Assembly: GCA_947478865.1 (NCBI GenBank)
Contig: CANJXF010000021.1
Span: 1-64,000, forward strand
DNA: 64,000 bases
Source of the DNA: Verrucomicrobiales bacterium
Lineage (GTDB): Bacteria; Verrucomicrobiota; Verrucomicrobiia; Limisphaerales; CANJXF01
Direction: 5' to 3'
Numbering within the stretch: position 1 is the stretch's first letter; every line of letters begins with the position of its first letter. The notes under the pieces were generated by a model. That model searched no databases. It worked only from the letters and a program-made list of their open reading frames with translations, and was not told the origin of the DNA. Below are positions 1 to 64,000 of this stretch, one piece after another. Position numbers and translations under genes: made by a program.

Positions 1-1
1 G

Positions 2-124
2 GAAGGACTCAACAGTTTGTTCTCGGCGACCAAACGGAAGGCCCGCGGTTACCGCTCCACTGAGTATCAGATTGCCATGCTCTACTTCGTCGCGGGGAAG
101 TTAGAGATTCCATATTATGGCTGA
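2..124 (+). mobile_element. ISL3-type transposase, C-terminal end (cut by window edge)
   Basis: The reading frame is open from the window edge and stops at 122-124. It encodes the last 40 residues of a transposase, with a GLNSLF start, a KRKARGYRS core and a closing AGKLEIPYYG. The pattern small-basic-ARG-aromatic-R followed by AGKL is typical of the end of ISL3-family (DDE_Tnp_ISL3) transposases. The rest of the gene lies left of the window, so intactness cannot be judged. The right terminal inverted repeat should lie between about 125 and 180, but I could not define it. The element abuts the next gene, which has no convincing start. Confidence 0.7.
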
Positions 125-186
125 TACCCATTACAAACGTCGAAGAAGCGGCAAACAACTACGCGGTTTGGGGATCGGACGATACG

Positions 187-924
187 ATGGGGCCGTATCA
201 TCTCAGGGGTTCGGATGTCCTGCCCGATGGACAGATCGGCGTCTATTTCGGCAACGGCGAAACGGTCAGCGTCAGCCCCGCTCCGATCTTCAATCCCGAC
301 TTCACCGTGACCTTCAGCAGCCCGCCAACCTTCGGCGGACCATCCTACAGCGGTCCCGTCAGCCTGTCGCAATCCGTCCCGACCCAACTGAACCCTGCTC
401 CCTCCTACGAGCTGAGCTTCTGGGTATCCGGCGAAAATGCGGACAATGGATCCAATCCAACCCCGGGCATTTTCGGTTTGCGGGTGGGTAATACGGTTCC
501 AGGAGACCCCATAACTTACCTTTCGGTGCCGCCGGGTCCAGCGGCCACGATCGGCAAGTCCCATGTGTATCGCTTCGGATTCACACCCATCAATACCGCG
601 CAACCTGTGACCGTGGAATTCCTGAATTTTGGCCACGCAGGCAATCCATTTCCTGCGACAGAAATTGTTCTGGATGACGTTCGAGTTACCCCGTCCGACG
701 TGCCACCGCCGGACATTCCCCCGATCGCGATTGCAATCACCACATCGAACAACATCGTTTTATCCTGGCCTTCACCCGCAACAAATTTTGTATTGCAGGT
801 CAACTCCTCAATCCACACCACGAATTGGACGACCATTACAAATGCGGTGATTGACGACAGTTTTTCCAAGTGGGTCATCCTGCCGGTCGACCAGAGTAAC
901 CGGTTCTATCGGTTGATAAAGTAG
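187..924 (+). CDS. Secreted-type protein of unknown function, probably 5'-truncated
   Basis: This 245-residue protein is rich in Pro, Gly, Ser and Thr. Its middle part looks like a beta-sandwich binding module: a SYELSFWVSG segment, then EIVLDDVRVTPSD, the usual end of such carbohydrate-binding-like domains. The C-terminus (about 180-245) has LSWPSPATNF ... NRFYRLIK, a module often found at the end of verrucomicrobial secreted proteins. There is no signal peptide and no ribosome-binding site at the ATG. The frame stays open upstream to 64, with plausible coding (ANNYAVWGSDD) from about 145. I infer that the IS element on the left removed the true start. The function is unknown. Confidence 0.6.
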   Translation: MGPYHLRGSDVLPDGQIGVYFGNGETVSVSPAPIFNPDFTVTFSSPPTFGGPSYSGPVSLSQSVPTQLNPAPSYELSFWVSGENADNGSNPTPGIFGLRVGNTVPGDPITYLSVPPGPAATIGKSHVYRFGFTPINTAQPVTVEFLNFGHAGNPFPATEIVLDDVRVTPSDVPPPDIPPIAIAITTSNNIVLSWPSPATNFVLQVNSSIHTTNWTTITNAVIDDSFSKWVILPVDQSNRFYRLIK

Positions 925-1046
925 TTCACCAAAGATTGACTCTCAAAGGCGCTTACAATTTTCCCACAAACTTTGAATACCTTGTCGCCGCGCCCGATGG
1001 GGACTTCGTTCAAGGTGTAGAATTCATAGGCAGCAAGCGGATAAAA

Positions 1047-1934
1047 TCACTTGGCCAGCTTGCGCAAGTTCAAGGCGTCTTTGACTCCCTTCTTCGCGGG
1101 ATGCCGCAGCGCATGGCGGATAAGCCATTTGCGTTCGTCATTGGCCCCTTTCAACCAGCCCCGGCAAAGATCAAAAGCCAACTCGGCATGGTCTTTGGCA
1201 ATGTCGCCAATGTGATTCGCGACGCTCCGGCGGACATATAACTCCGGGTCGTCCTTGAGCGCTTCCAGGATCGGCAGCACGGGAGACGGATCTTTGACGA
1301 AAGCCGGAATGCGCATCGCCCAGGGAAGACGCGGACGCGCGCCTTCCGAACAAAGGCGCCGCACATGCGGGTCCGAGTCACGGGTCCACTCCAGCAAACG
1401 GGCGAGCGTCTGTTCGGGCCAGCGAATCAAGAATGGCCGCATCGAGAATTCAGCGCTGAACCGTCGCGTCAGTTCGCGTTGCGCCGTCATGGAAATCTCG
1501 AATGGATCGCGCCCCCCATTGTGCGCGGTGTCCAGGCCATAGGTGGCGACGAAGCAGACGTGCGGGAGGTAGAAGAACACGCCCAGGCCAAGATCGTCCG
1601 TGCCCGACAACGGCGGCGTCAGCGAACGAATCAGAACATGAACCGCTTCCTCGTAGCGCGTCGGCAAGTGCTGTCGAAGTGCGCCCGCCAGATGTTGCCC
1701 TCGTTGCAGGATGGCCAGCGGCTTCAATCCATCCGAAGCCGTGCGCTGGAAGGCGGCTCGGTCAAATTCTGGATGCACCCGCGCCAGATTATGCGCCAGA
1801 CACGAGATCGCTTCAGCATCCAGCAGATCGCCCAGTGAACTTCCTTTTTGAATCGAACGCGGCGCGTCCGGGAGACGTGGGCCGTCGTCGTCGGCGCGGG
1901 TGGAAATCGGCGAAGTTTTGGCAGCAGCCTTCAT
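1047..1934 (-). CDS. AlkC-like DNA alkylation repair protein (HEAT-repeat fold)
   Basis: The product has 295 residues. The C-terminal half shows the family signature: DPHVRRLCSEG, LPILEALKDDPELYVRRSVANHIGDIAKDH and a closing ERKWLIRHALRHPAKKG. These are stacked helical HEAT-like repeats of the AlkC/AlkD superfamily of DNA glycosylases, which remove N3- and N7-alkylated purines without base flipping. The N-terminus before GSSLGDLLD is low complexity and basic, so the start is uncertain by some 30 residues. It stands alone on the minus strand, with no ada or alkA next to it. Length fits the smaller AlkC-type proteins. Substrate class is inferred from the family only. Confidence 0.75.
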   Translation of the reverse strand: MKAAAKTSPISTRADDDGPRLPDAPRSIQKGSSLGDLLDAEAISCLAHNLARVHPEFDRAAFQRTASDGLKPLAILQRGQHLAGALRQHLPTRYEEAVHVLIRSLTPPLSGTDDLGLGVFFYLPHVCFVATYGLDTAHNGGRDPFEISMTAQRELTRRFSAEFSMRPFLIRWPEQTLARLLEWTRDSDPHVRRLCSEGARPRLPWAMRIPAFVKDPSPVLPILEALKDDPELYVRRSVANHIGDIAKDHAELAFDLCRGWLKGANDERKWLIRHALRHPAKKGVKDALNLRKLAK

Positions 1935-2110
1935 CAGTCAGGATGCTAAACCCGAGACTAAACATTTAACAACACCAAGCACCCTTCAGATGAAGACCGC
2001 ATTTTTCCGAGCGGCTGGTTTGCAACAGAACAGAAGTGCCATAAATCCTCGAACGCCGAACCCATTCAAAGGTAAGTGACGCTTTGATTCGACCTTGATA
2101 GGCTGGCCGC

Positions 2111-2509
2111 ATGTGCAATCGCTACGTTCAGAAAGGACGCGAAGTACGGCCCGGCCAGCGCACCACCGTGCTAATGAAAGGGCCGGGCGCGGAATTTGAA
2201 ATCACATTCGACGAAGCAATTTTCGGCGGACCGGCGCGTCGCGAAAGCCGCGACTATTGGATCGAGCGCGAAGGAGCCGAGCCGGTGCTCGTGCCGGACA
2301 TTGAACGTTTCGGCGAAAAGAACAAGGTGACCGGCGAACAAAATTGGGAGGAGGTCCCCGCCCATTCAGCCATGGAAGGACTGCTGCTCCCGCGCCCACC
2401 TGGAAAAGATTATCGCCTGTTGAAAATAGTCACCCAACCCGCCACCGCCGAACAACTCGCCAGATTGGGAAATGATCGCGCGCCCGTTTTCAGGCAGACG
2501 AAGGGATGA
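2111..2509 (+). CDS. Short SRAP-like (YedK/HMCES-type) protein or unrelated small protein
   Basis: The product has 132 residues and begins MCNRY, the usual start of SOS-response-associated peptidase (SRAP) proteins. In these the Cys at position 2 makes a thiazolidine crosslink with abasic DNA after Met removal. The region GPARRESRDYWIERE could match the early SRAP core. Full SRAP domains have about 200-230 residues and end with a histidine in a segment I cannot find here. This is therefore either a truncated SRAP gene, a phage-like short variant, or a chance likeness. Codon use and a stop before the next gene support real coding. No strong ribosome-binding site is seen. Confidence 0.45.
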   Translation: MCNRYVQKGREVRPGQRTTVLMKGPGAEFEITFDEAIFGGPARRESRDYWIEREGAEPVLVPDIERFGEKNKVTGEQNWEEVPAHSAMEGLLLPRPPGKDYRLLKIVTQPATAEQLARLGNDRAPVFRQTKG

Positions 2510-2636
2510 ACGAATTTCAGCCGGAGCGAGGAGATTTCCTGCGCGGCCCGCGAGTGACCGCACGAATTCTTTGCGATTAATTTTCTGAAGCGTCCACTGC
2601 ATTTCTATTAATGATGAAAGCGAAAACGAAACGACT

Positions 2637-3098
2637 ATGACAACCAACAACACTAATTCCGTTCGACTTCACCGCGTGCTCCGCGCCAAGCCGGAGCGGG
2701 TTTATCGCGCGTTCCTCGATGCCGATGCCATGGCCAAATGGCTGCCGCCGCACGGATTCACCGGCAAGGTTCATCACCTGGAGGCCAAAGTCGGCGGCAC
2801 GTTCAAGATGTCCTTTACCAACTTCAACACCGGCAAGAGCCATTCCTTCGGTGGAACCTATCTCGAACTCAAGCCCAACGAGCTGCTCCGCTACACGGAC
2901 AAGTTCGACGACCCCAATCTACCCGGCGAAATGATCACCACGGTTGTGCTCAAGCAGGTCCTGTGCGGGACGGAAGTGAACATCACACAGGAAGGCATTC
3001 CCGCGATGATCCCCGTCGAATTCTGCTACATGGGTTGGCAGGAATCGCTGACGCTCCTGAACCAATTGGTCGAGCCGGAGATTCCCGATCAGCCGTGA
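2637..3098 (+). CDS. SRPBCC-family (AHSA1-like) protein
   Basis: The 153-residue protein has the AHSA1 layout. An N-terminal strand SVRLHRVLRAKPERVYRAF leads to a helix with DADAMAKWLPPHGFTGKV, then GGTFKMSFTNF and ELKPNELLRYTDKF, and finally GWQESLTLLNQLVEP in the C-terminal helix. The START-like helix-grip fold has a large hydrophobic cavity. Bacterial members of this subgroup have mostly unknown ligands. Length is normal and complete. It follows the SRAP-like gene on the same strand after 127 bp and is convergent with a cupin gene 39 bp downstream. No partner gene suggests a specific job. Confidence 0.85.
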   Translation: MTTNNTNSVRLHRVLRAKPERVYRAFLDADAMAKWLPPHGFTGKVHHLEAKVGGTFKMSFTNFNTGKSHSFGGTYLELKPNELLRYTDKFDDPNLPGEMITTVVLKQVLCGTEVNITQEGIPAMIPVEFCYMGWQESLTLLNQLVEPEIPDQP

Positions 3099-3137
3099 TG
3101 TGAATCTAGCTTGGGCGAGTAACGCACAGTTACTCGC

Positions 3138-3602
3138 TCAATTCTTTGGCGGCCACGCCACGCCGGCGAGTTCCTTGGGTAATTGCGTCGGGTCCGTGGG
3201 ATAGATGAGCTTCAGATCCATGCCGATGGACTTAGAGCCTTGCAGAAACTCCAGTTCCTCCGGCGCGCCGATGATGAGCCAGAGCACCTCGGCGTCGGTG
3301 TCGTTGAACACCTGCCGCAACTGGTCCGGGCCGACCAGCACGCCGCCGTATTTGGGAACGGTCAAAGTCTCTTCGCCCACGCGCAGGCGGCCCGTGCCTT
3401 CGAGAACAAAATAAAACTCCTCCGCGCGGATGTGCTTGTGCAGCGTATTCGCGCTCTGGGGCGGCAGCCGCCACAGCCGCGCACCCATGTTTTCGCTGCC
3501 GGTACGTTCCAGATAATCGGCATTCGGAATGCGCATCAGGTTGGAGGGCCGCCAGTGCAGATCGTCTGGCTTGATGAGATGGTAACCTTGGAATGTTTTC
3601 AT
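3138..3602 (-). CDS. Cupin-domain protein
   Basis: The 154-residue protein contains one conserved cupin barrel. Motif 1 is HKHIRAEEFYFVLEGTGRLRVG, in which two His and a Glu would bind a metal. Motif 2 is GPDQLRQVFNDTDAEVLW, where the usual His of motif 2 is replaced by Gln or Arg. Metal binding may therefore be incomplete. The N-terminal part (DDLHWRPSNLMRIPNADYLERTGSENMG) and the closing IYPTDPTQLPKELAGVAWPPK are unlike named cupin enzymes. The enzyme reaction is unknown. It could be a sugar-binding or sensor cupin. Confidence 0.75.
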   Translation of the reverse strand: MKTFQGYHLIKPDDLHWRPSNLMRIPNADYLERTGSENMGARLWRLPPQSANTLHKHIRAEEFYFVLEGTGRLRVGEETLTVPKYGGVLVGPDQLRQVFNDTDAEVLWLIIGAPEELEFLQGSKSIGMDLKLIYPTDPTQLPKELAGVAWPPKN

Positions 3603-3712
3603 AACGCAAAACAGTAGACACGAATTTCATGAATATTCACGGATTGAATTCGTGTCAATTAGTGCAATTCGTTTCTGCCTCTCCGGCTGGAGGCTGCGGC
3701 GACAAGCCGTGT

Positions 3713-4222
3713 TCAAGGTTTCAGATTTAGCAGAAGCTTCCGCCCGCGGACGCGCGATTCGGCGGCGAGTTTCTTTTTGAATTGGATAACTTGCGCGCGA
3801 ACCCGCTCATCGCCCGCTCCGAGGATGGCCACCGCCAGCAAGCCCGCATTCTTCGCCCCGCCGATGGCCACGGTCGCCACGGGAATGCCGCCGGGCATCT
3901 GCACGATGGACAGCAGCGAATCCAATCCTTTCAGGCTTTTGCTCTCCACCGGCACGCCGATGACCGGCAAAGGAGTGTGACTCGCGATCATGCCGGGCAG
4001 ATGCGCCGCGCCACCCGCACCGGCGATGATGACGCGCAGGCCGCGTTTGTGCGCCGACTTCGCGTAGCGCGCCATATCGTCCGGCGTGCGATGGGCAGAG
4101 ACGACAAGCACCTCGCAAGGCACGGCAAAGTCGCGGCAGACCTGATAGGCCGCTTCCATGGTCGGCCAGTCGGAATCGCTGCCCATGATGATGCCGATGA
4201 GTGGTGGATTTTTTTCTTTCAT
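3713..4222 (-). CDS. purE: N5-carboxyaminoimidazole ribonucleotide mutase
   Basis: PurE (169 residues) moves the carboxylate from N5-CAIR to C4 to give CAIR, in de novo purine synthesis in the cytoplasm. The nucleotide-binding loop [10 protein letters not shown] is at residues 10-19. The catalytic-histidine motif SAHRTPDDM follows, then [15 protein letters not shown] and the [21 protein letters not shown] and [10 protein letters not shown] segments of class I PurE. The start codon lies 2 bp after the purK stop, so the two are translated from one message. A C-terminal tail [13 protein letters not shown] extends slightly beyond the core. This is the last gene of the bicarbonate/purine cluster. 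Confidence 0.95.
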
Positions 4223-4224
4223 GT

Positions 4225-5415
4225 TTAGTCTCCAAAATAGATTTCTTTCGCCGCGCGCTCGGCGATGGCGAGGCCTGCTTCAAGGGAGTTTTCGAGCACG
4301 GTGATGTGCCCCATTTTTCGCCCCGGCCCGCTCATCGTCTTGCCGTAGATGTGGACGCGCGCGCCGGTCATGCGCAGCGCGTTTTCGAGGCCGCGCGGCT
4401 GTCCCGAGGTCTTTTCCGTGCCGAGCAGATTCACCATCACCGCCGTGGGCGCGAGCATGAGCGGGTTGCCCAGCCGCCATCCCAGCACGGCGCGGACGTG
4501 GTTTTCGAACTGCGAGCAATCGCACGCCTCGATGGTGTAATGGCCGGAGTTGTGGACGCGCGGGGCGAGTTCGTTGATGGCAATTTCGCCGCTCGCCGCC
4601 AGAAACATTTCCACGCCAAAGCTGCCGACGCCTCCAACCGTTTCCACCGCGCGTTGCGCCGCCTCGGTGGCCCGTTTGGCAATATCCGATGAAATCTGCG
4701 CCGGGGCTTTGACGACGTGGCAGACGTGCTCGCGCTGGATGGTTTCCACGACCGGATAAACGACCGCTGCTCCGTCGCGTCCCCGGGTGATGATGACAGC
4801 CAGTTCCTGCACGAAGGGGAAAAAAGCCTCGACGAATAATTCCTGCCTTCCGTCGCCCAGCGCCTGCCAGCCAGACGGGATGTCAGCTTCCGAGCGGAGG
4901 GTGAAATTACCTTTGCCGTCGTAGCCGTTGCGCCGGCTCTTCAGCACCATCGGCCAGCCGAATTTCTTCCCCGCCGAAACAATCGCCTCCGGCGAATGGA
5001 TCGCTTGAAATTGGGGCACGGCGAGTCCGGCGTTTTGCAAGGCCTGCTTCTGGGTGAGCTTGTCTTGCGTCAGCGCAACGCAGGCGGCGTTGGGGAAAAC
5101 TTTGTGGCCGGCCTGCTCCAAAACCGCCAGCGCATTGGCGTCCACAAATTCATTTTCCAGCGTGATGACATCGCAGCGTTCGGCAAATCTCATCAACGTC
5201 TCAGGATCGCTCCAGTCGCCAACGATGGAGTCCGGTGAGAGTCGCGCTGCCGGGCTGAACGGATTTTTTTCCAGCACCACAATTTCAACTCCCAGCGGCA
5301 ATGCGGCGATGGCCGTCATGCGCGCCAGCTGGCCGCCGCCGATGATGCCGAGCCGCACCGGATAATTTTTCTTCGCCGCCTGGCGTTGGATTTCAGAATC
5401 GTAGGTCTCGTGCAT
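4225..5415 (-). CDS. purK: N5-carboxyaminoimidazole ribonucleotide synthase (ATP-grasp)
   Basis: PurK (396 residues) converts AIR, ATP and bicarbonate to N5-CAIR. The N-terminal Rossmann segment is [21 protein letters not shown]. The ATP-grasp core has [19 protein letters not shown] and [20 protein letters not shown], with metal-binding residues around FGVEMFL and [13 protein letters not shown]. The C-terminal domain has VMVNLLG and ITVLE. Length is normal. It follows the PII-like gene by 3 bp and precedes purE by 2 bp. Because it consumes bicarbonate, its place directly behind a bicarbonate transporter and a carbonic anhydrase looks functional. Confidence 0.95.
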
Positions 5416-5418
5416 GAT

Positions 5419-5721
5419 TCAAAATTTTTCGCGGCGCAACACGCGGATGTCGGTTTCGTAGGCGACCATCGCAAACTTGGCGAAAAATTCCTTTTCCAAG
5501 CGCACCAGCAATTTTTCCGCGACAGCCGGCGGCACGATGACCTCAACCTGAATGTTGGCGAATTCCTGGATGTCCGCCGTGCGGCGGCCCTGGCTGCCAT
5601 CACCCTCGACGGCAAACAGCGTGTAACCGTGCGCGCCGGTTTCGGTCAAAAGTTTCTTGAGCGGTTCGCGCGCGAGCGCTTCGCAGATGATGGTGACGAG
5701 TTTCATGGGATGCGTGTTCAT
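5419..5721 (-). CDS. PII-like regulatory protein, SbtB-type
   Basis: This 100-residue protein has the ferredoxin-like beta-alpha-beta fold of PII trimers: MKLVTIICEALAREPLKKLL, a T-loop-like stretch with VEGDGSQGRRTADI, then IQVEVIVPPAVAEKLLVRLEKEFF. In cyanobacteria SbtB binds adenine nucleotides and controls the SbtA bicarbonate transporter. Here it lies 12 bp behind sbtA, which supports the same pairing. It lacks the Cys-containing C-terminal loop of some SbtB proteins. The start is either the first ATG or the ATG five codons later. Nucleotide specificity cannot be read from sequence. Confidence 0.8.
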   Translation of the reverse strand: MNTHPMKLVTIICEALAREPLKKLLTETGAHGYTLFAVEGDGSQGRRTADIQEFANIQVEVIVPPAVAEKLLVRLEKEFFAKFAMVAYETDIRVLRREKF

Positions 5722-5733
5722 GTCAGTTGAAGT

Positions 5734-6696
5734 TCAATTGAGTAGATAACGGGCAAAGGCGTAATACACCGGGATGCCGATGGTGATGTTGAACGGAAAC
5801 GTGATGGCCAGCGAGGACGTGAGATAAAGCGCCGGATTCGCCTCGGGCAGCGAAAGCCGCATCGCGGCGGGCGCAGCGATGTAACTGGCGCTGGCGGCCA
5901 GCACGCCGAGCAAGGTCGTGCCGCCCAGGCTCAAGCCGACGTATTTGCCGAGCAACACGCCGAGGCAGCCGTGAAGCAGTGGCATCACGATGCCAAAGGC
6001 GACGAGGAACGGTCCGACCTTTTTCAGATCACCCAGCCGTTGGCCCGCGACCATGCCCATTTCCATGAGGAACAGCGCCAGCACGCCTTGAAACGGCGTC
6101 ACGAAGAACGGCTCGACCTTGTCCATTCCGGCCTTGCCGCAGAGCGCACCAACGATTAGCGCGCCGACGAGCAGAAACACGCTGCGTCCGAACACCGCCT
6201 CGCGCAACAGGCTTTTTAGTGAGCCGTTGAAGACGGAGCTTTTCTGTTCAATCGTCATTTTGCCCAGCAACACGCCAACGATGATCGCAGGCGATTCCAT
6301 CACCGCGAGAAATGCCGTGGCGTAATTTTCATAGGGCTCGCTGATGCCTTTCAGATAATTCGTCGCCGTGATGAAGGTCACCGCGCTGACGGAACCGTAG
6401 TGGGCCGCGATGGCAGCAGCGTCCACCGGGCGCAGTTTGCCGCCGAACCGCAGCAACGGGTAGGTCCACAGAGGAATCAACGCGCCGAGCAGCATCGCCG
6501 CGAGCGCGGGCAAAATGACTTTGGCAATCCCCGCCTCGCTGATCGCCACGCCGCCTTTGAATCCAAGCGCGGTGAGCAGATAAATCGTAAGCGTGACGTA
6601 AAGCGCATCGGGAAATTTCAGATCGCTCTTGATCAGCGCCGCCGTGATGCCGAGCGCGAAGAACAGGACGGCGGGCGACAACAAATTCGCCGACAT
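5734..6696 (-). CDS. sbtA: Sodium-dependent bicarbonate transporter
   Basis: The protein has about 320 residues from the chosen start (MSANLLSPAVLFF) and about ten hydrophobic segments in two inverted halves. It matches the SbtA (DUF897) family: ALGFKGGVAISE early, AAHYGSVSAVTFITA in the middle, and MEMGMVAGQRLGDL and ASASYIAAPAAMRLSLPEANP in the second half. It would import bicarbonate with sodium across the inner membrane. An in-frame ATG further upstream (6801) would overlap the carbonic anhydrase gene by 77 bp, so I prefer the ATG at 6696. A GTG at 6720 is also possible. It is the second gene of the cluster. Confidence 0.9.
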   Translation of the reverse strand: MSANLLSPAVLFFALGITAALIKSDLKFPDALYVTLTIYLLTALGFKGGVAISEAGIAKVILPALAAMLLGALIPLWTYPLLRFGGKLRPVDAAAIAAHYGSVSAVTFITATNYLKGISEPYENYATAFLAVMESPAIIVGVLLGKMTIEQKSSVFNGSLKSLLREAVFGRSVFLLVGALIVGALCGKAGMDKVEPFFVTPFQGVLALFLMEMGMVAGQRLGDLKKVGPFLVAFGIVMPLLHGCLGVLLGKYVGLSLGGTTLLGVLAASASYIAAPAAMRLSLPEANPALYLTSSLAITFPFNITIGIPVYYAFARYLLN

Positions 6697-6724
6697 CGCG
6701 TGGAGGAAATCAATCTGCACAATC

Positions 6725-7465
6725 TTAGCGGTTGAAGAATTGAACCTTGCCGGAGTCGAGGTCATAGATGCCGCCAACCAGGGCAACTTTCCCGGAATCA
6801 ATCAGCTCGCGCAGAACCGGACTCTGGTCGCGGATTTGGCGGAGGACGTGATGAACATTGAGTTCGGCCACTTCCTCGATGAGTCTTTGATCGGTGACGG
6901 CGAGTCCCGGCAATTTCACTTTAGCCTCAGCGACGCTCGGCTGCATTTTGTCGAGCAGGCCGGTGAGATGGCCGAGTTGCGCGACGCTGCATGCGCCTTT
7001 CACCGCGCCGCAGTGCGAGTGGCCGACCACCGCGATGAGCTTTGCGCCGGCGATCTTGCAGGCGAATTCCATGCTCCCGAGAATCTCCTCATCGAGAACA
7101 TTTCCGGCGATCCGGGCGTTGAAAATATCGCCAAATCCCTGGTCGAAGATGATCTCGCTCGAAGCGCGCGAATCAATGCAACTCAACACGACGCCGAACG
7201 GATATTGACCGGCGGCCGTCGCGGCCCGCTGCTGCGGCCAATCGCGGTGCAGAACTTTCCCGGCCACAAATCGCGCGTTGCCCGCTTCCAGTGTTTCCAA
7301 GGCCTTTGCGGGCGAGATGTCCGCCTGCTGCGTCTTGGTCAGGGGCGGCGCTGGCGGCGGGGTGGCGCATCCCCCGGCAAACAGTCCTGCGACTAGCACG
7401 CTGGCAAGCAACTGGATCTTGGCGAAGCCTTGCAGCTTCCTGGCATTCACGAGTTCAATCTTCAT
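6725..7465 (-). CDS. Beta-class carbonic anhydrase, predicted lipoprotein
   Basis: The mature part has the zinc-site motifs of beta carbonic anhydrases, SCIDSRAS and GHSHCGAVKG, giving the Cys-Asp-Arg and His-Cys ligands. Before it is a lipoprotein signal with lipobox FAGGC, followed by a Thr/Pro-rich linker. The enzyme is therefore probably anchored outside the cytoplasm, with the catalytic domain from about residue 60. It interconverts CO2 and bicarbonate and could supply substrate to the transporter encoded next. I chose MKIELVN as start because the residues before it do not fit a signal peptide. It is first in the leftward cluster and divergent from a LysR gene. Confidence 0.9.
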   Translation of the reverse strand: MKIELVNARKLQGFAKIQLLASVLVAGLFAGGCATPPPAPPLTKTQQADISPAKALETLEAGNARFVAGKVLHRDWPQQRAATAAGQYPFGVVLSCIDSRASSEIIFDQGFGDIFNARIAGNVLDEEILGSMEFACKIAGAKLIAVVGHSHCGAVKGACSVAQLGHLTGLLDKMQPSVAEAKVKLPGLAVTDQRLIEEVAELNVHHVLRQIRDQSPVLRELIDSGKVALVGGIYDLDSGKVQFFNR

Positions 7466-7502
7466 GGGCGCCCAACATAGCGACGGCACTTGAATCGCAA
7501 AA

Positions 7503-7541
7503 ATAGATTGTTTCTATTATATCCATCGAATATTCCGATAT
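7503..7541. promoter_or_regulatory. Candidate LysR operator: two inverted repeats between the divergent genes
   Basis: ATAGA at 7503-7507 and TCTAT at 7513-7517 form a perfect inverted repeat. ATATC at 7519-7523 and GATAT at 7537-7541 form a second one, with an inner ATCG/CGAT pair. Both fit the AT-rich, T-N11-A style dyads bound by LysR regulators. They sit just before the regulator start (7543) and about 40-60 bp upstream of the carbonic anhydrase start. Binding is inferred. Confidence 0.45.
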
Positions 7542-7542
7542 C

Positions 7543-8478
7543 ATGAATTCCGCGTTTGAAAATCCGGAGTGGCTGAACTACCACCACCTGCGGCATTTCT
7601 GGATGATTGCGCGCCATCACAGCATGACGAAGGCGGCGGCGATACTGAAGATCTCCCAGTCCACCTTGAGCGAGCAGCTGGCCGAACTGGAAGGGTGGCT
7701 GGGCCAGCCGCTGTTTGACCGGCGCGGGCGCGAACTGCACCTCACCGATGCCGGTCGCGTCGCGCTGGAACACGCGGAAACCATTTTCAGTTCGGGTCAC
7801 GAATTGATGACCCGCTTCCGGCAATCGGATCAAAACCGTCAGCGCGTCCTGCGCATCGGCGCAGTCGGACCGCTCTCGAAAAACCTCCAGTTTGATTTCA
7901 TCCAGCCGATACTCGCGGACTCACGGACGAAAGTCGTCGTCATCGCGGGCGCTTTGGATGAATTGACGCGTCGGTTGCAGGAGCACAAGGTCGACTTGGT
8001 TCTTTCCAATATCCCGCTGCGCGCCGACCAGGAACACAACGTCTTCAATCATCTCCTTGGCGAGGTGCCGGTGTTTCTGGTGGGCGGTAAGAAAATGAAG
8101 TTGGCGCCGGGAAAATTCCCGAAATTTCTGAAAGATGTTCCGCTCTTTCTGCCCAGCCGACAAAGCGATGTGCGGGCGGACTTTGATTTAATCCTGGCCA
8201 ACGCCGGCATCGAGCCGTTCGTCCACGCCGAAGTGGACGACATGGCACTGCTGCGTTTGCTGGCGCTCTCCGGCGAAGGTTTGGCGTTGGTGTCAAAAAT
8301 CGTCGTCGAGCGTGAGTTGCAATCGCGCAAGATCAGTTTCATGCTGCGCGTGCCTGGATTGTCGGAAAAATACTATGCCCTCACCGTCCGCAAACGCTTT
8401 CAAAACCGGTGGCTGGCCGAAATCGTCACGATTTTTCGCGCCCGATTGAACGAATTATCTAAAACGCCGGCAAAGTAA
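7543..8478 (+). CDS. LysR-family regulator, NhaR-like
   Basis: The 311-residue protein has an N-terminal winged helix-turn-helix (about 14-73) with WLNYHHLRHFWMIARHHSMTKAAAILKIS and LGQPLFDRRGRELHLTDAG. The effector domain follows from about residue 100. The YHHLRHFW opening is characteristic of NhaR, which senses sodium in enterobacteria. The position divergent from a sodium-dependent bicarbonate transporter operon suggests control of that operon in response to sodium, bicarbonate or CO2 limitation. LysR proteins usually repress their own gene, and the dyad touching the start codon fits this. The actual inducer is unknown. Confidence 0.85.
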   Translation: MNSAFENPEWLNYHHLRHFWMIARHHSMTKAAAILKISQSTLSEQLAELEGWLGQPLFDRRGRELHLTDAGRVALEHAETIFSSGHELMTRFRQSDQNRQRVLRIGAVGPLSKNLQFDFIQPILADSRTKVVVIAGALDELTRRLQEHKVDLVLSNIPLRADQEHNVFNHLLGEVPVFLVGGKKMKLAPGKFPKFLKDVPLFLPSRQSDVRADFDLILANAGIEPFVHAEVDDMALLRLLALSGEGLALVSKIVVERELQSRKISFMLRVPGLSEKYYALTVRKRFQNRWLAEIVTIFRARLNELSKTPAK

Positions 8479-8548
8479 CCTCTGGTCAACCCTCTCAAGA
8501 TGGCCGCGTTGACGCCTTTTCAAGCGGTCGCGAGACGCTTCGCAAGAA

Positions 8549-9118
8549 TTACACCCTCAGCGAGCCCCGAAATCCCCGGACCGCGTAATAAGACTGCGCG
8601 CCGTTGTGCCCGACGAAGATACGGCCGTAGCGACGCTCCGCATACAACGCGCCGCCGCGTTCGCGGATATCCGGCGGGGTGGCGATCCAAGACGACGTCT
8701 TCGTGTCGAACTCGCCCAGCTTTTGCAGCGCGAGATACTCCTCCTCCGTCAACAGCGCGATGCCCATTTCCGTCGCCATGTCTATCACCGTGGTTTTAGG
8801 GCGAGCCTCCTTCCGCGACAACCAGCCCTCGCGGTCGTAACACACGCTGCGCCGGCCGTCCGGACTTTCCGGCGCGCAATCCATGAACACGAATTCGCCG
8901 GACTTGACCCCCACCACATCCGGTTCGCCGCCGGTGCGTTCCATTTCCGCGAGCGACCACAGCTTGTCCGTCCCGCCGACGCGGGGCTCCAACCGCGCCT
9001 GCACCTTCGCCCAAACCAAACCTGGGTGGCGGCCCATGTTCTTTTCAAACCGGGCTTTCAACGCGCTGAGCAGTTCTTCGCGCTGTTCTGGGGACAAGTC
9101 CCTTTTGATGCTCTTCAT
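8549..9118 (-). CDS. DUF4256-type protein
   Basis: The protein has about 189 residues from MKSIKRDLS. It matches my recollection of the DUF4256 family: LLSALKARFEKNMGRHPGLVW near the start, GGEPDVVGV, FMDCAPESPDGRRSVCYDREG and EMGIALLTEEEYLALQ in the middle, and YGRIFVGHNGAQSYYAVRGFRGSLRV at the end. The function of the family is unknown. An upstream in-frame Met would overlap the next gene, so I use 9118. It appears to be the last of three short leftward genes. Confidence 0.8.
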   Translation of the reverse strand: MKSIKRDLSPEQREELLSALKARFEKNMGRHPGLVWAKVQARLEPRVGGTDKLWSLAEMERTGGEPDVVGVKSGEFVFMDCAPESPDGRRSVCYDREGWLSRKEARPKTTVIDMATEMGIALLTEEEYLALQKLGEFDTKTSSWIATPPDIRERGGALYAERRYGRIFVGHNGAQSYYAVRGFRGSLRV

Positions 9119-9137
9119 AATGTGCCGAAATTCCCGA

Positions 9138-9617
9138 TCACAACCAGCGACGCACCCTGGTCTTGTAGGCGACAAAAGTCTGGCCGAACAGAGCGATCAG
9201 CGCCTTTTCCTCGGGCTCAATTTGGAAGCGATTCATGTAGAAAATGAATACCGGTAGCAGCAGGAACGCAACAAGGTTCGACAGGAAAATGGACCAGCCC
9301 AGCAACACCACGAGAAAACCCAGATACATGGGATTGCGTGTCAGTCGGTAGATGCCCCCATCGACCAGGACCGAAGCCGACCCCGGCTTCAGCGGATTGA
9401 CCGTGGTCTTGGCCCGCCGGAACGATGCGACACCCAGACCGGCTATGATGACCCCGGTTAGCATCAAAATCGCCGCGCACAAGCTCCGGCCTGGAATCAC
9501 AAACGCTGTGGCAGACGTGGCGGCTGAAGCCAGCCACATGAGTGCGCCCGTGAAAGCCACGAGCACAGCCGGCGGAATCTTCAGTTCAAGAATATGCGGT
9601 CGATCGCTCCGGTTCAT
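9138..9617 (-). CDS. Isoprenylcysteine carboxyl methyltransferase-like membrane protein
   Basis: The protein has about 159 residues with four or five hydrophobic segments. The C-terminal half has the ICMT/PEMT-like pattern: LVDGGIYRLTRNPMYLGFLVVLLGW, then FIFYMNRFQIEPEEKALIALFG and a final YKTRVRRWL. The RNPMY and EE motifs form the S-adenosylmethionine pocket in this superfamily. Bacterial members act on unknown small molecules or lipids. The start at MNRSDRP lies 5 bp after the stop of the neighbouring membrane protein, which suggests translational coupling. Confidence 0.85.
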   Translation of the reverse strand: MNRSDRPHILELKIPPAVLVAFTGALMWLASAATSATAFVIPGRSLCAAILMLTGVIIAGLGVASFRRAKTTVNPLKPGSASVLVDGGIYRLTRNPMYLGFLVVLLGWSIFLSNLVAFLLLPVFIFYMNRFQIEPEEKALIALFGQTFVAYKTRVRRWL

Positions 9618-9621
9618 GATG

Positions 9622-10026
9622 CTAGCGCCGCTCCGGACCTTTTGAACGCCGCAGCAGCCATGCAAGATATCCCGCCGCGGTGACGTCGTAGGCAAGACAC
9701 CACCCGGGCCACCACACCGGCACGCCTGGATTGGATATCAAATGACTGTGAAAGAAATCGAAGACGCCATGCGCAAACAAAGCCCCGGCCACCCACCAGA
9801 GATTGAGTTTGAAGCCCAAAACCGAGGCGAGCACGAACCCGGCGATGAAGACACACTCAAGAGCCAACGCGTGCAGCGATCCCCCCATCAGCGCAAACAA
9901 GGCGTAATAGGCGGCAATGACGATCATGACCACCGGATAGAAGGCGCGACTGCGATCAAAACCGACGACCGTGCCAAAGAAAAAGGAAATCGCCAAAGCC
10001 AGAATGACGCCAATCAAGTATTCCAT
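9622..10026 (-). CDS. Small integral membrane protein, DUF6010-like
   Basis: The protein has about 134 residues from MEYLIGVIL and four hydrophobic segments. Its loop HGVFDFFHSHLISNPGVPVWWPGWCLAYD carries His and Asp residues between membrane spans, as I recall from DUF6010 proteins. The assignment is tentative and no function is known. A longer start at 10113 adds a Pro/His-rich stretch that does not look like a protein start. It is the first gene of a three-gene leftward set with the methyltransferase-like protein and the DUF4256 protein. Confidence 0.65.
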   Translation of the reverse strand: MEYLIGVILALAISFFFGTVVGFDRSRAFYPVVMIVIAAYYALFALMGGSLHALALECVFIAGFVLASVLGFKLNLWWVAGALFAHGVFDFFHSHLISNPGVPVWWPGWCLAYDVTAAGYLAWLLRRSKGPERR

Positions 10027-10111
10027 AGTTTTCCGGCAGATTATTGCAAAAAGCTGGGGCGATGTCCACCCGCACACTGGCAGTCGTGGTTGCGGCGGGT
10101 GCGGGTGATGC

Positions 10112-10208
10112 AACCCCGTTGGGGTTGGGAATTATTTTGGCGGATGACCCAGGGTAGTCCCGCGAGGTGGGCCAACCCTGGGCTGAATGATGAAATCCTG
10201 TTGGGATT
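10112..10208. repeat. Intergenic element with three successive hairpins
   Basis: Three inverted repeats follow each other: AACCCC/GGGGTT at 10112-10126, CCCAGGGT (10148-10155) with ACCCTGGG (10175-10182), and AATCC/GGATT at 10194-10208. This arrangement resembles dispersed intergenic repeats of verrucomicrobial and planctomycete genomes. No second copy was noticed in the window. It lies between divergent ends of two leftward genes and has no clear coding potential. Confidence 0.5.
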
Positions 10209-10235
10209 CCGGAAGACAGAAAACCTACCAGACTC

Positions 10236-11177
10236 CTAAGCCGGATTCTTTTTCAAAAACCCCTCGCGTAATTCCGCTAGAAACTTGCCCGACTCTGTCC
10301 GCCAGGAGGTCCAACCATTAACCGTTTGGCGTGCGCTGCCAGCTTTATTGATGAAATAAATCGCAGCATAGCTGGGGCTGCTGAAACTCTGACCATCGGC
10401 GCGCAGAGAACCGTCGTCTTGGACGATCGCCTCGTAAGTTTTGCGATCCTCGTTGGTGTGCTTGCGCTTGTAGCTCATCAGCAACTTGCTTCCGACTTTC
10501 AAGATATTTGCTTGCAGCAAATCTTGAAGCGTAACGTCGTAGAATTTAATTCCACCGCCGCTGGCTGCCTCTTCCTCTTCATGGCTGTCGAAGGCAGGTC
10601 TATACTCTTCTGGTAACTCGTAGATGATATTGCTCGGATTCTCGAGATCGACATGCTTCCGAACGATCCAGAGCTTTGTTTCGAGCTTCACTGAGGTTGA
10701 CGCCCACTCACGCAGATCAGCCGAAACGGCGTCGATCGGCATGCCGAGCAGAGGTTGGGTCGCCAGAATTTCGTCGAGCACCTTTCTGATATCAATCGGC
10801 TCGATGTCCTCTTCCTCAAACTTCCTACGGATCGCGTCATCATCACGAACCAACGCGATGATGCGCTCAATCAAGTAGCGTTTGGAATCGGGCTTCAGCG
10901 CTGCGGTTATTTGTTTTGCCACTTGTGGAGCGATGTGACTCCAGACGCTATGCTTCGCAAGCTCTGCCTCAACGATGAACCATTGTTTGTTGGCAACGTC
11001 GAACGCAAACCCGTCCGGAATTGTTGCCGCACCATCTGGTGTTGAGATTTTCCCCTTCGGCAAATAGATCGACGACGGTCCGAAGATATACTCGTAGTTT
11101 TGCACTACGACGTTTTCCAACTCCTCCTCTGACTCAAAAGGAGCTTGAACGAAGCGCGTTGAGGAAGCGATTAGCAT
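10236..11177 (-). CDS. Putative PD-(D/E)XK nuclease-like protein with RAMA-type C-terminal domain
   Basis: The 313-residue protein has two parts. The N-terminal 100 residues contain EEELENVVVQNYEYIFG, then TIPDGFAFD and QWFIVEAELAKHS. The Asp and Glu-x-Glu-(x2)-Lys spacing is that of PD-(D/E)XK nucleases. The C-terminal 90 residues (VGSKLLMSYKRK, YEAIVQDDGSLRADGQSFSSPSYAA, TVNGWTSWRT) resemble the RAMA domain, which accompanies restriction and modification systems and is thought to read modified DNA. It stands alone, so it could be a solitary type IV-like restriction or nucleic-acid-sensing protein. Catalysis is inferred from motifs only. Confidence 0.6.
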   Translation of the reverse strand: MLIASSTRFVQAPFESEEELENVVVQNYEYIFGPSSIYLPKGKISTPDGAATIPDGFAFDVANKQWFIVEAELAKHSVWSHIAPQVAKQITAALKPDSKRYLIERIIALVRDDDAIRRKFEEEDIEPIDIRKVLDEILATQPLLGMPIDAVSADLREWASTSVKLETKLWIVRKHVDLENPSNIIYELPEEYRPAFDSHEEEEAASGGGIKFYDVTLQDLLQANILKVGSKLLMSYKRKHTNEDRKTYEAIVQDDGSLRADGQSFSSPSYAAIYFINKAGSARQTVNGWTSWRTESGKFLAELREGFLKKNPA

Positions 11178-11195
11178 GTGGCGGTAATACCAGAC

Positions 11196-13175
<1,980 letters not shown>

Positions 13176-13232
13176 CTAAATGTCCGGGGAACTTTGGCGA
13201 AGAAATTTTGTGCGAAGCACTGTGGCCGTGCG

Positions 13233-13337
13233 CTAGCACTTTCCTACGCCAGCATTACCTGGATCAGGTTCTAGGGTCTGCCGCACTCCCGCGCGACACT
13301 CTCAGCCTTGATTAAACGGTTGGCTCCCCAACAGGTG
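13233..13337 (-). promoter_or_regulatory. TPP riboswitch (THI element) upstream of thiC
   Basis: Read on the minus strand, the segment has the conserved TPP aptamer blocks in order: TTGGGGAGCC, then GGCTGAGAG, then GACCCTAGAACCTGATC, and a closing GGTAATGCTGGCGTAGGAAA. These form the pyrimidine- and pyrophosphate-sensing arms. The aptamer ends about 70 bp before the thiC start. Excess thiamine pyrophosphate should lower thiC expression. I could not tell whether control is by termination or by hiding the start region. Confidence 0.95.
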
Positions 13338-13446
13338 CGAAATTAAGTCTCTGAAACTCGCGCGTCAAGCATGGTAAAACCAGCGTGCTTTCGCTGATGG
13401 AGAGATCTGCGGATCGCATTCGTGAATCGGGAGCAGCGGAATTATT

Positions 13447-14829
13447 TTACAGCAACGTTCCGTGCAGAATTGCGTAAGCGATCGTGAAGTAAATCACGAG
13501 GCCGGTAACATCGACCAGCGTGGCAACGAACGGCGCCGACGACACCGCAGGATCCAGCCCCAAACGACGCAGGACAAACGGCAACATCGAACCGGCAATG
13601 CTTCCGAACAAAACGACGCCGATCAGACTGCAACCAATCGCCGATGCGACCAGTAAGTAATGTGCGCCGTAATCGCGAAACCCAAAATAGTGCCAGGTCA
13701 AAATGCGGATGATTCCCAGCGCGGCAAGCACGCAGCCGAGCGAAAAGCCGGTGAATAATTCGCGACTTAAAACCCGCCACCAATCGCGCAAGGCCACGTC
13801 GCGAACGGCCATGGCGCGGATGATCAGCGACGTCGCTTGCGAACCAGAATTGCCCCCACTGGAAATAATCAACGGAATGAACGAGCCAAGCACGATGGCA
13901 CGCGCCAACTCGCCTTCAAAATGGTTCATCGCCGACGCCGTCAGCATTTCGCCGAAGAATAAAATCGAGAGCCACCCTGCCCGCTTTTTGATCATCGAGA
14001 AAACTCCGATGCTCAAATAGGGAGCATCGAGCGCTTCCATACCGCCCAATTTTTGAATGTCTTCCGTATTCTCCTTTTCGATCAAATCAAGCACGTCATC
14101 GACGGTCAACACACCGACAAGTTTATCGTGCGAATCCAAGACCGGAAGCATCGTCATGTCGTATTTCTTGAAGGTCGCGATCGCGGTTTCCTGGTCATCC
14201 GTCGCGCGCAACGCATGAAATTGGTTTTCGAAAATTTCCGAAACCGGCGTTTCCAAATCGCTTACGACCAAATTTCGCAACCGCACCAAGTCGACCAGCC
14301 GACCCTTTTCATCGACGACGTAGAGCTGGTTTAAAGTTTCGCGGTTGCGTCCCTTTTTCCGCAAAGCAGCGAGAACTTCAGCCACATTCCAGTTGTGCTG
14401 GATTGCGACGTATTCCGGCGTCATGCGTCGGCCGATGGAGTCCTTTGGATAGCCCAGCAGATCGGCGGCGACTTTCCGTTTCTCGGGCGAGAGAAGATCC
14501 AAAAATTTTTGCGTGGCGGCGGCGGGCAGTTCCTCCAGCAAGGCCGTGCGATCGTCGGGAGAAAGCTCGTTGAGAATGTTGGCGACTTGTTCGTTGCCAA
14601 GGGCGTGAATCAGCTGCTCCTGGTCTTCCACGCTCAGGTATTCGAAAACATCCGCAGCCAGGTCATGGGGCAAAATGCGCAGGAGAACGGCTTTGTCGTC
14701 CGGGCTAAGATCGGCCAGGATTTCCGCGATGTCCGGCGCGGGAAACTCGATGAGAATGGTGCGGAGTTGAGCAAAATTACGTTGCTCAATCAGTTCCGCC
14801 AATTCCGGTTGCAAAAGATTGCCGATCAC
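13447..14829 (-). CDS. mgtE: Magnesium transporter MgtE
   Basis: The protein has about 460 residues. An N-terminal superhelical domain (LLQPELAELIEQRN to KRKVAADLLGYP) is followed by two CBS domains (IGRRMTPEYVAIQHNWNVAEVL; MTMLPVLDSHDKLVGVLTVDDVLDLI) and five membrane spans with SGGNSGSQATSLIIRAMA, the conserved pore region. The cytosolic domains gate the channel by sensing magnesium. An ATG at 14889 lies inside the terminator hairpin of the gene before it, so I prefer the GTG at 14829 (VIGNLLQPE). It is transcribed leftward, upstream of thiC but separated from it by the riboswitch. Confidence 0.9.
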   Translation of the reverse strand: MIGNLLQPELAELIEQRNFAQLRTILIEFPAPDIAEILADLSPDDKAVLLRILPHDLAADVFEYLSVEDQEQLIHALGNEQVANILNELSPDDRTALLEELPAAATQKFLDLLSPEKRKVAADLLGYPKDSIGRRMTPEYVAIQHNWNVAEVLAALRKKGRNRETLNQLYVVDEKGRLVDLVRLRNLVVSDLETPVSEIFENQFHALRATDDQETAIATFKKYDMTMLPVLDSHDKLVGVLTVDDVLDLIEKENTEDIQKLGGMEALDAPYLSIGVFSMIKKRAGWLSILFFGEMLTASAMNHFEGELARAIVLGSFIPLIISSGGNSGSQATSLIIRAMAVRDVALRDWWRVLSRELFTGFSLGCVLAALGIIRILTWHYFGFRDYGAHYLLVASAIGCSLIGVVLFGSIAGSMLPFVLRRLGLDPAVSSAPFVATLVDVTGLVIYFTIAYAILHGTLL

Positions 14830-14860
14830 AAGACGTATGGAAGCAGTCTTCGCGGGGAAT

Positions 14861-14897
14861 AAAAACAAAAAAGCCGTTCCGCATCGCACGGAACGGC
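14861..14897 (-). terminator. Intrinsic terminator after the A-type Fe-S carrier gene
   Basis: On the minus strand GCCGTTCC and GGAACGGC form a perfect 8-bp stem around an 8- to 9-nt loop, followed by TTTTTTG. It lies 28 bp past the stop of the Fe-S carrier gene and separates it from mgtE. Confidence 0.9.
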
Positions 14898-14924
14898 GTT
14901 AGCTGGCCTTGCAGCCTCTGCTGC

Positions 14925-15272
14925 CTAGGCCTCGAAAGATTTCCCGCAGCCGCAACTTTGTTTGGCTTGAGGATTGGTGATTTTGAATCCACCGCCGGTC
15001 AGCGCGTCGGAAAAATCGACCACCGAACCGCGCAGATAATTTGCACTGAACGGGTCCACTAATACTGCAACGCCGTGCAGCTCAACCGTGTTGTCATCGG
15101 GACGTTTTTCATCAAAAACCATTCCGTATTGCATGCCGGAACAACCGCCGCCTTCGACATAAACGCGCAAGCCTTTGCCAGCGTTTTCTTTTTCGCGGGC
15201 GAGCATCGATTTGATTTCGGTCGCGGCACTTTCGGTGACAGTTACTACGGCTTCGGTCTCGGTAGAATTCAT
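14925..15272 (-). CDS. erpA: A-type iron-sulfur cluster carrier (ErpA/IscA-like)
   Basis: The 115-residue protein is an A-type carrier that holds Fe-S clusters and passes them to target enzymes. The three conserved cysteines are in GGGCSGMQYGM and SCGCGKSF at the C-terminus. Further family marks are LRVYVEGGG, VLVDPFSANYLRGSVVDF and GGGFKITNPQAK. The symbol reflects the closest general type. IscA or SufA would be equally compatible. It is a single gene with its own terminator. No isc or suf operon is nearby. Confidence 0.9.
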   Translation of the reverse strand: MNSTETEAVVTVTESAATEIKSMLAREKENAGKGLRVYVEGGGCSGMQYGMVFDEKRPDDNTVELHGVAVLVDPFSANYLRGSVVDFSDALTGGGFKITNPQAKQSCGCGKSFEA

Positions 15273-15496
15273 ATAACGTTTGTATATTAACGGAGGGAAA
15301 AATGCGTGTCAAACGCGGTTGTTTTCGCTGAAGCTTCCGGCCATCACCGGCCAGAACTTTTTTACCGGCCCCTGGCGCAACCGACTGGAGGTTGACTTCC
15401 ACCGCAAATGCGTCAGATGGAATCAGGTCGCGCCTGAAGCCAGGGTGCCATGCTTCCCCGAGTTGAACTTCCCCACGTCGGAGGCAGGGTGAAGAG

Positions 15497-15991
15497 GTGA
15501 ATCCAAACAAAAAAACAAAACCGCGGGCGGCAACCCAGGATATTCTTGGCGAAACCGTGATCCAAAACATCCACGGCCGCTGGAAAAAGCAATACCGTCG
15601 CCTTGCGGAACTGCGCGACTTGTTCCGCGCCAAACGTGAAACGATGTCGAAGGATGCGACCGAAGACCTGCCCAATTTCAGCATGCACATGGCCAACGCC
15701 GGGACCGACGCCTACGACCGGGATTGGGCGTTGAGCATGCTTTCCTCGGAGCAGAACGCCCTCTACGAAATCGAGCAGGCGATGAATCGCATTATCGAAA
15801 ACACCTATGGAATCTGCGAGATCACCGGCCAGCCGATCGCGCCCGAGCGCCTCGAAGCCATTCCCTGGACCCGGTTTTCCGCGGAAGCCGAGCGGCAGTT
15901 AGAAAAAGAAGGAAAAGTGGAGATGACCAAACTCGGGGGACGCCATTCCGCTTTTGAACCGGAGCCACCGCCGGAGAAGGAAGCCGAGTAG
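15497..15991 (+). CDS. TraR/DksA-family protein with degenerate zinc finger
   Basis: The 164-residue protein has a coiled-coil helix (residues about 20-105), a central DYDRDWALSML-type turn and a DksA-like C-terminal motif YGICEITGQPIAPERLEAIPWTRF. Such proteins bind RNA polymerase in the secondary channel and adjust transcription with ppGpp. Only one of the four zinc-ligand cysteines is kept; the second is Thr and the later pair is replaced by Ser/Ala. The fold may be held together without zinc, as in some DksA and YteA-like proteins. It is monocistronic. A Pro/Glu-rich tail ends the protein. Confidence 0.8.
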   Translation: MNPNKKTKPRAATQDILGETVIQNIHGRWKKQYRRLAELRDLFRAKRETMSKDATEDLPNFSMHMANAGTDAYDRDWALSMLSSEQNALYEIEQAMNRIIENTYGICEITGQPIAPERLEAIPWTRFSAEAERQLEKEGKVEMTKLGGRHSAFEPEPPPEKEAE

Positions 15992-16107
15992 GGTTTAACG
16001 GGCCGGTCGATTTGCGCGGACTACAGGAAATAAGCGCGCGAGATCACGTGCGCTGGCTCAAGGCATTTTATACCAGCCTCGCCGCGGGCTTTCCTCACGT
16101 TGCCCTC

Positions 16108-17079
16108 TTAGTCCACGTATCCGTTGGGATGTTTTTGATGCCAGGTCCACGCCGTCGTGACGATGTCCTCGAGCTTCGGATATTGCGGTTTCCAACCGAG
16201 TTCCTGCTTGGCCTTGTCCGCAGCAGCGACCAACTTCGGCGGATCGCCGGCACGGCGCGGCTTCTCAATGGCCGGAATCGCTTTGCCTGAAACTTTTTCG
16301 CACATCCTGATCACGTCGCGAACGGAGTAACCATCGCCGTTTCCTAAATTGTAAAACCCGCTCTTGCCCGGCGTGAGGGCTTGGAGATGCGCCTGCGCCA
16401 GATCGATGATGTGGATGTAGTCGCGAATGGCCGTTCCGTCCGGCGTGGGATAATCCGTGCCGTAAATTTCGCATTGTGGCGTCTGCCCGAGCGCGACGCG
16501 CAGCACGTTTGGAATCAAATGGGTTTCGATGCGATGATGCTCGCCAAATTTTCCGCTCGCACCCGCCGCGTTGAAATAGCGGAACGCAATAAACTCCAAG
16601 CCAAAAATCTGCTGATACCAGCTGAGAATTTTTTCAAACATCAACTTGGACTCGCCGTAAGGATTAATCGGACGTTGCGGGAGATCCTCGGTCATCGGCA
16701 CGCGATCGGGCGGGCCGTAGGTGGCGCAGGTGGAACTGAAAACAAACTTCTTCACGCCCGCTTCCACGGCTCCATCGAGCAAATTGATTCCGCTGCCGAC
16801 GTTATTGCGAAAGTATTTGCCCGGATTCGTCATCGATTCGCCGACCAACGCATGCGCCGCGAAATGAATAATCGCGTCGGGTTTCGCGCGCTTGATCGCG
16901 CCCATGGTGATTTCGCGGTCGCCCAGATTTCCCTCGATGAATTCCGCGCGCGAATCGACGGCGGAACGATGACCTTCCGAAAGGTTGTCAAACACCACCA
17001 CATTATGTTTGGCGTTGAGCGCTTCTTCGACAAAGACCGAACCGATGTAGCCCGCCCCGCCAGTGACAAACAATTTCAT
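16108..17079 (-). CDS. galE: UDP-glucose 4-epimerase
   Basis: This extended short-chain dehydrogenase has about 323 residues. It binds NAD through GGAGYIGS near the N-terminus and interconverts UDP-glucose and UDP-galactose. The catalytic Ser/Thr is in FSSTCATYG and the YxxxK motif in INPYGESKLMFEK. Substrate-site marks are FRYFNAAGA, IYGTDYPTPDGTAIRDYIH and RRAGDPPKLVA. I chose MKLFVTGGAG as start because the 27 residues before it are not conserved in the family. It sits next to a sensor kinase gene on the same strand with a 53-bp gap but no clear link. Confidence 0.93.
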   Translation of the reverse strand: MKLFVTGGAGYIGSVFVEEALNAKHNVVVFDNLSEGHRSAVDSRAEFIEGNLGDREITMGAIKRAKPDAIIHFAAHALVGESMTNPGKYFRNNVGSGINLLDGAVEAGVKKFVFSSTCATYGPPDRVPMTEDLPQRPINPYGESKLMFEKILSWYQQIFGLEFIAFRYFNAAGASGKFGEHHRIETHLIPNVLRVALGQTPQCEIYGTDYPTPDGTAIRDYIHIIDLAQAHLQALTPGKSGFYNLGNGDGYSVRDVIRMCEKVSGKAIPAIEKPRRAGDPPKLVAAADKAKQELGWKPQYPKLEDIVTTAWTWHQKHPNGYVD

Positions 17080-17132
17080 GATCAATGAAACTAGGTTAGC
17101 TCCGCATTTCGGACAACGCCAATTCGCTGGAA

Positions 17133-19439
17133 TTATGCCGCACGGTGAAATTCGACCCAAAAGCGGCTTCCTTGGCCGGGTTCAGATTCGAAGCCCACTT
17201 TGCCTTTCATGCGCTCGACTACTTTTCGAACCAGCGCCAGTCCGATGCCGGTTCCTTCATACTGTTTGCTCAATCTTTGAAACATGACGAACACACGCTG
17301 TTGCTGTTCCGGATCAATGCCGATGCCGTTGTCTTCGACCCAGAGCCGCACCATCATCTCGTCGCGCGACACCGCCCAGATTCGCACGATGGGCGACTTG
17401 CCTGCCTCCACGAATTTCACGGCGTTGCCCAGCAGGTTGGAAAAGCATTGCGTTAATCCGGCTTTGTTTCCTTTGACCAATGGCAAGATGCCTTCAATCC
17501 GGATTTCTGCCTGTGGCGGTTGAAATTGCGGATAGGAATCAATCATGCCACGCAGCAGCGCATCGACGTCGACCGATTCCAACGTGAATTCCTCCTGAAC
17601 AACTTTGCTGTAGTTGAGTGCATCCGTGATCAGGCTGTCCATGCGACTGGCTGAGTCCACGATGCGGTGCAAATAATCGCGCCCCGCGTTATCAAGCTGG
17701 GAGTCGTATTCTTCACGGAGAATTTGGCCGAAAGCCTGCAAAGCGCGCAGCGGGGCGCGCATGTCATGGGTGATCGTGTAAGAGAAATGTTCCAGTTCAC
17801 CAATGGTATCGCGGAGTTTGGCCGTGCGTTCCTGAACGCGTTGCTCCAGTTCCAGATTCTTGTTGGCGAGCTCATCGCGCATCCGGCGCAAGGCCTGTTC
17901 GGCGCGTTTCCGTTCCGTGATATCCGATATAAAAGCAAATACTCCACACACCTCTCCGTCGGCTGACTTCTCGGGAACCAAGGTTACCTCGGCATGGCGA
18001 AGCCCGATTTGAGGCAGGCACATCGGCCCCTCGAAATGGACCCGTTCACCCTCCAAGGCTCCGCACAAGTAGGGCTCCCGGTGGCGAAACACTTCGTCGC
18101 CTAAAAGCTCCCGGAGCGGGACGTTTGTGGGATAACGGCCATACCATTCGAGAAAAAGGGCGTTGCCGAATTGGTAAACCAGGTTGCAATCCAAGTAGCC
18201 GATCAGCATGGGCGCGTTGTCGGCAACCAATCGAAGGCGGCGCTCGCTGGCGAACAACGCGGCCCCCGTCTTTTTGCGTTCGGTGATCTCCACCACCACG
18301 ACCACGACGCAGGGCTGTGGCGCATCGATTCGCGGCTGATAAATCACCTCGTAAACCTGTTCCTCGCCGTCGCGTGGGTAGCGAAGTTCATACATCACGC
18401 GTTCCCCGGCAAAGGCCCGGTTTAATCGAGGGCAAACCTGGTCGTAAACGGGACCAAGAATATCGGCAATGCTTCGCCCGATTATCTCCGCATCGGGCAA
18501 ACGAAGCATGATCAGGTAAGCGGAATTGGCGTAGAGATAGCGCCGCTCCGGGCTGACCAGAACCAAGCCCACGCGCGCTTCGTCGGTCACGGTGCGAAGC
18601 AATGCCTCGCGCTCCAGAATGCGTTGTTTTGCCAGAACGTGTTCGGAAATATCGATGAAATAACAGACGATCCCATACCGCCCGTCGGGCAACGTGACGC
18701 GGTGAATTTCCCAATCGTAATATTCCTGTGCGCCGGTATCGAGGCGGCCTTCGGCGAACCCCGTCACAAAATGCGGCTCCCCGGTTTTCAATGTGTGCCG
18801 AAAACGGGTGACGATTTCTTCGGCTGTCTGCGGCGGCCAGATGGCGCGGATGACTTTAACGAAATCCTGTCCAATGTGATTCTCGATATTGCGGAACACC
18901 GGCCCGGCCTTGGAATTCACCAGTGAGAGGCGAAAGTCGGAATCCACCAGATACATGCCGATCGGCGAGTGTTCAATAAGCGCAAACCGCTGAGCTTCGC
19001 TGTTGCGCAACGCTATCTCTGATCTCCTCCGTTCCGTGATGTCATTAAAAATGATGGCAACTTTTCGCTCTTCCGGCCAGCCGACGCGAAATGCATTTAC
19101 TTCAAACCAGCGGTGATCGAGTTGCGCGGTCTCATTGACCAATCGAACCGGCTCACCGGTCAGAGCGACTTTGCCATAAAGATCAAACCAATATTGTTCG
19201 TTTTGCGGTATTAGCTCGCGCACCCTTTTGCCCACGACTGATTTCAGCCCGGTATGGTTTTCAAACGCGGAGTTGACCTCCAGAAAACGATAATCAATCG
19301 GCCTGTCGCACTGATCAAATAACATCTCAATGATGCAGAATCCCTGGTCCATTGATTCAAGGACGCCGCGGTAAACATCCATGGATATATCTGGTTTGGA
19401 TCGGTTCGGCGACAACACCGTTTCAAATTGCTTAAGCAT
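17133..19439 (-). CDS. Soluble sensor histidine kinase with multiple PAS domains
   Basis: The protein has about 768 residues from the chosen ATG, which has an AGGCGAG ribosome-binding site. It has four PAS-type modules between residues about 20 and 510, each ending in a DITER or DISEH motif. A coiled coil (LANKNLELEQRVQERTAKL) leads to the HisKA domain with the phospho-acceptor His558 in ITHDMRAPLRAL. The ATPase domain has NLLGNAVKF, EDNGIGIDP and GTGIGLALV. There are no membrane spans, so it senses an internal signal such as redox state or a small ligand. No response regulator is adjacent. Confidence 0.92.
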   Translation of the reverse strand: MLKQFETVLSPNRSKPDISMDVYRGVLESMDQGFCIIEMLFDQCDRPIDYRFLEVNSAFENHTGLKSVVGKRVRELIPQNEQYWFDLYGKVALTGEPVRLVNETAQLDHRWFEVNAFRVGWPEERKVAIIFNDITERRRSEIALRNSEAQRFALIEHSPIGMYLVDSDFRLSLVNSKAGPVFRNIENHIGQDFVKVIRAIWPPQTAEEIVTRFRHTLKTGEPHFVTGFAEGRLDTGAQEYYDWEIHRVTLPDGRYGIVCYFIDISEHVLAKQRILEREALLRTVTDEARVGLVLVSPERRYLYANSAYLIMLRLPDAEIIGRSIADILGPVYDQVCPRLNRAFAGERVMYELRYPRDGEEQVYEVIYQPRIDAPQPCVVVVVVEITERKKTGAALFASERRLRLVADNAPMLIGYLDCNLVYQFGNALFLEWYGRYPTNVPLRELLGDEVFRHREPYLCGALEGERVHFEGPMCLPQIGLRHAEVTLVPEKSADGEVCGVFAFISDITERKRAEQALRRMRDELANKNLELEQRVQERTAKLRDTIGELEHFSYTITHDMRAPLRALQAFGQILREEYDSQLDNAGRDYLHRIVDSASRMDSLITDALNYSKVVQEEFTLESVDVDALLRGMIDSYPQFQPPQAEIRIEGILPLVKGNKAGLTQCFSNLLGNAVKFVEAGKSPIVRIWAVSRDEMMVRLWVEDNGIGIDPEQQQRVFVMFQRLSKQYEGTGIGLALVRKVVERMKGKVGFESEPGQGSRFWVEFHRAA

Positions 19440-19708
19440 TTGCTCGCCTGTTTTGATTCGCATTCTGCCCGATCGGGGCAAAAATCAATGCGAATAAAGC
19501 TATACCATCCAAACTCATTACTTCCCATCGGGGTAACCCCGAATAATTTTTCTACCGACTTCGCTGTTTTAAGCGACGGCCGCCGGTTGCCAGAAAATTG
19601 TCCCGCTTGCCGGACGGGTGAAAAGAAACCTTGATGGTAAATTGAGTTCGAGCGCGCAAGTGCGCATTTAGGCATGAGGATGACAGGACTGAGCTTCCTA
19701 CTACTAAT

Positions 19709-20611
19709 TCACTTCGAGCCGCGGACATCCAGCGCATCGCGCAGCCCGTCGCCGAGAAAGTTCAGGCAGAAAAGCGTGATCGCCAAGGCAGAACCGGGAA
19801 ACGCTAAAAGCCACGGATATTCTTCCATCACCTCCGCGCCTTCCTTGATCAGCAAACCCCATGAGCTGGCCGGCGGTTGCACGCCGAGTCCGAGAAAGCT
19901 CAGAAATGCTTCCAACAACATCACACCGGGAATAGTTAAGGTTGCGTAAACGATCACCGGCCCGAGCAAATTGGGAATCATGTGGCGAAAGATGATGCTG
20001 CGTTTCCGGGCGCCGAGAATGCGCGCGGCATCGATGAATTCCTGCTGCTTGAGTGACAGCACCTGCCCGCGAACGATGCGCGCCATGGTCAGCCATTCCA
20101 CTGCGCCAATGGCGACAAAGAGCAGAACGATGTTTCTTCCAAAAAACACCATGAGCAGAATCACGAAGATGGTGAAGGGCAAGGCATACATGATGTCCAC
20201 AATGCGCATCATGACCCGGTCAACCGTGCCGCCGAGAAAACCGGAGATCGCTCCGTAAAAAACGCCAATCGTCAACGAAACGAAGGTGGCCGATAGTCCG
20301 ACCATCAAGGAGATTCGGCCGCCGTAGAGCAACCGGACAAATAGATCACGTCCCAAACGGTCGGTGCCCAGCCAATGATCCGCATTGGGCGCCACAGGCC
20401 CGAGCGCCAGGTTTTGTTCCTGATACGAATGCCCGACCACTTTCGATAGGACTGGCGCGGAGAAGCAGACAATCGAAAGCAGCAAAATCAACAGGCCACC
20501 CCCGAGCGCGAGCTTGTTCTTGCGCAGTCGTTCCCACGCACTTTGGCCGAGGGATTTGCCAGCCACGGGGGCGGCTGCGGCGACTTGTTTGGCTGGAAGA
20601 ATTTCGTCCAT
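19709..20611 (-). CDS. oppC: Peptide/oligopeptide ABC transporter permease (OppC/DppC type)
   Basis: The 300-residue protein has the BPD_transp_1 permease domain with six membrane spans. An N-terminal extension with a cytoplasmic stretch (KSLGQSAWERLRKNK) precedes the first span, as in OppC/DppC. The conserved block HWLGTDRLGRDLFVRLLYGGRISLMVG and the EAA loop EFIDAARILGARKRSIIFRHMIPNLLGP contact the ATPase subunit. The gene begins directly at the end of the oppB gene, so the two are co-translated. Substrate is probably peptides; nickel or other solutes cannot be excluded. Confidence 0.9.
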   Translation of the reverse strand: MDEILPAKQVAAAAPVAGKSLGQSAWERLRKNKLALGGGLLILLLSIVCFSAPVLSKVVGHSYQEQNLALGPVAPNADHWLGTDRLGRDLFVRLLYGGRISLMVGLSATFVSLTIGVFYGAISGFLGGTVDRVMMRIVDIMYALPFTIFVILLMVFFGRNIVLLFVAIGAVEWLTMARIVRGQVLSLKQQEFIDAARILGARKRSIIFRHMIPNLLGPVIVYATLTIPGVMLLEAFLSFLGLGVQPPASSWGLLIKEGAEVMEEYPWLLAFPGSALAITLFCLNFLGDGLRDALDVRGSK

Positions 20612-21529
20612 TTATTCGAAGCGCAGTTTCGGGTTGAGCCAGACTTGCACGATATCCACCACGAGGTTGAGAAAAATAATCAGCGTCGCATAAAACAAAA
20701 CGGTGCCCATTACCATGGTGTAATCGCGGTTGAAAGCGGAGGTGACAAAGAAGCGGCCCAGCCCGGGCACCTGGAAAATAGTCTCGACGATGAACGAGCC
20801 GGTCAGCAGGCCAGCCACTGCCGGCCCAAGAAACGAAACAACGGGCCGCAAGGCAATGCGCAGAGAATGACGCACGACAATGTTGCTCTCGCTCGCCCCT
20901 TTGGCGCGCGCGGTGCGAATGAAATCCTGGTTCAATACTTCGAGCATCCCAGCCCGACTCAACCGCGCAATGTAAGCGGCGTAATAGGCGCCGAGGGTTA
21001 AGGATGGCAGTATCCGATCGCGCGGAAAAAACCAACCGGTGGCGTTAAACCAATCGTGGTTGAGGGCGAAGCTGGAAATCATCAGCGGTCCCATCACGAA
21101 GGTCGGCACGCAAATTCCCAACATCGCAATGGACATTGGAATGTAATCGAGCGCGGTGTTTTGTTTCAGCGATGCAATGAGTCCGGCGAGCAGACCGAAG
21201 AAGACCGCGACGACGAGCGACCAGAGCCCGAGTTCCAGCGAGACAGGAAAGGCGTCGGCGATGAGTTCGTTGACCGATCGGTTCGGATATTTGAAGGAGG
21301 GCCCGAGGTCGCCATGCACCAGGTTGCCGAGGTAGCTCACGTATTGTCGCCAGAGCGGCTTATCCAGGCCGTAATGTTTTTCAATATTCGCGCGAACCTC
21401 TTTGCTCATTCGCTTATCGGCATCGAACGGCCCGCCAGGAGCAGCGCGCATCATGAAAAATGTCGCCGTCGCGATAATGAGCAGGACGGGGATCGTTTCC
21501 AGGATTCGGCGTGCGATAAAACGAATCAT
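20612..21529 (-). CDS. oppB: Peptide/oligopeptide ABC transporter permease (OppB/DppB type)
   Basis: The 305-residue protein has six membrane spans. It opens with IARRILETIPVLLIIATATFFMMRAAPGGPFD, the classic OppB start. The EAA loop is DFIRTARAKGASESNIVVRHSLRIALRP and the C-terminal VETIFQVPGLGRFFVTSAFNRDY is also typical. It forms a heterodimeric channel with the OppC-like protein. It starts 2 bp after the end of the binding-protein gene. Confidence 0.92.
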   Translation of the reverse strand: MIRFIARRILETIPVLLIIATATFFMMRAAPGGPFDADKRMSKEVRANIEKHYGLDKPLWRQYVSYLGNLVHGDLGPSFKYPNRSVNELIADAFPVSLELGLWSLVVAVFFGLLAGLIASLKQNTALDYIPMSIAMLGICVPTFVMGPLMISSFALNHDWFNATGWFFPRDRILPSLTLGAYYAAYIARLSRAGMLEVLNQDFIRTARAKGASESNIVVRHSLRIALRPVVSFLGPAVAGLLTGSFIVETIFQVPGLGRFFVTSAFNRDYTMVMGTVLFYATLIIFLNLVVDIVQVWLNPKLRFE

Positions 21530-21531
21530 AG

Positions 21532-23214
21532 TCAGCGCGCCTCCGGTTCGGGTTCGAGGTAAACGGATTGGAACGAGTGCTGGTCGAGCAAGTTGCCGTA
21601 GTAGCCTTTGACGCTGGGCTGAATCAGCCGCGACCGGGTGTAAAAATAAATCGGGATGATCGGCACTTCGTCGAGCAGGATGGCTTCGGCTTTTTGGAAC
21701 GCAGCAAACCGTTGTTTCTGGTCGCGCGTTGCACCGGCGGCTTTGATGAGTCGATCGTATTCCAGATTCGACCAGCCGGTTTCATTGTTACCGCCACCGG
21801 TCATCATCAAATCAAGAAAGGTGTTTGGATCGGCGTAATCCCCGCCCCACCCTGCTCGCGTGATGAAATAGTCCATGCGATGGGTGGAATCCAAATAAAC
21901 TTTCCACTCCTCATTTCGAAGGGTGACCTCAACGTTGAGATTCTTCATCCACATTTGCTGAATGGCTTCGGCGATGGCCCGATGACTTTCCAGCGTGTTG
22001 AACAGCAGTTCAAATTTCGGAAAATTCTTTCCATCCGGAAAACCAGCCTCCGCCAGGAGTTTGCGGGCCTTGTCGATATTCTCGGAAAAGGCCGCCTCGC
22101 AATTATAACCACCGGTCCCGGGCGGCGTCAGGTTGTAGGCGGGAATCTGTCCACCGCGCGTGATGTTTTCAACGATGGCTTTGCGATCAATCGCCATGGT
22201 CAAAGCCTGGCGCACGCGTTTGTCGTTGAGCGGAGGGCGCGTGACGTTGATGCGGTAATAGTAGGTGCTGAGCAATGGATAGGTCTCAATGAGATGCGGC
22301 TTCGTCGCTTTGTAAACCTGGATCTTCGGCTGCGGACACTCGCGCGTGGTGTGAATCTGCCCGGCGCGAAACATCCGCTCCTCCGTGTCGCTGCTTTCGG
22401 TGGGATAGAAATAAATTTTGTTAAGCTTCACCTTTGCCGCGTCCCAGTAGGTGGAGCTTTTCTCGGCGAGGATATGCGAATTCACCTTCCATTCCTTAAG
22501 AACGAACGGGCCGTTGCCCACGAAGTTCTGCGGACGTGTCCAGCGGTTGTTGCGGTCGTCAATTTTGCCGAACTTTTCCACCGTCGGCAGATGAACCGGA
22601 TACCAGGAATTATGGATAATGAGCGACAGGAAGTAAGGCGTCGGACTTTGCAGGATGATGCGCAAGGTGTGATCATCCAGCACCTTGAAACCGACCTGCG
22701 AGAAGTCGGAGATTTTGCCGGTGTTGAATTCTTCCGCGTTCTTCACCGGAAAAAGCATGTAGGAATATTGATTTCCGAGCGAAGGCATCAAGGCGCGCTG
22801 ATACGAATTGTAAAAATCGTGCGCCGTGAGCGGATCGCCATTTGACCAGCGGGCGTTCTTGCGCAAATGAAACGTGTAGATCAATCCATCGTCGGAAATG
22901 TCCCAGCGCTCAGCCACGCCGGGAATGGGGTCGACGGTTTTCGGATCGCCATTCACCAGCCCTTCGAAGAGCGCGAGCATGATGTCATGCTCGATTTCGC
23001 CGATGGCGGTGTGCGGGTCGAGATCGGAGGGCTCGCCGCCGTTGCCGATGTGAAACGTCTGCTCACGATTCCCGACCGCGACGCGGGTTTCACGTTTGGT
23101 GCAACCGGAAATTCCGAGCAACAGGACGAACAAAACCAGGAAGCTCATCGCAAAACTCCGGGTGATTGATTCGATCAAAATTTTCTGCTGTTCGGTCTTT
23201 GTTGGTCTGGTCAT
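21532..23214 (-). CDS. oppA: Peptide ABC transporter substrate-binding lipoprotein (OppA type)
   Basis: The protein has about 560 residues from MTRPTKTEQQ. A membrane-anchoring signal ends in the lipobox LGISGC. The mature part is a family 5 solute-binding protein: EPSDLDPHTAIGEIEHDIM, EGLVNGDPKTVDPIPGVAERW, FHLRKNARWSNGDPLTAHDF, GNGPFVLKEW, NDKRVRQALTMAIDRKAIVEN and a C-terminal VPIIPIYFYTRSRL. It captures peptides outside the inner membrane. It is the first gene of the operon, which lacks any opp ATPase gene. An alternative start is 21 bp upstream. Confidence 0.92.
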   Translation of the reverse strand: MTRPTKTEQQKILIESITRSFAMSFLVLFVLLLGISGCTKRETRVAVGNREQTFHIGNGGEPSDLDPHTAIGEIEHDIMLALFEGLVNGDPKTVDPIPGVAERWDISDDGLIYTFHLRKNARWSNGDPLTAHDFYNSYQRALMPSLGNQYSYMLFPVKNAEEFNTGKISDFSQVGFKVLDDHTLRIILQSPTPYFLSLIIHNSWYPVHLPTVEKFGKIDDRNNRWTRPQNFVGNGPFVLKEWKVNSHILAEKSSTYWDAAKVKLNKIYFYPTESSDTEERMFRAGQIHTTRECPQPKIQVYKATKPHLIETYPLLSTYYYRINVTRPPLNDKRVRQALTMAIDRKAIVENITRGGQIPAYNLTPPGTGGYNCEAAFSENIDKARKLLAEAGFPDGKNFPKFELLFNTLESHRAIAEAIQQMWMKNLNVEVTLRNEEWKVYLDSTHRMDYFITRAGWGGDYADPNTFLDLMMTGGGNNETGWSNLEYDRLIKAAGATRDQKQRFAAFQKAEAILLDEVPIIPIYFYTRSRLIQPSVKGYYGNLLDQHSFQSVYLEPEPEAR

Positions 23215-23322
23215 CCGCAAAATCCTGCATCTCAATCCTCACTTGCAGCCCTCTCCGGGTGCAACTATCGTCACGCAGCCGCCCCTGATTTCTGGCCTTG
23301 CGGCATCGTTAATTAACTGAGC

Positions 23323-25111
23323 ATGGACACAAACGCAAATCAGCAAACTGGCGCGAAGTCATTTTTACCGCGCATCGAATCGCCCGGTTACCACCTCCTC
23401 CTTGGCGCCGTCGCGATTTTTATTCTGGGTCCGCTCGGCGGAATCTCCGCGGCCTACATGAATTTTTCGCTCGGCTTTTTTGTCGGCGGACAAGTGCTCG
23501 CCGGGATCCTCGGCAGCGTTGTCACCTATGGTTACGGCGCGGAAGGAAAACACGGCGCCAACTACATGCAGACGATGGCGGCATCCGTGGCGAGCATCCG
23601 TGCTGGTTCAAGCGATGGCGTGGCTCGGTCTCCCCGAACCGCCCGTGTGGCAACTCATCTTGTTCTTCATGTGCATCGGCATGTTCGGCGTCGGCGTGGG
23701 AATGCTTTACACGCCCATTCTCGTGGACCGAATGCAACTCTCCTACCCGTCCGGATTTGCCGTCGCCAACATCCTTCGCGCGCTTACCGACAAGAAATTG
23801 CTCAAAGCCTCGATCGCTAAACTTGGCGGAGGGACAGCCGCTGGCTTGATCGGCGGGCTGGCCGCCACCAAATTTCCCAGGGTGGAAGCGCTCGGCATTT
23901 CCACCTCGACCATCGGCGCCGGGATGGTCGTGGGCGCGCGCATTGCCATTCCAGGCTTCGTCGTGGCTTTGATCGGGCAACAATTAACGCCGTGGCTGCG
24001 GAGCATCGGCTGGCTCGGGGCGAACGACCCGTTCCGCAAGATCGGATTTGTGCTCGCGCTTGGGACCATTCTTGGCGCGGCCATCGTCGATATCTCCATC
24101 ATCGGCTACAAAGCAGTGCAACGGTTAGGCCAGCAAAGGGAACCAGCCCCGCCCGCCGATGATTGGAAGCGAACCAACACTTCCCTGCTCGTGGCCTGGG
24201 TGCTGTGCTGGGGTGCGGCTCTGATTTTTGTCGCGGCAAACATTTTACATCAGCCTCTCACCTTCGTTCTGCTCGCGATTGGCCTGGTTTTTATTTTTGT
24301 TCTCATCAATGGAATTTCCACCGGCATTTCTGACAGCAATCCAATCTCCAGCGCGTTTGTCATTGCGGTCTTCTTGATGGCGTCGCTTGGATTGAAAGAT
24401 CCCGGCGTCGGTTTGATGTGCGCGGCGATCCTCCTGATTTCCTGCGGTGTCGGCGTTGATATGCAGCAGGATCGCTCCACGGGATGGAGGCTCGGGACCA
24501 ACCGGATCAAACAGTTCCGTTACCAGGTGATCGGTGTGTTGATGGGCGCGGTTCTGGCCGTCGTGCTGGCCAAAATTTTCATGCAATCGTATCCCGTGTT
24601 GCGCGTGGATAGTTTCAGCAACCCAAACGTCGAGGGTGCCGCGCAATGGCAATCCGCGATGACCTACAAATTTGTCGGCGCGCTCAAAGGACTTACAAAT
24701 CCGAAGCCGTATATCATGAAGGCGCTGTTTCTGGGAATTTCCCTGGGTTTTGCAATCGAAATTCTGCGCAAGTATCTGAAAAATAATTCCAGCTACAAAC
24801 GGTTTGCCAGGAGTTCCCGCGCCGGTGAAATCGGCGACTTCGTGTTGGATGCCGTCCTCCTGCCCAGCCCGTATGCGTCGTCGTTTGGCGGCTTTGTGAA
24901 TTTGCCGACCACGATCTGGTTTGCTTCCGGAGGCGTGATCTCCTCGATTTTCGAGGGCCTGACCAAGCCGCGCCAATCCGAGGCCAAACCCGGAGAAGGC
25001 GAGGTCCCCGCGGATATGAGCACGATGTCGCTGATCGGCGGCGGTCTGATTGGCGGCGATTCGCTGGCCGCCTTGAGCATTGGAATCTACGGATTGCTCA
25101 AGATGCTCTAG
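23323..25111 (+). pseudogene. OPT-family oligopeptide transporter gene with frameshift near 23599
   Basis: The gene runs from MDTNANQQTG through LGGISAAYMNFSLGFFVGGQ and NYMQTMAASVASI in frame 1. It then continues in frame 2 as VLVQAMAWLGLPEPPVWQL to the stop at 25111. The shift is at about 23597-23602. Joined, it gives a protein of about 590 residues with some 14 membrane spans of the OPT (oligopeptide or metal-chelate transporter) family. Related proteins have a few more residues between ASVAS and VLVQ, so a deletion of about 11 bp would explain the break. It may be a real inactivation or an assembly error. Either way no intact product is encoded as read. Confidence 0.8.
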
Positions 25112-25127
25112 CAACTAAAAATGCACC

Positions 25128-25625
25128 ATGGCTGACGAACGAACTATCTTCAAAGGGAACCCTTCACCGGTGGCGATCCTGGGCTCGCTCATTTTCAGCG
25201 CGCTCGCCCTCGGCGTAATTGGGATTGGACTCGTCTATTTTCGGGACCGCATTCCCGCCTCGAACGTGCGCTACGCTTTTTACCTGCTGCCCCTTGTGCC
25301 GCTGGCAATTTTTTTGGCAAAATGGATGGGGCTAAAATTTGTTTGCTACGAATTGACCAATGAACGGGTGAAGGTGATTCGAGGCATTTTATCCAAGCGC
25401 ACAGATGAGCTGGAACTTTACCGCGTCAAAGATACGTCGCTAATCGAACCGTTCTTTTTCCGGTTGTTCTCAGTGGGCAACATCGCCCTCACCACCAACG
25501 ACGCCAGCACGCCGGGACTGGAATTGCGCGCGATTAAAAATGCGAAGGAAGTTCGCGAGCAACTTCGCACCAGCATTGAAGAGTGCCGCCGCCGCAAGCG
25601 CGCCGGAATCATGGAGCTGGAATAG
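25128..25625 (+). CDS. Membrane protein with bacterial PH domain (YdbS-like)
   Basis: The 165-residue protein has two membrane spans near the N-terminus (residues about 16-70). A bacterial pleckstrin-homology domain follows, with CYELTNERVKVIRGILSKRTDELELYRVKDTSLIEPFFFRLFSVGNIALTTND. This is the bPH2 (DUF304) pattern. It lies 16 bp downstream of the OPT gene and is likely co-transcribed. The role is unknown; family members are thought to take part in membrane stress or lipid contact. Confidence 0.85.
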   Translation: MADERTIFKGNPSPVAILGSLIFSALALGVIGIGLVYFRDRIPASNVRYAFYLLPLVPLAIFLAKWMGLKFVCYELTNERVKVIRGILSKRTDELELYRVKDTSLIEPFFFRLFSVGNIALTTNDASTPGLELRAIKNAKEVREQLRTSIEECRRRKRAGIMELE

Positions 25626-25643
25626 TTGAGCAGATCCGTCGGG

Positions 25644-26057
25644 CTACTTGGACTGACTTCGCGGGTGCTGCTTGCTGCTGACAGCGCGGTCGATTGCCTG
25701 CGGCAACCGGGGGCTGTTGAAATCGTCCTTGGAAAGGAAACCGAACGCCCCCTCGGTCAATGCCTTGGCCCCCAGAGCCTCGTCGTCATAGCCGGTTAAG
25801 ACGATAATGGGAACGGAGTCCGAGTTGCGGACCAGGTTCTTCACGGTATCCAAACCGGCACTGTCGGGGAGGTGCAGGTCAGCCAGAACCACATCCACCG
25901 GCTGCTCTCGTAAAAGCTCCACCGCATCCTTCAACCGATCCGCTTGAAACAAAGCGAAGTGATGCGTTTGCACTTTGGACAGCGCGGCCCGCAAAAGGAA
26001 CAAATCGTCGGGGTTATCTTCCAAAAGCAGAATTCGAATTATTCTATGATCGCTCAT
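25644..26057 (-). CDS. Single-domain response regulator
   Basis: About 138 residues from MSDHRIIRI form a receiver domain with the acidic pair EDN at positions 13-15, the phospho-acceptor Asp60 in VVLADLHLPDSAG, a Thr in IIVLTGYDD and a Lys in GFLSKDD. There is no output domain. It is convergent with the PH-domain gene and divergent from a cupin gene. Its partner kinase is not adjacent; the soluble multi-PAS kinase 6 kb away is a possible but unproven partner. Confidence 0.88.
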   Translation of the reverse strand: MSDHRIIRILLLEDNPDDLFLLRAALSKVQTHHFALFQADRLKDAVELLREQPVDVVLADLHLPDSAGLDTVKNLVRNSDSVPIIVLTGYDDEALGAKALTEGAFGFLSKDDFNSPRLPQAIDRAVSSKQHPRSQSK

Positions 26058-26290
26058 TCCGTTCACATGAAACCGAGTGACAACTTCTCCCAGCAACGGG
26101 CAACAGACTAAAGCCAAAGCAGAACATTTTCAAAAAATATTCCGTGTCCGGGCCTTGTCTGCCGCATTTTCCATTTCTCACCGGCGATTTCAGATCCATC
26201 GAATCCCTAATGGCGATTCCATCGAAACCCGACCCTCCAAGTCGGTTGCCGGGAGCGCGCCGAGGACTACTTTTTTTCAAAAAGGAATTT

Positions 26291-26665
26291 ATGCAAACCA
26301 TGACGCAAACCAAAATGGAAGGGAGAAGTTTTCTGCAACCTGAGGAGACTCGAACCTTTGAAAAAGGCACCGTCGAACTCGTAACGATTGGGGACATCAC
26401 CTTTGGACGGGCCACGCTTCAACCCGGCTGGCGCTGGTCAACCTGCGTTAAACCAATCGCGAAAACGAGAAGTTGCCAGGCGCCTCATCTCCAATACCAC
26501 CTGGCGGGACGTCTCCATGTGAAAATGGATGACGGCAGCGAGGCGGAGTTCGGCCCCGGCGAAGTTTCATCGATTCCTCCGGGGCATGACGCATGGGTTG
26601 TTGGAATGGAACCCGTTGTCGTCATCGACATTTCCGGAATGACCCATTACGCCGAACGGCACTGA
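26291..26665 (+). CDS. Small cupin-domain protein
   Basis: The chosen ATG at 26291 has a good ribosome-binding site (AAAGGA, 5-9 bp before). It gives a 124-residue protein with a single barrel: GRATLQPGWRWSTCVKP, APHLQYHLAGRLHVKMDDGSEAEFGPGEVSSIPPGHDAWVVG. The His in the first cupin motif (PHLQYH) is kept. Longer upstream frames are not supported. The family includes quercetinase-like and sensor proteins, and the reaction here is unknown. Confidence 0.8.
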   Translation: MQTMTQTKMEGRSFLQPEETRTFEKGTVELVTIGDITFGRATLQPGWRWSTCVKPIAKTRSCQAPHLQYHLAGRLHVKMDDGSEAEFGPGEVSSIPPGHDAWVVGMEPVVVIDISGMTHYAERH

Positions 26666-26677
26666 GCCGCGACCGAA

Positions 26678-27760
26678 CTATTTGAGCCCGAGCCCGAGCA
26701 CGGCCTTGCAATATTTGAGGCTGCGCTCGATCTCACCTTTTTGATATTCCTGCTCTGCTTGGGCATTGGGGGAACTATGCGTTTCGCGCACCTTTCCCTT
26801 TTTGGCGAGCGCGATGAACCTGGCAAAATCTTTCGCCTTGGCGCGCGGCCAGACTTTCCAAAAGTCATCTTTGAGATACGGAATCTCGCGGTTGAAGCCG
26901 GAGATGGTTTCAATGTGCACCGGAACGCCAGGGCACAATTCGGCAAAGCGATTGAAATAATTTTTCAGATCGACATTGCCTTCCCCCATCGCGGTCCATT
27001 GCACGGTGGCACCATTTTCAGATTCCCAAATTGCCGAGTCGCGCAAGCTGGTGGTCAGGACATACGGCGCGAGCGTCTCAAGATTCTCCAGCGGATCTTC
27101 CATCGTCCAGATGGCGTTGCCGGAATCCATGTTCGCACCGACAAAATCTTTTCCCGCCGCCTCGATCAGCGTGACGAGCTCCCACGCCTGCATGTCGCCC
27201 GCGTGATTTTCCACGGCGATTTTTACGCCGGCATCGACGGATTGATTGCGACATGCCTTGCAGACTTTCACGGTGTCCGCAATCCGCGCCTCGATCCCGC
27301 CGTCGGATTTGCGATCTTCACCCGCGCCGAGCACGACGCGGATCACCGGAGAACCCAGCGCCTTTGCCGCTCGAATTCCAAGGAGCAAATGTTCCTCCGC
27401 CGTGCCCCATTTGTTTTTAAATGTTTTAGAAGTCGGGCAAATGCTCCATGTGCCCAAATGGATTTGCAGCCCCTGATCGTTCGCTTTGGTTCGCAAGCCT
27501 TTCAGATACGATTCTTCAAAATTTTCGAGCGCATCCAGGTCAGTGATGAACAACGAATCGGTCTTCAGCGAAACGGCGTAATCGATGAGCTGCGAGGCAT
27601 TCCACTTCATCGCCCGGACGGCGAAGTTGTCGAGACCAAGTTTGATTTTTCCGCCCGGGGCTGCGGCAAAACTCTTTCCGCCCAGCGCCACGGAGGCCCC
27701 AGCCATGGCCAAGGTTTTCACAAAGTCACGGCGCGGTATTTTTGAATTGGTATTCTTCAT
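26678..27760 (-). CDS. Secreted sugar phosphate isomerase/epimerase-like TIM-barrel protein
   Basis: The protein has about 360 residues. It carries a twin-arginine export signal, IPRRDFVKTLAMAGASVALGGKSFAA. The mature part is an AP-endonuclease-2-type TIM barrel (xylose isomerase-like): LGLDNFAVRAMKW, LQIHLGTWSICP, GVKIAVENHAGDMQAWELVTLIEAAGKDFVGANMDSGNAIW, then VHIETISGF and a C-terminal helix. Metal-binding residues Glu, Asp and His are present in VENHAGD and NMDSGN. In planctomycetes and verrucomicrobia such exported proteins are common and their substrates unknown. Confidence 0.85.
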   Translation of the reverse strand: MKNTNSKIPRRDFVKTLAMAGASVALGGKSFAAAPGGKIKLGLDNFAVRAMKWNASQLIDYAVSLKTDSLFITDLDALENFEESYLKGLRTKANDQGLQIHLGTWSICPTSKTFKNKWGTAEEHLLLGIRAAKALGSPVIRVVLGAGEDRKSDGGIEARIADTVKVCKACRNQSVDAGVKIAVENHAGDMQAWELVTLIEAAGKDFVGANMDSGNAIWTMEDPLENLETLAPYVLTTSLRDSAIWESENGATVQWTAMGEGNVDLKNYFNRFAELCPGVPVHIETISGFNREIPYLKDDFWKVWPRAKAKDFARFIALAKKGKVRETHSSPNAQAEQEYQKGEIERSLKYCKAVLGLGLK

Positions 27761-27765
27761 CGAGA

Positions 27766-28611
27766 TCATTGGTTGAGAGATATTTGAGCAGTATTAAGCA
27801 CACGGATTTCCCGTTGTGGAAATGGAATTTCAATATGGCGCGCGCGGAAACTTTCGATGATGGCCAAATTCAACTCAGCCTGAGCCGGAAGAAAATCAGC
27901 TGTTTTCGTCCACGGTTTAACGGCGATTACGATGGAGGAATCGGCCAAAGTCCTGATGCCGACGACAGGCGCAGGGTCCTTCAAGACCCGCGGGTTGGCA
28001 GCAAGGATTTCGCGAACCGTCGCTTGCAGGAGGTCGAGATCGGTTCCGTAGCCGACGCCCACGGAAAGATCGAGCTGCCGGATGGTTCCGAAGTTATGCA
28101 AGATTTCGCCAACGATTTTTCGATTTGGAATGACAATCCGCGAATGATCCGGGTGAACGAGCGTCGTGGAAAAGAGTTCAATTTGAGAGACCAGCCCGTC
28201 CACGGCATTCAACTGGATGAATTCACCCACCCGAAACGGTTTCGTGAAAATAATCGTCATTCCCGCAACAATGTTGCTCAACACTCCTTGCATCGCCAGG
28301 CCTATCCCGAGACCGGCGACGCCGATGCCCGCGACCAGCGGCATGACGTTGACGTCACACGTGCCCAGGGCGATCACCGCCGCAAAAGCGATGACGATTA
28401 GCCGGATAGCCCGGCCAATCAACATTTTCACTGGCGGCTCCAGATTCTTTTTTTCGAGGGAACGGAGGATCATCTTCGCGAGCCATCCCGCAATAAAGAC
28501 GCCCACGATGAAAATGATAATGGCGGAAAGGATCGCGCCACCGTGCTCGATGGCATAGGTGATCCCTTTGTCTTTCCACTGTGCGGCCGATTGGACGTTG
28601 TTGGTGTTCAT
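27766..28611 (-). CDS. mscS: Small-conductance mechanosensitive channel (MscS family)
   Basis: The 281-residue protein has three membrane spans at the N-terminus. The pore helix contains VAGIGVAGLGIGLAMQGVLSNIVAGMTIIFTKPFRVGEFIQ, with the Gly/Ala packing of TM3. The beta domain includes VIPNRKIVGEILHNFG, and the C-terminal vestibule follows. The channel opens under membrane tension to release osmolytes during hypo-osmotic shock. It lies just upstream of the TIM-barrel gene on the same strand and is divergent from the gene at 28665. Confidence 0.92.
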   Translation of the reverse strand: MNTNNVQSAAQWKDKGITYAIEHGGAILSAIIIFIVGVFIAGWLAKMILRSLEKKNLEPPVKMLIGRAIRLIVIAFAAVIALGTCDVNVMPLVAGIGVAGLGIGLAMQGVLSNIVAGMTIIFTKPFRVGEFIQLNAVDGLVSQIELFSTTLVHPDHSRIVIPNRKIVGEILHNFGTIRQLDLSVGVGYGTDLDLLQATVREILAANPRVLKDPAPVVGIRTLADSSIVIAVKPWTKTADFLPAQAELNLAIIESFRARHIEIPFPQREIRVLNTAQISLNQ

Positions 28612-28664
28612 ACTTGTTGTCCGACGATTGACTTTTATGGGAAACGATTTTTACTGGCGAGCAA

Positions 28665-29792
28665 ATGTTTATGCCGGACAACCCCAATCCGCCCGCGCCC
28701 TTGGATTTAACCAAGCTAAAAGTTTTTCCGTTGGAACAACGAATTAGCCAAACCACCATCGAAGAAATCGCCATCAAGCCCGATTCGGCTCCGCCAAACT
28801 GCGACGCGGAAAACCTTCGCCAGATCGAGGAATGCGCCAAAAAAATTCACGCCGCAAAACAGCGCGGTGCGAGCGTCATGTTCATTTACGGCGCGCACCT
28901 CGTCAAAAATGGCGGCTCGGAAATCTTGAATGAATTGATCGCGCAAAAGTGGATTACCCATCTGGCAACCAACGGCGCGGGGACGATTCACGACTGGGAA
29001 TTCGCGTTTCTCGGGCGCTCCACCGAAAGCGTGGAGAAGAACGTCGCGACCGGAACCTTCGGCACCTGGGATGAAACGGGGCGCAACATTCAACTCGCGC
29101 TGCTGGCCGGAGCGCTGGAGGAACGAGGCTACGGCGAAAGTCTCGGCAAATTCATTTGCGACGATGGCGTCACGTTGCCAACCGCCGAGGCGCTGGAAAG
29201 TTTTCTTAAAACCGAACCGTCCCACCCGCTCACACCCGCCCGCGCTGAACTGCTTCAAGCAATGCGCGTTCACAAGCTCGCCGGGGGCCGTCACGAGGTA
29301 AAACATCCGTGGAAAAGCAGTTCTGTCATCGGGCAGGCGTTTGCGCATCGCGTGCCGCTCACGGTTCATCCCGGCATCGGCTACGACATCATCTCCAACC
29401 ATCCGATGTTCAACGGCGCGGTGATTGGGCGCGCGGCGACGATTGATTTTCGACAATTCGGCGCCGCAGTGGAAAAGGTCGAAGGCGGCGTGGTCCTTTC
29501 CGTCGGTTCCGCGATCATGGGCCCGCAGGTTTTCGAAAAAAGCATCAGTTGCGTAAACAATCTTCGCATCCAGGCCGGGCGCAAAATCGTCCACGACCAC
29601 ACCATTTACGTGGTCGATTTGCAGGATGGCGGGAACTGGGATTGGACGAAAGGCGAGCCACCGCGAGACAATCCCGCCTATTATCTGCGCTTCTGCAAAA
29701 GCTTTTCCCGCATGGGCGGAGCGATGCATTACCTCCAGTGCGACAATGTCGCGTTCGTGCATCACCTGCTCCATCAGCTCAGAAAAATGTGA
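28665..29792 (+). CDS. Protein of unknown function, possibly deoxyhypusine synthase-like fold
   Basis: The 375-residue protein has alternating alpha/beta regions: ECAKKIHAAKQRGASVMFIYGAHLVKNGG, THLATNGAGTIHDWEFAFLGRSTESVEK, LTVHPGIGYDIISNHP, VVLSVGSAIMGPQVFEKSIS and FSRMGGAMHYLQCDNVAFVHHLLHQLR. The THLATNGAGTIHDWE stretch recalls the NAD-binding region of deoxyhypusine synthase-like proteins, but the active-site lysine segment is not recognisable. I cannot name a function. The N-terminal 40 residues are Pro-rich and the start could be the second ATG two codons later. It precedes the acyltransferase fusion gene by 67 bp on the same strand. Confidence 0.75.
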   Translation: MFMPDNPNPPAPLDLTKLKVFPLEQRISQTTIEEIAIKPDSAPPNCDAENLRQIEECAKKIHAAKQRGASVMFIYGAHLVKNGGSEILNELIAQKWITHLATNGAGTIHDWEFAFLGRSTESVEKNVATGTFGTWDETGRNIQLALLAGALEERGYGESLGKFICDDGVTLPTAEALESFLKTEPSHPLTPARAELLQAMRVHKLAGGRHEVKHPWKSSSVIGQAFAHRVPLTVHPGIGYDIISNHPMFNGAVIGRAATIDFRQFGAAVEKVEGGVVLSVGSAIMGPQVFEKSISCVNNLRIQAGRKIVHDHTIYVVDLQDGGNWDWTKGEPPRDNPAYYLRFCKSFSRMGGAMHYLQCDNVAFVHHLLHQLRKM

Positions 29793-29859
29793 ATGCGTTC
29801 GGGCCAACTTTGTGCCGATTGACAACGGGCGTGCGAACGCGTGACCTTGATCCAATCCC

Positions 29860-32748
29860 ATGAACGCGCCCGGCAATTTCAGTTTCATTCGTGCCGCTGT
29901 CCGGAGTCTCGCCCGTATCTACTATCCAAAAATTGAAATGAGCGACCGCGAGCGCATTCCCGCTTCCGGCCCGGCTCTACTCGTTGCCAATCACGCAAAT
30001 TCGTTAATTGATCCGATCGTTCTCGGCATCGCGGCTTCTCGTCGCATCCACTTCCTCGCAAAAGCGCCACTCTTTGAAATCCCCGTTTTCGGCAACGCCT
30101 TGCGTGCGCTCGGCATGGTTCCGGCCTACCGGGGCAGCGATGATCCAAGTCAGGTGAAGGGCAATTTGAAGTCGCTCTCCGCCGCTGCAGAATTCCTTCA
30201 AGCCGGCGAAGCGGTCGGAATTTTTCCCGAAGGTAAATCGCACGACGCCACCAAAGTGGATCGCGTCAAATCGGGCGCGGCACGAATCGCCCTCGCCGCC
30301 TTCAAGAATGGCGCGAAGGATTTGAAAGTCGTCCCGGTCGGAATAAATTACGAACGCAAGGAACAATTCCGCAGCTCAATCTGGGTGCGCGTCGGTGAAC
30401 CGATTGTTGTCGGCGACTGGCTTGCCGCACAAACCGGGGATGAACATCAAACTCTGCGCGCGTTGACCGGCGAAATCGATCGCCGATTGAAAGCGGCCGT
30501 CGTCCACCTGAATGAGGAAACCTGGGAACCGTTCCTGCGCGACTTGGAAATTCTCGTCCCGCCGAAAAACAGAAAGCAGCCTGTCGCCGCCATTCGCCAG
30601 CGCAAACGCCTCGCAGACGGCATCAATTATTTCGCGCAAAAAAATCCGCTTCGTGCCGCCCGTCTTGCGAGCGGCATGCGCAAGTTCCGCGAGAAACTGG
30701 ACGCCTCCGGAATCAAAATGAATTCGCCCGTCCTCTGGAAACGCGGCTGGCGTCGCCCCCTGCGCATGGCCTGGAACACCCTCTGGCTGGTGCTCATTTC
30801 CATCCCGGCAATTCTCGGCGCGCTGCACAACGTCGTCCCGTTTCTTTTCGCGCGCGGAGTCGGATCGCTCCTTCGCCAGCCCGGCAGGATGACCCTCTCC
30901 CTCGTGCGCCTGGGCGTTGGCCTCCCGGTTTTCATCGCGTGGTATTTTTTCATCTGGCGTTGGATGAACGGATATTTTCTGCCGTGGGTGGCGTGGACCT
31001 GGGCGGCGGCGATGCCGTTCGCTGGAATCCTCGCGACGAACTATTTCTCACGTGCCCGAAAAAATGTTCGCATCTGGAAGGAACACTTTCTCTTGCTCTG
31101 GCGCCCGGCGCAAATCGCCGAACTCCGGGATGAGCAAAACCGGCTGCGCCTGCAACTTGCGGAACTGGACGAAGCCTATCATCAAGTTTCTCCCGCTGAC
31201 CCGCTCCTGCCCGAACGAAAAATCACGCGCCCGATGGTTTTCCGGGTTGCCGCGCGCTGGGCTGTCCTCCTCGCCGTGCTCGCTGGCGTTTTCGCTTGGA
31301 CCAGCCACCATTTCCAAAACCGGCGGCTGGCTGAATTGCAATTTGCCGGGCCGAATTGGAGCCATGTTTCCGCCGAGAACCTGTCCCCGCAGCTCGATGC
31401 CGATCAAAAGGCGCTCTTCGATATTCTCGGAGGAGTCGGCAAGTTAGAGATTCGCGCCGCGGGACTGCGTGATGAATTCGCCTCGGGAAAACGCACTTAT
31501 TATCACCAGGCCGACAACGATGCGATTCGCCAGCTGCTGCTCAGCTATTTGAATTATCGCGCCGCCCTCCTGCGGCTCGTTTGGAAATATCAAACCTACG
31601 AAACCGTCGCCGACGAGAAGCTGCGCCTGCGAGCCTTCCTCGTCGGATTGACGGCCGGTTCCGCGCTTTATGAAGCGTCGCTGAAATTTGTCTCGCTGCA
31701 TCAGGACGCCGTGGCCATTCGCAAACTGAACGAGGCCGAGCCGCTCTGGGGCATTCCTCCCAATCTGCTCGACACCATCCAGCGCAATTTGATTCAGCCG
31801 GAGAATCGCCAGGTGCTCGCCGAGGCTCTGAAGCAATACCGCCAATTCCAGCCCGCATTTCAGAAGAACGGCTTGAATGATTCTGCGCCGTTCGTGGACT
31901 TTCACGCCGCCATTCAGCACTCCGTTGATAGCGTTAAACAATTCCAACCCCTGCTCGCCAAAGAAACATTGAAAGCCACCGAGGGCAAGGAGCCAATCTA
32001 CAAAATCAAGTCCTACGTCTCCACCTGGATTGGCGACACCAAAATCCGCGAACCGCGCCACGGTAAATCGTTGATCCAGCCAGAGCAGGTCGTTGAATTG
32101 CGCCGGAAACTCCAGCCCGGCGACATCATGATCGAGCGGCGAAATTGGTTTCTCTCCAATGCCTTTCTGCCCGGCTACTGGCCGCACGCCGCGCTTTACG
32201 TCGGGACGAAAACCGATTTGGAGAAGCTCGGGTTGGCCAACGACCCGCGCCTGAAAAGTCATTGGAAGGAATTTATCAAGAACGACGAGTCCGGCCACGA
32301 GCACGTCATCATCGAATCCGTCAGCGAAGGCGTCGTCTTTTCCTCGCTCGAACATTCCATCGGCGGCGGCGATTCGGCGGCAGTGATGCGGCCGCGCCTG
32401 GACCAAACCCGAATCCGCGAATGCATCGCCCGCGCCTTCAGCCACGTCGGCAAGCCCTACGATTTCGAATTCGATTTCTTCACCACCGACAAACTCGTTT
32501 GCACCGAACTCGTTTACCGCGCCTACGATGGCGACATTCAATTCCCGCTCGTGGAAATCCTTGGAACCAAAACCTTGCCCGCCCTGGAAATCGTCCGAAA
32601 GTTCTCCAACGAACGGGGCACCACCAACGCGCAATTGGACTTCGTCAGCTTCCTCGATGGCAGCGAGAAGACCGGCCGCGCGAAGTTCGTGGATGAAAAA
32701 GTATTCATCGAGACCCTTCACCGCCCTGCCCTGACCTGGTTGCAGTAG
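29860..32748 (+). CDS. PlsC-type acyltransferase fused to a YiiX-like permuted papain-fold domain
   Basis: The 962-residue protein joins three parts. Residues 1-230 are a lysophospholipid acyltransferase: LLVANHANSLIDPIVLG with the catalytic His45 in an HX5D variant motif, RIHFLAKAPLFEIPVFG, and FPEGKSHD. Residues 290-500 carry several hydrophobic segments. The C-terminal 220 residues form a YiiX/permuted NlpC-P60 domain: KLQPGDIMIERR, WPHAALYVG (His776), HVIIESVSEGVVF and TDKLVCTELVYRAY (Cys881). The first domain should acylate lysophosphatidate in the membrane. The second belongs to a fold with lipid-cleaving or acyl-transferring members. The fusion suggests lipid turnover at the envelope. 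Confidence 0.85.
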   Translation: MNAPGNFSFIRAAVRSLARIYYPKIEMSDRERIPASGPALLVANHANSLIDPIVLGIAASRRIHFLAKAPLFEIPVFGNALRALGMVPAYRGSDDPSQVKGNLKSLSAAAEFLQAGEAVGIFPEGKSHDATKVDRVKSGAARIALAAFKNGAKDLKVVPVGINYERKEQFRSSIWVRVGEPIVVGDWLAAQTGDEHQTLRALTGEIDRRLKAAVVHLNEETWEPFLRDLEILVPPKNRKQPVAAIRQRKRLADGINYFAQKNPLRAARLASGMRKFREKLDASGIKMNSPVLWKRGWRRPLRMAWNTLWLVLISIPAILGALHNVVPFLFARGVGSLLRQPGRMTLSLVRLGVGLPVFIAWYFFIWRWMNGYFLPWVAWTWAAAMPFAGILATNYFSRARKNVRIWKEHFLLLWRPAQIAELRDEQNRLRLQLAELDEAYHQVSPADPLLPERKITRPMVFRVAARWAVLLAVLAGVFAWTSHHFQNRRLAELQFAGPNWSHVSAENLSPQLDADQKALFDILGGVGKLEIRAAGLRDEFASGKRTYYHQADNDAIRQLLLSYLNYRAALLRLVWKYQTYETVADEKLRLRAFLVGLTAGSALYEASLKFVSLHQDAVAIRKLNEAEPLWGIPPNLLDTIQRNLIQPENRQVLAEALKQYRQFQPAFQKNGLNDSAPFVDFHAAIQHSVDSVKQFQPLLAKETLKATEGKEPIYKIKSYVSTWIGDTKIREPRHGKSLIQPEQVVELRRKLQPGDIMIERRNWFLSNAFLPGYWPHAALYVGTKTDLEKLGLANDPRLKSHWKEFIKNDESGHEHVIIESVSEGVVFSSLEHSIGGGDSAAVMRPRLDQTRIRECIARAFSHVGKPYDFEFDFFTTDKLVCTELVYRAYDGDIQFPLVEILGTKTLPALEIVRKFSNERGTTNAQLDFVSFLDGSEKTGRAKFVDEKVFIETLHRPALTWLQ

Positions 32749-32969
32749 GACCCGGCAATGCCCGCGCGGTGCAGGGTTAAAAGCCGGGGCGGAAGCCCTT
32801 TTTCAACATCTAACGCCATGTAACCGCCGGGAAACGGCATAGGACCAAACCAGGCAACAGGAACTTCGGGAGAACAACCAAACCACCACCTTCAAACCTA
32901 CCCAGGCCGCCTGTATCTAAATCTGGCCTCAAATAGTTTTCACATGATCGGAAGACTTGTTAGGCGTCA

Positions 32970-33305
32970 TCACAGAGGTCTCCCGATAAGTGCGAACACG
33001 ATGCCTCGGACAATCACCAACAAAATCCAAACGCCCACGGACGGCGCCCACAATGTCATCATTTGGCTGGAAGAAACCTCTCGGCGCATATAGGGAACTG
33101 ATGCAAAAGTGAAACCCGCAAGGAAAACGATAAAGCTTAAAATGACCGCTGCGGTTCTCAACGGGCCAATTCCAATGAAATCCTCCATAAGTTGAACACA
33201 CATGAAAACACCGGGAAAAATCCAAAGAGGAAGGAATCGCTTCCAATACTTATGAAACAGCGTGCTCTTATCGATTACCGCTGGCTTCGGTTGATCCGCA
33301 TTCAT
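32970..33305 (-). CDS. Small membrane protein of unknown function
   Basis: The 111-residue product has three hydrophobic segments (LWIFPGVFMCVQLMEDF, AAVILSFIVFLAGFTFASV, VGVWILLVIVRGIVFAL). There is a Lys-rich N-terminus before the first one. I do not recognise a family. Codon use and hydrophobic pattern support real coding. It is alone on the minus strand, convergent with the acyltransferase gene across 220 bp with no clear feature. Confidence 0.7.
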   Translation of the reverse strand: MNADQPKPAVIDKSTLFHKYWKRFLPLWIFPGVFMCVQLMEDFIGIGPLRTAAVILSFIVFLAGFTFASVPYMRREVSSSQMMTLWAPSVGVWILLVIVRGIVFALIGRPL

Positions 33306-33838
33306 GCTGCCTAGTCAGTATGGCTTTCGCTGCAGGTGAAAGCGGTATTTGCCCTCCGGGGAGAGCGTGGGTTGAGGACCGCCGAGCGGAACGCCGAACC
33401 ACCCGTTGCGGGACGCACGCCCCGCCGGAAGCGCCCGGTCGGCTGCAATGGTCGCTGACAAATTACCCGAACCCTCCGACTGCCCAAAGGGACGGCGGCT
33501 AGATGCCATGAACGGTTGGGGCGAGGCACCATCCAGTGCCACCCTGAACCCATTATGAAAAAAACATACGTCCTTAAACCAATCATGACACCTGCGACCC
33601 TAACCTCGGCCTCCGCACTGCGCAAGCCCGTCGTTGCGCCGCCGCGCCAGCCGCTGCCGAGGCACGATTTTTCGCCACGAAGTCACCGAGCCGGAGAGGA
33701 AAAAAACAGGCTCAAAAAAACTCTATGCCGCCAAGCCTCTTAGAAGGCCACCTGGCCTTCGAACAGAGATACCTGGGGTCCGACTAGAGAAGTCGCACCT
33801 TGACGGTGAGAGCGGCGATGCGCAGGATTTCTTGCGTG
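33306..33838. other. Intergenic stretch without a convincing gene
   Basis: About 530 bp between a leftward and a rightward gene. Short frames exist on both strands: a minus-strand frame ending in PEGKYRFHLQRKPY and a plus-strand ATGAAAAAAAC start at 33555. Both have poor codon use and no family likeness. The GC-rich left part looks like repeat-derived DNA. No terminator, tRNA or promoter was defined. Confidence 0.6.
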
Positions 33839-35008
33839 ATGAGACGATTGAATTGGCTGGCGCTCGTATTTTCCCTTGTCGTTAATTCAAACCATGGATC
33901 TGCCACGGAGCAATTGTCCACCACCGAGCAAATCAAGGCGTTTTTTGGATCGTCGGATTACCAGAACCGGCACCCTACCGATGCTGAGTTCATTAACGAT
34001 CTCTATCGTGTCGTTTTGCAAAGGGAGCCGGATCCCCAGGGCTACAAGGTGTGGACGGCAGCCTTGCGCAATGGCACGGATAAACCCGACGCGCGGACGA
34101 AGGCGCTCGAGGCATTTCTAAAGTCACCCGAATCCAAGGCCATCCGTTCGGGGATCGCGGCCGCGGGCCTTTCCAAAGACACCACGCGCAACCCCGGCAA
34201 CGTGGTGTTTGACACCACGGGCGTCCTGGTCAACGACGCATCGGCGCTGCCCGCGGATCGTTACATGGCCAACTTGAAAAAGGCCAGAGTCACGTGGATC
34301 GCCCTGCAAATCGACAACGGCGGGAAGGCCCGAATGGACAACATTTCTGCGATTGAAAAAGGCTGGTTGAAGACATGGCGAGCGGCTGGGTTCAAAGTAG
34401 GTTTCTGGGGTGTGGCGCGCGGTGTGACCCAGCATAACAGCGACAAGGCTGTTGCCGAGTCCATTGCGCACGTCCAGTCGGACGCGGCCCTGGCCGCGAA
34501 ACTCACAGCAGAGCACGGCGGAGATTTCTATATTGCCGACTGTGAAGATCCTTACCAGGGCTACAACCAGACCGATCCGACACCAAAGCTCAATGCGGTT
34601 TATGTCCAGGCGTTCCAGCATGCGGCCACAGCAGCTGGAATCGGGACGATTCCGCGGTCGCTCTCCAGCATGGGGCGGGTGGCGCTGGCCATGCAGCCGT
34701 GGATTGAGAATGGCTGGGACGCGATGCCGCAGGCCTATTGGAACTCCTACGCGGTGTATCAGCCGAGCAAATGCGTGGATTTTTACGTGAAGGATGGAGG
34801 CTGGCCCGTGGGGCGCGTGCATCCAACGATTGCGACTTACACGGGTGATGGAGAAAAACGATCGGTGTCGTTGCAGGATTATGCCGCTGACCTCAAGACG
34901 AGGCCGACCACCGGTTTTTCCTACTACCTGCCCGAATCCTATCTCGGCCTGAATAACGACAGTGGTTACGAGCAGTTGGCGACGATGGCAGGAACTGGAA
35001 AGTATTAA
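33839..35008 (+). CDS. Secreted protein with DUF4214 domain and DUF1906-like glycoside-hydrolase barrel
   Basis: The protein has about 389 residues from MRRLNWLALV, with a signal peptide ending near NHGSA. Residues about 25-105 are DUF4214-like: DAEFINDLYRVVLQREPDPQGYKVWTAAL and ALEAFLKSPE. The rest resembles the Rv2525c/DUF1906-like glycosidase-type barrel: VVFDTTGVLVND, VTWIALQIDNGG, FKVGFWGVARGV, FYIADCEDPYQGY, DAMPQAYWNSY and a closing TGFSYYLPESYLG. Acidic residues at the strand ends could be catalytic. An earlier ATG (33800) lacks a signal-like context. Its substrate is unknown. Confidence 0.75.
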   Translation: MRRLNWLALVFSLVVNSNHGSATEQLSTTEQIKAFFGSSDYQNRHPTDAEFINDLYRVVLQREPDPQGYKVWTAALRNGTDKPDARTKALEAFLKSPESKAIRSGIAAAGLSKDTTRNPGNVVFDTTGVLVNDASALPADRYMANLKKARVTWIALQIDNGGKARMDNISAIEKGWLKTWRAAGFKVGFWGVARGVTQHNSDKAVAESIAHVQSDAALAAKLTAEHGGDFYIADCEDPYQGYNQTDPTPKLNAVYVQAFQHAATAAGIGTIPRSLSSMGRVALAMQPWIENGWDAMPQAYWNSYAVYQPSKCVDFYVKDGGWPVGRVHPTIATYTGDGEKRSVSLQDYAADLKTRPTTGFSYYLPESYLGLNNDSGYEQLATMAGTGKY

Positions 35009-35155
35009 GAGGACAGATGGGGAATAGACGGTTCGAACCAGAGAACGCTGCCTGTGAAATAAATTACCTCGATGATGAGGATGTGGTTAGTGGAAACACT
35101 TCGCACCCCGGAGCCGAGTTGAGCTGGTTTGCTCGCTGCTCTTGCAGGCGCGGAC

Positions 35156-36142
35156 CTACTTCAAATGCTGCTTGATCCACGCCAACGCATCGGGCACGTA
35201 GATTTCTCCCAACTGGTGGCCCTTGTCGTACCAGATCAGCTTCGTGTTTGGCCCTTCGATGTAGCGGTGGTACGACGCCTCCAGCGTCCCGACATAGTCC
35301 TCTTTTCCATCTTTGCGGCCCATGAGCATGAGGAACGGCCGATTGCCAATGCCCCAACTGTAATCCACCGGCGACGCCGGGCCGTATCCTATGCTGAGCA
35401 GCGGCGGCACAACCGCCACGGCCATCTTGATGCGCGGCTCGACGGAAAGCAGGTAGAATGAGTCCATGCCTCCCATGCTGTAGCCGATCAGGCCGACGCC
35501 GTTCGTGTCCACCATACCGCGCTCAAAAATGAAATCGAGCGCCCTCCGGTAGTCCTTCACCGTCTGGATAGAAACCTCGGCGTATGTGAAGTAGCTGCGG
35601 CGGGCGGGCACCTTCGGATCATCGAACGGGTTGACATGCTGATAATCAATTTCATTGCTTCGTTCGCCGTGGGTGGCTGCGTCCAACGCGAGGACGGCAT
35701 AACCAGCTTCCAGCAGCGCCTTTCGCATCAGGCCACCGCTAATATAGTTGTCGTCCTTATACCAATCTTCCTTGCCGCCGGACCAGCCGTGCAGCAGCAG
35801 CACCAATCGCCAGGGCTTCTGGTTCGTGCTGGGAAACTCGATGTAGCCCGGCACCAGAAAACCCTGTGCGCCCCGGAAGACAAACTTCTGGCGCAAACCG
35901 CCGTCACCTTTCCACTCCCGCACGATGCGGCCGTCGAGCGGAATGGCTTTGTCGTAGTCGAAGAAAGGCAGCCGCGACTTGAACGCTTCTTCGCTGATTC
36001 GCGGATATGGTGTCGCATCTTCGGCACGGGCAATGAATGCAAGGCCGCAAAAACCGCAAGCCACAACGACCCAACATAAAACGCGGATTTGTGCGCGAAT
36101 CGATTTTCCGCGTGCGAACCGGCGATGAAGGAATTTTGGCAT
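35156..36142 (-). CDS. Secreted alpha/beta hydrolase (dienelactone hydrolase/esterase type)
   Basis: The 328-residue protein has a basic N-terminus and a signal-like segment (RVLCWVVVACGFCGLAFIARAE). The hydrolase core has LVLLLHGWSGGKEDW for the oxyanion loop, YAVLALDAATHGERSN, the nucleophile motif GYSMGGMDS, PFLMLMGRKDGKEDYV for the acid residue, and KGHQLG for the catalytic His. It is probably an ester-cleaving enzyme acting outside the cytoplasm. The substrate cannot be told. It is alone on the minus strand. Confidence 0.85.
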   Translation of the reverse strand: MPKFLHRRFARGKSIRAQIRVLCWVVVACGFCGLAFIARAEDATPYPRISEEAFKSRLPFFDYDKAIPLDGRIVREWKGDGGLRQKFVFRGAQGFLVPGYIEFPSTNQKPWRLVLLLHGWSGGKEDWYKDDNYISGGLMRKALLEAGYAVLALDAATHGERSNEIDYQHVNPFDDPKVPARRSYFTYAEVSIQTVKDYRRALDFIFERGMVDTNGVGLIGYSMGGMDSFYLLSVEPRIKMAVAVVPPLLSIGYGPASPVDYSWGIGNRPFLMLMGRKDGKEDYVGTLEASYHRYIEGPNTKLIWYDKGHQLGEIYVPDALAWIKQHLK

Positions 36143-36378
36143 GACCGCAAGCTAAGTATCTGCACGCGCCAGCGCAATCAAGGAGGTCGAAAACGAACTG
36201 CGAACTCGCGCGAGCCCTTGCCCGCCCGACTCATCGGCGAGATTGTCCCAGCGGTGCCGACCAACCTCTTTCCCACGCGAGCGTCGGAGACGGGATGATT
36301 CGCCGCTTGGCCGCTTGCCTCTCGTCACTCTCCGGCGAGGGCAGCTTCAGGGCTTTGCAGGAATAGGCGCTAGGCCGT

Positions 36379-37815
36379 TCACGCCAGGACCGCCTTTACA
36401 ACCTGGCCATGCACATCGGTCAGGCGGAAGTCGCGCCCCGCGTGCCGGTAAGTGAGCCGTTCGTGATCGAAGCCGAGGCAGTGCAGGATGGTCGCCTGAA
36501 GATCATGGACGTGGACCGGGTTTTCGACGACGTGAAAACCGAGATCGTCTGTTGCGCCATGGCTGAATCCTGCATTGATGCCGCCGCCCGCCATCCAAAC
36601 AGTGTAGGCCTGAGGATGATGATCGCGACCTTGACTGCGGCCGAGTGCGGAGTTGGACTCGACCATCGGGGTGCGGCCGAATTCGCCGCCCCAGACCACC
36701 AGCGTCTCCTCGAGCAGCCCACGGCGCTTGAGGTCCATGACCAGCGCGGCGCTGGCCTGGTCGGTCGCGCCGGCATTGCTTTTCACGTTGCCGGCCACGT
36801 CGCTGTGCGCGTCCCAGCCTTCGTGGTAAATGTTCACAAAGCGCACCCCCCGCTCAATCATCCGGCGCGCCAGCAGACAGGCGCGGGCAAAGGAAGGTTT
36901 TTCGGGATCGCAGCCATAAAGTGCCAGCGTCTCCTTGCTTTCGCTCTTCAGGTCCATCAGGTCAGGCGCGGAGGTCTGAAGTTGAAAAGCCATTTCATAG
37001 GCGGCGGTGCGGGTAGTGATCTCCGGGTCCCCCTCCACCGCGAAACGCCTCTCGTTGAGCGCGGTGACCAAATCGAGCGTGTCACGCTGGAGCTTTGGAT
37101 CCACGCCCGCCGGGCTGTTTACGTCCAAGATGGGCGGTCCTTGATTGCGGAAACGCACCCCGGTGTAGAGGGTCGGCAGGAAGCCGCTCGACCAGAGTGC
37201 GGCACCGCCGCTCAAGCCACCTCCGGTGCTCATTACGACGAACGCGGGTAGATTCTGAGTCTCCGCCCCTAAACCGTAAAGCGCCCATGATCCGAGGCTC
37301 GGCCGGCCCGGTTGGGAGAATCCGGTGTTGAAGAAAATCTGCGCCGGCGCGTGATTGAACTGGTCCGTGTGGACGGAACGAATGAGGCAGATGTCGTCCA
37401 CCACTTTTGCCAGGTGCGGCAACATTTCGGACAACTCGGCGCCGGACTGGCCGTGCCGGGCAAACTTAAAGCGCGGCCCGAGCACGGCGGCATCCGGCCG
37501 AATGAACGCGTAGCGCTGGCCGCCGATAACGGACGGCGGCAGCGGCCGGCCTTCGAGTTTTGCGAGCTCGGGTTTGTTGTCGAACAACTCGAGCTGGCTT
37601 GGCGCGCCCGCCATGAAGAGGTGAATGACGCGCTTCGCCTTGCCCGGAAAATGAGGCGGGCGCGGCGCGAGCGGATGGGTCGTGCTGCAAAGCCCGCGCC
37701 CGCCAAGCGCATCGGTGAGCAATCCAGCGAGCGCAATCTTTCCCAGGCCAACGCCGCAGTCGCGCAGGAAGTGGCGGCGCGTGACGGCGAGGCAGTTTTG
37801 TTGCAGCGAATTCAT
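36379..37815 (-). CDS. DUF1501 protein with twin-arginine signal
   Basis: The 478-residue protein carries the export motif TRRHFLRDCGVGLGKIALAGLL. Its DUF1501 core has HLFMAGAPSQLELFDNKPELAKLEGRPLP, MLPHLAKVVDDICLIRSVHTDQFNHAPAQ, LLARRMIERGVRFVNIYHEGWDAHSDV, LEETLVVWGGEFGRTPMVESN, GRDHHPQAYTVWMAGGGINAG and HCLGFDHERLTYRHAGRDFRLTDVHG. The family is sulfatase-like and secreted, always near DUF1549/DUF1553 proteins in planctomycetes and verrucomicrobia. Its reaction is not established. It begins 3 bp after the partner gene and is co-transcribed with it. Confidence 0.92.
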   Translation of the reverse strand: MNSLQQNCLAVTRRHFLRDCGVGLGKIALAGLLTDALGGRGLCSTTHPLAPRPPHFPGKAKRVIHLFMAGAPSQLELFDNKPELAKLEGRPLPPSVIGGQRYAFIRPDAAVLGPRFKFARHGQSGAELSEMLPHLAKVVDDICLIRSVHTDQFNHAPAQIFFNTGFSQPGRPSLGSWALYGLGAETQNLPAFVVMSTGGGLSGGAALWSSGFLPTLYTGVRFRNQGPPILDVNSPAGVDPKLQRDTLDLVTALNERRFAVEGDPEITTRTAAYEMAFQLQTSAPDLMDLKSESKETLALYGCDPEKPSFARACLLARRMIERGVRFVNIYHEGWDAHSDVAGNVKSNAGATDQASAALVMDLKRRGLLEETLVVWGGEFGRTPMVESNSALGRSQGRDHHPQAYTVWMAGGGINAGFSHGATDDLGFHVVENPVHVHDLQATILHCLGFDHERLTYRHAGRDFRLTDVHGQVVKAVLA

Positions 37816-37818
37816 GGT

Positions 37819-40800
37819 TTAGCCTTTCGTAATCATCTCGTCCAAATTCAAAATGGCGCGGGCCAGCGTCGTCCACGCCGCGCGCTCGGTCACATCGCCC
37901 GGCCCCTCCCCCGCGACGAGCTTCGCGTCGAGGTCTCCGCTGGCGAAACGGTGTTTTTGTGTTTCAAAAAATTTCACCAGCGCCACAACTTCCTCGTCGG
38001 TCGGCGGGCGCGTCAGGCACCGCCGGAATGCATCGCGAATGCGCGCTGCGACGGCGCCTTCGCCCGACGCCAGCATCCGGCCCATCGCCTGCGATACCTC
38101 GACGAAGAATACGTCGTTCAGCATCGTCAGCGCCTGCAGCGGGGTATTCGACACGTCGCGCCGCGCCACGCACGATTCTCCGGTCGGCGCGTCGAACGTG
38201 TTGAACATGGCGAACGGCGCGGTGCGTTTCATGAACGTATAAAGGCTGCGGCGATAGCGGTCCTCGCCTTCGCTGGTCGGCCAGCCGGCGCCGCCGTAGG
38301 CAACTTCAGTCACGCCCGCCGGTTGCGGCGGATAAACACTCGGCCCGCCCATTTTTTCCGCGAGCAGTCCGCTGGCGCGCAACGCGGCATCCCGAATGAT
38401 CTCCGCCTCCAGCCGCACGTGCGGTCCGCGGGCGAGCAGCCGGTTCTCGGAATCTCTGGCGAGCAGCTCCGGCGTCACGCGGGACGATTGCTGGTAGGTC
38501 GCGCTCATCACCATGAGCTTGTGCAACTTCTTCAGCGACCAGCCGTGTTGCATGAACTCCACGGCCAGCCAGTCGAGAAGTTCCGGATGCGACGGCGCCT
38601 CACCCTGGAAACCAAAGTCATCCGTCGTGCGCACCAGCCCCCGAGCGAAGAACGCCTGCCATTGACGGTTGACGGTCACGCGCGCGGTGAGCGGATTGTT
38701 GGTCGCGACCAGCCAGCGGGCGAAGCCGAGGCGATTACGCGGCAGATCATCAGGAAACGGGGCAACGGCGCTGATCACCCCCGGCTCGACGGGATCGGCG
38801 GGTTGGAGAAATTCACCGCGCTTGTGGATGAACGTCGGCCGGGGATTCTCCGGCGGACGTTCGCGCATCACCAGGGTGGTCGGAGGCGCCGGCGGCTTGC
38901 GCAATCGCTCGATCTCCTTGCGTGCGCTCGCAAGTTCCGGCGTGGTGAGGAGAAACTGTTCGTGCAAGGTCTGTCGCTGAACCGCAGTGAGCTGGGCCTC
39001 CGGAATTTGCAACAGCAGCCCGATTTCCTCCGGCAAATCCCGCGCCGGTGAGCCTCCCTCGTGGGTCGTAACAGAAATCCGAAACCGCCCCAGAGAACAC
39101 GCGTAATGACGGCCGAACATCATCTTGAGTTGCAGTTCGCTCGTCTGCGCGAGCGGTTCAGCGAGCACGAAGACCGCCTCGTGCCGCTCGCCTTCGCGGC
39201 CCGCGGTGGACCAGCCGGTCTGCGGGTCGCCATCCATTGCCAGGGTGGCGCTGGCGCTGCTGCCAAAATTATTCTTCGCGTAGCTCTCGGTTGCCGTCGC
39301 GAATTTCACCGGCTGGCCGTCGGCGGAAAGCTGGAATTCGCCCATGAAAAAATCCCCTTTCGGCCCTTCGTAATACGCCATCCCGGGTCCGTGCCGGGGC
39401 AACCGATCGTCCGGCAACGCTTCCAATCGCACCGCCTTGATGCCGCGCAAGTTGGTGCGAAACTTCAGCTCGTAGGTGTCGCTCTTGGTGATGTCGCCGC
39501 TGGCGAACACGGAGTCGTCCGCTTGCACGGTTAGCAAGGGGAGGTTGGACTTTGCTTCGTGCGGCCGGAGGGTTGTCCAATGCACGGTTCGAGCTCGTTC
39601 GCGGTCAAGCCATTCGGTGAACTTTTTTTCCAGCGCTTCTTTTCGGCGCACTGCCAAAGAACGCGGGTCGGGGACGGGCGCGCCAAAGCTGAGGCGCGGG
39701 CGGCCAATGGTGTGTTGCCCTCCGTACTGCTGGTCGAGCTTGACGACGAAACGTGCGCCACCGCTGAAGTTCACTGGCGGATCGACCGTGAAGGTCGCGG
39801 TATGCGTGATGTTGAGCTTCTTGCCCTCGGCATCGACGCCCCAGCCCGTGCCGGGTTTCCCGTCAATGGCATCGGCCACCGGAAGACCTTTCTGTTCCAC
39901 ATCGGCGCGGGCCGCGACAAGCTTTACCGGCTGCGCCTGCCCGGGCGAATTCTTCGGGGCCGCGGTGACGGTGAGTTCGGTGAGGACGAAATTGCCGTGC
40001 TTCACCCGGCCCGGGCCCTTGCTTGGCAGCGCGTCATCCGTGAGCGCTTCGAGCCGGAGGGAGTTGATCTCCGCGAGGTCCGTTTCGAACACGAGGTTGT
40101 AAGCATCCTTCTCCGGGCTGCTGCCCGCGAAGAGCACCGAGCCATCGTCCAGCAGCTTGGGAATCTCGCCACTGGCGGCTTCGGCGCTGACGGGCTTGGG
40201 CGTCTGCCAGACGTTGGTTTCCACCGGGAACTGATTGGGCAGGTCGGCCAGAAGCTGCGCGGCTTTCTCCCGGTTCACCCGATGTTCCTTCTCGGAATCA
40301 GGCTTTGGCAGATCGAGATCCGGTTCGTCGGCATTATTGAGAAACGCCATCATCTGGTAGTATTCGCGGTGCGGGATCGGGTCGTATTTATGCGTGTGAC
40401 ATTGTGCGCAGCCAACCGTCAATCCGAGCCAAGTGGCGCCCGTGGTGCCGACGCGGTCCGTCATAGCGTGAAAACGAAACTCCAGCGGGTCAATGCCGCC
40501 CTCCTCGTTCAACATTGTGTTGCGATGAAACCCGGAGGCAATGAGCTGGTCCATGGTCGCCTGCGGGAGCATGTCGCCGGCAATTTGCTCAATCGTGAAC
40601 TCGTCGAACGGCATGTCGGCGTTGATCGCGTTGATGACCCAATCCCGCCACGGCCAGATCGTGCGTGGCCGGTCCTTTTCATAGCCGTTCGTGTCCGCGT
40701 AGCGCGCCAGATCCATCCAACGCCGGCCCCACCGTTCGCCATAGTGCGGCGAAGCCAGCAGGCGATCGACGAGCTTCGCATACGCATCCGCCGAACCGTC

Positions 40801-41415
40801 ATTCATAAACGCATCCGCCTCCGCCGGCGTCGGTGGCAGGCCGATGAGATCTAAGTAAACCCGCCGCACCATTGTGTAGCGATCCGCTGGCGGAGAGGGT
40901 GACAGCCCTTCCATTTCCAGCCGGGCGAGAACAAAATGATCGATGGAGTTGCGCGGCCACGCAGATTTTTTCACCGCTGGCAGCGCGGCCTGCTTGGGTG
41001 GCACAAAGGCCCAGTGCTGTTTGTATTCCGCGCCCGCCGCAATCCAACGCTTGAGCGTTTCCTTTTCCGCCGAAGTCAGTTGGCTCTTTGTGCTCGGTGG
41101 CGGCATCACTTCCTCCGGGTCGGCGGAAAAAATGCGTTTCACCAGCTCGCTCTCCGCAGACTTACCTGGCACGAGGGCAATCGCGCCGGATTTGGCGGGC
41201 TGAATCGCCGCCTCGCGAACGTCGAGGCGCAACTTTGACTTCCGCGCTGCGTCGTCGGGACCGTGGCACTTGAAACAATTCCGCGACAAAATCGGCCGCA
41301 CCTCCAGCGTGAAGTCGGGACTCTCCAGGTTCGCAGCATTCAAATGGAGCTGGGACGCGCCCCCCACGATCAAAGAAAACAACCAGAGCCTTTGTTTAAA
41401 CGTGGACGGTTTCAT
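37819..41415 (-). CDS. Cytochrome-c-like (PSCyt1), DUF1549 and DUF1553 protein
   Basis: This protein has about 1198 residues. A signal peptide precedes a heme-binding segment with NCFKCHG (CxxCH), followed by [30 protein letters not shown]1549 runs from [20 protein letters not shown] to about residue 390, and includes the second heme-type motif [20 protein letters not shown] middle region of about 400 residues has two beta-sandwich-like repeats ([59 protein letters not shown]). DUF1553 occupies the end: [22 protein letters not shown] and [16 protein letters not shown]. It is probably periplasmic and redox-active, with unknown substrate. Confidence 0.92.
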
Positions 41416-41586
41416 TTTATCAGCGTGTGGCAGAAATTTCTTGGGCAAGTTCGGCTTGCGCGATGAGGGCGTCGAGAATTTTGGGCGTCGTTGATTGATT
41501 CAGCACGGCTCCGAGTGTTGCTCGAATGGCTGCGAATTTAAAAGCGAATTACAACAGCTTTTGTCAATTCCTAGAGCCACGCTGGT

Positions 41587-42102
41587 TTGAACAGCGCGGT
41601 GAAGCAGGACCTTTTGGGAAAAAATGTTACAGGCAATATTGCTTCGTTAAAAGTGCGCGGTGAAAACAAACGGCGCGCCTTCAGCTTGGAAGAGGTCCGG
41701 CGAATTTTCAGCCAATGTGAAACAGTCGGCGGCGAGTGGGAAGGGCTGGTGCTCACCGCGATCTACACGGGCCAACGACGTGGTGACATTTGCGCTATGA
41801 CGTGGAATCAAATTGCCCTTACTCCCAAGGAAATTTCATTCGTGACATCCAAAACAGGAAAGCGCTTGGGCATCCGTTCGTTGGCGACGTTCGCAGTCAA
41901 CTGGTATCCGATTCCAGTTCTCCGTAAATCCAACTGCGTGATTCCCGCAGTTGAACAAACCCGCATCGGCGCAAAATCAACTGTCGGAATCCGACAGTTG
42001 CGAACCACAAACCCGAATCGGCGCAGACGGATTGCAACAGGATTTTTGAAGGATAATGCGGACAGAGGGCGAATCACCTACACTTTACATACACTTTTTT
42101 GA
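41587..42102 (+). pseudogene. Tyrosine integrase remnant (catalytic-domain piece)
   Basis: RRAFSLEEVRRIFSQC, TAIYTGQRRGDICAMTWNQI with the first catalytic Arg, and FVTSKTGKRLGI with the beta-hairpin Lys are the start of a tyrosine-recombinase catalytic domain. After that the sequence loses the pattern: no HxxR and no tyrosine motif follow. The N-terminal core-binding domain is also missing. The piece lies 57 bp from the 3' end of tRNA-Ser, the usual place for an integrase of an integrated island. It has decayed and cannot be active. Confidence 0.7.
41978..42000. repeat. Perfect 23-bp inverted repeat inside the integrase remnant
   Basis: CAACTGTCGG and CCGACAGTTG are perfect complements around AAT. 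They lie between two near-identical 17-bp copies of AAACCCG(C/A)ATCGGCGCA at 41957-41973 and 42009-42025. This is not part of any integrase motif. It may be a stable hairpin or a recombination scar. Confidence 0.6.
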
Positions 42103-42158
42103 GATTTAAAACTGTAAAAGCTCACCGAAGTCTTGATTTCATTGGGGATTTTGAAGAG

Positions 42159-42248
42159 TGGCGGAGAGAGAGGGATTCGAACCCTCGGAAGGATTACTCC
42201 TTCACAGGTTTAGCAAACCTGCGCTTTCGGCCACTCAGCCATCTCTCC
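42159..42248 (-). tRNA. tRNA-Ser (anticodon GCT)
   Basis: Read on the minus strand the sequence begins GGAGAGATGGCTGAGTGGCC and ends CTCTCTCCG followed by an encoded CCA. The anticodon loop is GTTTGCTAAAC, giving anticodon GCT for AGC/AGU serine codons. The long variable arm has the usual class II form, and the T loop reads GGTTCGAATCC. Length 90 with CCA is normal. Integrase remnants flank it on both sides. Confidence 0.95.
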
Positions 42249-42302
42249 GACCAATAGAATCAATGGTTTTGTAACGATTAACAAAAAATCTGATGCCGTA
42301 AT

Positions 42303-42509
42303 TTGATACTGGCCGATGAAAGCACAGCGATCTTGGACACTACCCGGCAATCAAATTTGATGCGTTACCCGCCATCTGCGACATACTTTATTCACGCCAA
42401 AGTTCATGGCAAGCTGATTCGGGAAAGTTTGGGAACTGATGTTCTAGCCATCGCCAAATTCAGGCTCGCTGGCCAGCTCAAAGGAGTTGCGCGGCAATTA
42501 GCAGAATAG
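42303..42509 (+). pseudogene. N-terminal remnant of a second tyrosine integrase
   Basis: The frame contains NLMRYPPSATYFIHAKVHGKLIRESLGTDVLAIAKFRLAGQL, ending in a stop. This matches the N-terminal region of verrucomicrobial integrases, which typically have RY-PSG-YFAR...GKLIR-SL-TDVLS-AK-RL. Nothing resembling the rest of an integrase follows. It lies on the other side of tRNA-Ser from the catalytic piece and probably belongs to another insertion, since the order is wrong for one gene. The following 235 bp have no recognisable gene. Confidence 0.6.
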
Positions 42510-42744
42510 ATGAACCTCAAGCCTCATCTTTGGCGAGACGCGGCCAAATTGTTCAGCGCGCAATCCGGCGCAATTTATCGAGCGGGCAACCGTAAAACAC
42601 AAAACGCTCACCTTCCCCCATCAGGATGGGAAACATTCCAGAAAATTCCAAAAAACGATGGAGGAACGCGAACCAATTCACCGAATGAATCAGCATGAAA
42701 TGTCGCGGCTCCTGTCGCGTCATGGGGAGAATCTGGGTTCAGCT

Positions 42745-44495
42745 TCATGGTTGGAGTTCGAATAAACAGGCGTCCAGCGGCGCCAAATCCGGCTTCAGCA
42801 TCGCAATTTTTCCGCGCCAATCGCCGACCTGTTTTCGCACGCCCTCGTCAATCCGGTAAATGCGCCCCCGCTCTGGCAGCCGGTAGGCGCCGGTGTCAAG
42901 GCGCAGCGATGGCGCGAGCGGTTGATCGCTGATACTGGCAACGGCAACGGCGACTGCACCGCCCGGTGCGCGCCAGGCTGCGGCCAAAACCGGCGAAAAG
43001 GTTTTGCGGAACTCCTTCAGTCCGCCCTGCTGGCCGGCATAAATCGAGAGGCGCGACATTTCCAGTTCCGCCATTGGCACGTCCACCGTGGGCGGCTGGA
43101 GGAGCTCGCCGTGCAGAAGGTATTGCCGGGCGCGGGCGTGAATCCTCGCCAGGCGCAACGCGTAAGCCAGTTCCTCCGCGCGGTCCTTGAGATGCGACGG
43201 ACGGAAGTTCGCGATGGTCGGCTGTTGCCCCCAGACGAACGCGCGAGCTTGTTCCAGATAGAACTGGCGCGAGAACTTTCGGTCCAGCAGCTTGAGCGGC
43301 TCCTGAGGCGCGAACTTATCGGGCCACAACTCGTCGTAGGGCGGCATGGTGAGCGAAGAGTAGTTGCCGTAGAACACGCCATAGCCGTGATAGACGGCGT
43401 GGAAGAAGGGAATCGTTTCCCATCCATCCGGCCCAGCGTAACGCTCATGGCTGACCTGGAGGGAAAGCATCAGGTCCAGATACGGCAGCCAGTTTTCACC
43501 GCAGCCTTCACCTGCCAGCGCCGGCCCACCGCGCGGGACGCAACGCTGCCGGATTTCTGAGGCGAGGGTCTTGAAGCCTCCCATCCAATAGGTCCCGCCG
43601 CCGATGGCGTGGCCGTGCGACGGATCGAAACACGCCAGGCTTGAGCACGCCTGGTCCATGTAGATGCCGTCCACGCCGAGCGCATTAAATGCCTGCGCCG
43701 CCAGCCCGGCGTATTTGTTGCGCCAGAACTCCGTCCCCATGCACATCGAGGCGCACGGCGACTTGGTAAACGTGTTGTAAACTTCCGGTTTTACCTGCCC
43801 GTCGGCGGCCTTCACGGCAAAGCGCGCGGCGTTTTCGTTGGTCCAAACCCCATCCCGCCGTCGCTCGTGAGAGCCAGGCATTGCATCGAGAGCAGGCCGG
43901 GGTACGACCATTCCCAGCGTTTTGGGGCGGAGTTCTCGCCGCGGAGGAGTGCGCGCGGATTTTCCGCCTGTTGCCCGAGCCAGACCGGCACGGCGAGATG
44001 CTCGCGCGGCTGTTCGGGAATGTTGAGCAACCGCGGAAAGCGAATGAGCCGGGGCGGCGGCCCGCCCGTGTGGTTGACCTGAATCTGCCAGTGGCTCAAA
44101 GCTTGATTCGGATCGACCCGAACCGTGACTTCAACATTCAACTGCGGTGCCCGCACCAGCCCAAATTCGCTCCACCGCAGACGCAGTGCGCTTGCGGTTG
44201 ACGGGGCAACATCGAACTGGCGTGCATTCGCAGGCGTCAACGTGCCGGCGTTGGCCAGATCCAGTTCCCACAACCCGCCTAGGTTCGTGGCCGCGCTCGC
44301 AAAGTTGTGCTGGGAGGCTACATCAATCAGTTCGACGACCTGGCCGGATGTCTTGTCCACACCTACCTGGAAGTGCCGGCCGGTCACGCGCGCGACTTGC
44401 GCCGTGGTTAGCTCAGCGGAGCGACCCGCCAAACCCAGAAAACCGAGAGCGATCAGCAGCAAGGAAAGAAACGAAACTCTGACGGACGAATTCAT
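42745..44495 (-). pseudogene. DUF6259-like glycosidase-type gene, disrupted near 43850
   Basis: Two overlapping frames on one strand make up this gene. The first (44495 to 43812) has a signal peptide (VRVSFLSLLLIALGFLGLAG) and a beta-rich domain ending in LLSMQCLALTSDGG. The second (to 42745) continues with DGVWTNENAARFAVKAADG and a TIM-barrel part: SMCMGTEFWRNKYAGLAAQAFNALGVDGIYMDQAC, then a C-terminal beta domain. The frames would join if a G is missing from the run at about 43861-43869. Compared with my expectation of the family, a further stretch between the two halves may also be missing. As read, no intact enzyme is made. Confidence 0.65.
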
Positions 44496-44662
44496 GTCCT
44501 CGAAGGGTTGAGCAAAATGTAGATACGCGGAAGCCAATTATTCAGGCCGTGGCTGCGCGAAGCGAGTTTGATTTCAGGCGCGCCGGCATCTATTCGCGCG
44601 GTTGCCCGCTCTCAAGAATAGCCTTGCCCTATTCACCGCAGGAACCCCGTCTCGGCGATCCA

Positions 44663-47038
44663 TTACTTTTTTTCAAAAGCAATTTCCCAACTCACATTTC
44701 GGCTCACGCCAGACTCGACTACCGCGCGGATGCAGCCTTGATCCTGTTTGGTTTCGATCTTAAGACCCGAAGATTGATCCTGGCTGAATGCTTTTGCGGA
44801 TAGCACGCGCCAACCTCGATCCGCAGTTCCTGCGATGACCCGCAATTCGTATGGATCACCTCCAACCACCCGACTGACTCCGCTCAAGGTTTGTTTTGCC
44901 TCATCCCAACGCTCTTCCAGCACGTCCACCATTCCTTGCGTGATGTGCCTCGATGTGCTGATCAGTTGCGGGCGATCCACCTGCACGCGCACGGCCAGTA
45001 TCAGGCAGGAACCTGCTGCGACCGATACAGTAAGGTTCTCCTTGATTGGAGGCAGCGGCTTATTCCCCCAATAATCAAAGGCCACGTAGGTTAGATTCGA
45101 GCGAAGTCCGATCTTTTCCATCGACTGCTCGATTGTCACAGCCTTCTTTTCATCCCAGTTGTAGAGCGCAATCACATCGCGACGGGGCTGATGGCGGTTC
45201 TCCGTCAGAAGCCAGATGCGCGGAATCGCCGAGTCAAATAAATCCACGGGGCGCGGCAGGAGATCATGAAATGGCATCGTGCGTTTGAGAATATTCACCC
45301 GGTCGGGCGGTAAAGCCGGCATCCACTCGCTACTCAGGTTCATCTGACCGCTGATCGTCACCCAAGAAGCGAGCAACTGCGCGTGCTTGAGCGGCATTTC
45401 CGGCCGGACATAGATTGGATCGGGATCATTGTGCCAAACCCGCCCGTTCAGGAAATAAGTGCGCGAACCATAGGTCGGACCACACAGCAAATCCGCCCAC
45501 GCCGAGCCGTTGTCCGGGCCGATGCGCATCGCATCCACTAAACCGAAGGCTCCACCGAACGAACGCATGTTCTGCGGGATGCAACAGCCGAGCAGGAACA
45601 CCTTGTTTCCGGCAGCCTCCCGAACCAGCTTCAGGCCGTCACGATAGGCCTCGATGTTGGTCTTGCGGGGGTTCTTGAAAATCGCCTCCCCCATCGAGTC
45701 CGGGCGGTAGGCGTCGTTGACATACATTTGCCTCGTGGCGGTTCCCATCCACAACCCATCGAGCTTGAAATATTGATAGCCCCACTCGTGCGCAATCCGG
45801 TGCGCCACGCTCCGGACATATTCGCGAGCACCCTCTTGAGTCATGTCGAGCGATGTTCCTCCCCAGGGCGTGGTGAACGGTCTGCCGTCCGCCGTCTTGA
45901 CGAACCATTCGGGGTGTTCCTGGAAGAACGGATCTTCGTGATCTCCGGCGAAGGGCATAAACCAGATACCCGGCATCAGGCCTTGAGCTTTGATGTTGTC
46001 AGCGACCGCCTTCATTCCGCCTGGGTAAGGGCCACCGGGTTTGTGGGTGTAGAAGTTCTTCGCCGGTCCATGTCGCTGTTTGCCTTCCTGCCAGCCATCA
46101 TCGATTTGAACCAACTGGAATCCGAACGGAGCCAGATTGGTGGAGGCAAAATTTGCCGTCTCGGCGATATGTTGCTCATCAGACGCCCTGCCATAGGGCT
46201 TATGATACCAGGTGCAGTAACCGGCGGGCTTAGGATGAAGCTTGATCTGGTAAACCTGAGCGATCGTATCCGCATAGGACTCCAGTCCCAGGCGGGCATC
46301 GTCAAAGTAACCTGCCGCGAGAATTTCGCTTTCGATGGCGCTGTGCGGGTCTATCACGAGTTTCCCGTAATCAATCTGTCCTTCTAGGTAAACGGTCCGG
46401 TCTTCCACACCTGAAAAGAGCACGCCGCTACCACGGTCATGCGTCACCCAACCCGCTACCACGCCGTGCCGTGTTTCAGGATCTGCCAGGCTCAAGAAAG
46501 CATAACTGCCGCTGTGTTCCGCCGGATGAGTCAAACCGGCAGTGCCCAGGGCTCGCAATTGCTCCGGCTTTTTGCCCAGGCCCAACGGGAGCCGAAGTGG
46601 ACGTATCCTGGGAACCGTTATTGCCACGTCGGAAGCGTTGGTGATCTGCGATTGAAATAAAACAAAACTTACTCCGGGAAAAAGCATGATGCGTTGGGTT
46701 TGCCCAAATGGCGAAACCACTTCAATTGCTTGACCCTGTCCAAAGGATTTTCGCTCCACATCACACGTGCGGGCCTCAACCATTCCCGCCAACCAGTAAC
46801 CGTTCGTAATGAAAGCCTGCTGGCTGTTCTTCTCCACCACAGAAAAGCTGCCGGAAGTGCTGTCCAATTGAACGACGAAACGTTCATTCTCGATCTTGAG
46901 CCCCGATGCGGCGCAAGCTGCCGGGAAAGCCATCGGACTCAATCCCAACGACAAAATGACACCTAGCACCAACGACCTGGTTTGGGAGGCTGCCTTTGAG
47001 GAAGTGCGCCACGCCGTGATATTGTTCTTACTCTTCAT
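44663..47038 (-). CDS. GH36-like alpha-galactosidase, secreted
   Basis: The protein has about 791 residues with a signal-like N-terminus (SLVLGVILSLGLSPMAFPAACAA). An N-terminal beta-supersandwich is followed by a TIM barrel with PAGYCTWYHKPYGRAS, FQLVQIDDGWQ and MPGIWFMPFAGD. The nucleophile Asp is in YFKLDGLW and the probable acid/base in VDAMRIGPDNG. The C-terminal beta domain starts near RDVIALYNWD. It would release alpha-linked galactose from oligo- or polysaccharides in the periplasm or outside. The upstream Met 13 codons earlier is less likely. It lies between the broken DUF6259 gene and the second DUF1501 operon. Confidence 0.85.
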   Translation of the reverse strand: MKSKNNITAWRTSSKAASQTRSLVLGVILSLGLSPMAFPAACAASGLKIENERFVVQLDSTSGSFSVVEKNSQQAFITNGYWLAGMVEARTCDVERKSFGQGQAIEVVSPFGQTQRIMLFPGVSFVLFQSQITNASDVAITVPRIRPLRLPLGLGKKPEQLRALGTAGLTHPAEHSGSYAFLSLADPETRHGVVAGWVTHDRGSGVLFSGVEDRTVYLEGQIDYGKLVIDPHSAIESEILAAGYFDDARLGLESYADTIAQVYQIKLHPKPAGYCTWYHKPYGRASDEQHIAETANFASTNLAPFGFQLVQIDDGWQEGKQRHGPAKNFYTHKPGGPYPGGMKAVADNIKAQGLMPGIWFMPFAGDHEDPFFQEHPEWFVKTADGRPFTTPWGGTSLDMTQEGAREYVRSVAHRIAHEWGYQYFKLDGLWMGTATRQMYVNDAYRPDSMGEAIFKNPRKTNIEAYRDGLKLVREAAGNKVFLLGCCIPQNMRSFGGAFGLVDAMRIGPDNGSAWADLLCGPTYGSRTYFLNGRVWHNDPDPIYVRPEMPLKHAQLLASWVTISGQMNLSSEWMPALPPDRVNILKRTMPFHDLLPRPVDLFDSAIPRIWLLTENRHQPRRDVIALYNWDEKKAVTIEQSMEKIGLRSNLTYVAFDYWGNKPLPPIKENLTVSVAAGSCLILAVRVQVDRPQLISTSRHITQGMVDVLEERWDEAKQTLSGVSRVVGGDPYELRVIAGTADRGWRVLSAKAFSQDQSSGLKIETKQDQGCIRAVVESGVSRNVSWEIAFEKK

Positions 47039-47086
47039 AAAGGGATACGGCATGGGTCTGATCGGGTTCCTTGCCACGGAACCGCT

Positions 47087-49456
47087 TCAATTCTGTTTTA
47101 GCGCGCTGACTTGCGGGTCTGAAATCGGCTTTCGAATGTGGATCAAAATCGGCAGCGATGTTGGATTTCCAGATTGCTTGGCTTGGCAATAGGCGAGCCG
47201 GTCCGTTTCAGGAACCCATTTAGCTGCCTTGAGGAAAATGCGCCGCTCATTTTCGCCTTTCGGAATCAAAACGCCGCTCAGCCCAATGTTGTCGACGATG
47301 ACGCCGTGAGGAAGATTCTCCACCGTAAATGAAACGAGATCATCGTGGCCCTGTCGCTTGATCTTCAACCACGCCGGCACAACCTCGCCGGGGGCAATGG
47401 TGATTTCCAGAACCTTGTCCCCGATTGAGCGGGCGATGAAATTGGTTTCGGCTTCCGCGTAAGGTTCGATCGAGACAAGCAGCTTGGGTTTCTCGCTCAG
47501 TTTGATTTTCGGGAAACCCGGGACGGTTTTGACAATTTTTTTCCCGTTCACGATTGCGGTCGCCGTTATTTTTGGCAGGAGCATTTCACCGTTCGGTTCT
47601 TTCGCATCAACTGAGGCGAATAGCGTGCCGCTGGCGGTAAAATGCCCGGCTTGAATCTTCACCGGATTCGAAGCGACAAATCCTGGCGGCAGACCGTTGA
47701 TTTCCATTTCGATATCGCCTTCAAAACCATCTGTCCGCTCGGCGACAAATGAGAACTCCTGGCCACTGCCCGGTGACAACGTGAGCATTGATCCGTTTAA
47801 CTTCACCGTGAAATCCTGCCGTGCTGGGCGCGCAGTGAGTCGATAGACAAAATTCTCCCCATTGAATCCTCGCGTGTCGCTGACGCGAACCAGATACACT
47901 CCATCGACAGGCGCAGTAAAAAGCAGCCGCGAATCGCCGCCGATTTTCCGCTCGCCGTCGTCGTCGTTTTCAAAATTAACCGGGAAGACCGGCAACCCGT
48001 TCGGAACGATCTTCGCGCCGACGGAGCGCGGTTCCACGATGTAGCACGGTTCTTCATTGGCGTGATCCATCGGGCTGGTGTCGAAATAGGCGAAGCGCTT
48101 TCCACCCGTTCCATAAAACTGAAACCCGGAATCAGGCCCCTGGGGCATGCGAAATATTTTCAATACCTCGCCGCGAAGGTAAATGAGCTCGTTTAGCTCC
48201 ATCTCTTCCCAGTGTTCGACCCGCGCATCAACCGAATTGGAATCGATCGGACGGAAGGTCAGATGAGAATCGCGCACTGCCTGAAGCAACAACCGGGGCA
48301 CCGGCGCTCCATAAGAATCCAAAATTTCTATCCTCGTATCGGCTGGCGAACCCCGGCGCATCGCGGCTGTTTCGATCACCAGAACCTCGCTCGCTTTCGC
48401 ACGGAATTTGAACAGGTCAACGTCGCTGGCCGATTCGCTCTGCTTCGACCAAATTCGTCCGCAGATTGAGCCGGGCATTTTTAACAGCGTGGCGTCTTTT
48501 GGCAGATCGTTTGGCTCGGCTTCAACCAACTCCGACTCGTCCGTGACTAGGACCTTCAGAGGTTTGCGCAAATGGAATTTTTCAAGGTCGACTGGCACCT
48601 CGGTTTCACCCAGCCGATCCGCCTTGAATTTCAATCGGGTATTCGGCGGAAGATTGTGCCCGAACAATTCGACTTCAGCCCGCCCGCTCTGGTGAACACT
48701 CAGCGGAAAACAGCCGGTCACCACCGGAAAATCGCCCATGGAAACACGATAGAAATGTTCTGGCGAACCGGCAAGAGTCTCTTCCGATACGCACAATTTA
48801 TACGCGCCACTTTTTCGAAATAAATAAGCCAGCAGCGGGTCGCCCGATTCAGCACCACTGCTTTTGGCCAGCGGATTTCCCAGGGCATCTTGAAGCGTGA
48901 GAATAATATTCGCCTTCGATCCTAGGCTCCTGGCCGCCACTTCAAAAACCATCCCCTGCCCGGCTTTCGCTTGAAACATCATTTCGTCCCGGTCGGTCAT
49001 AGGATCCAGCACCCCGTCAACGGTCACTGGAGTTCGAGAAATTTTTATAAAAAAAGCGCTCGATGCCTCGTGAATCTGGGCCAGGTCATCGACATAAAAT
49101 TTGATTTTTCCGCTCTCACCTTTTTCATTCTCCAGCCAGAACTCATAAACGCCACGAGACAGCCTCAGCCCCGCTTCGATCGTGATTGACGCGTTGGTCG
49201 CATCCTCGTTTTGAGCGAAAATTTTTCCGCTTAAGTTTGTATTCGAAAATTTCAAACCGGAAAGCGCTCTGAGGTTCTTCCCTGTCACTTTCAAATCTGT
49301 CGCGACGCCCCGCTGGATTCCGTGCGGTTCAATCCAGGATACCTCCGGCTTTTCCGTGGCCGTCATCGGCTTCGCAACCTTCGCTTTTTTTGCCGCTTGA
49401 ACATTCCAGCAGTTCAGGAACAACAGGATTATGAGCCATTGGAAAGCTGTATTCAT
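47087..49456 (-). CDS. Secreted beta-sandwich protein of the DUF1501/DUF1553 operon
   Basis: The 789-residue protein has a signal peptide (MNTAFQWLIILLFLNCWNVQA). It begins with an IPT/TIG-like fold: VSWIEPHGIQRGVATDLKVTGKNLRALSGLKF. Several beta-rich segments follow, two with the PPC-type pattern DVDLFKFRAKASEVLVIETAAMR and LLFTAPVDGVYLVRVSDTRGF. There are no catalytic motifs that I recognise. It starts 3 bp after the WD40 gene and ends the operon. Similar proteins with these neighbours occur across planctomycetes and verrucomicrobia; they are probably binding or scaffold subunits, by inference. Confidence 0.8.
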   Translation of the reverse strand: MNTAFQWLIILLFLNCWNVQAAKKAKVAKPMTATEKPEVSWIEPHGIQRGVATDLKVTGKNLRALSGLKFSNTNLSGKIFAQNEDATNASITIEAGLRLSRGVYEFWLENEKGESGKIKFYVDDLAQIHEASSAFFIKISRTPVTVDGVLDPMTDRDEMMFQAKAGQGMVFEVAARSLGSKANIILTLQDALGNPLAKSSGAESGDPLLAYLFRKSGAYKLCVSEETLAGSPEHFYRVSMGDFPVVTGCFPLSVHQSGRAEVELFGHNLPPNTRLKFKADRLGETEVPVDLEKFHLRKPLKVLVTDESELVEAEPNDLPKDATLLKMPGSICGRIWSKQSESASDVDLFKFRAKASEVLVIETAAMRRGSPADTRIEILDSYGAPVPRLLLQAVRDSHLTFRPIDSNSVDARVEHWEEMELNELIYLRGEVLKIFRMPQGPDSGFQFYGTGGKRFAYFDTSPMDHANEEPCYIVEPRSVGAKIVPNGLPVFPVNFENDDDGERKIGGDSRLLFTAPVDGVYLVRVSDTRGFNGENFVYRLTARPARQDFTVKLNGSMLTLSPGSGQEFSFVAERTDGFEGDIEMEINGLPPGFVASNPVKIQAGHFTASGTLFASVDAKEPNGEMLLPKITATAIVNGKKIVKTVPGFPKIKLSEKPKLLVSIEPYAEAETNFIARSIGDKVLEITIAPGEVVPAWLKIKRQGHDDLVSFTVENLPHGVIVDNIGLSGVLIPKGENERRIFLKAAKWVPETDRLAYCQAKQSGNPTSLPILIHIRKPISDPQVSALKQN

Positions 49457-49459
49457 AAA

Positions 49460-50836
49460 CTACTTTGAAACGGATTCCTGTTTGGCAATCGCCGGCGAAG
49501 GCGAGCCTGTCGAAACAATTTTCCCATCCGACGTCTGATAGAATCCCACGGTTCCATCGAGCCGGCCTGCCACAATTCTTTGGTCGGCTGAAACGAAAGC
49601 CAGCCCAACGCACCAATCGGATTGCTTCTCCAAAACGAAACGTTCCCGCATCTCGACAGCATTCCAGAGCTTGATCGAACGGTCATCAGCCGCACTGAGC
49701 AGAAGCCTCCCGTCGCTGGAAAAACACAGGCGCAGAATCGCTCCCTCGTGCGCGAATCTGGATTCCAAAATCGGGTTGGTCGTTTCCGCCGCCGTCTCGC
49801 TGACCTGCCAGACGCGAATGCGATTGTCCACGCCACCCGCAAATAACTTTTTTCCATCCGCACTGAAGGCGACGGCGTAAACTTCTTTCGCTGATTGCGC
49901 GAGCGTGTCGCGCCGCTCCCCTTTGTTGACGTCCCACAGCTTGACCGTGCTGTCGGCGCTGGCGCTGGCGAGGATTTTTCCATCGGGGCGAAAGGAAAGT
50001 CCGAAGACCGCGCCGTTGTGGCCGGATAAGGTTTTCAATTCTGTCCCAGTCGCCACGTCCCACAATTTAATTTTCTGATCATAGCTTCCGGTGGCCAACG
50101 TTTTCCCGTCGGAAGAGAGGGCGACCGAATAAATCGTGTCCTTGTGCCCCTGCCACGTGCGCAAAAGAGAACCGTCCGCAGCGTTCCACTCTTTCACCTC
50201 GCCGAGCAAACCGTTCTCGCCCGAAACTGAAAATAATCGGGAGCCATTCGAAGAAAAAACGACTCCATTCACGTTTCCTCGATGCCCCCTCAAGCTGCGC
50301 AACTTGTTGCGCGAATCCGGCGCGATCAGATCAATCGAGCCATACCGCGCCACGGCGAGAACTTTTTGTGCGGGGGAATAGGCCAACGCGTTCACTGGAT
50401 TGCGCGGCGCAACTTTCGGAATAATTTTTGGAACGACCAGTTCCTTGATGGCGAGTTCACTTTTGTCCGGAGCCGGAGCACCCGAATCGATCCAGCTTTT
50501 GATCGTCGCAATTTCGTCAGCCGTGAGCTTCTTCTTTTTTCGCGGAGGCATGATTAACGTTTTGCCATCTCGCTCGAACCGGCCCTCGATCATCTTAACG
50601 ATCAGGCTGTCGGCGCTTTTCCCGATTACGAGAGCACCCCCGGTTTCTCCGCCCTTCATCAAGGTATCGAAGCTGTCCAAAACCAGATTCCCTTCCGGCT
50701 CCTTGGAATCGTGACAATCCAGGCAATGCTTTTCAAAAATTCCATGAACGGCTTGGAAGGTCGCGGGCGGACTTTCTGCGGCACTTGCACAAAGCAATCC
50801 GAAGGCGAAGACAAGCAAAGGCAACAAGTAGCGCAT
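49460..50836 (-). CDS. Cytochrome-c-like (PSCyt1) protein with WD40 repeats
   Basis: The 458-residue protein has a signal peptide (LLPLLVFAFGLLCASAA). A heme motif HCLDCHD (CxxCH) follows, with LIVKMIEGRFERDGKTLIMPPRKKKKLTADEIATIKSWIDSG. From about residue 155, WD40 repeats form a propeller: VFGLSFRPDGKILASASADSTVKLWDVNKG, and GKTLATGSYDQKIKLWDVATG. It is placed between the DUF1549/DUF1553 gene and the beta-sandwich gene with gaps of 3 bp on each side. The propeller may bind partners of the periplasmic complex. Confidence 0.92.
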   Translation of the reverse strand: MRYLLPLLVFAFGLLCASAAESPPATFQAVHGIFEKHCLDCHDSKEPEGNLVLDSFDTLMKGGETGGALVIGKSADSLIVKMIEGRFERDGKTLIMPPRKKKKLTADEIATIKSWIDSGAPAPDKSELAIKELVVPKIIPKVAPRNPVNALAYSPAQKVLAVARYGSIDLIAPDSRNKLRSLRGHRGNVNGVVFSSNGSRLFSVSGENGLLGEVKEWNAADGSLLRTWQGHKDTIYSVALSSDGKTLATGSYDQKIKLWDVATGTELKTLSGHNGAVFGLSFRPDGKILASASADSTVKLWDVNKGERRDTLAQSAKEVYAVAFSADGKKLFAGGVDNRIRVWQVSETAAETTNPILESRFAHEGAILRLCFSSDGRLLLSAADDRSIKLWNAVEMRERFVLEKQSDWCVGLAFVSADQRIVAGRLDGTVGFYQTSDGKIVSTGSPSPAIAKQESVSK

Positions 50837-50839
50837 GGT

Positions 50840-53314
50840 TCAATGGTTGAACAAAAATTCCTTGCTGCTCAGGAGCGCCCAGCACAAATCCTCCACGGCG
50901 GGACGGCGTTCCTCTGGCTTGGCTTCGTTCATTATTTGTAAAAACTTCTGTTGTTCCGTCGCGCTCGGCATCCGGCTCAATGCCGTGAGGTAGGCTTCCT
51001 CAATGATTCCTTCATTCGAGGTCTTTTCCCACAGCCATTTGCCGATTCGATTGTCTTTTGCTCCCAGCTTTTTATTTAACGTATCGCCGTTGGCCAGGTG
51101 AAGCACCTGGGTCACGTTTGGTTCCGCAGTTCGTTCACACTCACAAGTTTTCTCCCTCGCGGCCTGGCCGAAGGTTTTGAGAAAGTAGGAGTCGCTGTTG
51201 GAATCCGGCAATTGCAGTGCGCGCAAGCCGCGCGGATAGGGCGCGCCAGTGGAGGACCCGCGTGCATCGGCTCTTTTGAAATCCGTCGGTGCCGCCGTCA
51301 CTTCGGAAATGGAATCCAGCAACACCTCCGCCATCAAACGTTTGGTAAAATAGCGCGAGTAAAACCGCGTGTCGCTGGAATTCCCGGGCAGCGGAATGCT
51401 GGAACGCTGATACGTTTCCGAATGCAAAATCACGCGCATCAGCGCCTTCAAATCATATTTCTGGTCAACGAGATATTTCGCGAGCGCCGAGAATAGTTTT
51501 TCGTTGCTGGACGGATTGGTCGCGCGCAAATCATCCACCGCTTCGACCAGTCCAACGCCAAAGTAATTGGCCCAAATTCGATTCACGATTGAGCGGCTGA
51601 AGTAGGCATTCTTTGGCGAAGTGAGCCAATCCGCCACGGCGAACCGGCGGTCTTCCGTGGCATCAAGCGCCAGCGATTCTCCTTCCAGCGGCCGGGGCAC
51701 CTGAGGTTTTCCGGTGCGGGGCTGAACCAGATCGCCGCTCGAAGAAATAAAAATGATGTTATCCCCTTCCCCGCGCGAACCGTTTTTCGAGCGGACCCGC
51801 GCAAACAGATTGGCGAATTGATAGTACTCGTCGTTCGTCCATTTCTCCATCGGATGGTTGTGGCACTTCGCGCAGTTGATCGACATGCCCAGGAAGGCCT
51901 GGGAAATATTTTCCGCGCAATCCCGAGGGTTGTCGTGCAACACATAAAAATTTCCCGCGCCGTTTTCAAGGGTGCTGCCCTGGGCTACAACAATCTCTCG
52001 CGCGAATTTATCCCACGGCAGGTTTGCGGCCACGTTCCGCCGAATCCAATTATAGTAAGCCCACGTCGCCGGAAGTTTCAGGCGTTGGGATGCGGAGACC
52101 TCTTTGCTGCTGACCAAGAGCAGGTCCGACCATTTGTAGCTCCAATAATCGACGAACTCCGAGCGTTGTAGAATTTGCTCGATCAGCGCATCGCGTTTGC
52201 GCGACGACGGATTGGCGAGAAATTTTCGAGTTTCTTCGGCAGTCGGAAGAACCCCCATTGCATCGAGGTAAATGCGACGGATGAATTCCGAATCAGTCGA
52301 TCTCGGCGAGGGCGGCAGGTTCAAACTCTGAAGCTTTTCGAGAACAAGATCGTCGATGAAGTTGCGGCGTTTCGCCTTGGCAAAAATGGACGGGGCAATT
52401 TGATTCGTGTAGGGAACCGTCACTGTCGCCACTGCGATGCGGCTCAAGTACCAGGCGGTGATTGGCCCCTCCCCGTTGCCCACCACTTTGACGAATCCGT
52501 TGTCATCGACCTGCGTCACGCTGGCGTTGGCGGCGTTGTATTTTGCCCAATGCGTCACGTCTTCGGAGTGGCCATCGCTGAACCAGGCCCGGACGAGCAA
52601 CTGCTGATTGGCCCCGGGTGCGAGAACCACTTGTTCCGGGAGCATTTCGAGCCGTTCAATCCGCGGCTCTTTCTCTTTTGGACCGGCGGCACCGGAAGCG
52701 ATCCACTCAGACAGAACGCGGTAATCAATGGAATCGACTTCAAACCGTTTGCCGCCCTTGTGCGGAACAGCGGTCGTGGGCTTGGTTAAAAGCAGGCTGC
52801 GTCCCGGATCGGCTGGGTTGATGCGGCGGCCCAGGGCGTGACGGGTCAATGCCAGATAATCGTTCTCGTCATCGTAACCGCGCAATGAGAGGCGGAACCC
52901 GTTCTGGCCCGCAGCGGCTCCATGACAAGCGCCGGCGCTGCAACCGGCTTTGGCCAGCACCGGCTGAACGTGGTTACGAAAACTCCACTCGAACGGTTTT
53001 TCCATTCCTTCAACCACGACGTTGACTCGTGCAGTGTTCTTGCCCGCTCGCGCCGTGATGGTAGCCGTTCCATTTCCTCTCGGCTGAGCAATGCCATTCT
53101 CAATGACGAGCACTTTCGCATCGCTGGTCTGAAAATGAATTTCGTTCGTGATCTGCCAGGTCACCTGATGGTTGCGAAGCTGTTCGATGATGAGCGGCTG
53201 GCGCGCCGCTGGTCCGCTCAGTTTGAACTTTGCGGGAAGAACAACCATTGCTTCTCCTGCCCCAACCCTGTTTATCAGGGAGAGGAATAGGAAAGCGAAA
53301 GCTGCGAATCGCAT
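50840..53314 (-). CDS. DUF1549/DUF1553 protein with cytochrome-c-like region
   Basis: The protein has about 824 residues with a signal (FAAFAFLFLSLINRVGAGEA). A beta domain is followed by VQPVLAKAGCSAGACHG, a variant heme segment with CxxxxCH. DUF1549 runs from RNFIDDLVLEKLQSLNLPPSPRSTD, with MGVLPTAEETRKFLANPSSRK and a regular heme motif CAKCHNHPMEKWTNDEYYQ. DUF1553 closes the protein: AYFSRSIVNRIWANYFGVGLVEAVDDLR and EAYLTALSRMPSATEQQKFLQ. It sits 3 bp before the WD40 gene. The function of the family is unknown; redox-linked polysaccharide or sulfated sugar handling has been suggested but is not shown here. Confidence 0.92.
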   Translation of the reverse strand: MRFAAFAFLFLSLINRVGAGEAMVVLPAKFKLSGPAARQPLIIEQLRNHQVTWQITNEIHFQTSDAKVLVIENGIAQPRGNGTATITARAGKNTARVNVVVEGMEKPFEWSFRNHVQPVLAKAGCSAGACHGAAAGQNGFRLSLRGYDDENDYLALTRHALGRRINPADPGRSLLLTKPTTAVPHKGGKRFEVDSIDYRVLSEWIASGAAGPKEKEPRIERLEMLPEQVVLAPGANQQLLVRAWFSDGHSEDVTHWAKYNAANASVTQVDDNGFVKVVGNGEGPITAWYLSRIAVATVTVPYTNQIAPSIFAKAKRRNFIDDLVLEKLQSLNLPPSPRSTDSEFIRRIYLDAMGVLPTAEETRKFLANPSSRKRDALIEQILQRSEFVDYWSYKWSDLLLVSSKEVSASQRLKLPATWAYYNWIRRNVAANLPWDKFAREIVVAQGSTLENGAGNFYVLHDNPRDCAENISQAFLGMSINCAKCHNHPMEKWTNDEYYQFANLFARVRSKNGSRGEGDNIIFISSSGDLVQPRTGKPQVPRPLEGESLALDATEDRRFAVADWLTSPKNAYFSRSIVNRIWANYFGVGLVEAVDDLRATNPSSNEKLFSALAKYLVDQKYDLKALMRVILHSETYQRSSIPLPGNSSDTRFYSRYFTKRLMAEVLLDSISEVTAAPTDFKRADARGSSTGAPYPRGLRALQLPDSNSDSYFLKTFGQAAREKTCECERTAEPNVTQVLHLANGDTLNKKLGAKDNRIGKWLWEKTSNEGIIEEAYLTALSRMPSATEQQKFLQIMNEAKPEERRPAVEDLCWALLSSKEFLFNH

Positions 53315-53361
53315 TTTTCGAAATGGCTGCGAGGACAACATAAACAACGCCAAGATACGGC

Positions 53362-54738
53362 TTAGAAAAGTTCTCGAATTGGTTGCGTGCCGAAGTCCAC
53401 GAGCGGATAGGGGCGCGAATTCGGCCCGGGCAAATGCGTTTCCAAATCCAAGCCAAGCGACTTGTAGATCGTCGCCACGATTTCATTTGGTTTCACCGGA
53501 CGTTCCACCGGGTAGCCGCCGATGTCGTCGCTCTTCCCCACGACGCGCCCCCCTTTGACTCCGCCACCGGCGAAATAAACAGTCCAGCATTGCGGCCAAT
53601 GATCGCGCCCGCCTGCGGGGTTGATTTTTGGAGTGCGACCGAATTCAGCCAGATTACAAACCATCGTCGTGTCGAGCAGACCGCGCTGAAATAAATCCTC
53701 CAGGAGCGCGCTGTAGCCCTGGTCATACATCGGCGCGACAATTTCCTTCATGCCTTGAATCGACGTGAAAGGCTTCGAGCCGTGGGTGTCCCAGGTAATT
53801 TCGTCGAACACGGTGATGAACGTATTGATGGTGACAAAACGAACTCCCGCTTCCACCAAACGGCGGGCGAGCAAACAGCTTTGCCCAAAGCGGGTCATGC
53901 CATAACGCTCCCGCACCTTCAGCGGTTCCTTGGTAAGATCGAAGGCGTCGCGCGCTTTCTGGCTGGTCATCAGGCGGTAAGCCGACGCGAAATTGTTGTC
54001 CATCAGGCTGGCGCTCGGGCTCGCTTCAAAATTTTTGACCGTGGAATCCACGACATCGCGAAGCTCCTTTCGTCGAGCGAGGCGGGCTTCTCCAATTTCT
54101 TTTGGAGGCAAGAGGTCTGGAACTTTGAAATCTTTTTTCGAGGGATCCGAGTTGAGTGCAAACGGATCATACGTCTTGCCTAAAAAACCGGCGTCCTGCC
54201 CGTGCGGGAGATTGCCACCCGTCGATCCCATCGGCTCTGGCAAAACGACGTGCGCCGGCAATTCCGTTTTGCGGCCCTTCAAAAATTCCAGCGCACAACC
54301 GGCATGCGGCGTGTTGACTCCGCCCGTGAACAAGCGGCCGGTCTGCATCATCTGATGGCCCGTGTCATGAACCGCTGCCGCCGTGTGGTGAACGCTCCGC
54401 ACCAGAGAAAACTTGTCCGCCAGTTTCGCGTGCAGTGGAAAGATTTCGCTGATTTGAATATCAGGGTTGTTGGTGCGAATCGGATTGAATGGGCCGCGAA
54501 TTTCGCGCGGCGCATCCGGTTTCATGTCGAACGTATCCAACTGGCTCGGGGCGCCCAGGTTGAAAATCATGATGCACGCTTTTTCGTCGTTTCCCTTCGC
54601 CACGGCGCCCATTGCCTTGAGTGCCGCCAATTTCGACATGCTCAAGCCGATGGCGCCGAGCGCGCCGACCTGCAGAAAATCGCGGCGCGTTATTCCGTCG
54701 CATGTCGTGATCGAACCGTTGCCGCTTATTTTGAGCAT
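53362..54738 (-). CDS. DUF1501 protein, first gene of the second operon
   Basis: The 458-residue protein has a twin-arginine-like signal TRRDFLQVGALGAIGLSMSKLAAL. DUF1501 landmarks are CIMIFNLGAPSQLDTFDMKPDAP, FPLHAKLADKFSLVRSVHHTAAAVHDTGHQMMQTG, LLARRLVEAGVRFVTINTF, LLDTTMVCNLAEFGRTPKINPAGGRDHWPQ and GGGVKGGRVVGKSDDIGGYP. It starts the four-gene leftward operon with the DUF1549/DUF1553, WD40-cytochrome and beta-sandwich genes. It resembles the DUF1501 protein at 36.4-37.8 kb, but the gene order differs. Confidence 0.92.
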   Translation of the reverse strand: MLKISGNGSITTCDGITRRDFLQVGALGAIGLSMSKLAALKAMGAVAKGNDEKACIMIFNLGAPSQLDTFDMKPDAPREIRGPFNPIRTNNPDIQISEIFPLHAKLADKFSLVRSVHHTAAAVHDTGHQMMQTGRLFTGGVNTPHAGCALEFLKGRKTELPAHVVLPEPMGSTGGNLPHGQDAGFLGKTYDPFALNSDPSKKDFKVPDLLPPKEIGEARLARRKELRDVVDSTVKNFEASPSASLMDNNFASAYRLMTSQKARDAFDLTKEPLKVRERYGMTRFGQSCLLARRLVEAGVRFVTINTFITVFDEITWDTHGSKPFTSIQGMKEIVAPMYDQGYSALLEDLFQRGLLDTTMVCNLAEFGRTPKINPAGGRDHWPQCWTVYFAGGGVKGGRVVGKSDDIGGYPVERPVKPNEIVATIYKSLGLDLETHLPGPNSRPYPLVDFGTQPIRELF

Positions 54739-54834
54739 AATTCGAGAAGGGAAATTCCGGCTGAAAGTATTTCCTCCGCCGAACTAAATCAATCCGATTA
54801 ACTTCGGTCCCGCCCGGCGCGGTTCCCCACGGAA

Positions 54835-57276
54835 CTACGCATCGCGCAAAGTGGCTTGAAGGCTGATCTTGAATTGCTCCAACAATTTTTCGTGCGCGGC
54901 CGTCACATCGGCGTCGGTCAAGGTTCGTTCGGCATTCCGATAAGTGAACGCGTAAGCCATGCTCTTTTGGCCGGCGGGGATGTTTTTCCCGCGAAAGACA
55001 TCGAACAGCTCCACGCCCTCAAGATTTTGCGTTTTCGATTGCTTGACCGTGTTCAACACCGCCTCGTGCGTGGTCGCCTCGGGAACCAGCATCGCGACGT
55101 CGCGGCGGATGGACGGAAATGCGGGCAACGCTTTCAACGACTTCGCGGTGTTCCGGCGCGCCAACAAAAGGTCGAGGTTCAACTCCGCGAGAAAAACGGC
55201 GTCGCGCAAATCGTAACGCTTGGCGAGCACGGGCATGAGCTGGCCAATCTCACCGAGTTGCAGTTTGCCCAGCTGAACCACCGCAGATTCCAGACAAAGC
55301 GGAGTGCTCTCCGTGCGGCGAACAAAACTGGCGCCGCGCAAACCGAACTGTTCCAGGAATTCTTCGATTGCCCCTTTCAAATCGTAGACATCACACTTGG
55401 CGTCGCGGTCGGCACCGCTCCAGAACGGGGAATTTCTCTGGCCGGTCCAAGCGATGGCTACATGCCGCTCTTCTTTGATGATCCCGTTTGTGCTGAGAAA
55501 AATCCGCCCGACTTCAAAGAGAGCGACCTCATTATTTTTCCGGCTCAAATTATTTTGCAGGGAATCGAGCAAGCCGGGCAGAAGGCTTGAGCGCAGCACA
55601 TTCATTTCGCTGCTCAGAGGATTCTTTAACTCGACGATCGCGTCAGCCGAACCGATCGCCAGTTTGGCCGCGCTGTCCGCAATCAAGGTTTGTCCCTGGG
55701 CTTCGTTGAATCCAAGCCCGATCAAAATGCGACGGGCCTCCGCGATTTCGTCGTAAACTTTGTCGAACGCGTTGCCGCCAATGGCGCCGCGCGGCGGCGT
55801 GGAAGGAATTTTATCGACGCCAAACAGCCGCGCAATCTCTTCGATCAAATCAACTTCGCGTTTCAAATCGACTCGGAAAGCAGGCACGCGGACGGTGCAA
55901 AATTCGTCGGCGTTGCAGACCGGAATTTCCAACCCGAGCTTCCGCAAAAATTCGATCTGTTGCGGCACGGGAATATCCACGCCCAATACCTCGGCGACCT
56001 TCGCGTGGCGCAGATTGATTTCTTTCGCGTGGTGCGGGGTCGGGCAATTGTCGATGGAATGGCCGAGCACCTGACCGTTGGCCAGGTCACAAATCAGTTG
56101 CGCAGCACGGCGGCTGGCCCAATCACAAATCTCAATATCGCCCCCGCGTTCGAAGCGATAAGAGGAATCCGTGCGCAGCTCCAGCTTCTTCGATGTTGCG
56201 CGAATATTTTGCGGGTTGAAATAAGCGCTCTCGATCAGGACATCGGCGGTGTTCGCGTTGATCTCGGAATTCTGTCCGCCCATTATTCCCGCCAGCGCCA
56301 CGGCTCGGGTTTCATCCGCGATGAGCAGCATTCCACTGCTCAGGCTGCGCTCCTTGCCGTCAAGAGTGGTGAATTTCTCCCCTTCGCTGGCGCGACGAAT
56401 GACAACGGTCGGGCGGCTCTCTCCCGCCGTCGATTTCAGCAGGTGATAATCAAACGCATGCAGCGGCTGGCCGCTTTCCAGCATCACGAAATTTGTAATA
56501 TCAACGACGTTGTTGATGCTGCGCAATCCGACTTTGGTCAACGTGCTGCGCAGCCAATCAGGGCTCGGTCCGATCTTCACTTTGCGAACGATTCGCGCGG
56601 TGTAGCGCGGACACAGCTCAGGCTCTTCGTTGCGCACCGTCAACAAACCGGAAATGGGTTCCGACTCCGTGTTGAGAAATTGGATGACCGGGATTTTCAA
56701 TGGATTTCCCGTGAGCGCGGAAATCTCGCGCGCGATGCCGATGACGCTATTCCAATCGGGGCGATTCGGGGTGATTTCCAAATCGTAAACGACATCGCTG
56801 CCGCTGCGACCGAGGTATTCCGCGAGCGGCTGGCCGACCGTCGCGTCTTCGCGAAGGAGCAGCAGGCCATCCACCTCGTCGGGCAATCCGAGTTCCTGCG
56901 GCGAGCACAGCATCCCATGGGATTCGACGCCGCGAATTTTTCCGACCTTGATGGTGAAGGGTTGCTCGCCCGGTTTTCCGGGCAGCGACGCGCCGGGCAG
57001 AATCAATGGAACTTTGTCGCCCGCCTTGAAATTCTGCGCGCCGCAAACAATTTGTCGTTCGCCTTTGCCATCGTTGACGCGGCAGAGCGAAAGCTTGTCG
57101 GCATTGGGATGTTTATCGCGCGTGATGACCTGGGCGACGACCACTCCCTCAAATTCCCCGCCCAGCTTTTGCACGCCCTCGACTTCGAGTCCGAGCATGG
57201 TGAGGCGCTCGGTCAATTCTTCGGGCGACCAATCGAAATCAACGTATTGTTTGAGCCAGTTAAGCGTGACTTTCAT
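54835..57276 (-). CDS. pheT: Phenylalanine-tRNA ligase beta subunit
   Basis: PheT (813 residues) joins with PheS to load phenylalanine on its tRNA. The N-terminal tRNA-binding domain has VVVAQVITRDKHPNADKLSLCRVNDG. The B3/B4 editing region contains ARIVRKVKIGPSPDWLRSTLTKVGLRSINNVVDITNF. The B5 domain and core follow, with RRAAQLICDLANGQVLG and GLGFNEAQGQTLIADS. The C-terminal FDX-ACB domain is FPSIRRDVAMLVPEATTHEAVL ... TYRNAERTLTDADVTAAHEKLLEQFK. Length is normal. The gene for the alpha subunit is not next to it in this window. Confidence 0.96.
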   Translation of the reverse strand: MKVTLNWLKQYVDFDWSPEELTERLTMLGLEVEGVQKLGGEFEGVVVAQVITRDKHPNADKLSLCRVNDGKGERQIVCGAQNFKAGDKVPLILPGASLPGKPGEQPFTIKVGKIRGVESHGMLCSPQELGLPDEVDGLLLLREDATVGQPLAEYLGRSGSDVVYDLEITPNRPDWNSVIGIAREISALTGNPLKIPVIQFLNTESEPISGLLTVRNEEPELCPRYTARIVRKVKIGPSPDWLRSTLTKVGLRSINNVVDITNFVMLESGQPLHAFDYHLLKSTAGESRPTVVIRRASEGEKFTTLDGKERSLSSGMLLIADETRAVALAGIMGGQNSEINANTADVLIESAYFNPQNIRATSKKLELRTDSSYRFERGGDIEICDWASRRAAQLICDLANGQVLGHSIDNCPTPHHAKEINLRHAKVAEVLGVDIPVPQQIEFLRKLGLEIPVCNADEFCTVRVPAFRVDLKREVDLIEEIARLFGVDKIPSTPPRGAIGGNAFDKVYDEIAEARRILIGLGFNEAQGQTLIADSAAKLAIGSADAIVELKNPLSSEMNVLRSSLLPGLLDSLQNNLSRKNNEVALFEVGRIFLSTNGIIKEERHVAIAWTGQRNSPFWSGADRDAKCDVYDLKGAIEEFLEQFGLRGASFVRRTESTPLCLESAVVQLGKLQLGEIGQLMPVLAKRYDLRDAVFLAELNLDLLLARRNTAKSLKALPAFPSIRRDVAMLVPEATTHEAVLNTVKQSKTQNLEGVELFDVFRGKNIPAGQKSMAYAFTYRNAERTLTDADVTAAHEKLLEQFKISLQATLRDA

Positions 57277-57487
57277 TCAGGGGTCGGAAATTAAAGGGGC
57301 AAATGGCGGGCAGCAATGAGAATTCTGATTTCGTTCCAGCGGAAGGTTGATTCAAGCCAAGATCGGTTTCGTCGGATTCCAATTGGAAAACGCCCGAAGG
57401 TCTCTTCAGCGAGCCTCTGGAATCCGCGGCTTGCGGCACAGGGCGTTCTCGGCAACGAATTCTCGGTCCCCAACCCGGAATCGGCGC

Positions 57488-57516
57488 TTGACCGTTGGTT
57501 TTCAAAGTTTTATTTT
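57488..57516 (+). promoter_or_regulatory. Sigma70-like promoter of the ilvB leader
   Basis: TTGACC at 57488-57493 and TATTTT at 57511-57516 are separated by 17 bp. Initiation would be expected at about 57522-57525, almost on the leader peptide ATG at 57525. The leader peptide would then be translated from a leaderless or near-leaderless message. Promoter activity is inferred from sequence only. Confidence 0.65.
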
Positions 57517-57524
57517 CTGCCCCA

Positions 57525-57608
57525 ATGATTCTGATTGCGCTTCAAGTCGTAGTGGCCCGAGTCGTCGTCCCGGTCGTAGGGGACGCCGTTGGGTCTTGTC
57601 GCGCGTAA
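57525..57608 (+). CDS. Valine-rich attenuator leader peptide of ilvB (27 residues)
   Basis: An ATG at 57525 opens a 27-codon frame ending at TAA 57606-57608. Of 27 residues nine are Val, two Ile and two Leu; it begins MILIALQVVVARVVVPVV. Such a concentration of branched-chain codons is the mark of ilv-type attenuation leaders, where ribosome stalling reports shortage of charged tRNA. The frame is followed at once by a terminator and 83 bp later by ilvB. No ribosome-binding site precedes the ATG. Its role is to be translated, not to act as a protein. Confidence 0.85.
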   Translation: MILIALQVVVARVVVPVVGDAVGSCRA

Positions 57609-57656
57609 GGCAAATTTCGACAAAAACCCACGGCTGGAAACGGTCGTGGGTTTTTT
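57567..57656 (+). terminator. ilvB transcription attenuator with competing hairpins
   Basis: Terminator: AAAAACCCACG (57622-57632) pairs with CGTGGGTTTTT (57645-57655), extended inside to a GAAA tetraloop at 57637-57640 and followed by a T run. Antiterminator: GCCGTTGGG (57585-57593) can pair with CCCACGGC (57627-57634) with one bulged base, which blocks the terminator. A first hairpin GTCCC/GGGAC (57567-57584) can sequester part of the upstream arm. Stalling at the Val codons (57546-57578) should leave 57585-57593 free and let transcription reach ilvB. The ribosome at the stop codon covers it and favours termination. Confidence 0.85.
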
Positions 57657-57691
57657 GTTAACCTCGTCCGCAACGCCAAATTCAAGAAAGT

Positions 57692-59542
57692 ATGAGCACA
57701 ACAACGAAAACGAAAAAGAAAACGGAACGTTCGGAAATCGGCCAGCCGATGAAAGGTTGCGACATTCTCGTCGAGGCTTTGGAACGCGAAGGGGTGGAAT
57801 GCATCTTCGCCTATCCCGGCGGCGCGAGCATGGAGCTCCATCAGTCGCTCACCCGCTCGAAAATCCGCACGATTCTCCCGCGCCACGAGCAAGGCGGCTC
57901 CTTCGCCGCCGAAGGTTACGCGCGCGCCACCGGCCGGGCCGGCGTTTGCATGGCCACCAGCGGGCCGGGCGCCACTAATTTGATCAGCGCCATCGCCGAT
58001 GCTTACATGGATTCCATCCCGCTCGTCTCGATCACCGGCCAGGTGCCCCAGGCGATGATTGGCAAAGGAGCATTCCAGGAAACCGATTTCTTCGGCATGA
58101 CGTTGCCGATTGTCAAACACAGCTATCTCATCACCGACATTGCGGACATCCCGCGCATCGTCAAAGAAGCGTTCTACATCGCGCAAACCGGCCGCCCCGG
58201 TCCGGTCGTGATCGATTTCCCAAAGAATATTCAGCAGCAAAAGGCGCAGCCGATCTGGCCCAGGACAGTTCATCTGCGCGGCTATAATCCCGACAAGCGC
58301 GCGGACGATCTCGCGTTGAACGAAATCATCGGCCTGATCGAAAAGTCGGAGCGCCCGGTGCTCTACTGCGGCGGCGGCATCATCAGCGGTGAAGCCACGG
58401 CTGAATTGCGCAAGTTCGCGGCCGCAACGCAAATTCCCGTCACGACCACGATCATGGGCTGCGGCGCGTTTCCGGAAACCGATCCCCTCTCCTTGCGCTG
58501 GCTTGGCATGCACGGAACCGCTTATGCCAACTGGGCGGTGAGCGGCGAATTGAAACTTCGCGGCAACGGCGAACCCCCGCAAAAAATCCATGACGGCGCT
58601 GATTTGCTTTTGGCCTTCGGCGTGCGTTTCGACGATCGCGTGACCGGCAAAGTGGATGAATTCTGCAAAACCGGAACGATCGTCCACATCGACATCGACC
58701 AATCCGAGCACAACAAGAATCGCAAGGTCCAACTCGCCATCCAGAGCGACATCAAATACGCGCTGACCCGCCTGAACGAGATGCTTCGCAAGCGCCCCAT
58801 CCAGAAGAAATTCCCCGCGTGGCACAAACAGATTGCCGAGTGGAAAACGCGCGCCCCACTGCGCTACGGCGTGACCGACGAAGTGATTCGCTCCGAGCAC
58901 ATGCGCGATCATCTGAGCGGCAAGGAAAGCGAAGTGATCTTGCCGCAGTATGCCATTGAACTGCTCTACGAATTGACCAAAGGCGACGCGATCATCGCCA
59001 CCGGCGTCGGTCAGCACCAGATGTGGGCCGCGCAATGGTATAAATACAAAAACCCTCGCCAATTGCTCACCAGCGCCGGCCTGGGCGCGATGGGCTATGG
59101 CTACCCTGCCGCGCTCGGCGCGAAGGTGGCGCAACCCGACAAGCAAGTCGTCGATATCGACGGCGATGGATCATTCCTCATGAACGTGCAGGAGCTTGCC
59201 ACCGCGCACATCGAAAAAATTGCTGCGAAAGCGCTGATCTTAAACAACCAGCACCTCGGCATGGTCATGCAATGGGAAGATAATTTTTATCAAGGCAACC
59301 GCGGCCACACCTATTTGGGCGATCCGGAAAACCGCAAGCAGATCTATCCCGACTACATCGCCATGGCCAAGAGTTTCAACGTTCCCGCCGAACGCGTCAT
59401 GTTCAAAAAGGATCTGCGCGCCGCCATGCAGCGCATGCTCGATTCCAAGGAGCCCTACCTGCTCGACGTGATCACGCCCTACACCGAACACGTGTTGCCG
59501 TTCATCAAGGCAGGCGGCACGGTGGCCGACATGATTTATTGA
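57692..59542 (+). CDS. ilvB: Acetolactate synthase large subunit
   Basis: This 616-residue ThDP enzyme joins two pyruvates, or pyruvate and 2-oxobutyrate, in branched-chain amino acid synthesis. The catalytic Glu is in [24 protein letters not shown]-domain and central marks are [19 protein letters not shown] and [11 protein letters not shown]. The ThDP motif is [29 protein letters not shown], and the C-terminal segment is [22 protein letters not shown]. An extra Lys/Thr-rich stretch of about 25 residues lies before the fold. The small subunit gene is not in the window; the CRISPR array follows instead. Expression is controlled by the leader attenuator. Confidence 0.96.
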
Positions 59543-59550
59543 TCCGGGCG

Positions 59551-59591
59551 CGGCGCGAATTCCCATCCTGAACCGATCCGGAATTCCGCCG
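59551..59591. repeat. Imperfect hairpin between ilvB and the CRISPR array
   Basis: CGGCG-C-GAATT (59551-59561) is complementary to AATTCCGCCG (59582-59591) with one bulged C and a 20-nt loop. It lies just past the ilvB stop with no T run, so it is at best a weak terminator or an RNA end-protecting stem. It could also be part of the array leader. Confidence 0.35.
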
Positions 59592-59626
59592 CTCCGCCCC
59601 ATTAAGACGAGGTGGCAAGGCGGTGT

Positions 59627-60257
59627 ACTTTGCCTTGATTCCAATTACGGGGGGGGGCAAATTACAAACTCTTTCCATTAACTTGATACTAATGCTTTGC
59701 CTTGATTCCAATTACGGGGGGGCAAATTTTGGGAGCGGCAATCATGTATCCCAATTCCGCTTTGCCTTGATTCCAATTACGGGGGGGGCAAATTGGCTTG
59801 TCGTTTCAATTCCGTAAAAGCCGAGCTTTGCCTTGATTCCAATTACGGGGGGGGCAAATTGCCTGTTCCGGTCAATTGATACTCCTCGATGCTTTGCCTT
59901 GATTCCAATTACGGGGGGGGGCAAATTATTTAAGCTCCGACGATTGCCCATTACGGAGCTTTGCCTTGATTCCAATTACGGGGGGGGCAAATTATACGTC
60001 GAGATGGTAACCCACTGTTCCGAGCTTTGCCTTGATTCCAATTACGGGGGGGGCAAATTGAAACCGCGCGGCGTGTCGCTGGCATGGACGCTTTGCCTTG
60101 ATTCCAATTACGGGGGGGGCAAATTGATCTTTTCACCCCACTGCTTCACCCATTCGCTTTGCCTTGATTCCAATTACGGGGGGGGCAAATTGACGACTGA
60201 CGTAAGTGATGGAGTTTGATAGCTTTGCCTTGATTCCAATTACGGGGGGGGCAAATT
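59627..60257 (+). CRISPR. CRISPR array, 10 repeats and 9 spacers (type II-C locus)
   Basis: The repeat is 36 nt, starting GCTTTGCCTTGATTCC, then AATTAC, a run of G, and ending GCAAATT. Ten copies begin at 59627, 59694, 59759, 59825, 59891, 59958, 60024, 60090, 60156 and 60222. All nine spacers are exactly 30 nt. The G run is 8 in seven copies, 9 in the first and fifth and 7 in the second. The first copy has A instead of G at position 1. Repeat ends TTTGCC and GGCAAA are inverted. On the plus strand TTGATT (9-14) and CAAATT (31-36) form a promoter-like pair at 16 bp, as in II-C arrays that start crRNAs inside repeats. The plus direction is inferred. Confidence 0.98.
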
Positions 60258-60287
60258 CGGTGGTGAGAAAAGGCCCGTAAACAGGGG

Positions 60288-60623
60288 CTACCATAGCTGA
60301 ATTTGCTCTGGTAAATCCCCCGCTTCTATCTCAGAAGCGGGGGATCCCTGTATCACATGGGATCGTTCCCATTGGGCGCGCGTGATGAAGATGGCCCGAA
60401 CGCTTCCCTCGGGCGGGAGGTTTTTCTTGAGCCGGTCAAGGTGCGTTTCCTGACGTGCAAACGAAACGCAGGCTCGTGCATAAACGCTGAATTGCATCAT
60501 CTGGTATCCGTCATCGAGCAGAAATTTGCGAAAATCAGTCGCCTGCTTGCGCTGCTTGCGCTCCACGACCGGCAAATCAAATGCGACAATCAGCCAACCC
60601 ATTTTGAATTTCTCGGTGTCCAT
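60288..60623 (-). CDS. cas2: CRISPR-associated endoribonuclease Cas2 (type II)
   Basis: The 111-residue protein has the ferredoxin-like Cas2 fold: MGWLIVAFDLPVVERKQRKQATDFRKFLLDDGYQMMQFSVYARAC, then an RLKKNLPPEGSVRAIFITRAQWE segment. The DLP motif supplies the metal-binding Asp. Cas2 forms the spacer-integration complex with Cas1. The gene overlaps the end of cas1 by 34 nt, or by 13 nt if the ATG at 60602 is used. It ends 30 bp from the array. Confidence 0.95.
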   Translation of the reverse strand: MDTEKFKMGWLIVAFDLPVVERKQRKQATDFRKFLLDDGYQMMQFSVYARACVSFARQETHLDRLKKNLPPEGSVRAIFITRAQWERSHVIQGSPASEIEAGDLPEQIQLW

Positions 60624-61507
60624 GGTCTATAGCCTCTCGCCTGGTTTTCCATCACAGAACGACGAAAGCCGCGGATCACTCCTTCGATACAACCTTGGAT
60701 TTCAAGCGTGAAATCGAGATAGTCGATACGCTCCAGCGGAAAGCCTGTAACCCAGCCGCGAAATTCTTTGGTCACTTGCCAATCATTTTCTTCTGAATGC
60801 TTTTTCACCCATTGGATGACGCGCCAATCGACGCAGGGCCGGAAAGGTTCCATCAAATCATAAGCCAACGGGGTGCTGCGCTCGCGGGCGACGTGGGAAA
60901 GGCCGAACGTCGGATCAAGCCCGACCCCGAATAGTTTTTGGAGAACAGTGGAAAGTAAAACAGCATATCCATAGTTGAGCAGATTGTTTAATCCACCACC
61001 CGCGCGTTCACGCACGAAATTCTCTTGGTCCAAAGCGCGGCCAAGAATTTGCCAGAAGCTTTTTGCACAGATGGCTTCTTTGTGCGGCTTTTTTCCAAAG
61101 GCAGTTCGGCGCATCGATTCCAACCGTTCATCGTTCGGAGCGATATGTTCGGCAAGCGACAATTGATTCTGACATTTGGCATCAATTGTCTTCTGCCAAA
61201 GTTGTTCCCTCGTTTTGGGTGAGAGCTTTAAAACGGCGCGAGTGAGAAGTGTATCTGTCGAACGATTGGCTGGGAGAACAAGGCTGACGGGCTTAAACGA
61301 TTCGCAGATGATGAGCGCAACCCCATGCTTGGCGGCTTCGAGGAAAAGGTTGCTGTGAATGGACGCCGAGAAACTGGTGATGATAATGGATGCCACATCC
61401 TCCAGCGGAAGTTTCTTTTCACCTTCCGCCGTCTTACAGATCAACTGTCCGTCTTTGCAGCTAATAGAGCATTGCGGACTGTCTATGCTGACGATGTGGT
61501 AGGACAT
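60590..61507 (-). CDS. cas1: CRISPR-associated integrase Cas1 (type II)
   Basis: The 305-residue protein opens SYHIVSIDSPQCSISCKDGQLICK, as type II Cas1 proteins do. It has the N-terminal beta domain with VASIIITSFSASIHSNLF and the alpha-helical catalytic domain with INNLLNYGYAVLLSTVLQKLFGVGLDPTFG-like signature (here NNLLNYGYAVLLSTVLQKL) and LAYDLMEPFRPCVD. The Glu, His and Asp metal ligands are expected in RDREGAGG-like, SHVARE and DLMEP segments. It integrates new spacers with Cas2. Its start overlaps the cas9 end by 25 nt, so all three cas genes are coupled. Confidence 0.95.
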   Translation of the reverse strand: MSYHIVSIDSPQCSISCKDGQLICKTAEGEKKLPLEDVASIIITSFSASIHSNLFLEAAKHGVALIICESFKPVSLVLPANRSTDTLLTRAVLKLSPKTREQLWQKTIDAKCQNQLSLAEHIAPNDERLESMRRTAFGKKPHKEAICAKSFWQILGRALDQENFVRERAGGGLNNLLNYGYAVLLSTVLQKLFGVGLDPTFGLSHVARERSTPLAYDLMEPFRPCVDWRVIQWVKKHSEENDWQVTKEFRGWVTGFPLERIDYLDFTLEIQGCIEGVIRGFRRSVMENQARGYRPWTPRNSKWVG

Positions 61508-64000
61508 GCGATCCCAGTCAGAGGCGTCTTAATCGGCTGCATTCCGTTCTTCAGCAGGCTACCGAGAAGCACGTTAATTTTATGCCCCTCTGTTTTATTC
61601 TTCAACCGAACAACGTCTGGCGATCCAATATCGACGGCCATGCCAGCGGCGTTATTTTTCGCGGAGAAAACTCTCCAAATGCCTTTGTAATTTCCTGTCG
61701 GAATTCGAATGATTTGCCCATTCCGTAAAACTCGTGGAAGTTTTTTTCCATTGGATTCTTTTAATTCAGATAACCGGGTCCACACTTTGTGAAATGGAAT
61801 AATTGTTGGCTGTGGATCAAGAGCCACGCCGAAGTTATCAGGAATTACGAGCGCGCCTTTTAAGTCCTTCAGCTTGCTTTTGCCATCGGGAGGATTGACC
61901 CCAAGCAATTTCATCACTTTCTCAGTTGTCGTCTTGGTAACGTGTTTCCCGTCCAATCCGCGCATGGTTTGTTCTATAGTCGCCTCACCATCTTTCACAG
62001 AAACAACACGCCACGTATTCTGTTCGACACGCAGTCCATCCATGCGTGCCGGTATATGTTGAACCACCCGCTTTTCAGCCAATCGTTGCCGGATTTGTTC
62101 TTTCAACTTGTCGGCAAGATCGCGCATACGGAATTCACCCTTTGAATCCTTGCCAAAGATATTCAAAGCAATTAATTCGCGTTGTTCGGCTTCACTCCAT
62201 CGGCGTCTAACAATGAGTTCCCACGCGCGACCATTGTTTGGAATAAAATGCGAGGCTAGTCCAAGGACACATGCGTCCAGCGCATGATGCAGATGAGTAA
62301 TATCGCGAATGTCTGTTTTGGTTTTGACCCGTTTACATAGCTTGCCTTTTTCGTCGGTGTATTCCTCCATTACTTGCGGACATGCCAATCCCAGACAACC
62401 AAGAACGTTCCAAGCTTTGCGAACTGATCCTGTCACCGAGCCAGGCAAAGAAATAATTACAGGTGGCTTGTCGCAATCAGAGAAAGCTTTTTTCAGAATT
62501 TGCGCCCCGAGACGAACTAGTTGAGATGTTTTAGTTAAGTCGCCGGGAGTGAATTCTTTTTCCTCATAAGTCGGAAGCAGCAATAGCGCTTTGCGTTTTT
62601 TCTTTCTGCGCTTGTCGTCATCGTGACCTTTGTAGCATTCCAAACCTTCCACGAATTGTCTGAAGCGCGTAAGACTAACAATGGAGAGCTGCGGCATATC
62701 CGGCACCGGTTTGCCTTGTTCTTGTTCTACGAATTGCCAAGCCGTGCGTTTGCCCTTCCATCTATTTACAGAGGAATAAGTGACGACCAAAGAATCGAGA
62801 GAATCAGAGGCACGGTCGGAGCGAGGAACAATGTGGTCTTTGTCCACCTGACGATTCAATAAATCAAAGGCATCGTAGGGTTTATCAGTGTAAGGACAAA
62901 TCCAACCGAGGTCCTCCGCGATGCGACCTTTGCGAATTAACCCGGCGGTGATCGGAACGGACCGGCCATTGATCTTCTTTTCCGAGAAGGCTTCTTCCAG
63001 CTTGGTTGCGACGGAATGATGATTGGCGATTCGCTGTCCTAAATCCTGCGCTTTTTCTTTCGCGGTTTTCCCCGACATTTCACGCAAATCGCGATTTACT
63101 TCAATGGTGATTTGACCAACCCGATTTTTATCCTCGTTCGCATATTCCTTAACGATGTCAGCCAATAATCTTTCTAGGATAAGCAAGCGATGTCGAACCA
63201 AGTGATTGTTCGTCTGCTCGGCAATACTTCGATTCAATTGGGCTTGTCGCATTTTGTCCGTGACGAAAAGGCAGCCGCCCTCTTCTTTGGGATGTTTGCC
63301 CGCCATGACTTCTTGGTGCGACTTGGCGAGTAGCGCACGGGAATAGGTGGCTCGTTGTGGAAGCTTGAGCACGCTAAACGATTCTTTGAGAAAATTTTCG
63401 AGCGACGTTTGTTTGTCCTTTTTTCGGCCTTTGGTATTCGCGCTGTCGCATTGCTTTTGCACTTCCGCGTCAAACGCTGCGGTGGATTCACCGATTGATT
63501 TCAACTGCTCGCGAAATTGGGCGAGGGAAAAAGATTTACCGCGCCGCCATTGCCCGCGCACACGTTTCTGCAATCGTTCGGGCAGCAACGCCCAATAGGT
63601 TTTTAGTTTGTCGGAGGTTTCTAATTTTTTCGCCGGATCGAGGAGCAACGCATCCTTCGCGTCCGGGTGCATGAGCATCGTTTCGAGATTGTCGCGCTGG
63701 CATTTGGTTAGAGAGCGAACGGTTTCTTTCAATTCTTTCGCCGTCAAATGACCGCGCTCACGCATGGTTTTATCAATCGCTTTCCGCTCAGCAACGGTGA
63801 GCGAGCGCAATTCTTTTTCGCCCGCGCTGGCGACGCGGATGTTCGCCAGTTGCATCGCCCAACGGAAGTTGAGGAATTCAGGACAATTGCGGGTAGGAAT
63901 TTTTTCACCGCTAATCGGGCAAATCGAAATAATGCGGTTATCGAATCGTGGAACCAGTTGACCAAAGAGCAATCCGCCTTCGTAACGAGTGGGCAGCTTG
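61483..64000 (-). CDS. cas9: Cas9 (type II-C), 3' part, continues past the right edge
   Basis: About 839 codons are visible and the frame is open to the edge (KLPTRYEGGLLFGQLVPRF). RuvC-II is ITIEVNRD with its Glu; the HNH domain has VDKDHIVPRSDRASDSLDSLVVTYSSVNRWKGKRTA; RuvC-III is THLHHALDACVLGLAS with catalytic His/Asp. The C-terminal 200 residues are the PAM-interacting region, ending GIACPTTSSA. RuvC-I, bridge helix and start lie outside the window. Two Cys-containing turns (ISICPISGEK and GWICPYTDK) may bind zinc. With cas1 and cas2 and no csn2 or cas4, the subtype is II-C. All visible catalytic motifs are intact. Confidence 0.97.
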   Translation of the reverse strand, partial: KLPTRYEGGLLFGQLVPRFDNRIISICPISGEKIPTRNCPEFLNFRWAMQLANIRVASAGEKELRSLTVAERKAIDKTMRERGHLTAKELKETVRSLTKCQRDNLETMLMHPDAKDALLLDPAKKLETSDKLKTYWALLPERLQKRVRGQWRRGKSFSLAQFREQLKSIGESTAAFDAEVQKQCDSANTKGRKKDKQTSLENFLKESFSVLKLPQRATYSRALLAKSHQEVMAGKHPKEEGGCLFVTDKMRQAQLNRSIAEQTNNHLVRHRLLILERLLADIVKEYANEDKNRVGQITIEVNRDLREMSGKTAKEKAQDLGQRIANHHSVATKLEEAFSEKKINGRSVPITAGLIRKGRIAEDLGWICPYTDKPYDAFDLLNRQVDKDHIVPRSDRASDSLDSLVVTYSSVNRWKGKRTAWQFVEQEQGKPVPDMPQLSIVSLTRFRQFVEGLECYKGHDDDKRRKKKRKALLLLPTYEEKEFTPGDLTKTSQLVRLGAQILKKAFSDCDKPPVIISLPGSVTGSVRKAWNVLGCLGLACPQVMEEYTDEKGKLCKRVKTKTDIRDITHLHHALDACVLGLASHFIPNNGRAWELIVRRRWSEAEQRELIALNIFGKDSKGEFRMRDLADKLKEQIRQRLAEKRVVQHIPARMDGLRVEQNTWRVVSVKDGEATIEQTMRGLDGKHVTKTTTEKVMKLLGVNPPDGKSKLKDLKGALVIPDNFGVALDPQPTIIPFHKVWTRLSELKESNGKKLPRVLRNGQIIRIPTGNYKGIWRVFSAKNNAAGMAVDIGSPDVVRLKNKTEGHKINVLLGSLLKNGMQPIKTPLTGIACPTTSSA

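Follow-up and report, generated by a model that had tools for sequence, protein, structure and literature searches.

Every repeat of the CRISPR array studied here most probably carries its own sigma-70-like promoter on the plus strand, i.e., the crRNA strand, in a locus of type II-C. The signal of these repeat-borne promoters is weak in the window itself (the whole stretch of 64,000 nucleotides analysed, positions 1 to 64,000 of contig CANJXF010000021.1 from a Verrucomicrobiales bacterium) and strong across the repeat family. The repeat would be divided, with positions 1-16 serving tracrRNA and Cas9 and positions 17-36 free of pairing and held by the -10 box. If so, one 36-nt repeat is split into an RNA-pairing half and a promoter half, and repeat-borne crRNA promoters, mapped in two proteobacterial-type hosts, would be extended to a large verrucomicrobial family. 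The parts of the locus are as follows.

59627 to 60257, plus strand: CRISPR array of 10 repeats and 9 spacers of 30 nt, from the repeat search and spacer extraction
60288 to 60623, minus strand: cas2, 111 aa (PF09827, E 4.8e-18; TIGR01573, 65.0 bits, cut-off 24.5)
60590 to 61507, minus strand: cas1 of type II, 305 aa (PF01867; TIGR03639 type II Cas1, 160.4 bits, cut-off 120)
61483 to 64000, minus strand, continuing to base 64764 of contig G000:C21: cas9, 1,093 aa (TIGR01865)
64789 to 64903 of contig C21 (L009:4590-4704), plus strand, outside the window: tracrRNA gene, from the anti-repeat and terminator

The genes cas2, cas1 and cas9 are all leftward and contiguous, with no other gene between the array and cas9, and the single Cas1 match in the source genome is at the array locus. 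TIGR01865 gave 141.7 bits (cut-off 100) with the window part of cas9, and the full gene was read from the contig beyond the window (ORF L009:1284-4565, 1,093 aa). The operon consists of three genes, cas9-cas1-cas2, without csn2 or cas4 on a contig that stops 399 bp past the cas9 start, and the locus is a type II-C CRISPR-Cas9 system. An Rfam scan over the region returned three matches, all far under the gathering score, and a comparison of the array with phage at blastn sensitivity returned none. A lone repeat-like sequence (89% identity over 33 nt, minus strand) lies at G000:C98:1240-1272 (L010), on a contig other than the array's and in a stretch that was read without cas genes.

The strand, the repeat anatomy and the conservation pattern are established by the sequence. 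The anti-repeat GGAATCAAGACAAAG lies on the plus strand just upstream of cas9; downstream of it come structured sequence and a hairpin that carries a T-run. With the plus-strand repeat it forms 14 of 15 pairs over positions 2-16 (one mismatch, -20.4 kcal/mol), while its pairing with the minus-strand repeat is scattered (-12.5 kcal/mol). The same arrangement beside cas9 recurs in the 32 loci used. From the orientation of the anti-repeat, the crRNA would therefore be transcribed from the plus strand towards the cas genes, as in the II-C arrangement (PMC3936727), and judged from the sequence only, by the anti-repeat and the tracrRNA direction, the array is oriented opposite to the cas operon. The original prediction, that crRNA transcription runs against the leftward cas genes and converges on them, thus appears to stand. 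A tracrRNA at the cas2-side array end (60258-60345), considered because of a hairpin there, was dropped once the cas9-side anti-repeat with its terminator had come to light here and in 31 further loci.

The predicted tracrRNA -10 box ends 6-8 nt before GAATC in 23 of the 32 loci; in the remaining nine the lineage matrix described below chose a -10 box elsewhere, 1 to 20 nt away. With the box in that place the predicted tracrRNA begins at the anti-repeat itself, and the 3' half of the repeat is therefore left without a pairing partner. The predicted anti-repeat covers 15-16 nt only, which as regards interference without RNase III, the situation in Neisseria, is suggestive only. Just upstream of the window's predicted tracrRNA start lies AATTTCCCC, which can pair with the 3' end of the repeat (-17.6 kcal/mol). 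A longer tracrRNA, if it exists, could pair with the repeat end through this sequence, and this counts against the promoter reading.

The repeat is 36 nt in its 8-G form. As the original prediction described, TTGATT (repeat positions 9-14) and the plus-strand repeat-end CAAATT (positions 31-36) are present in all ten repeats; the 16-bp spacing that it gave for each of them holds in seven, being 17 bp in copies 1 and 5 and 15 bp in copy 2. The G-run of copies 1-10 measures 9, 7, 8, 8, 9, 8, 8, 8, 8 and 8, and its variation between 7 and 9 makes the spacing inconstant. The homopolymers of 7 or 9 Gs in three of the ten copies could be caused by slippage or by assembly error. The individual elements of the array are the following.

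59627 to 59663, plus strand: first repeat, the cas-distal 'extra' one, with G1 changed to A and nine Gs; -10 box 59658-59663, spacing 17
59694 to 59728, plus strand: repeat 2, with seven Gs; -10 box 59723-59728, spacing 15
59767 to 59794, plus strand: predicted promoter of repeat 3, as an example; -35 box TTGATT 59767-59772, 16 bp, -10 box CAAATT 59789-59794
60222 to 60257, plus strand: last repeat, adjoining cas2, intact, from the repeat search; probably the acquisition end

TTGATT would act as the -35 box and at the same time form part of the segment that pairs with tracrRNA. The last six bases, CAAATT, would be the -10 box, so that transcription would start about 7 nt inside the following spacer; for repeat 3 we infer such a start, about 7 nt into its spacer, from the usual distance between -10 and +1. 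Each transcript would hold a guide of about 24 nt followed by the next repeat, with positions 1-16 of that repeat pairing with tracrRNA, and transcription of the array would be directed at the leftward cas2-cas1-cas9. Promoter activity, start sites, crRNA ends and the extent to which RNase III is needed are to be understood as predicted.

Taken alone, the pair TTGATT/CAAATT does no better than chance when held against the E. coli consensus TTGACA/TATAAT and is no evidence by itself. It agrees with the consensus at 7 of 12 positions (3 of 6 for CAAATT against TATAAT), 47% of 5,000 shuffled repeats equal this match on either strand, and pairs of equal quality occur in the window about 25 times per kb per strand. 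A stock promoter scan listed no site within the array. The spacers bear no mark of a start, since purines are not enriched at spacer nt 6-9 among 475 unique spacers, and the idea of a selection mark at the predicted start was dropped. The pair exceeds chance only once the relatives of the repeat are included.

Relatives were collected by searches that used the repeat 3' end in neither case. The search with Cas9 had matches in 22 of the 320 genomes sampled from the order and, in addition, in 6 named loci; with the repeat core CTTTGCCTTGATTC, 50 of 384 genomes from the class and 29 of 387 from the phylum matched, in draws that overlap. The conservation set comprised 30 distinct repeats from the fetched loci; duplicate loci (L001-L008, L011, L012, L015, L018, L036) were excluded from the counts, as were L050 (matrix) and the 34-nt repeat variant of L029. 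This variant belongs to a second array beside the 36-nt array in the same locus; it has lost two bases and kept TATAAT, with 14 bp between the -35 and -10 boxes.

In the 30 repeats positions 1-15 are nearly fixed, 16-18 are mostly so and 19-31 mostly vary, with 19-29 variable. At the end of the repeat A32 and T36 are each found in 30 of 30 and A34 in 27 of 30, counts taken over related repeats and therefore not 30 independent observations, and position 33 between them is near random (A11 G8 T7 C4). A32 and T36 correspond to -11A and -7T, the bases conserved most strongly in a -10 box. The repeat thereby offers a test without RNA, namely an invariant -11A and -7T in the part of the repeat untouched by tracrRNA. 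The design claimed originally, a II-C promoter at each repeat end opposite to the cas genes, is favoured by this invariance outside the predicted tracrRNA pairing. Compared with TATAAT, three repeat ends are exact, four agree at 5 of 6 positions, ten at 4 and 13, the window's included, at 3; the repeat ends match it at 3.9 of 6 positions on average, whereas shuffled repeat tails average 1.59 and the best of 5,000 shuffles reaches 2.27. The hexamer that best fits the repeat ends is CAAAAT, TATAAT being 17th of 4,096, and the family consensus of the last six bases is yAnAnT. Twenty single sites were also fetched, five of which were judged from positions 17-31 to be family repeats, and all five of these later finds keep A32 and T36. 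L067 and L068, with about 18 nt in common and no AnnnnT end, were placed outside the family, which is a judgement.

A lineage matrix was built from the 32 tracrRNA promoters, with no repeat included. The window repeat scores 10.24 on it, against a median of 10.93 for the tracrRNA promoters and 12.95 for the window's own, and the tracrRNA scores are somewhat flattered since the matrix was seeded with the sigma-70 consensus and picks the best site in each locus. The score of the window repeat is reached by 0.03% of 127,938 window positions and by 0.75% of 4,000 shuffled repeats. Each of the ten window copies qualifies as a candidate (9.54-11.04), repeat 2 being the lowest at 9.54, with 10.65 for a shifted AATTTT. 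Across the family, 25 of the 30 repeats fall in the top 0.05% of window positions and the other five at 0.11%-1.2%.

In place of a promoter in each repeat, a promoter located before 59627, or read-through out of the gene ending at 59542, could yield a single pre-crRNA that RNase III cuts, the motif then being a by-product. A same-strand open gene (57692-59542) does end 84 bp short of the array, the gap has no listed terminator-like site, and the -10 box of the window is weak. Even so we regard this explanation as improbable, because the standard repeat scores 10.24 and the best candidate directly before the array 3.86, no common sequence was noticed by eye in the upstream flanks, which also have little structure (2 of 24 folds at p <= 0.05, the window not among them), the predicted anti-repeat measures only 15-16 nt, and a by-product leaves A32 and T36 in 30 of 30 repeats unexplained. 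That the crRNAs are transcribed jointly with the cas genes, on the minus strand, has very little probability. The cas genes do lie on that strand and a structured region (60258-60345) follows the array, but the anti-repeat and terminator beside cas9, recurring in 32 loci, fix the plus strand, and no minus-strand candidate scoring at least 7 is present in 59500-60300. A lone upstream start and minus-strand crRNAs were the two outcomes named beforehand as contradicting the original prediction, and both now appear unlikely from these scores.

The end of the repeat (A32, A34, T36) might also be held by Cas1-Cas2 integration or by repeat duplication instead of RNA polymerase. It is the repeat-spacer junction, the site of integration, and GGCAAA at positions 29-34 mirrors TTTGCC at 3-8 in many repeats, an inverted repeat that the integrase might need and with which A32 and A34 also agree. 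Neither T36 nor the free position 33 agrees with it: such an inverted repeat would fix position 33 like its neighbours 32 and 34, T36 is without a partner in G1, and the repeats ending in TATAAT break the mirror and still keep A32, A34 and T36. The invariant pair fits instead the two best-conserved positions of a -10 box, and integration is an unlikely cause of the pattern.

Promoters in the repeats have been described for other type II-C systems, so the window system joins a known design. They are stated as a II-C rule in reviews (PMC12080349, PMC12638026, PMC13187072). In Campylobacter jejuni crRNAs have promoters inside each repeat and undergo one RNase III cut (Dugar et al. 2013, PMC3656092); that system resembles the present one in having cas9-cas1-cas2 only and a -10 box within the 3' portion of every repeat. 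Its starts were mapped and its RNase III cut lies in the repeat, whereas both are predictions for the window, which also has a weaker -10 box and a predicted anti-repeat of only about 15-16 nt. The II-C system of Neisseria meningitidis likewise has repeat-end promoters (Zhang et al. 2013, through PMC12638026, PMC7038990 and PMC13187072), an array opposite to cas and three cas genes, but its repeat sequence is another one and the -10 box of the window is further from the consensus. In Clostridium cellulolyticum II-C the array is also transcribed opposite to cas and the terminal nine repeat nucleotides resemble an extended -10 (PMC7038990); RNA-seq is available for that system, and its repeats belong to another family. 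Our literature search returned no paper combining Verrucomicrobia, Cas9, tracrRNA and type II-C, and the repeat core TTTGCCTTGATTC was met in print in one paper only, on unrelated cell biology.

The polarity of the arrays in the window family, as read from their sequences, agrees with that of published II-C arrays, in which spacers enter at the last repeat and most mutations of the extra first repeat fall in its first 15 nt, this repeat being thought to be retained as the promoter of the first spacer (PMC12080349). Changed first, i.e., cas-distal, repeats are seen in the window (position 1, nine Gs), L017 (17, 24), L046 (8), L048 (7) and L050 (1, 3), and a truncated extra repeat one unit upstream in L028, L040, L041, L043 and L053 (25 arrays examined). 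The truncated repeats match in their 3' half at 16-20 of 20 positions and in their 5' half at 1-13 of 16. In the mutated first repeats the last six bases are kept or nearly kept in 10 of 10, and changes fall in positions 1-16 in 9 of 10. The last repeats are unchanged except in L029 (array junction) and L055 (assembly gap). Upstream matches below p 0.05 in L021 and L056 have the better 5' half and do not fit the pattern. The loss of the 5' half could also be caused by erosion from the array edge, from which the same asymmetry is expected. The locus L028 has a cas9 match with one in-frame TGA and a repeat with TTGGTT for TTGATT, and its tracrRNA was not found with the anti-repeat pattern, which suggests a decaying or divergent system.

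The cas2-side end of the array, where acquisition probably takes place, is predicted to fold with its flank.

60250 to 60307, plus strand: hairpin to which the last repeat contributes its final 8 nt, and the 3' flank with the cas2 3' end the remainder (GGCAAATTCGG...CTGAATTTGCT), from the fold z-score

Its z-score is -4.3, and -4.0 with dinucleotide shuffles. Folded together with the 3' half of the repeat, the 3' flank exceeds its dinucleotide shuffles in stability (p <= 0.05) in 23 of 28 arrays, L040, L042, L046, L049 and L056 being those without a significant fold; L055 (assembly gap), L048 and the inner part of L023 were excluded from the flank tests. A hairpin of the II-A leader-repeat type upstream of the first repeat was not found, the upstream flank and first repeat giving 2 of 24 folds at p <= 0.05 and p 0.20 in the window; an upstream hairpin predicted at 59550-59592 was set aside, its fold not being significant. 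The 3' flank contains an inverted partial copy of its own repeat end in 9 of 28 arrays (p < 0.05; window p 0.052), with 0 of 18 for the upstream control and 0 of 28 for the direct orientation. Flanks also fit their own repeat better than others (mean 7.11 vs 5.40; 0 of 10,000 permutations; direct-orientation control p 0.79). GTAA stands exactly at +9 in 10 of the 31 flank rows listed. Hairpins with the 3' half of the last repeat directly after the array were noted in the window, L013, L020, L021, L023, L026, L028, L031, L044 and L057.

It is possible, though rather doubtful, that the acquisition end acts as a mirrored leader, in which the 3' flank folds with the promoter-bearing 3' half of the last repeat and tracks the repeat by lineage. 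The hairpin would leave the first 16 nt of the repeat free for tracrRNA and in this way might set the 3' end of the newest crRNA and protect it. It would then be the opposite-end counterpart of the II-A leader-repeat hairpin that favours the newest spacer, and could shield the convergent cas genes from the promoter of the last repeat. If functional, the hairpin shows how transcription from the final repeat is kept out of cas2 in arrays where every repeat has a promoter, and perhaps how the most recent guide gains favour. A simpler possibility is an insulator between convergent units. In II-A and several type VI systems the acquisition-side flank likewise folds with the adjacent repeat, but there the hairpin lies 5' of the first repeat and in the window 3' of the last one, on the cas2 side (PMC13187072). 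The published search for II-C hairpins, as described in PMC12080349, covered the upstream side of the array, no paper on a 3'-side II-C array hairpin was found in the open-access literature, and the hairpin at the cas2-side end may be new.

A few further structures were observed around the arrays. A perfect 13-bp inverted repeat lies at 60315-60345 within the 3' end of cas2, and by eye similar hairpins are present in L017, L035, L054 and L055 and absent in L014 and L042. Antisense to the 3' end of cas9 in L020 (6257-6361, plus strand) there is a crRNA-like element with a 30-nt guide-like stretch, the exact first 16 nt of the repeat, a strong hairpin and a T-rich tail; a convincing self-target was not found within its own locus, and the element could act as a solo guide RNA. 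Long perfect or near-perfect inverted repeats, noted by eye at most 100 nt upstream of the array in L020, L021 and L023, resemble the insulating hairpins published for II-C (PMC12080349).
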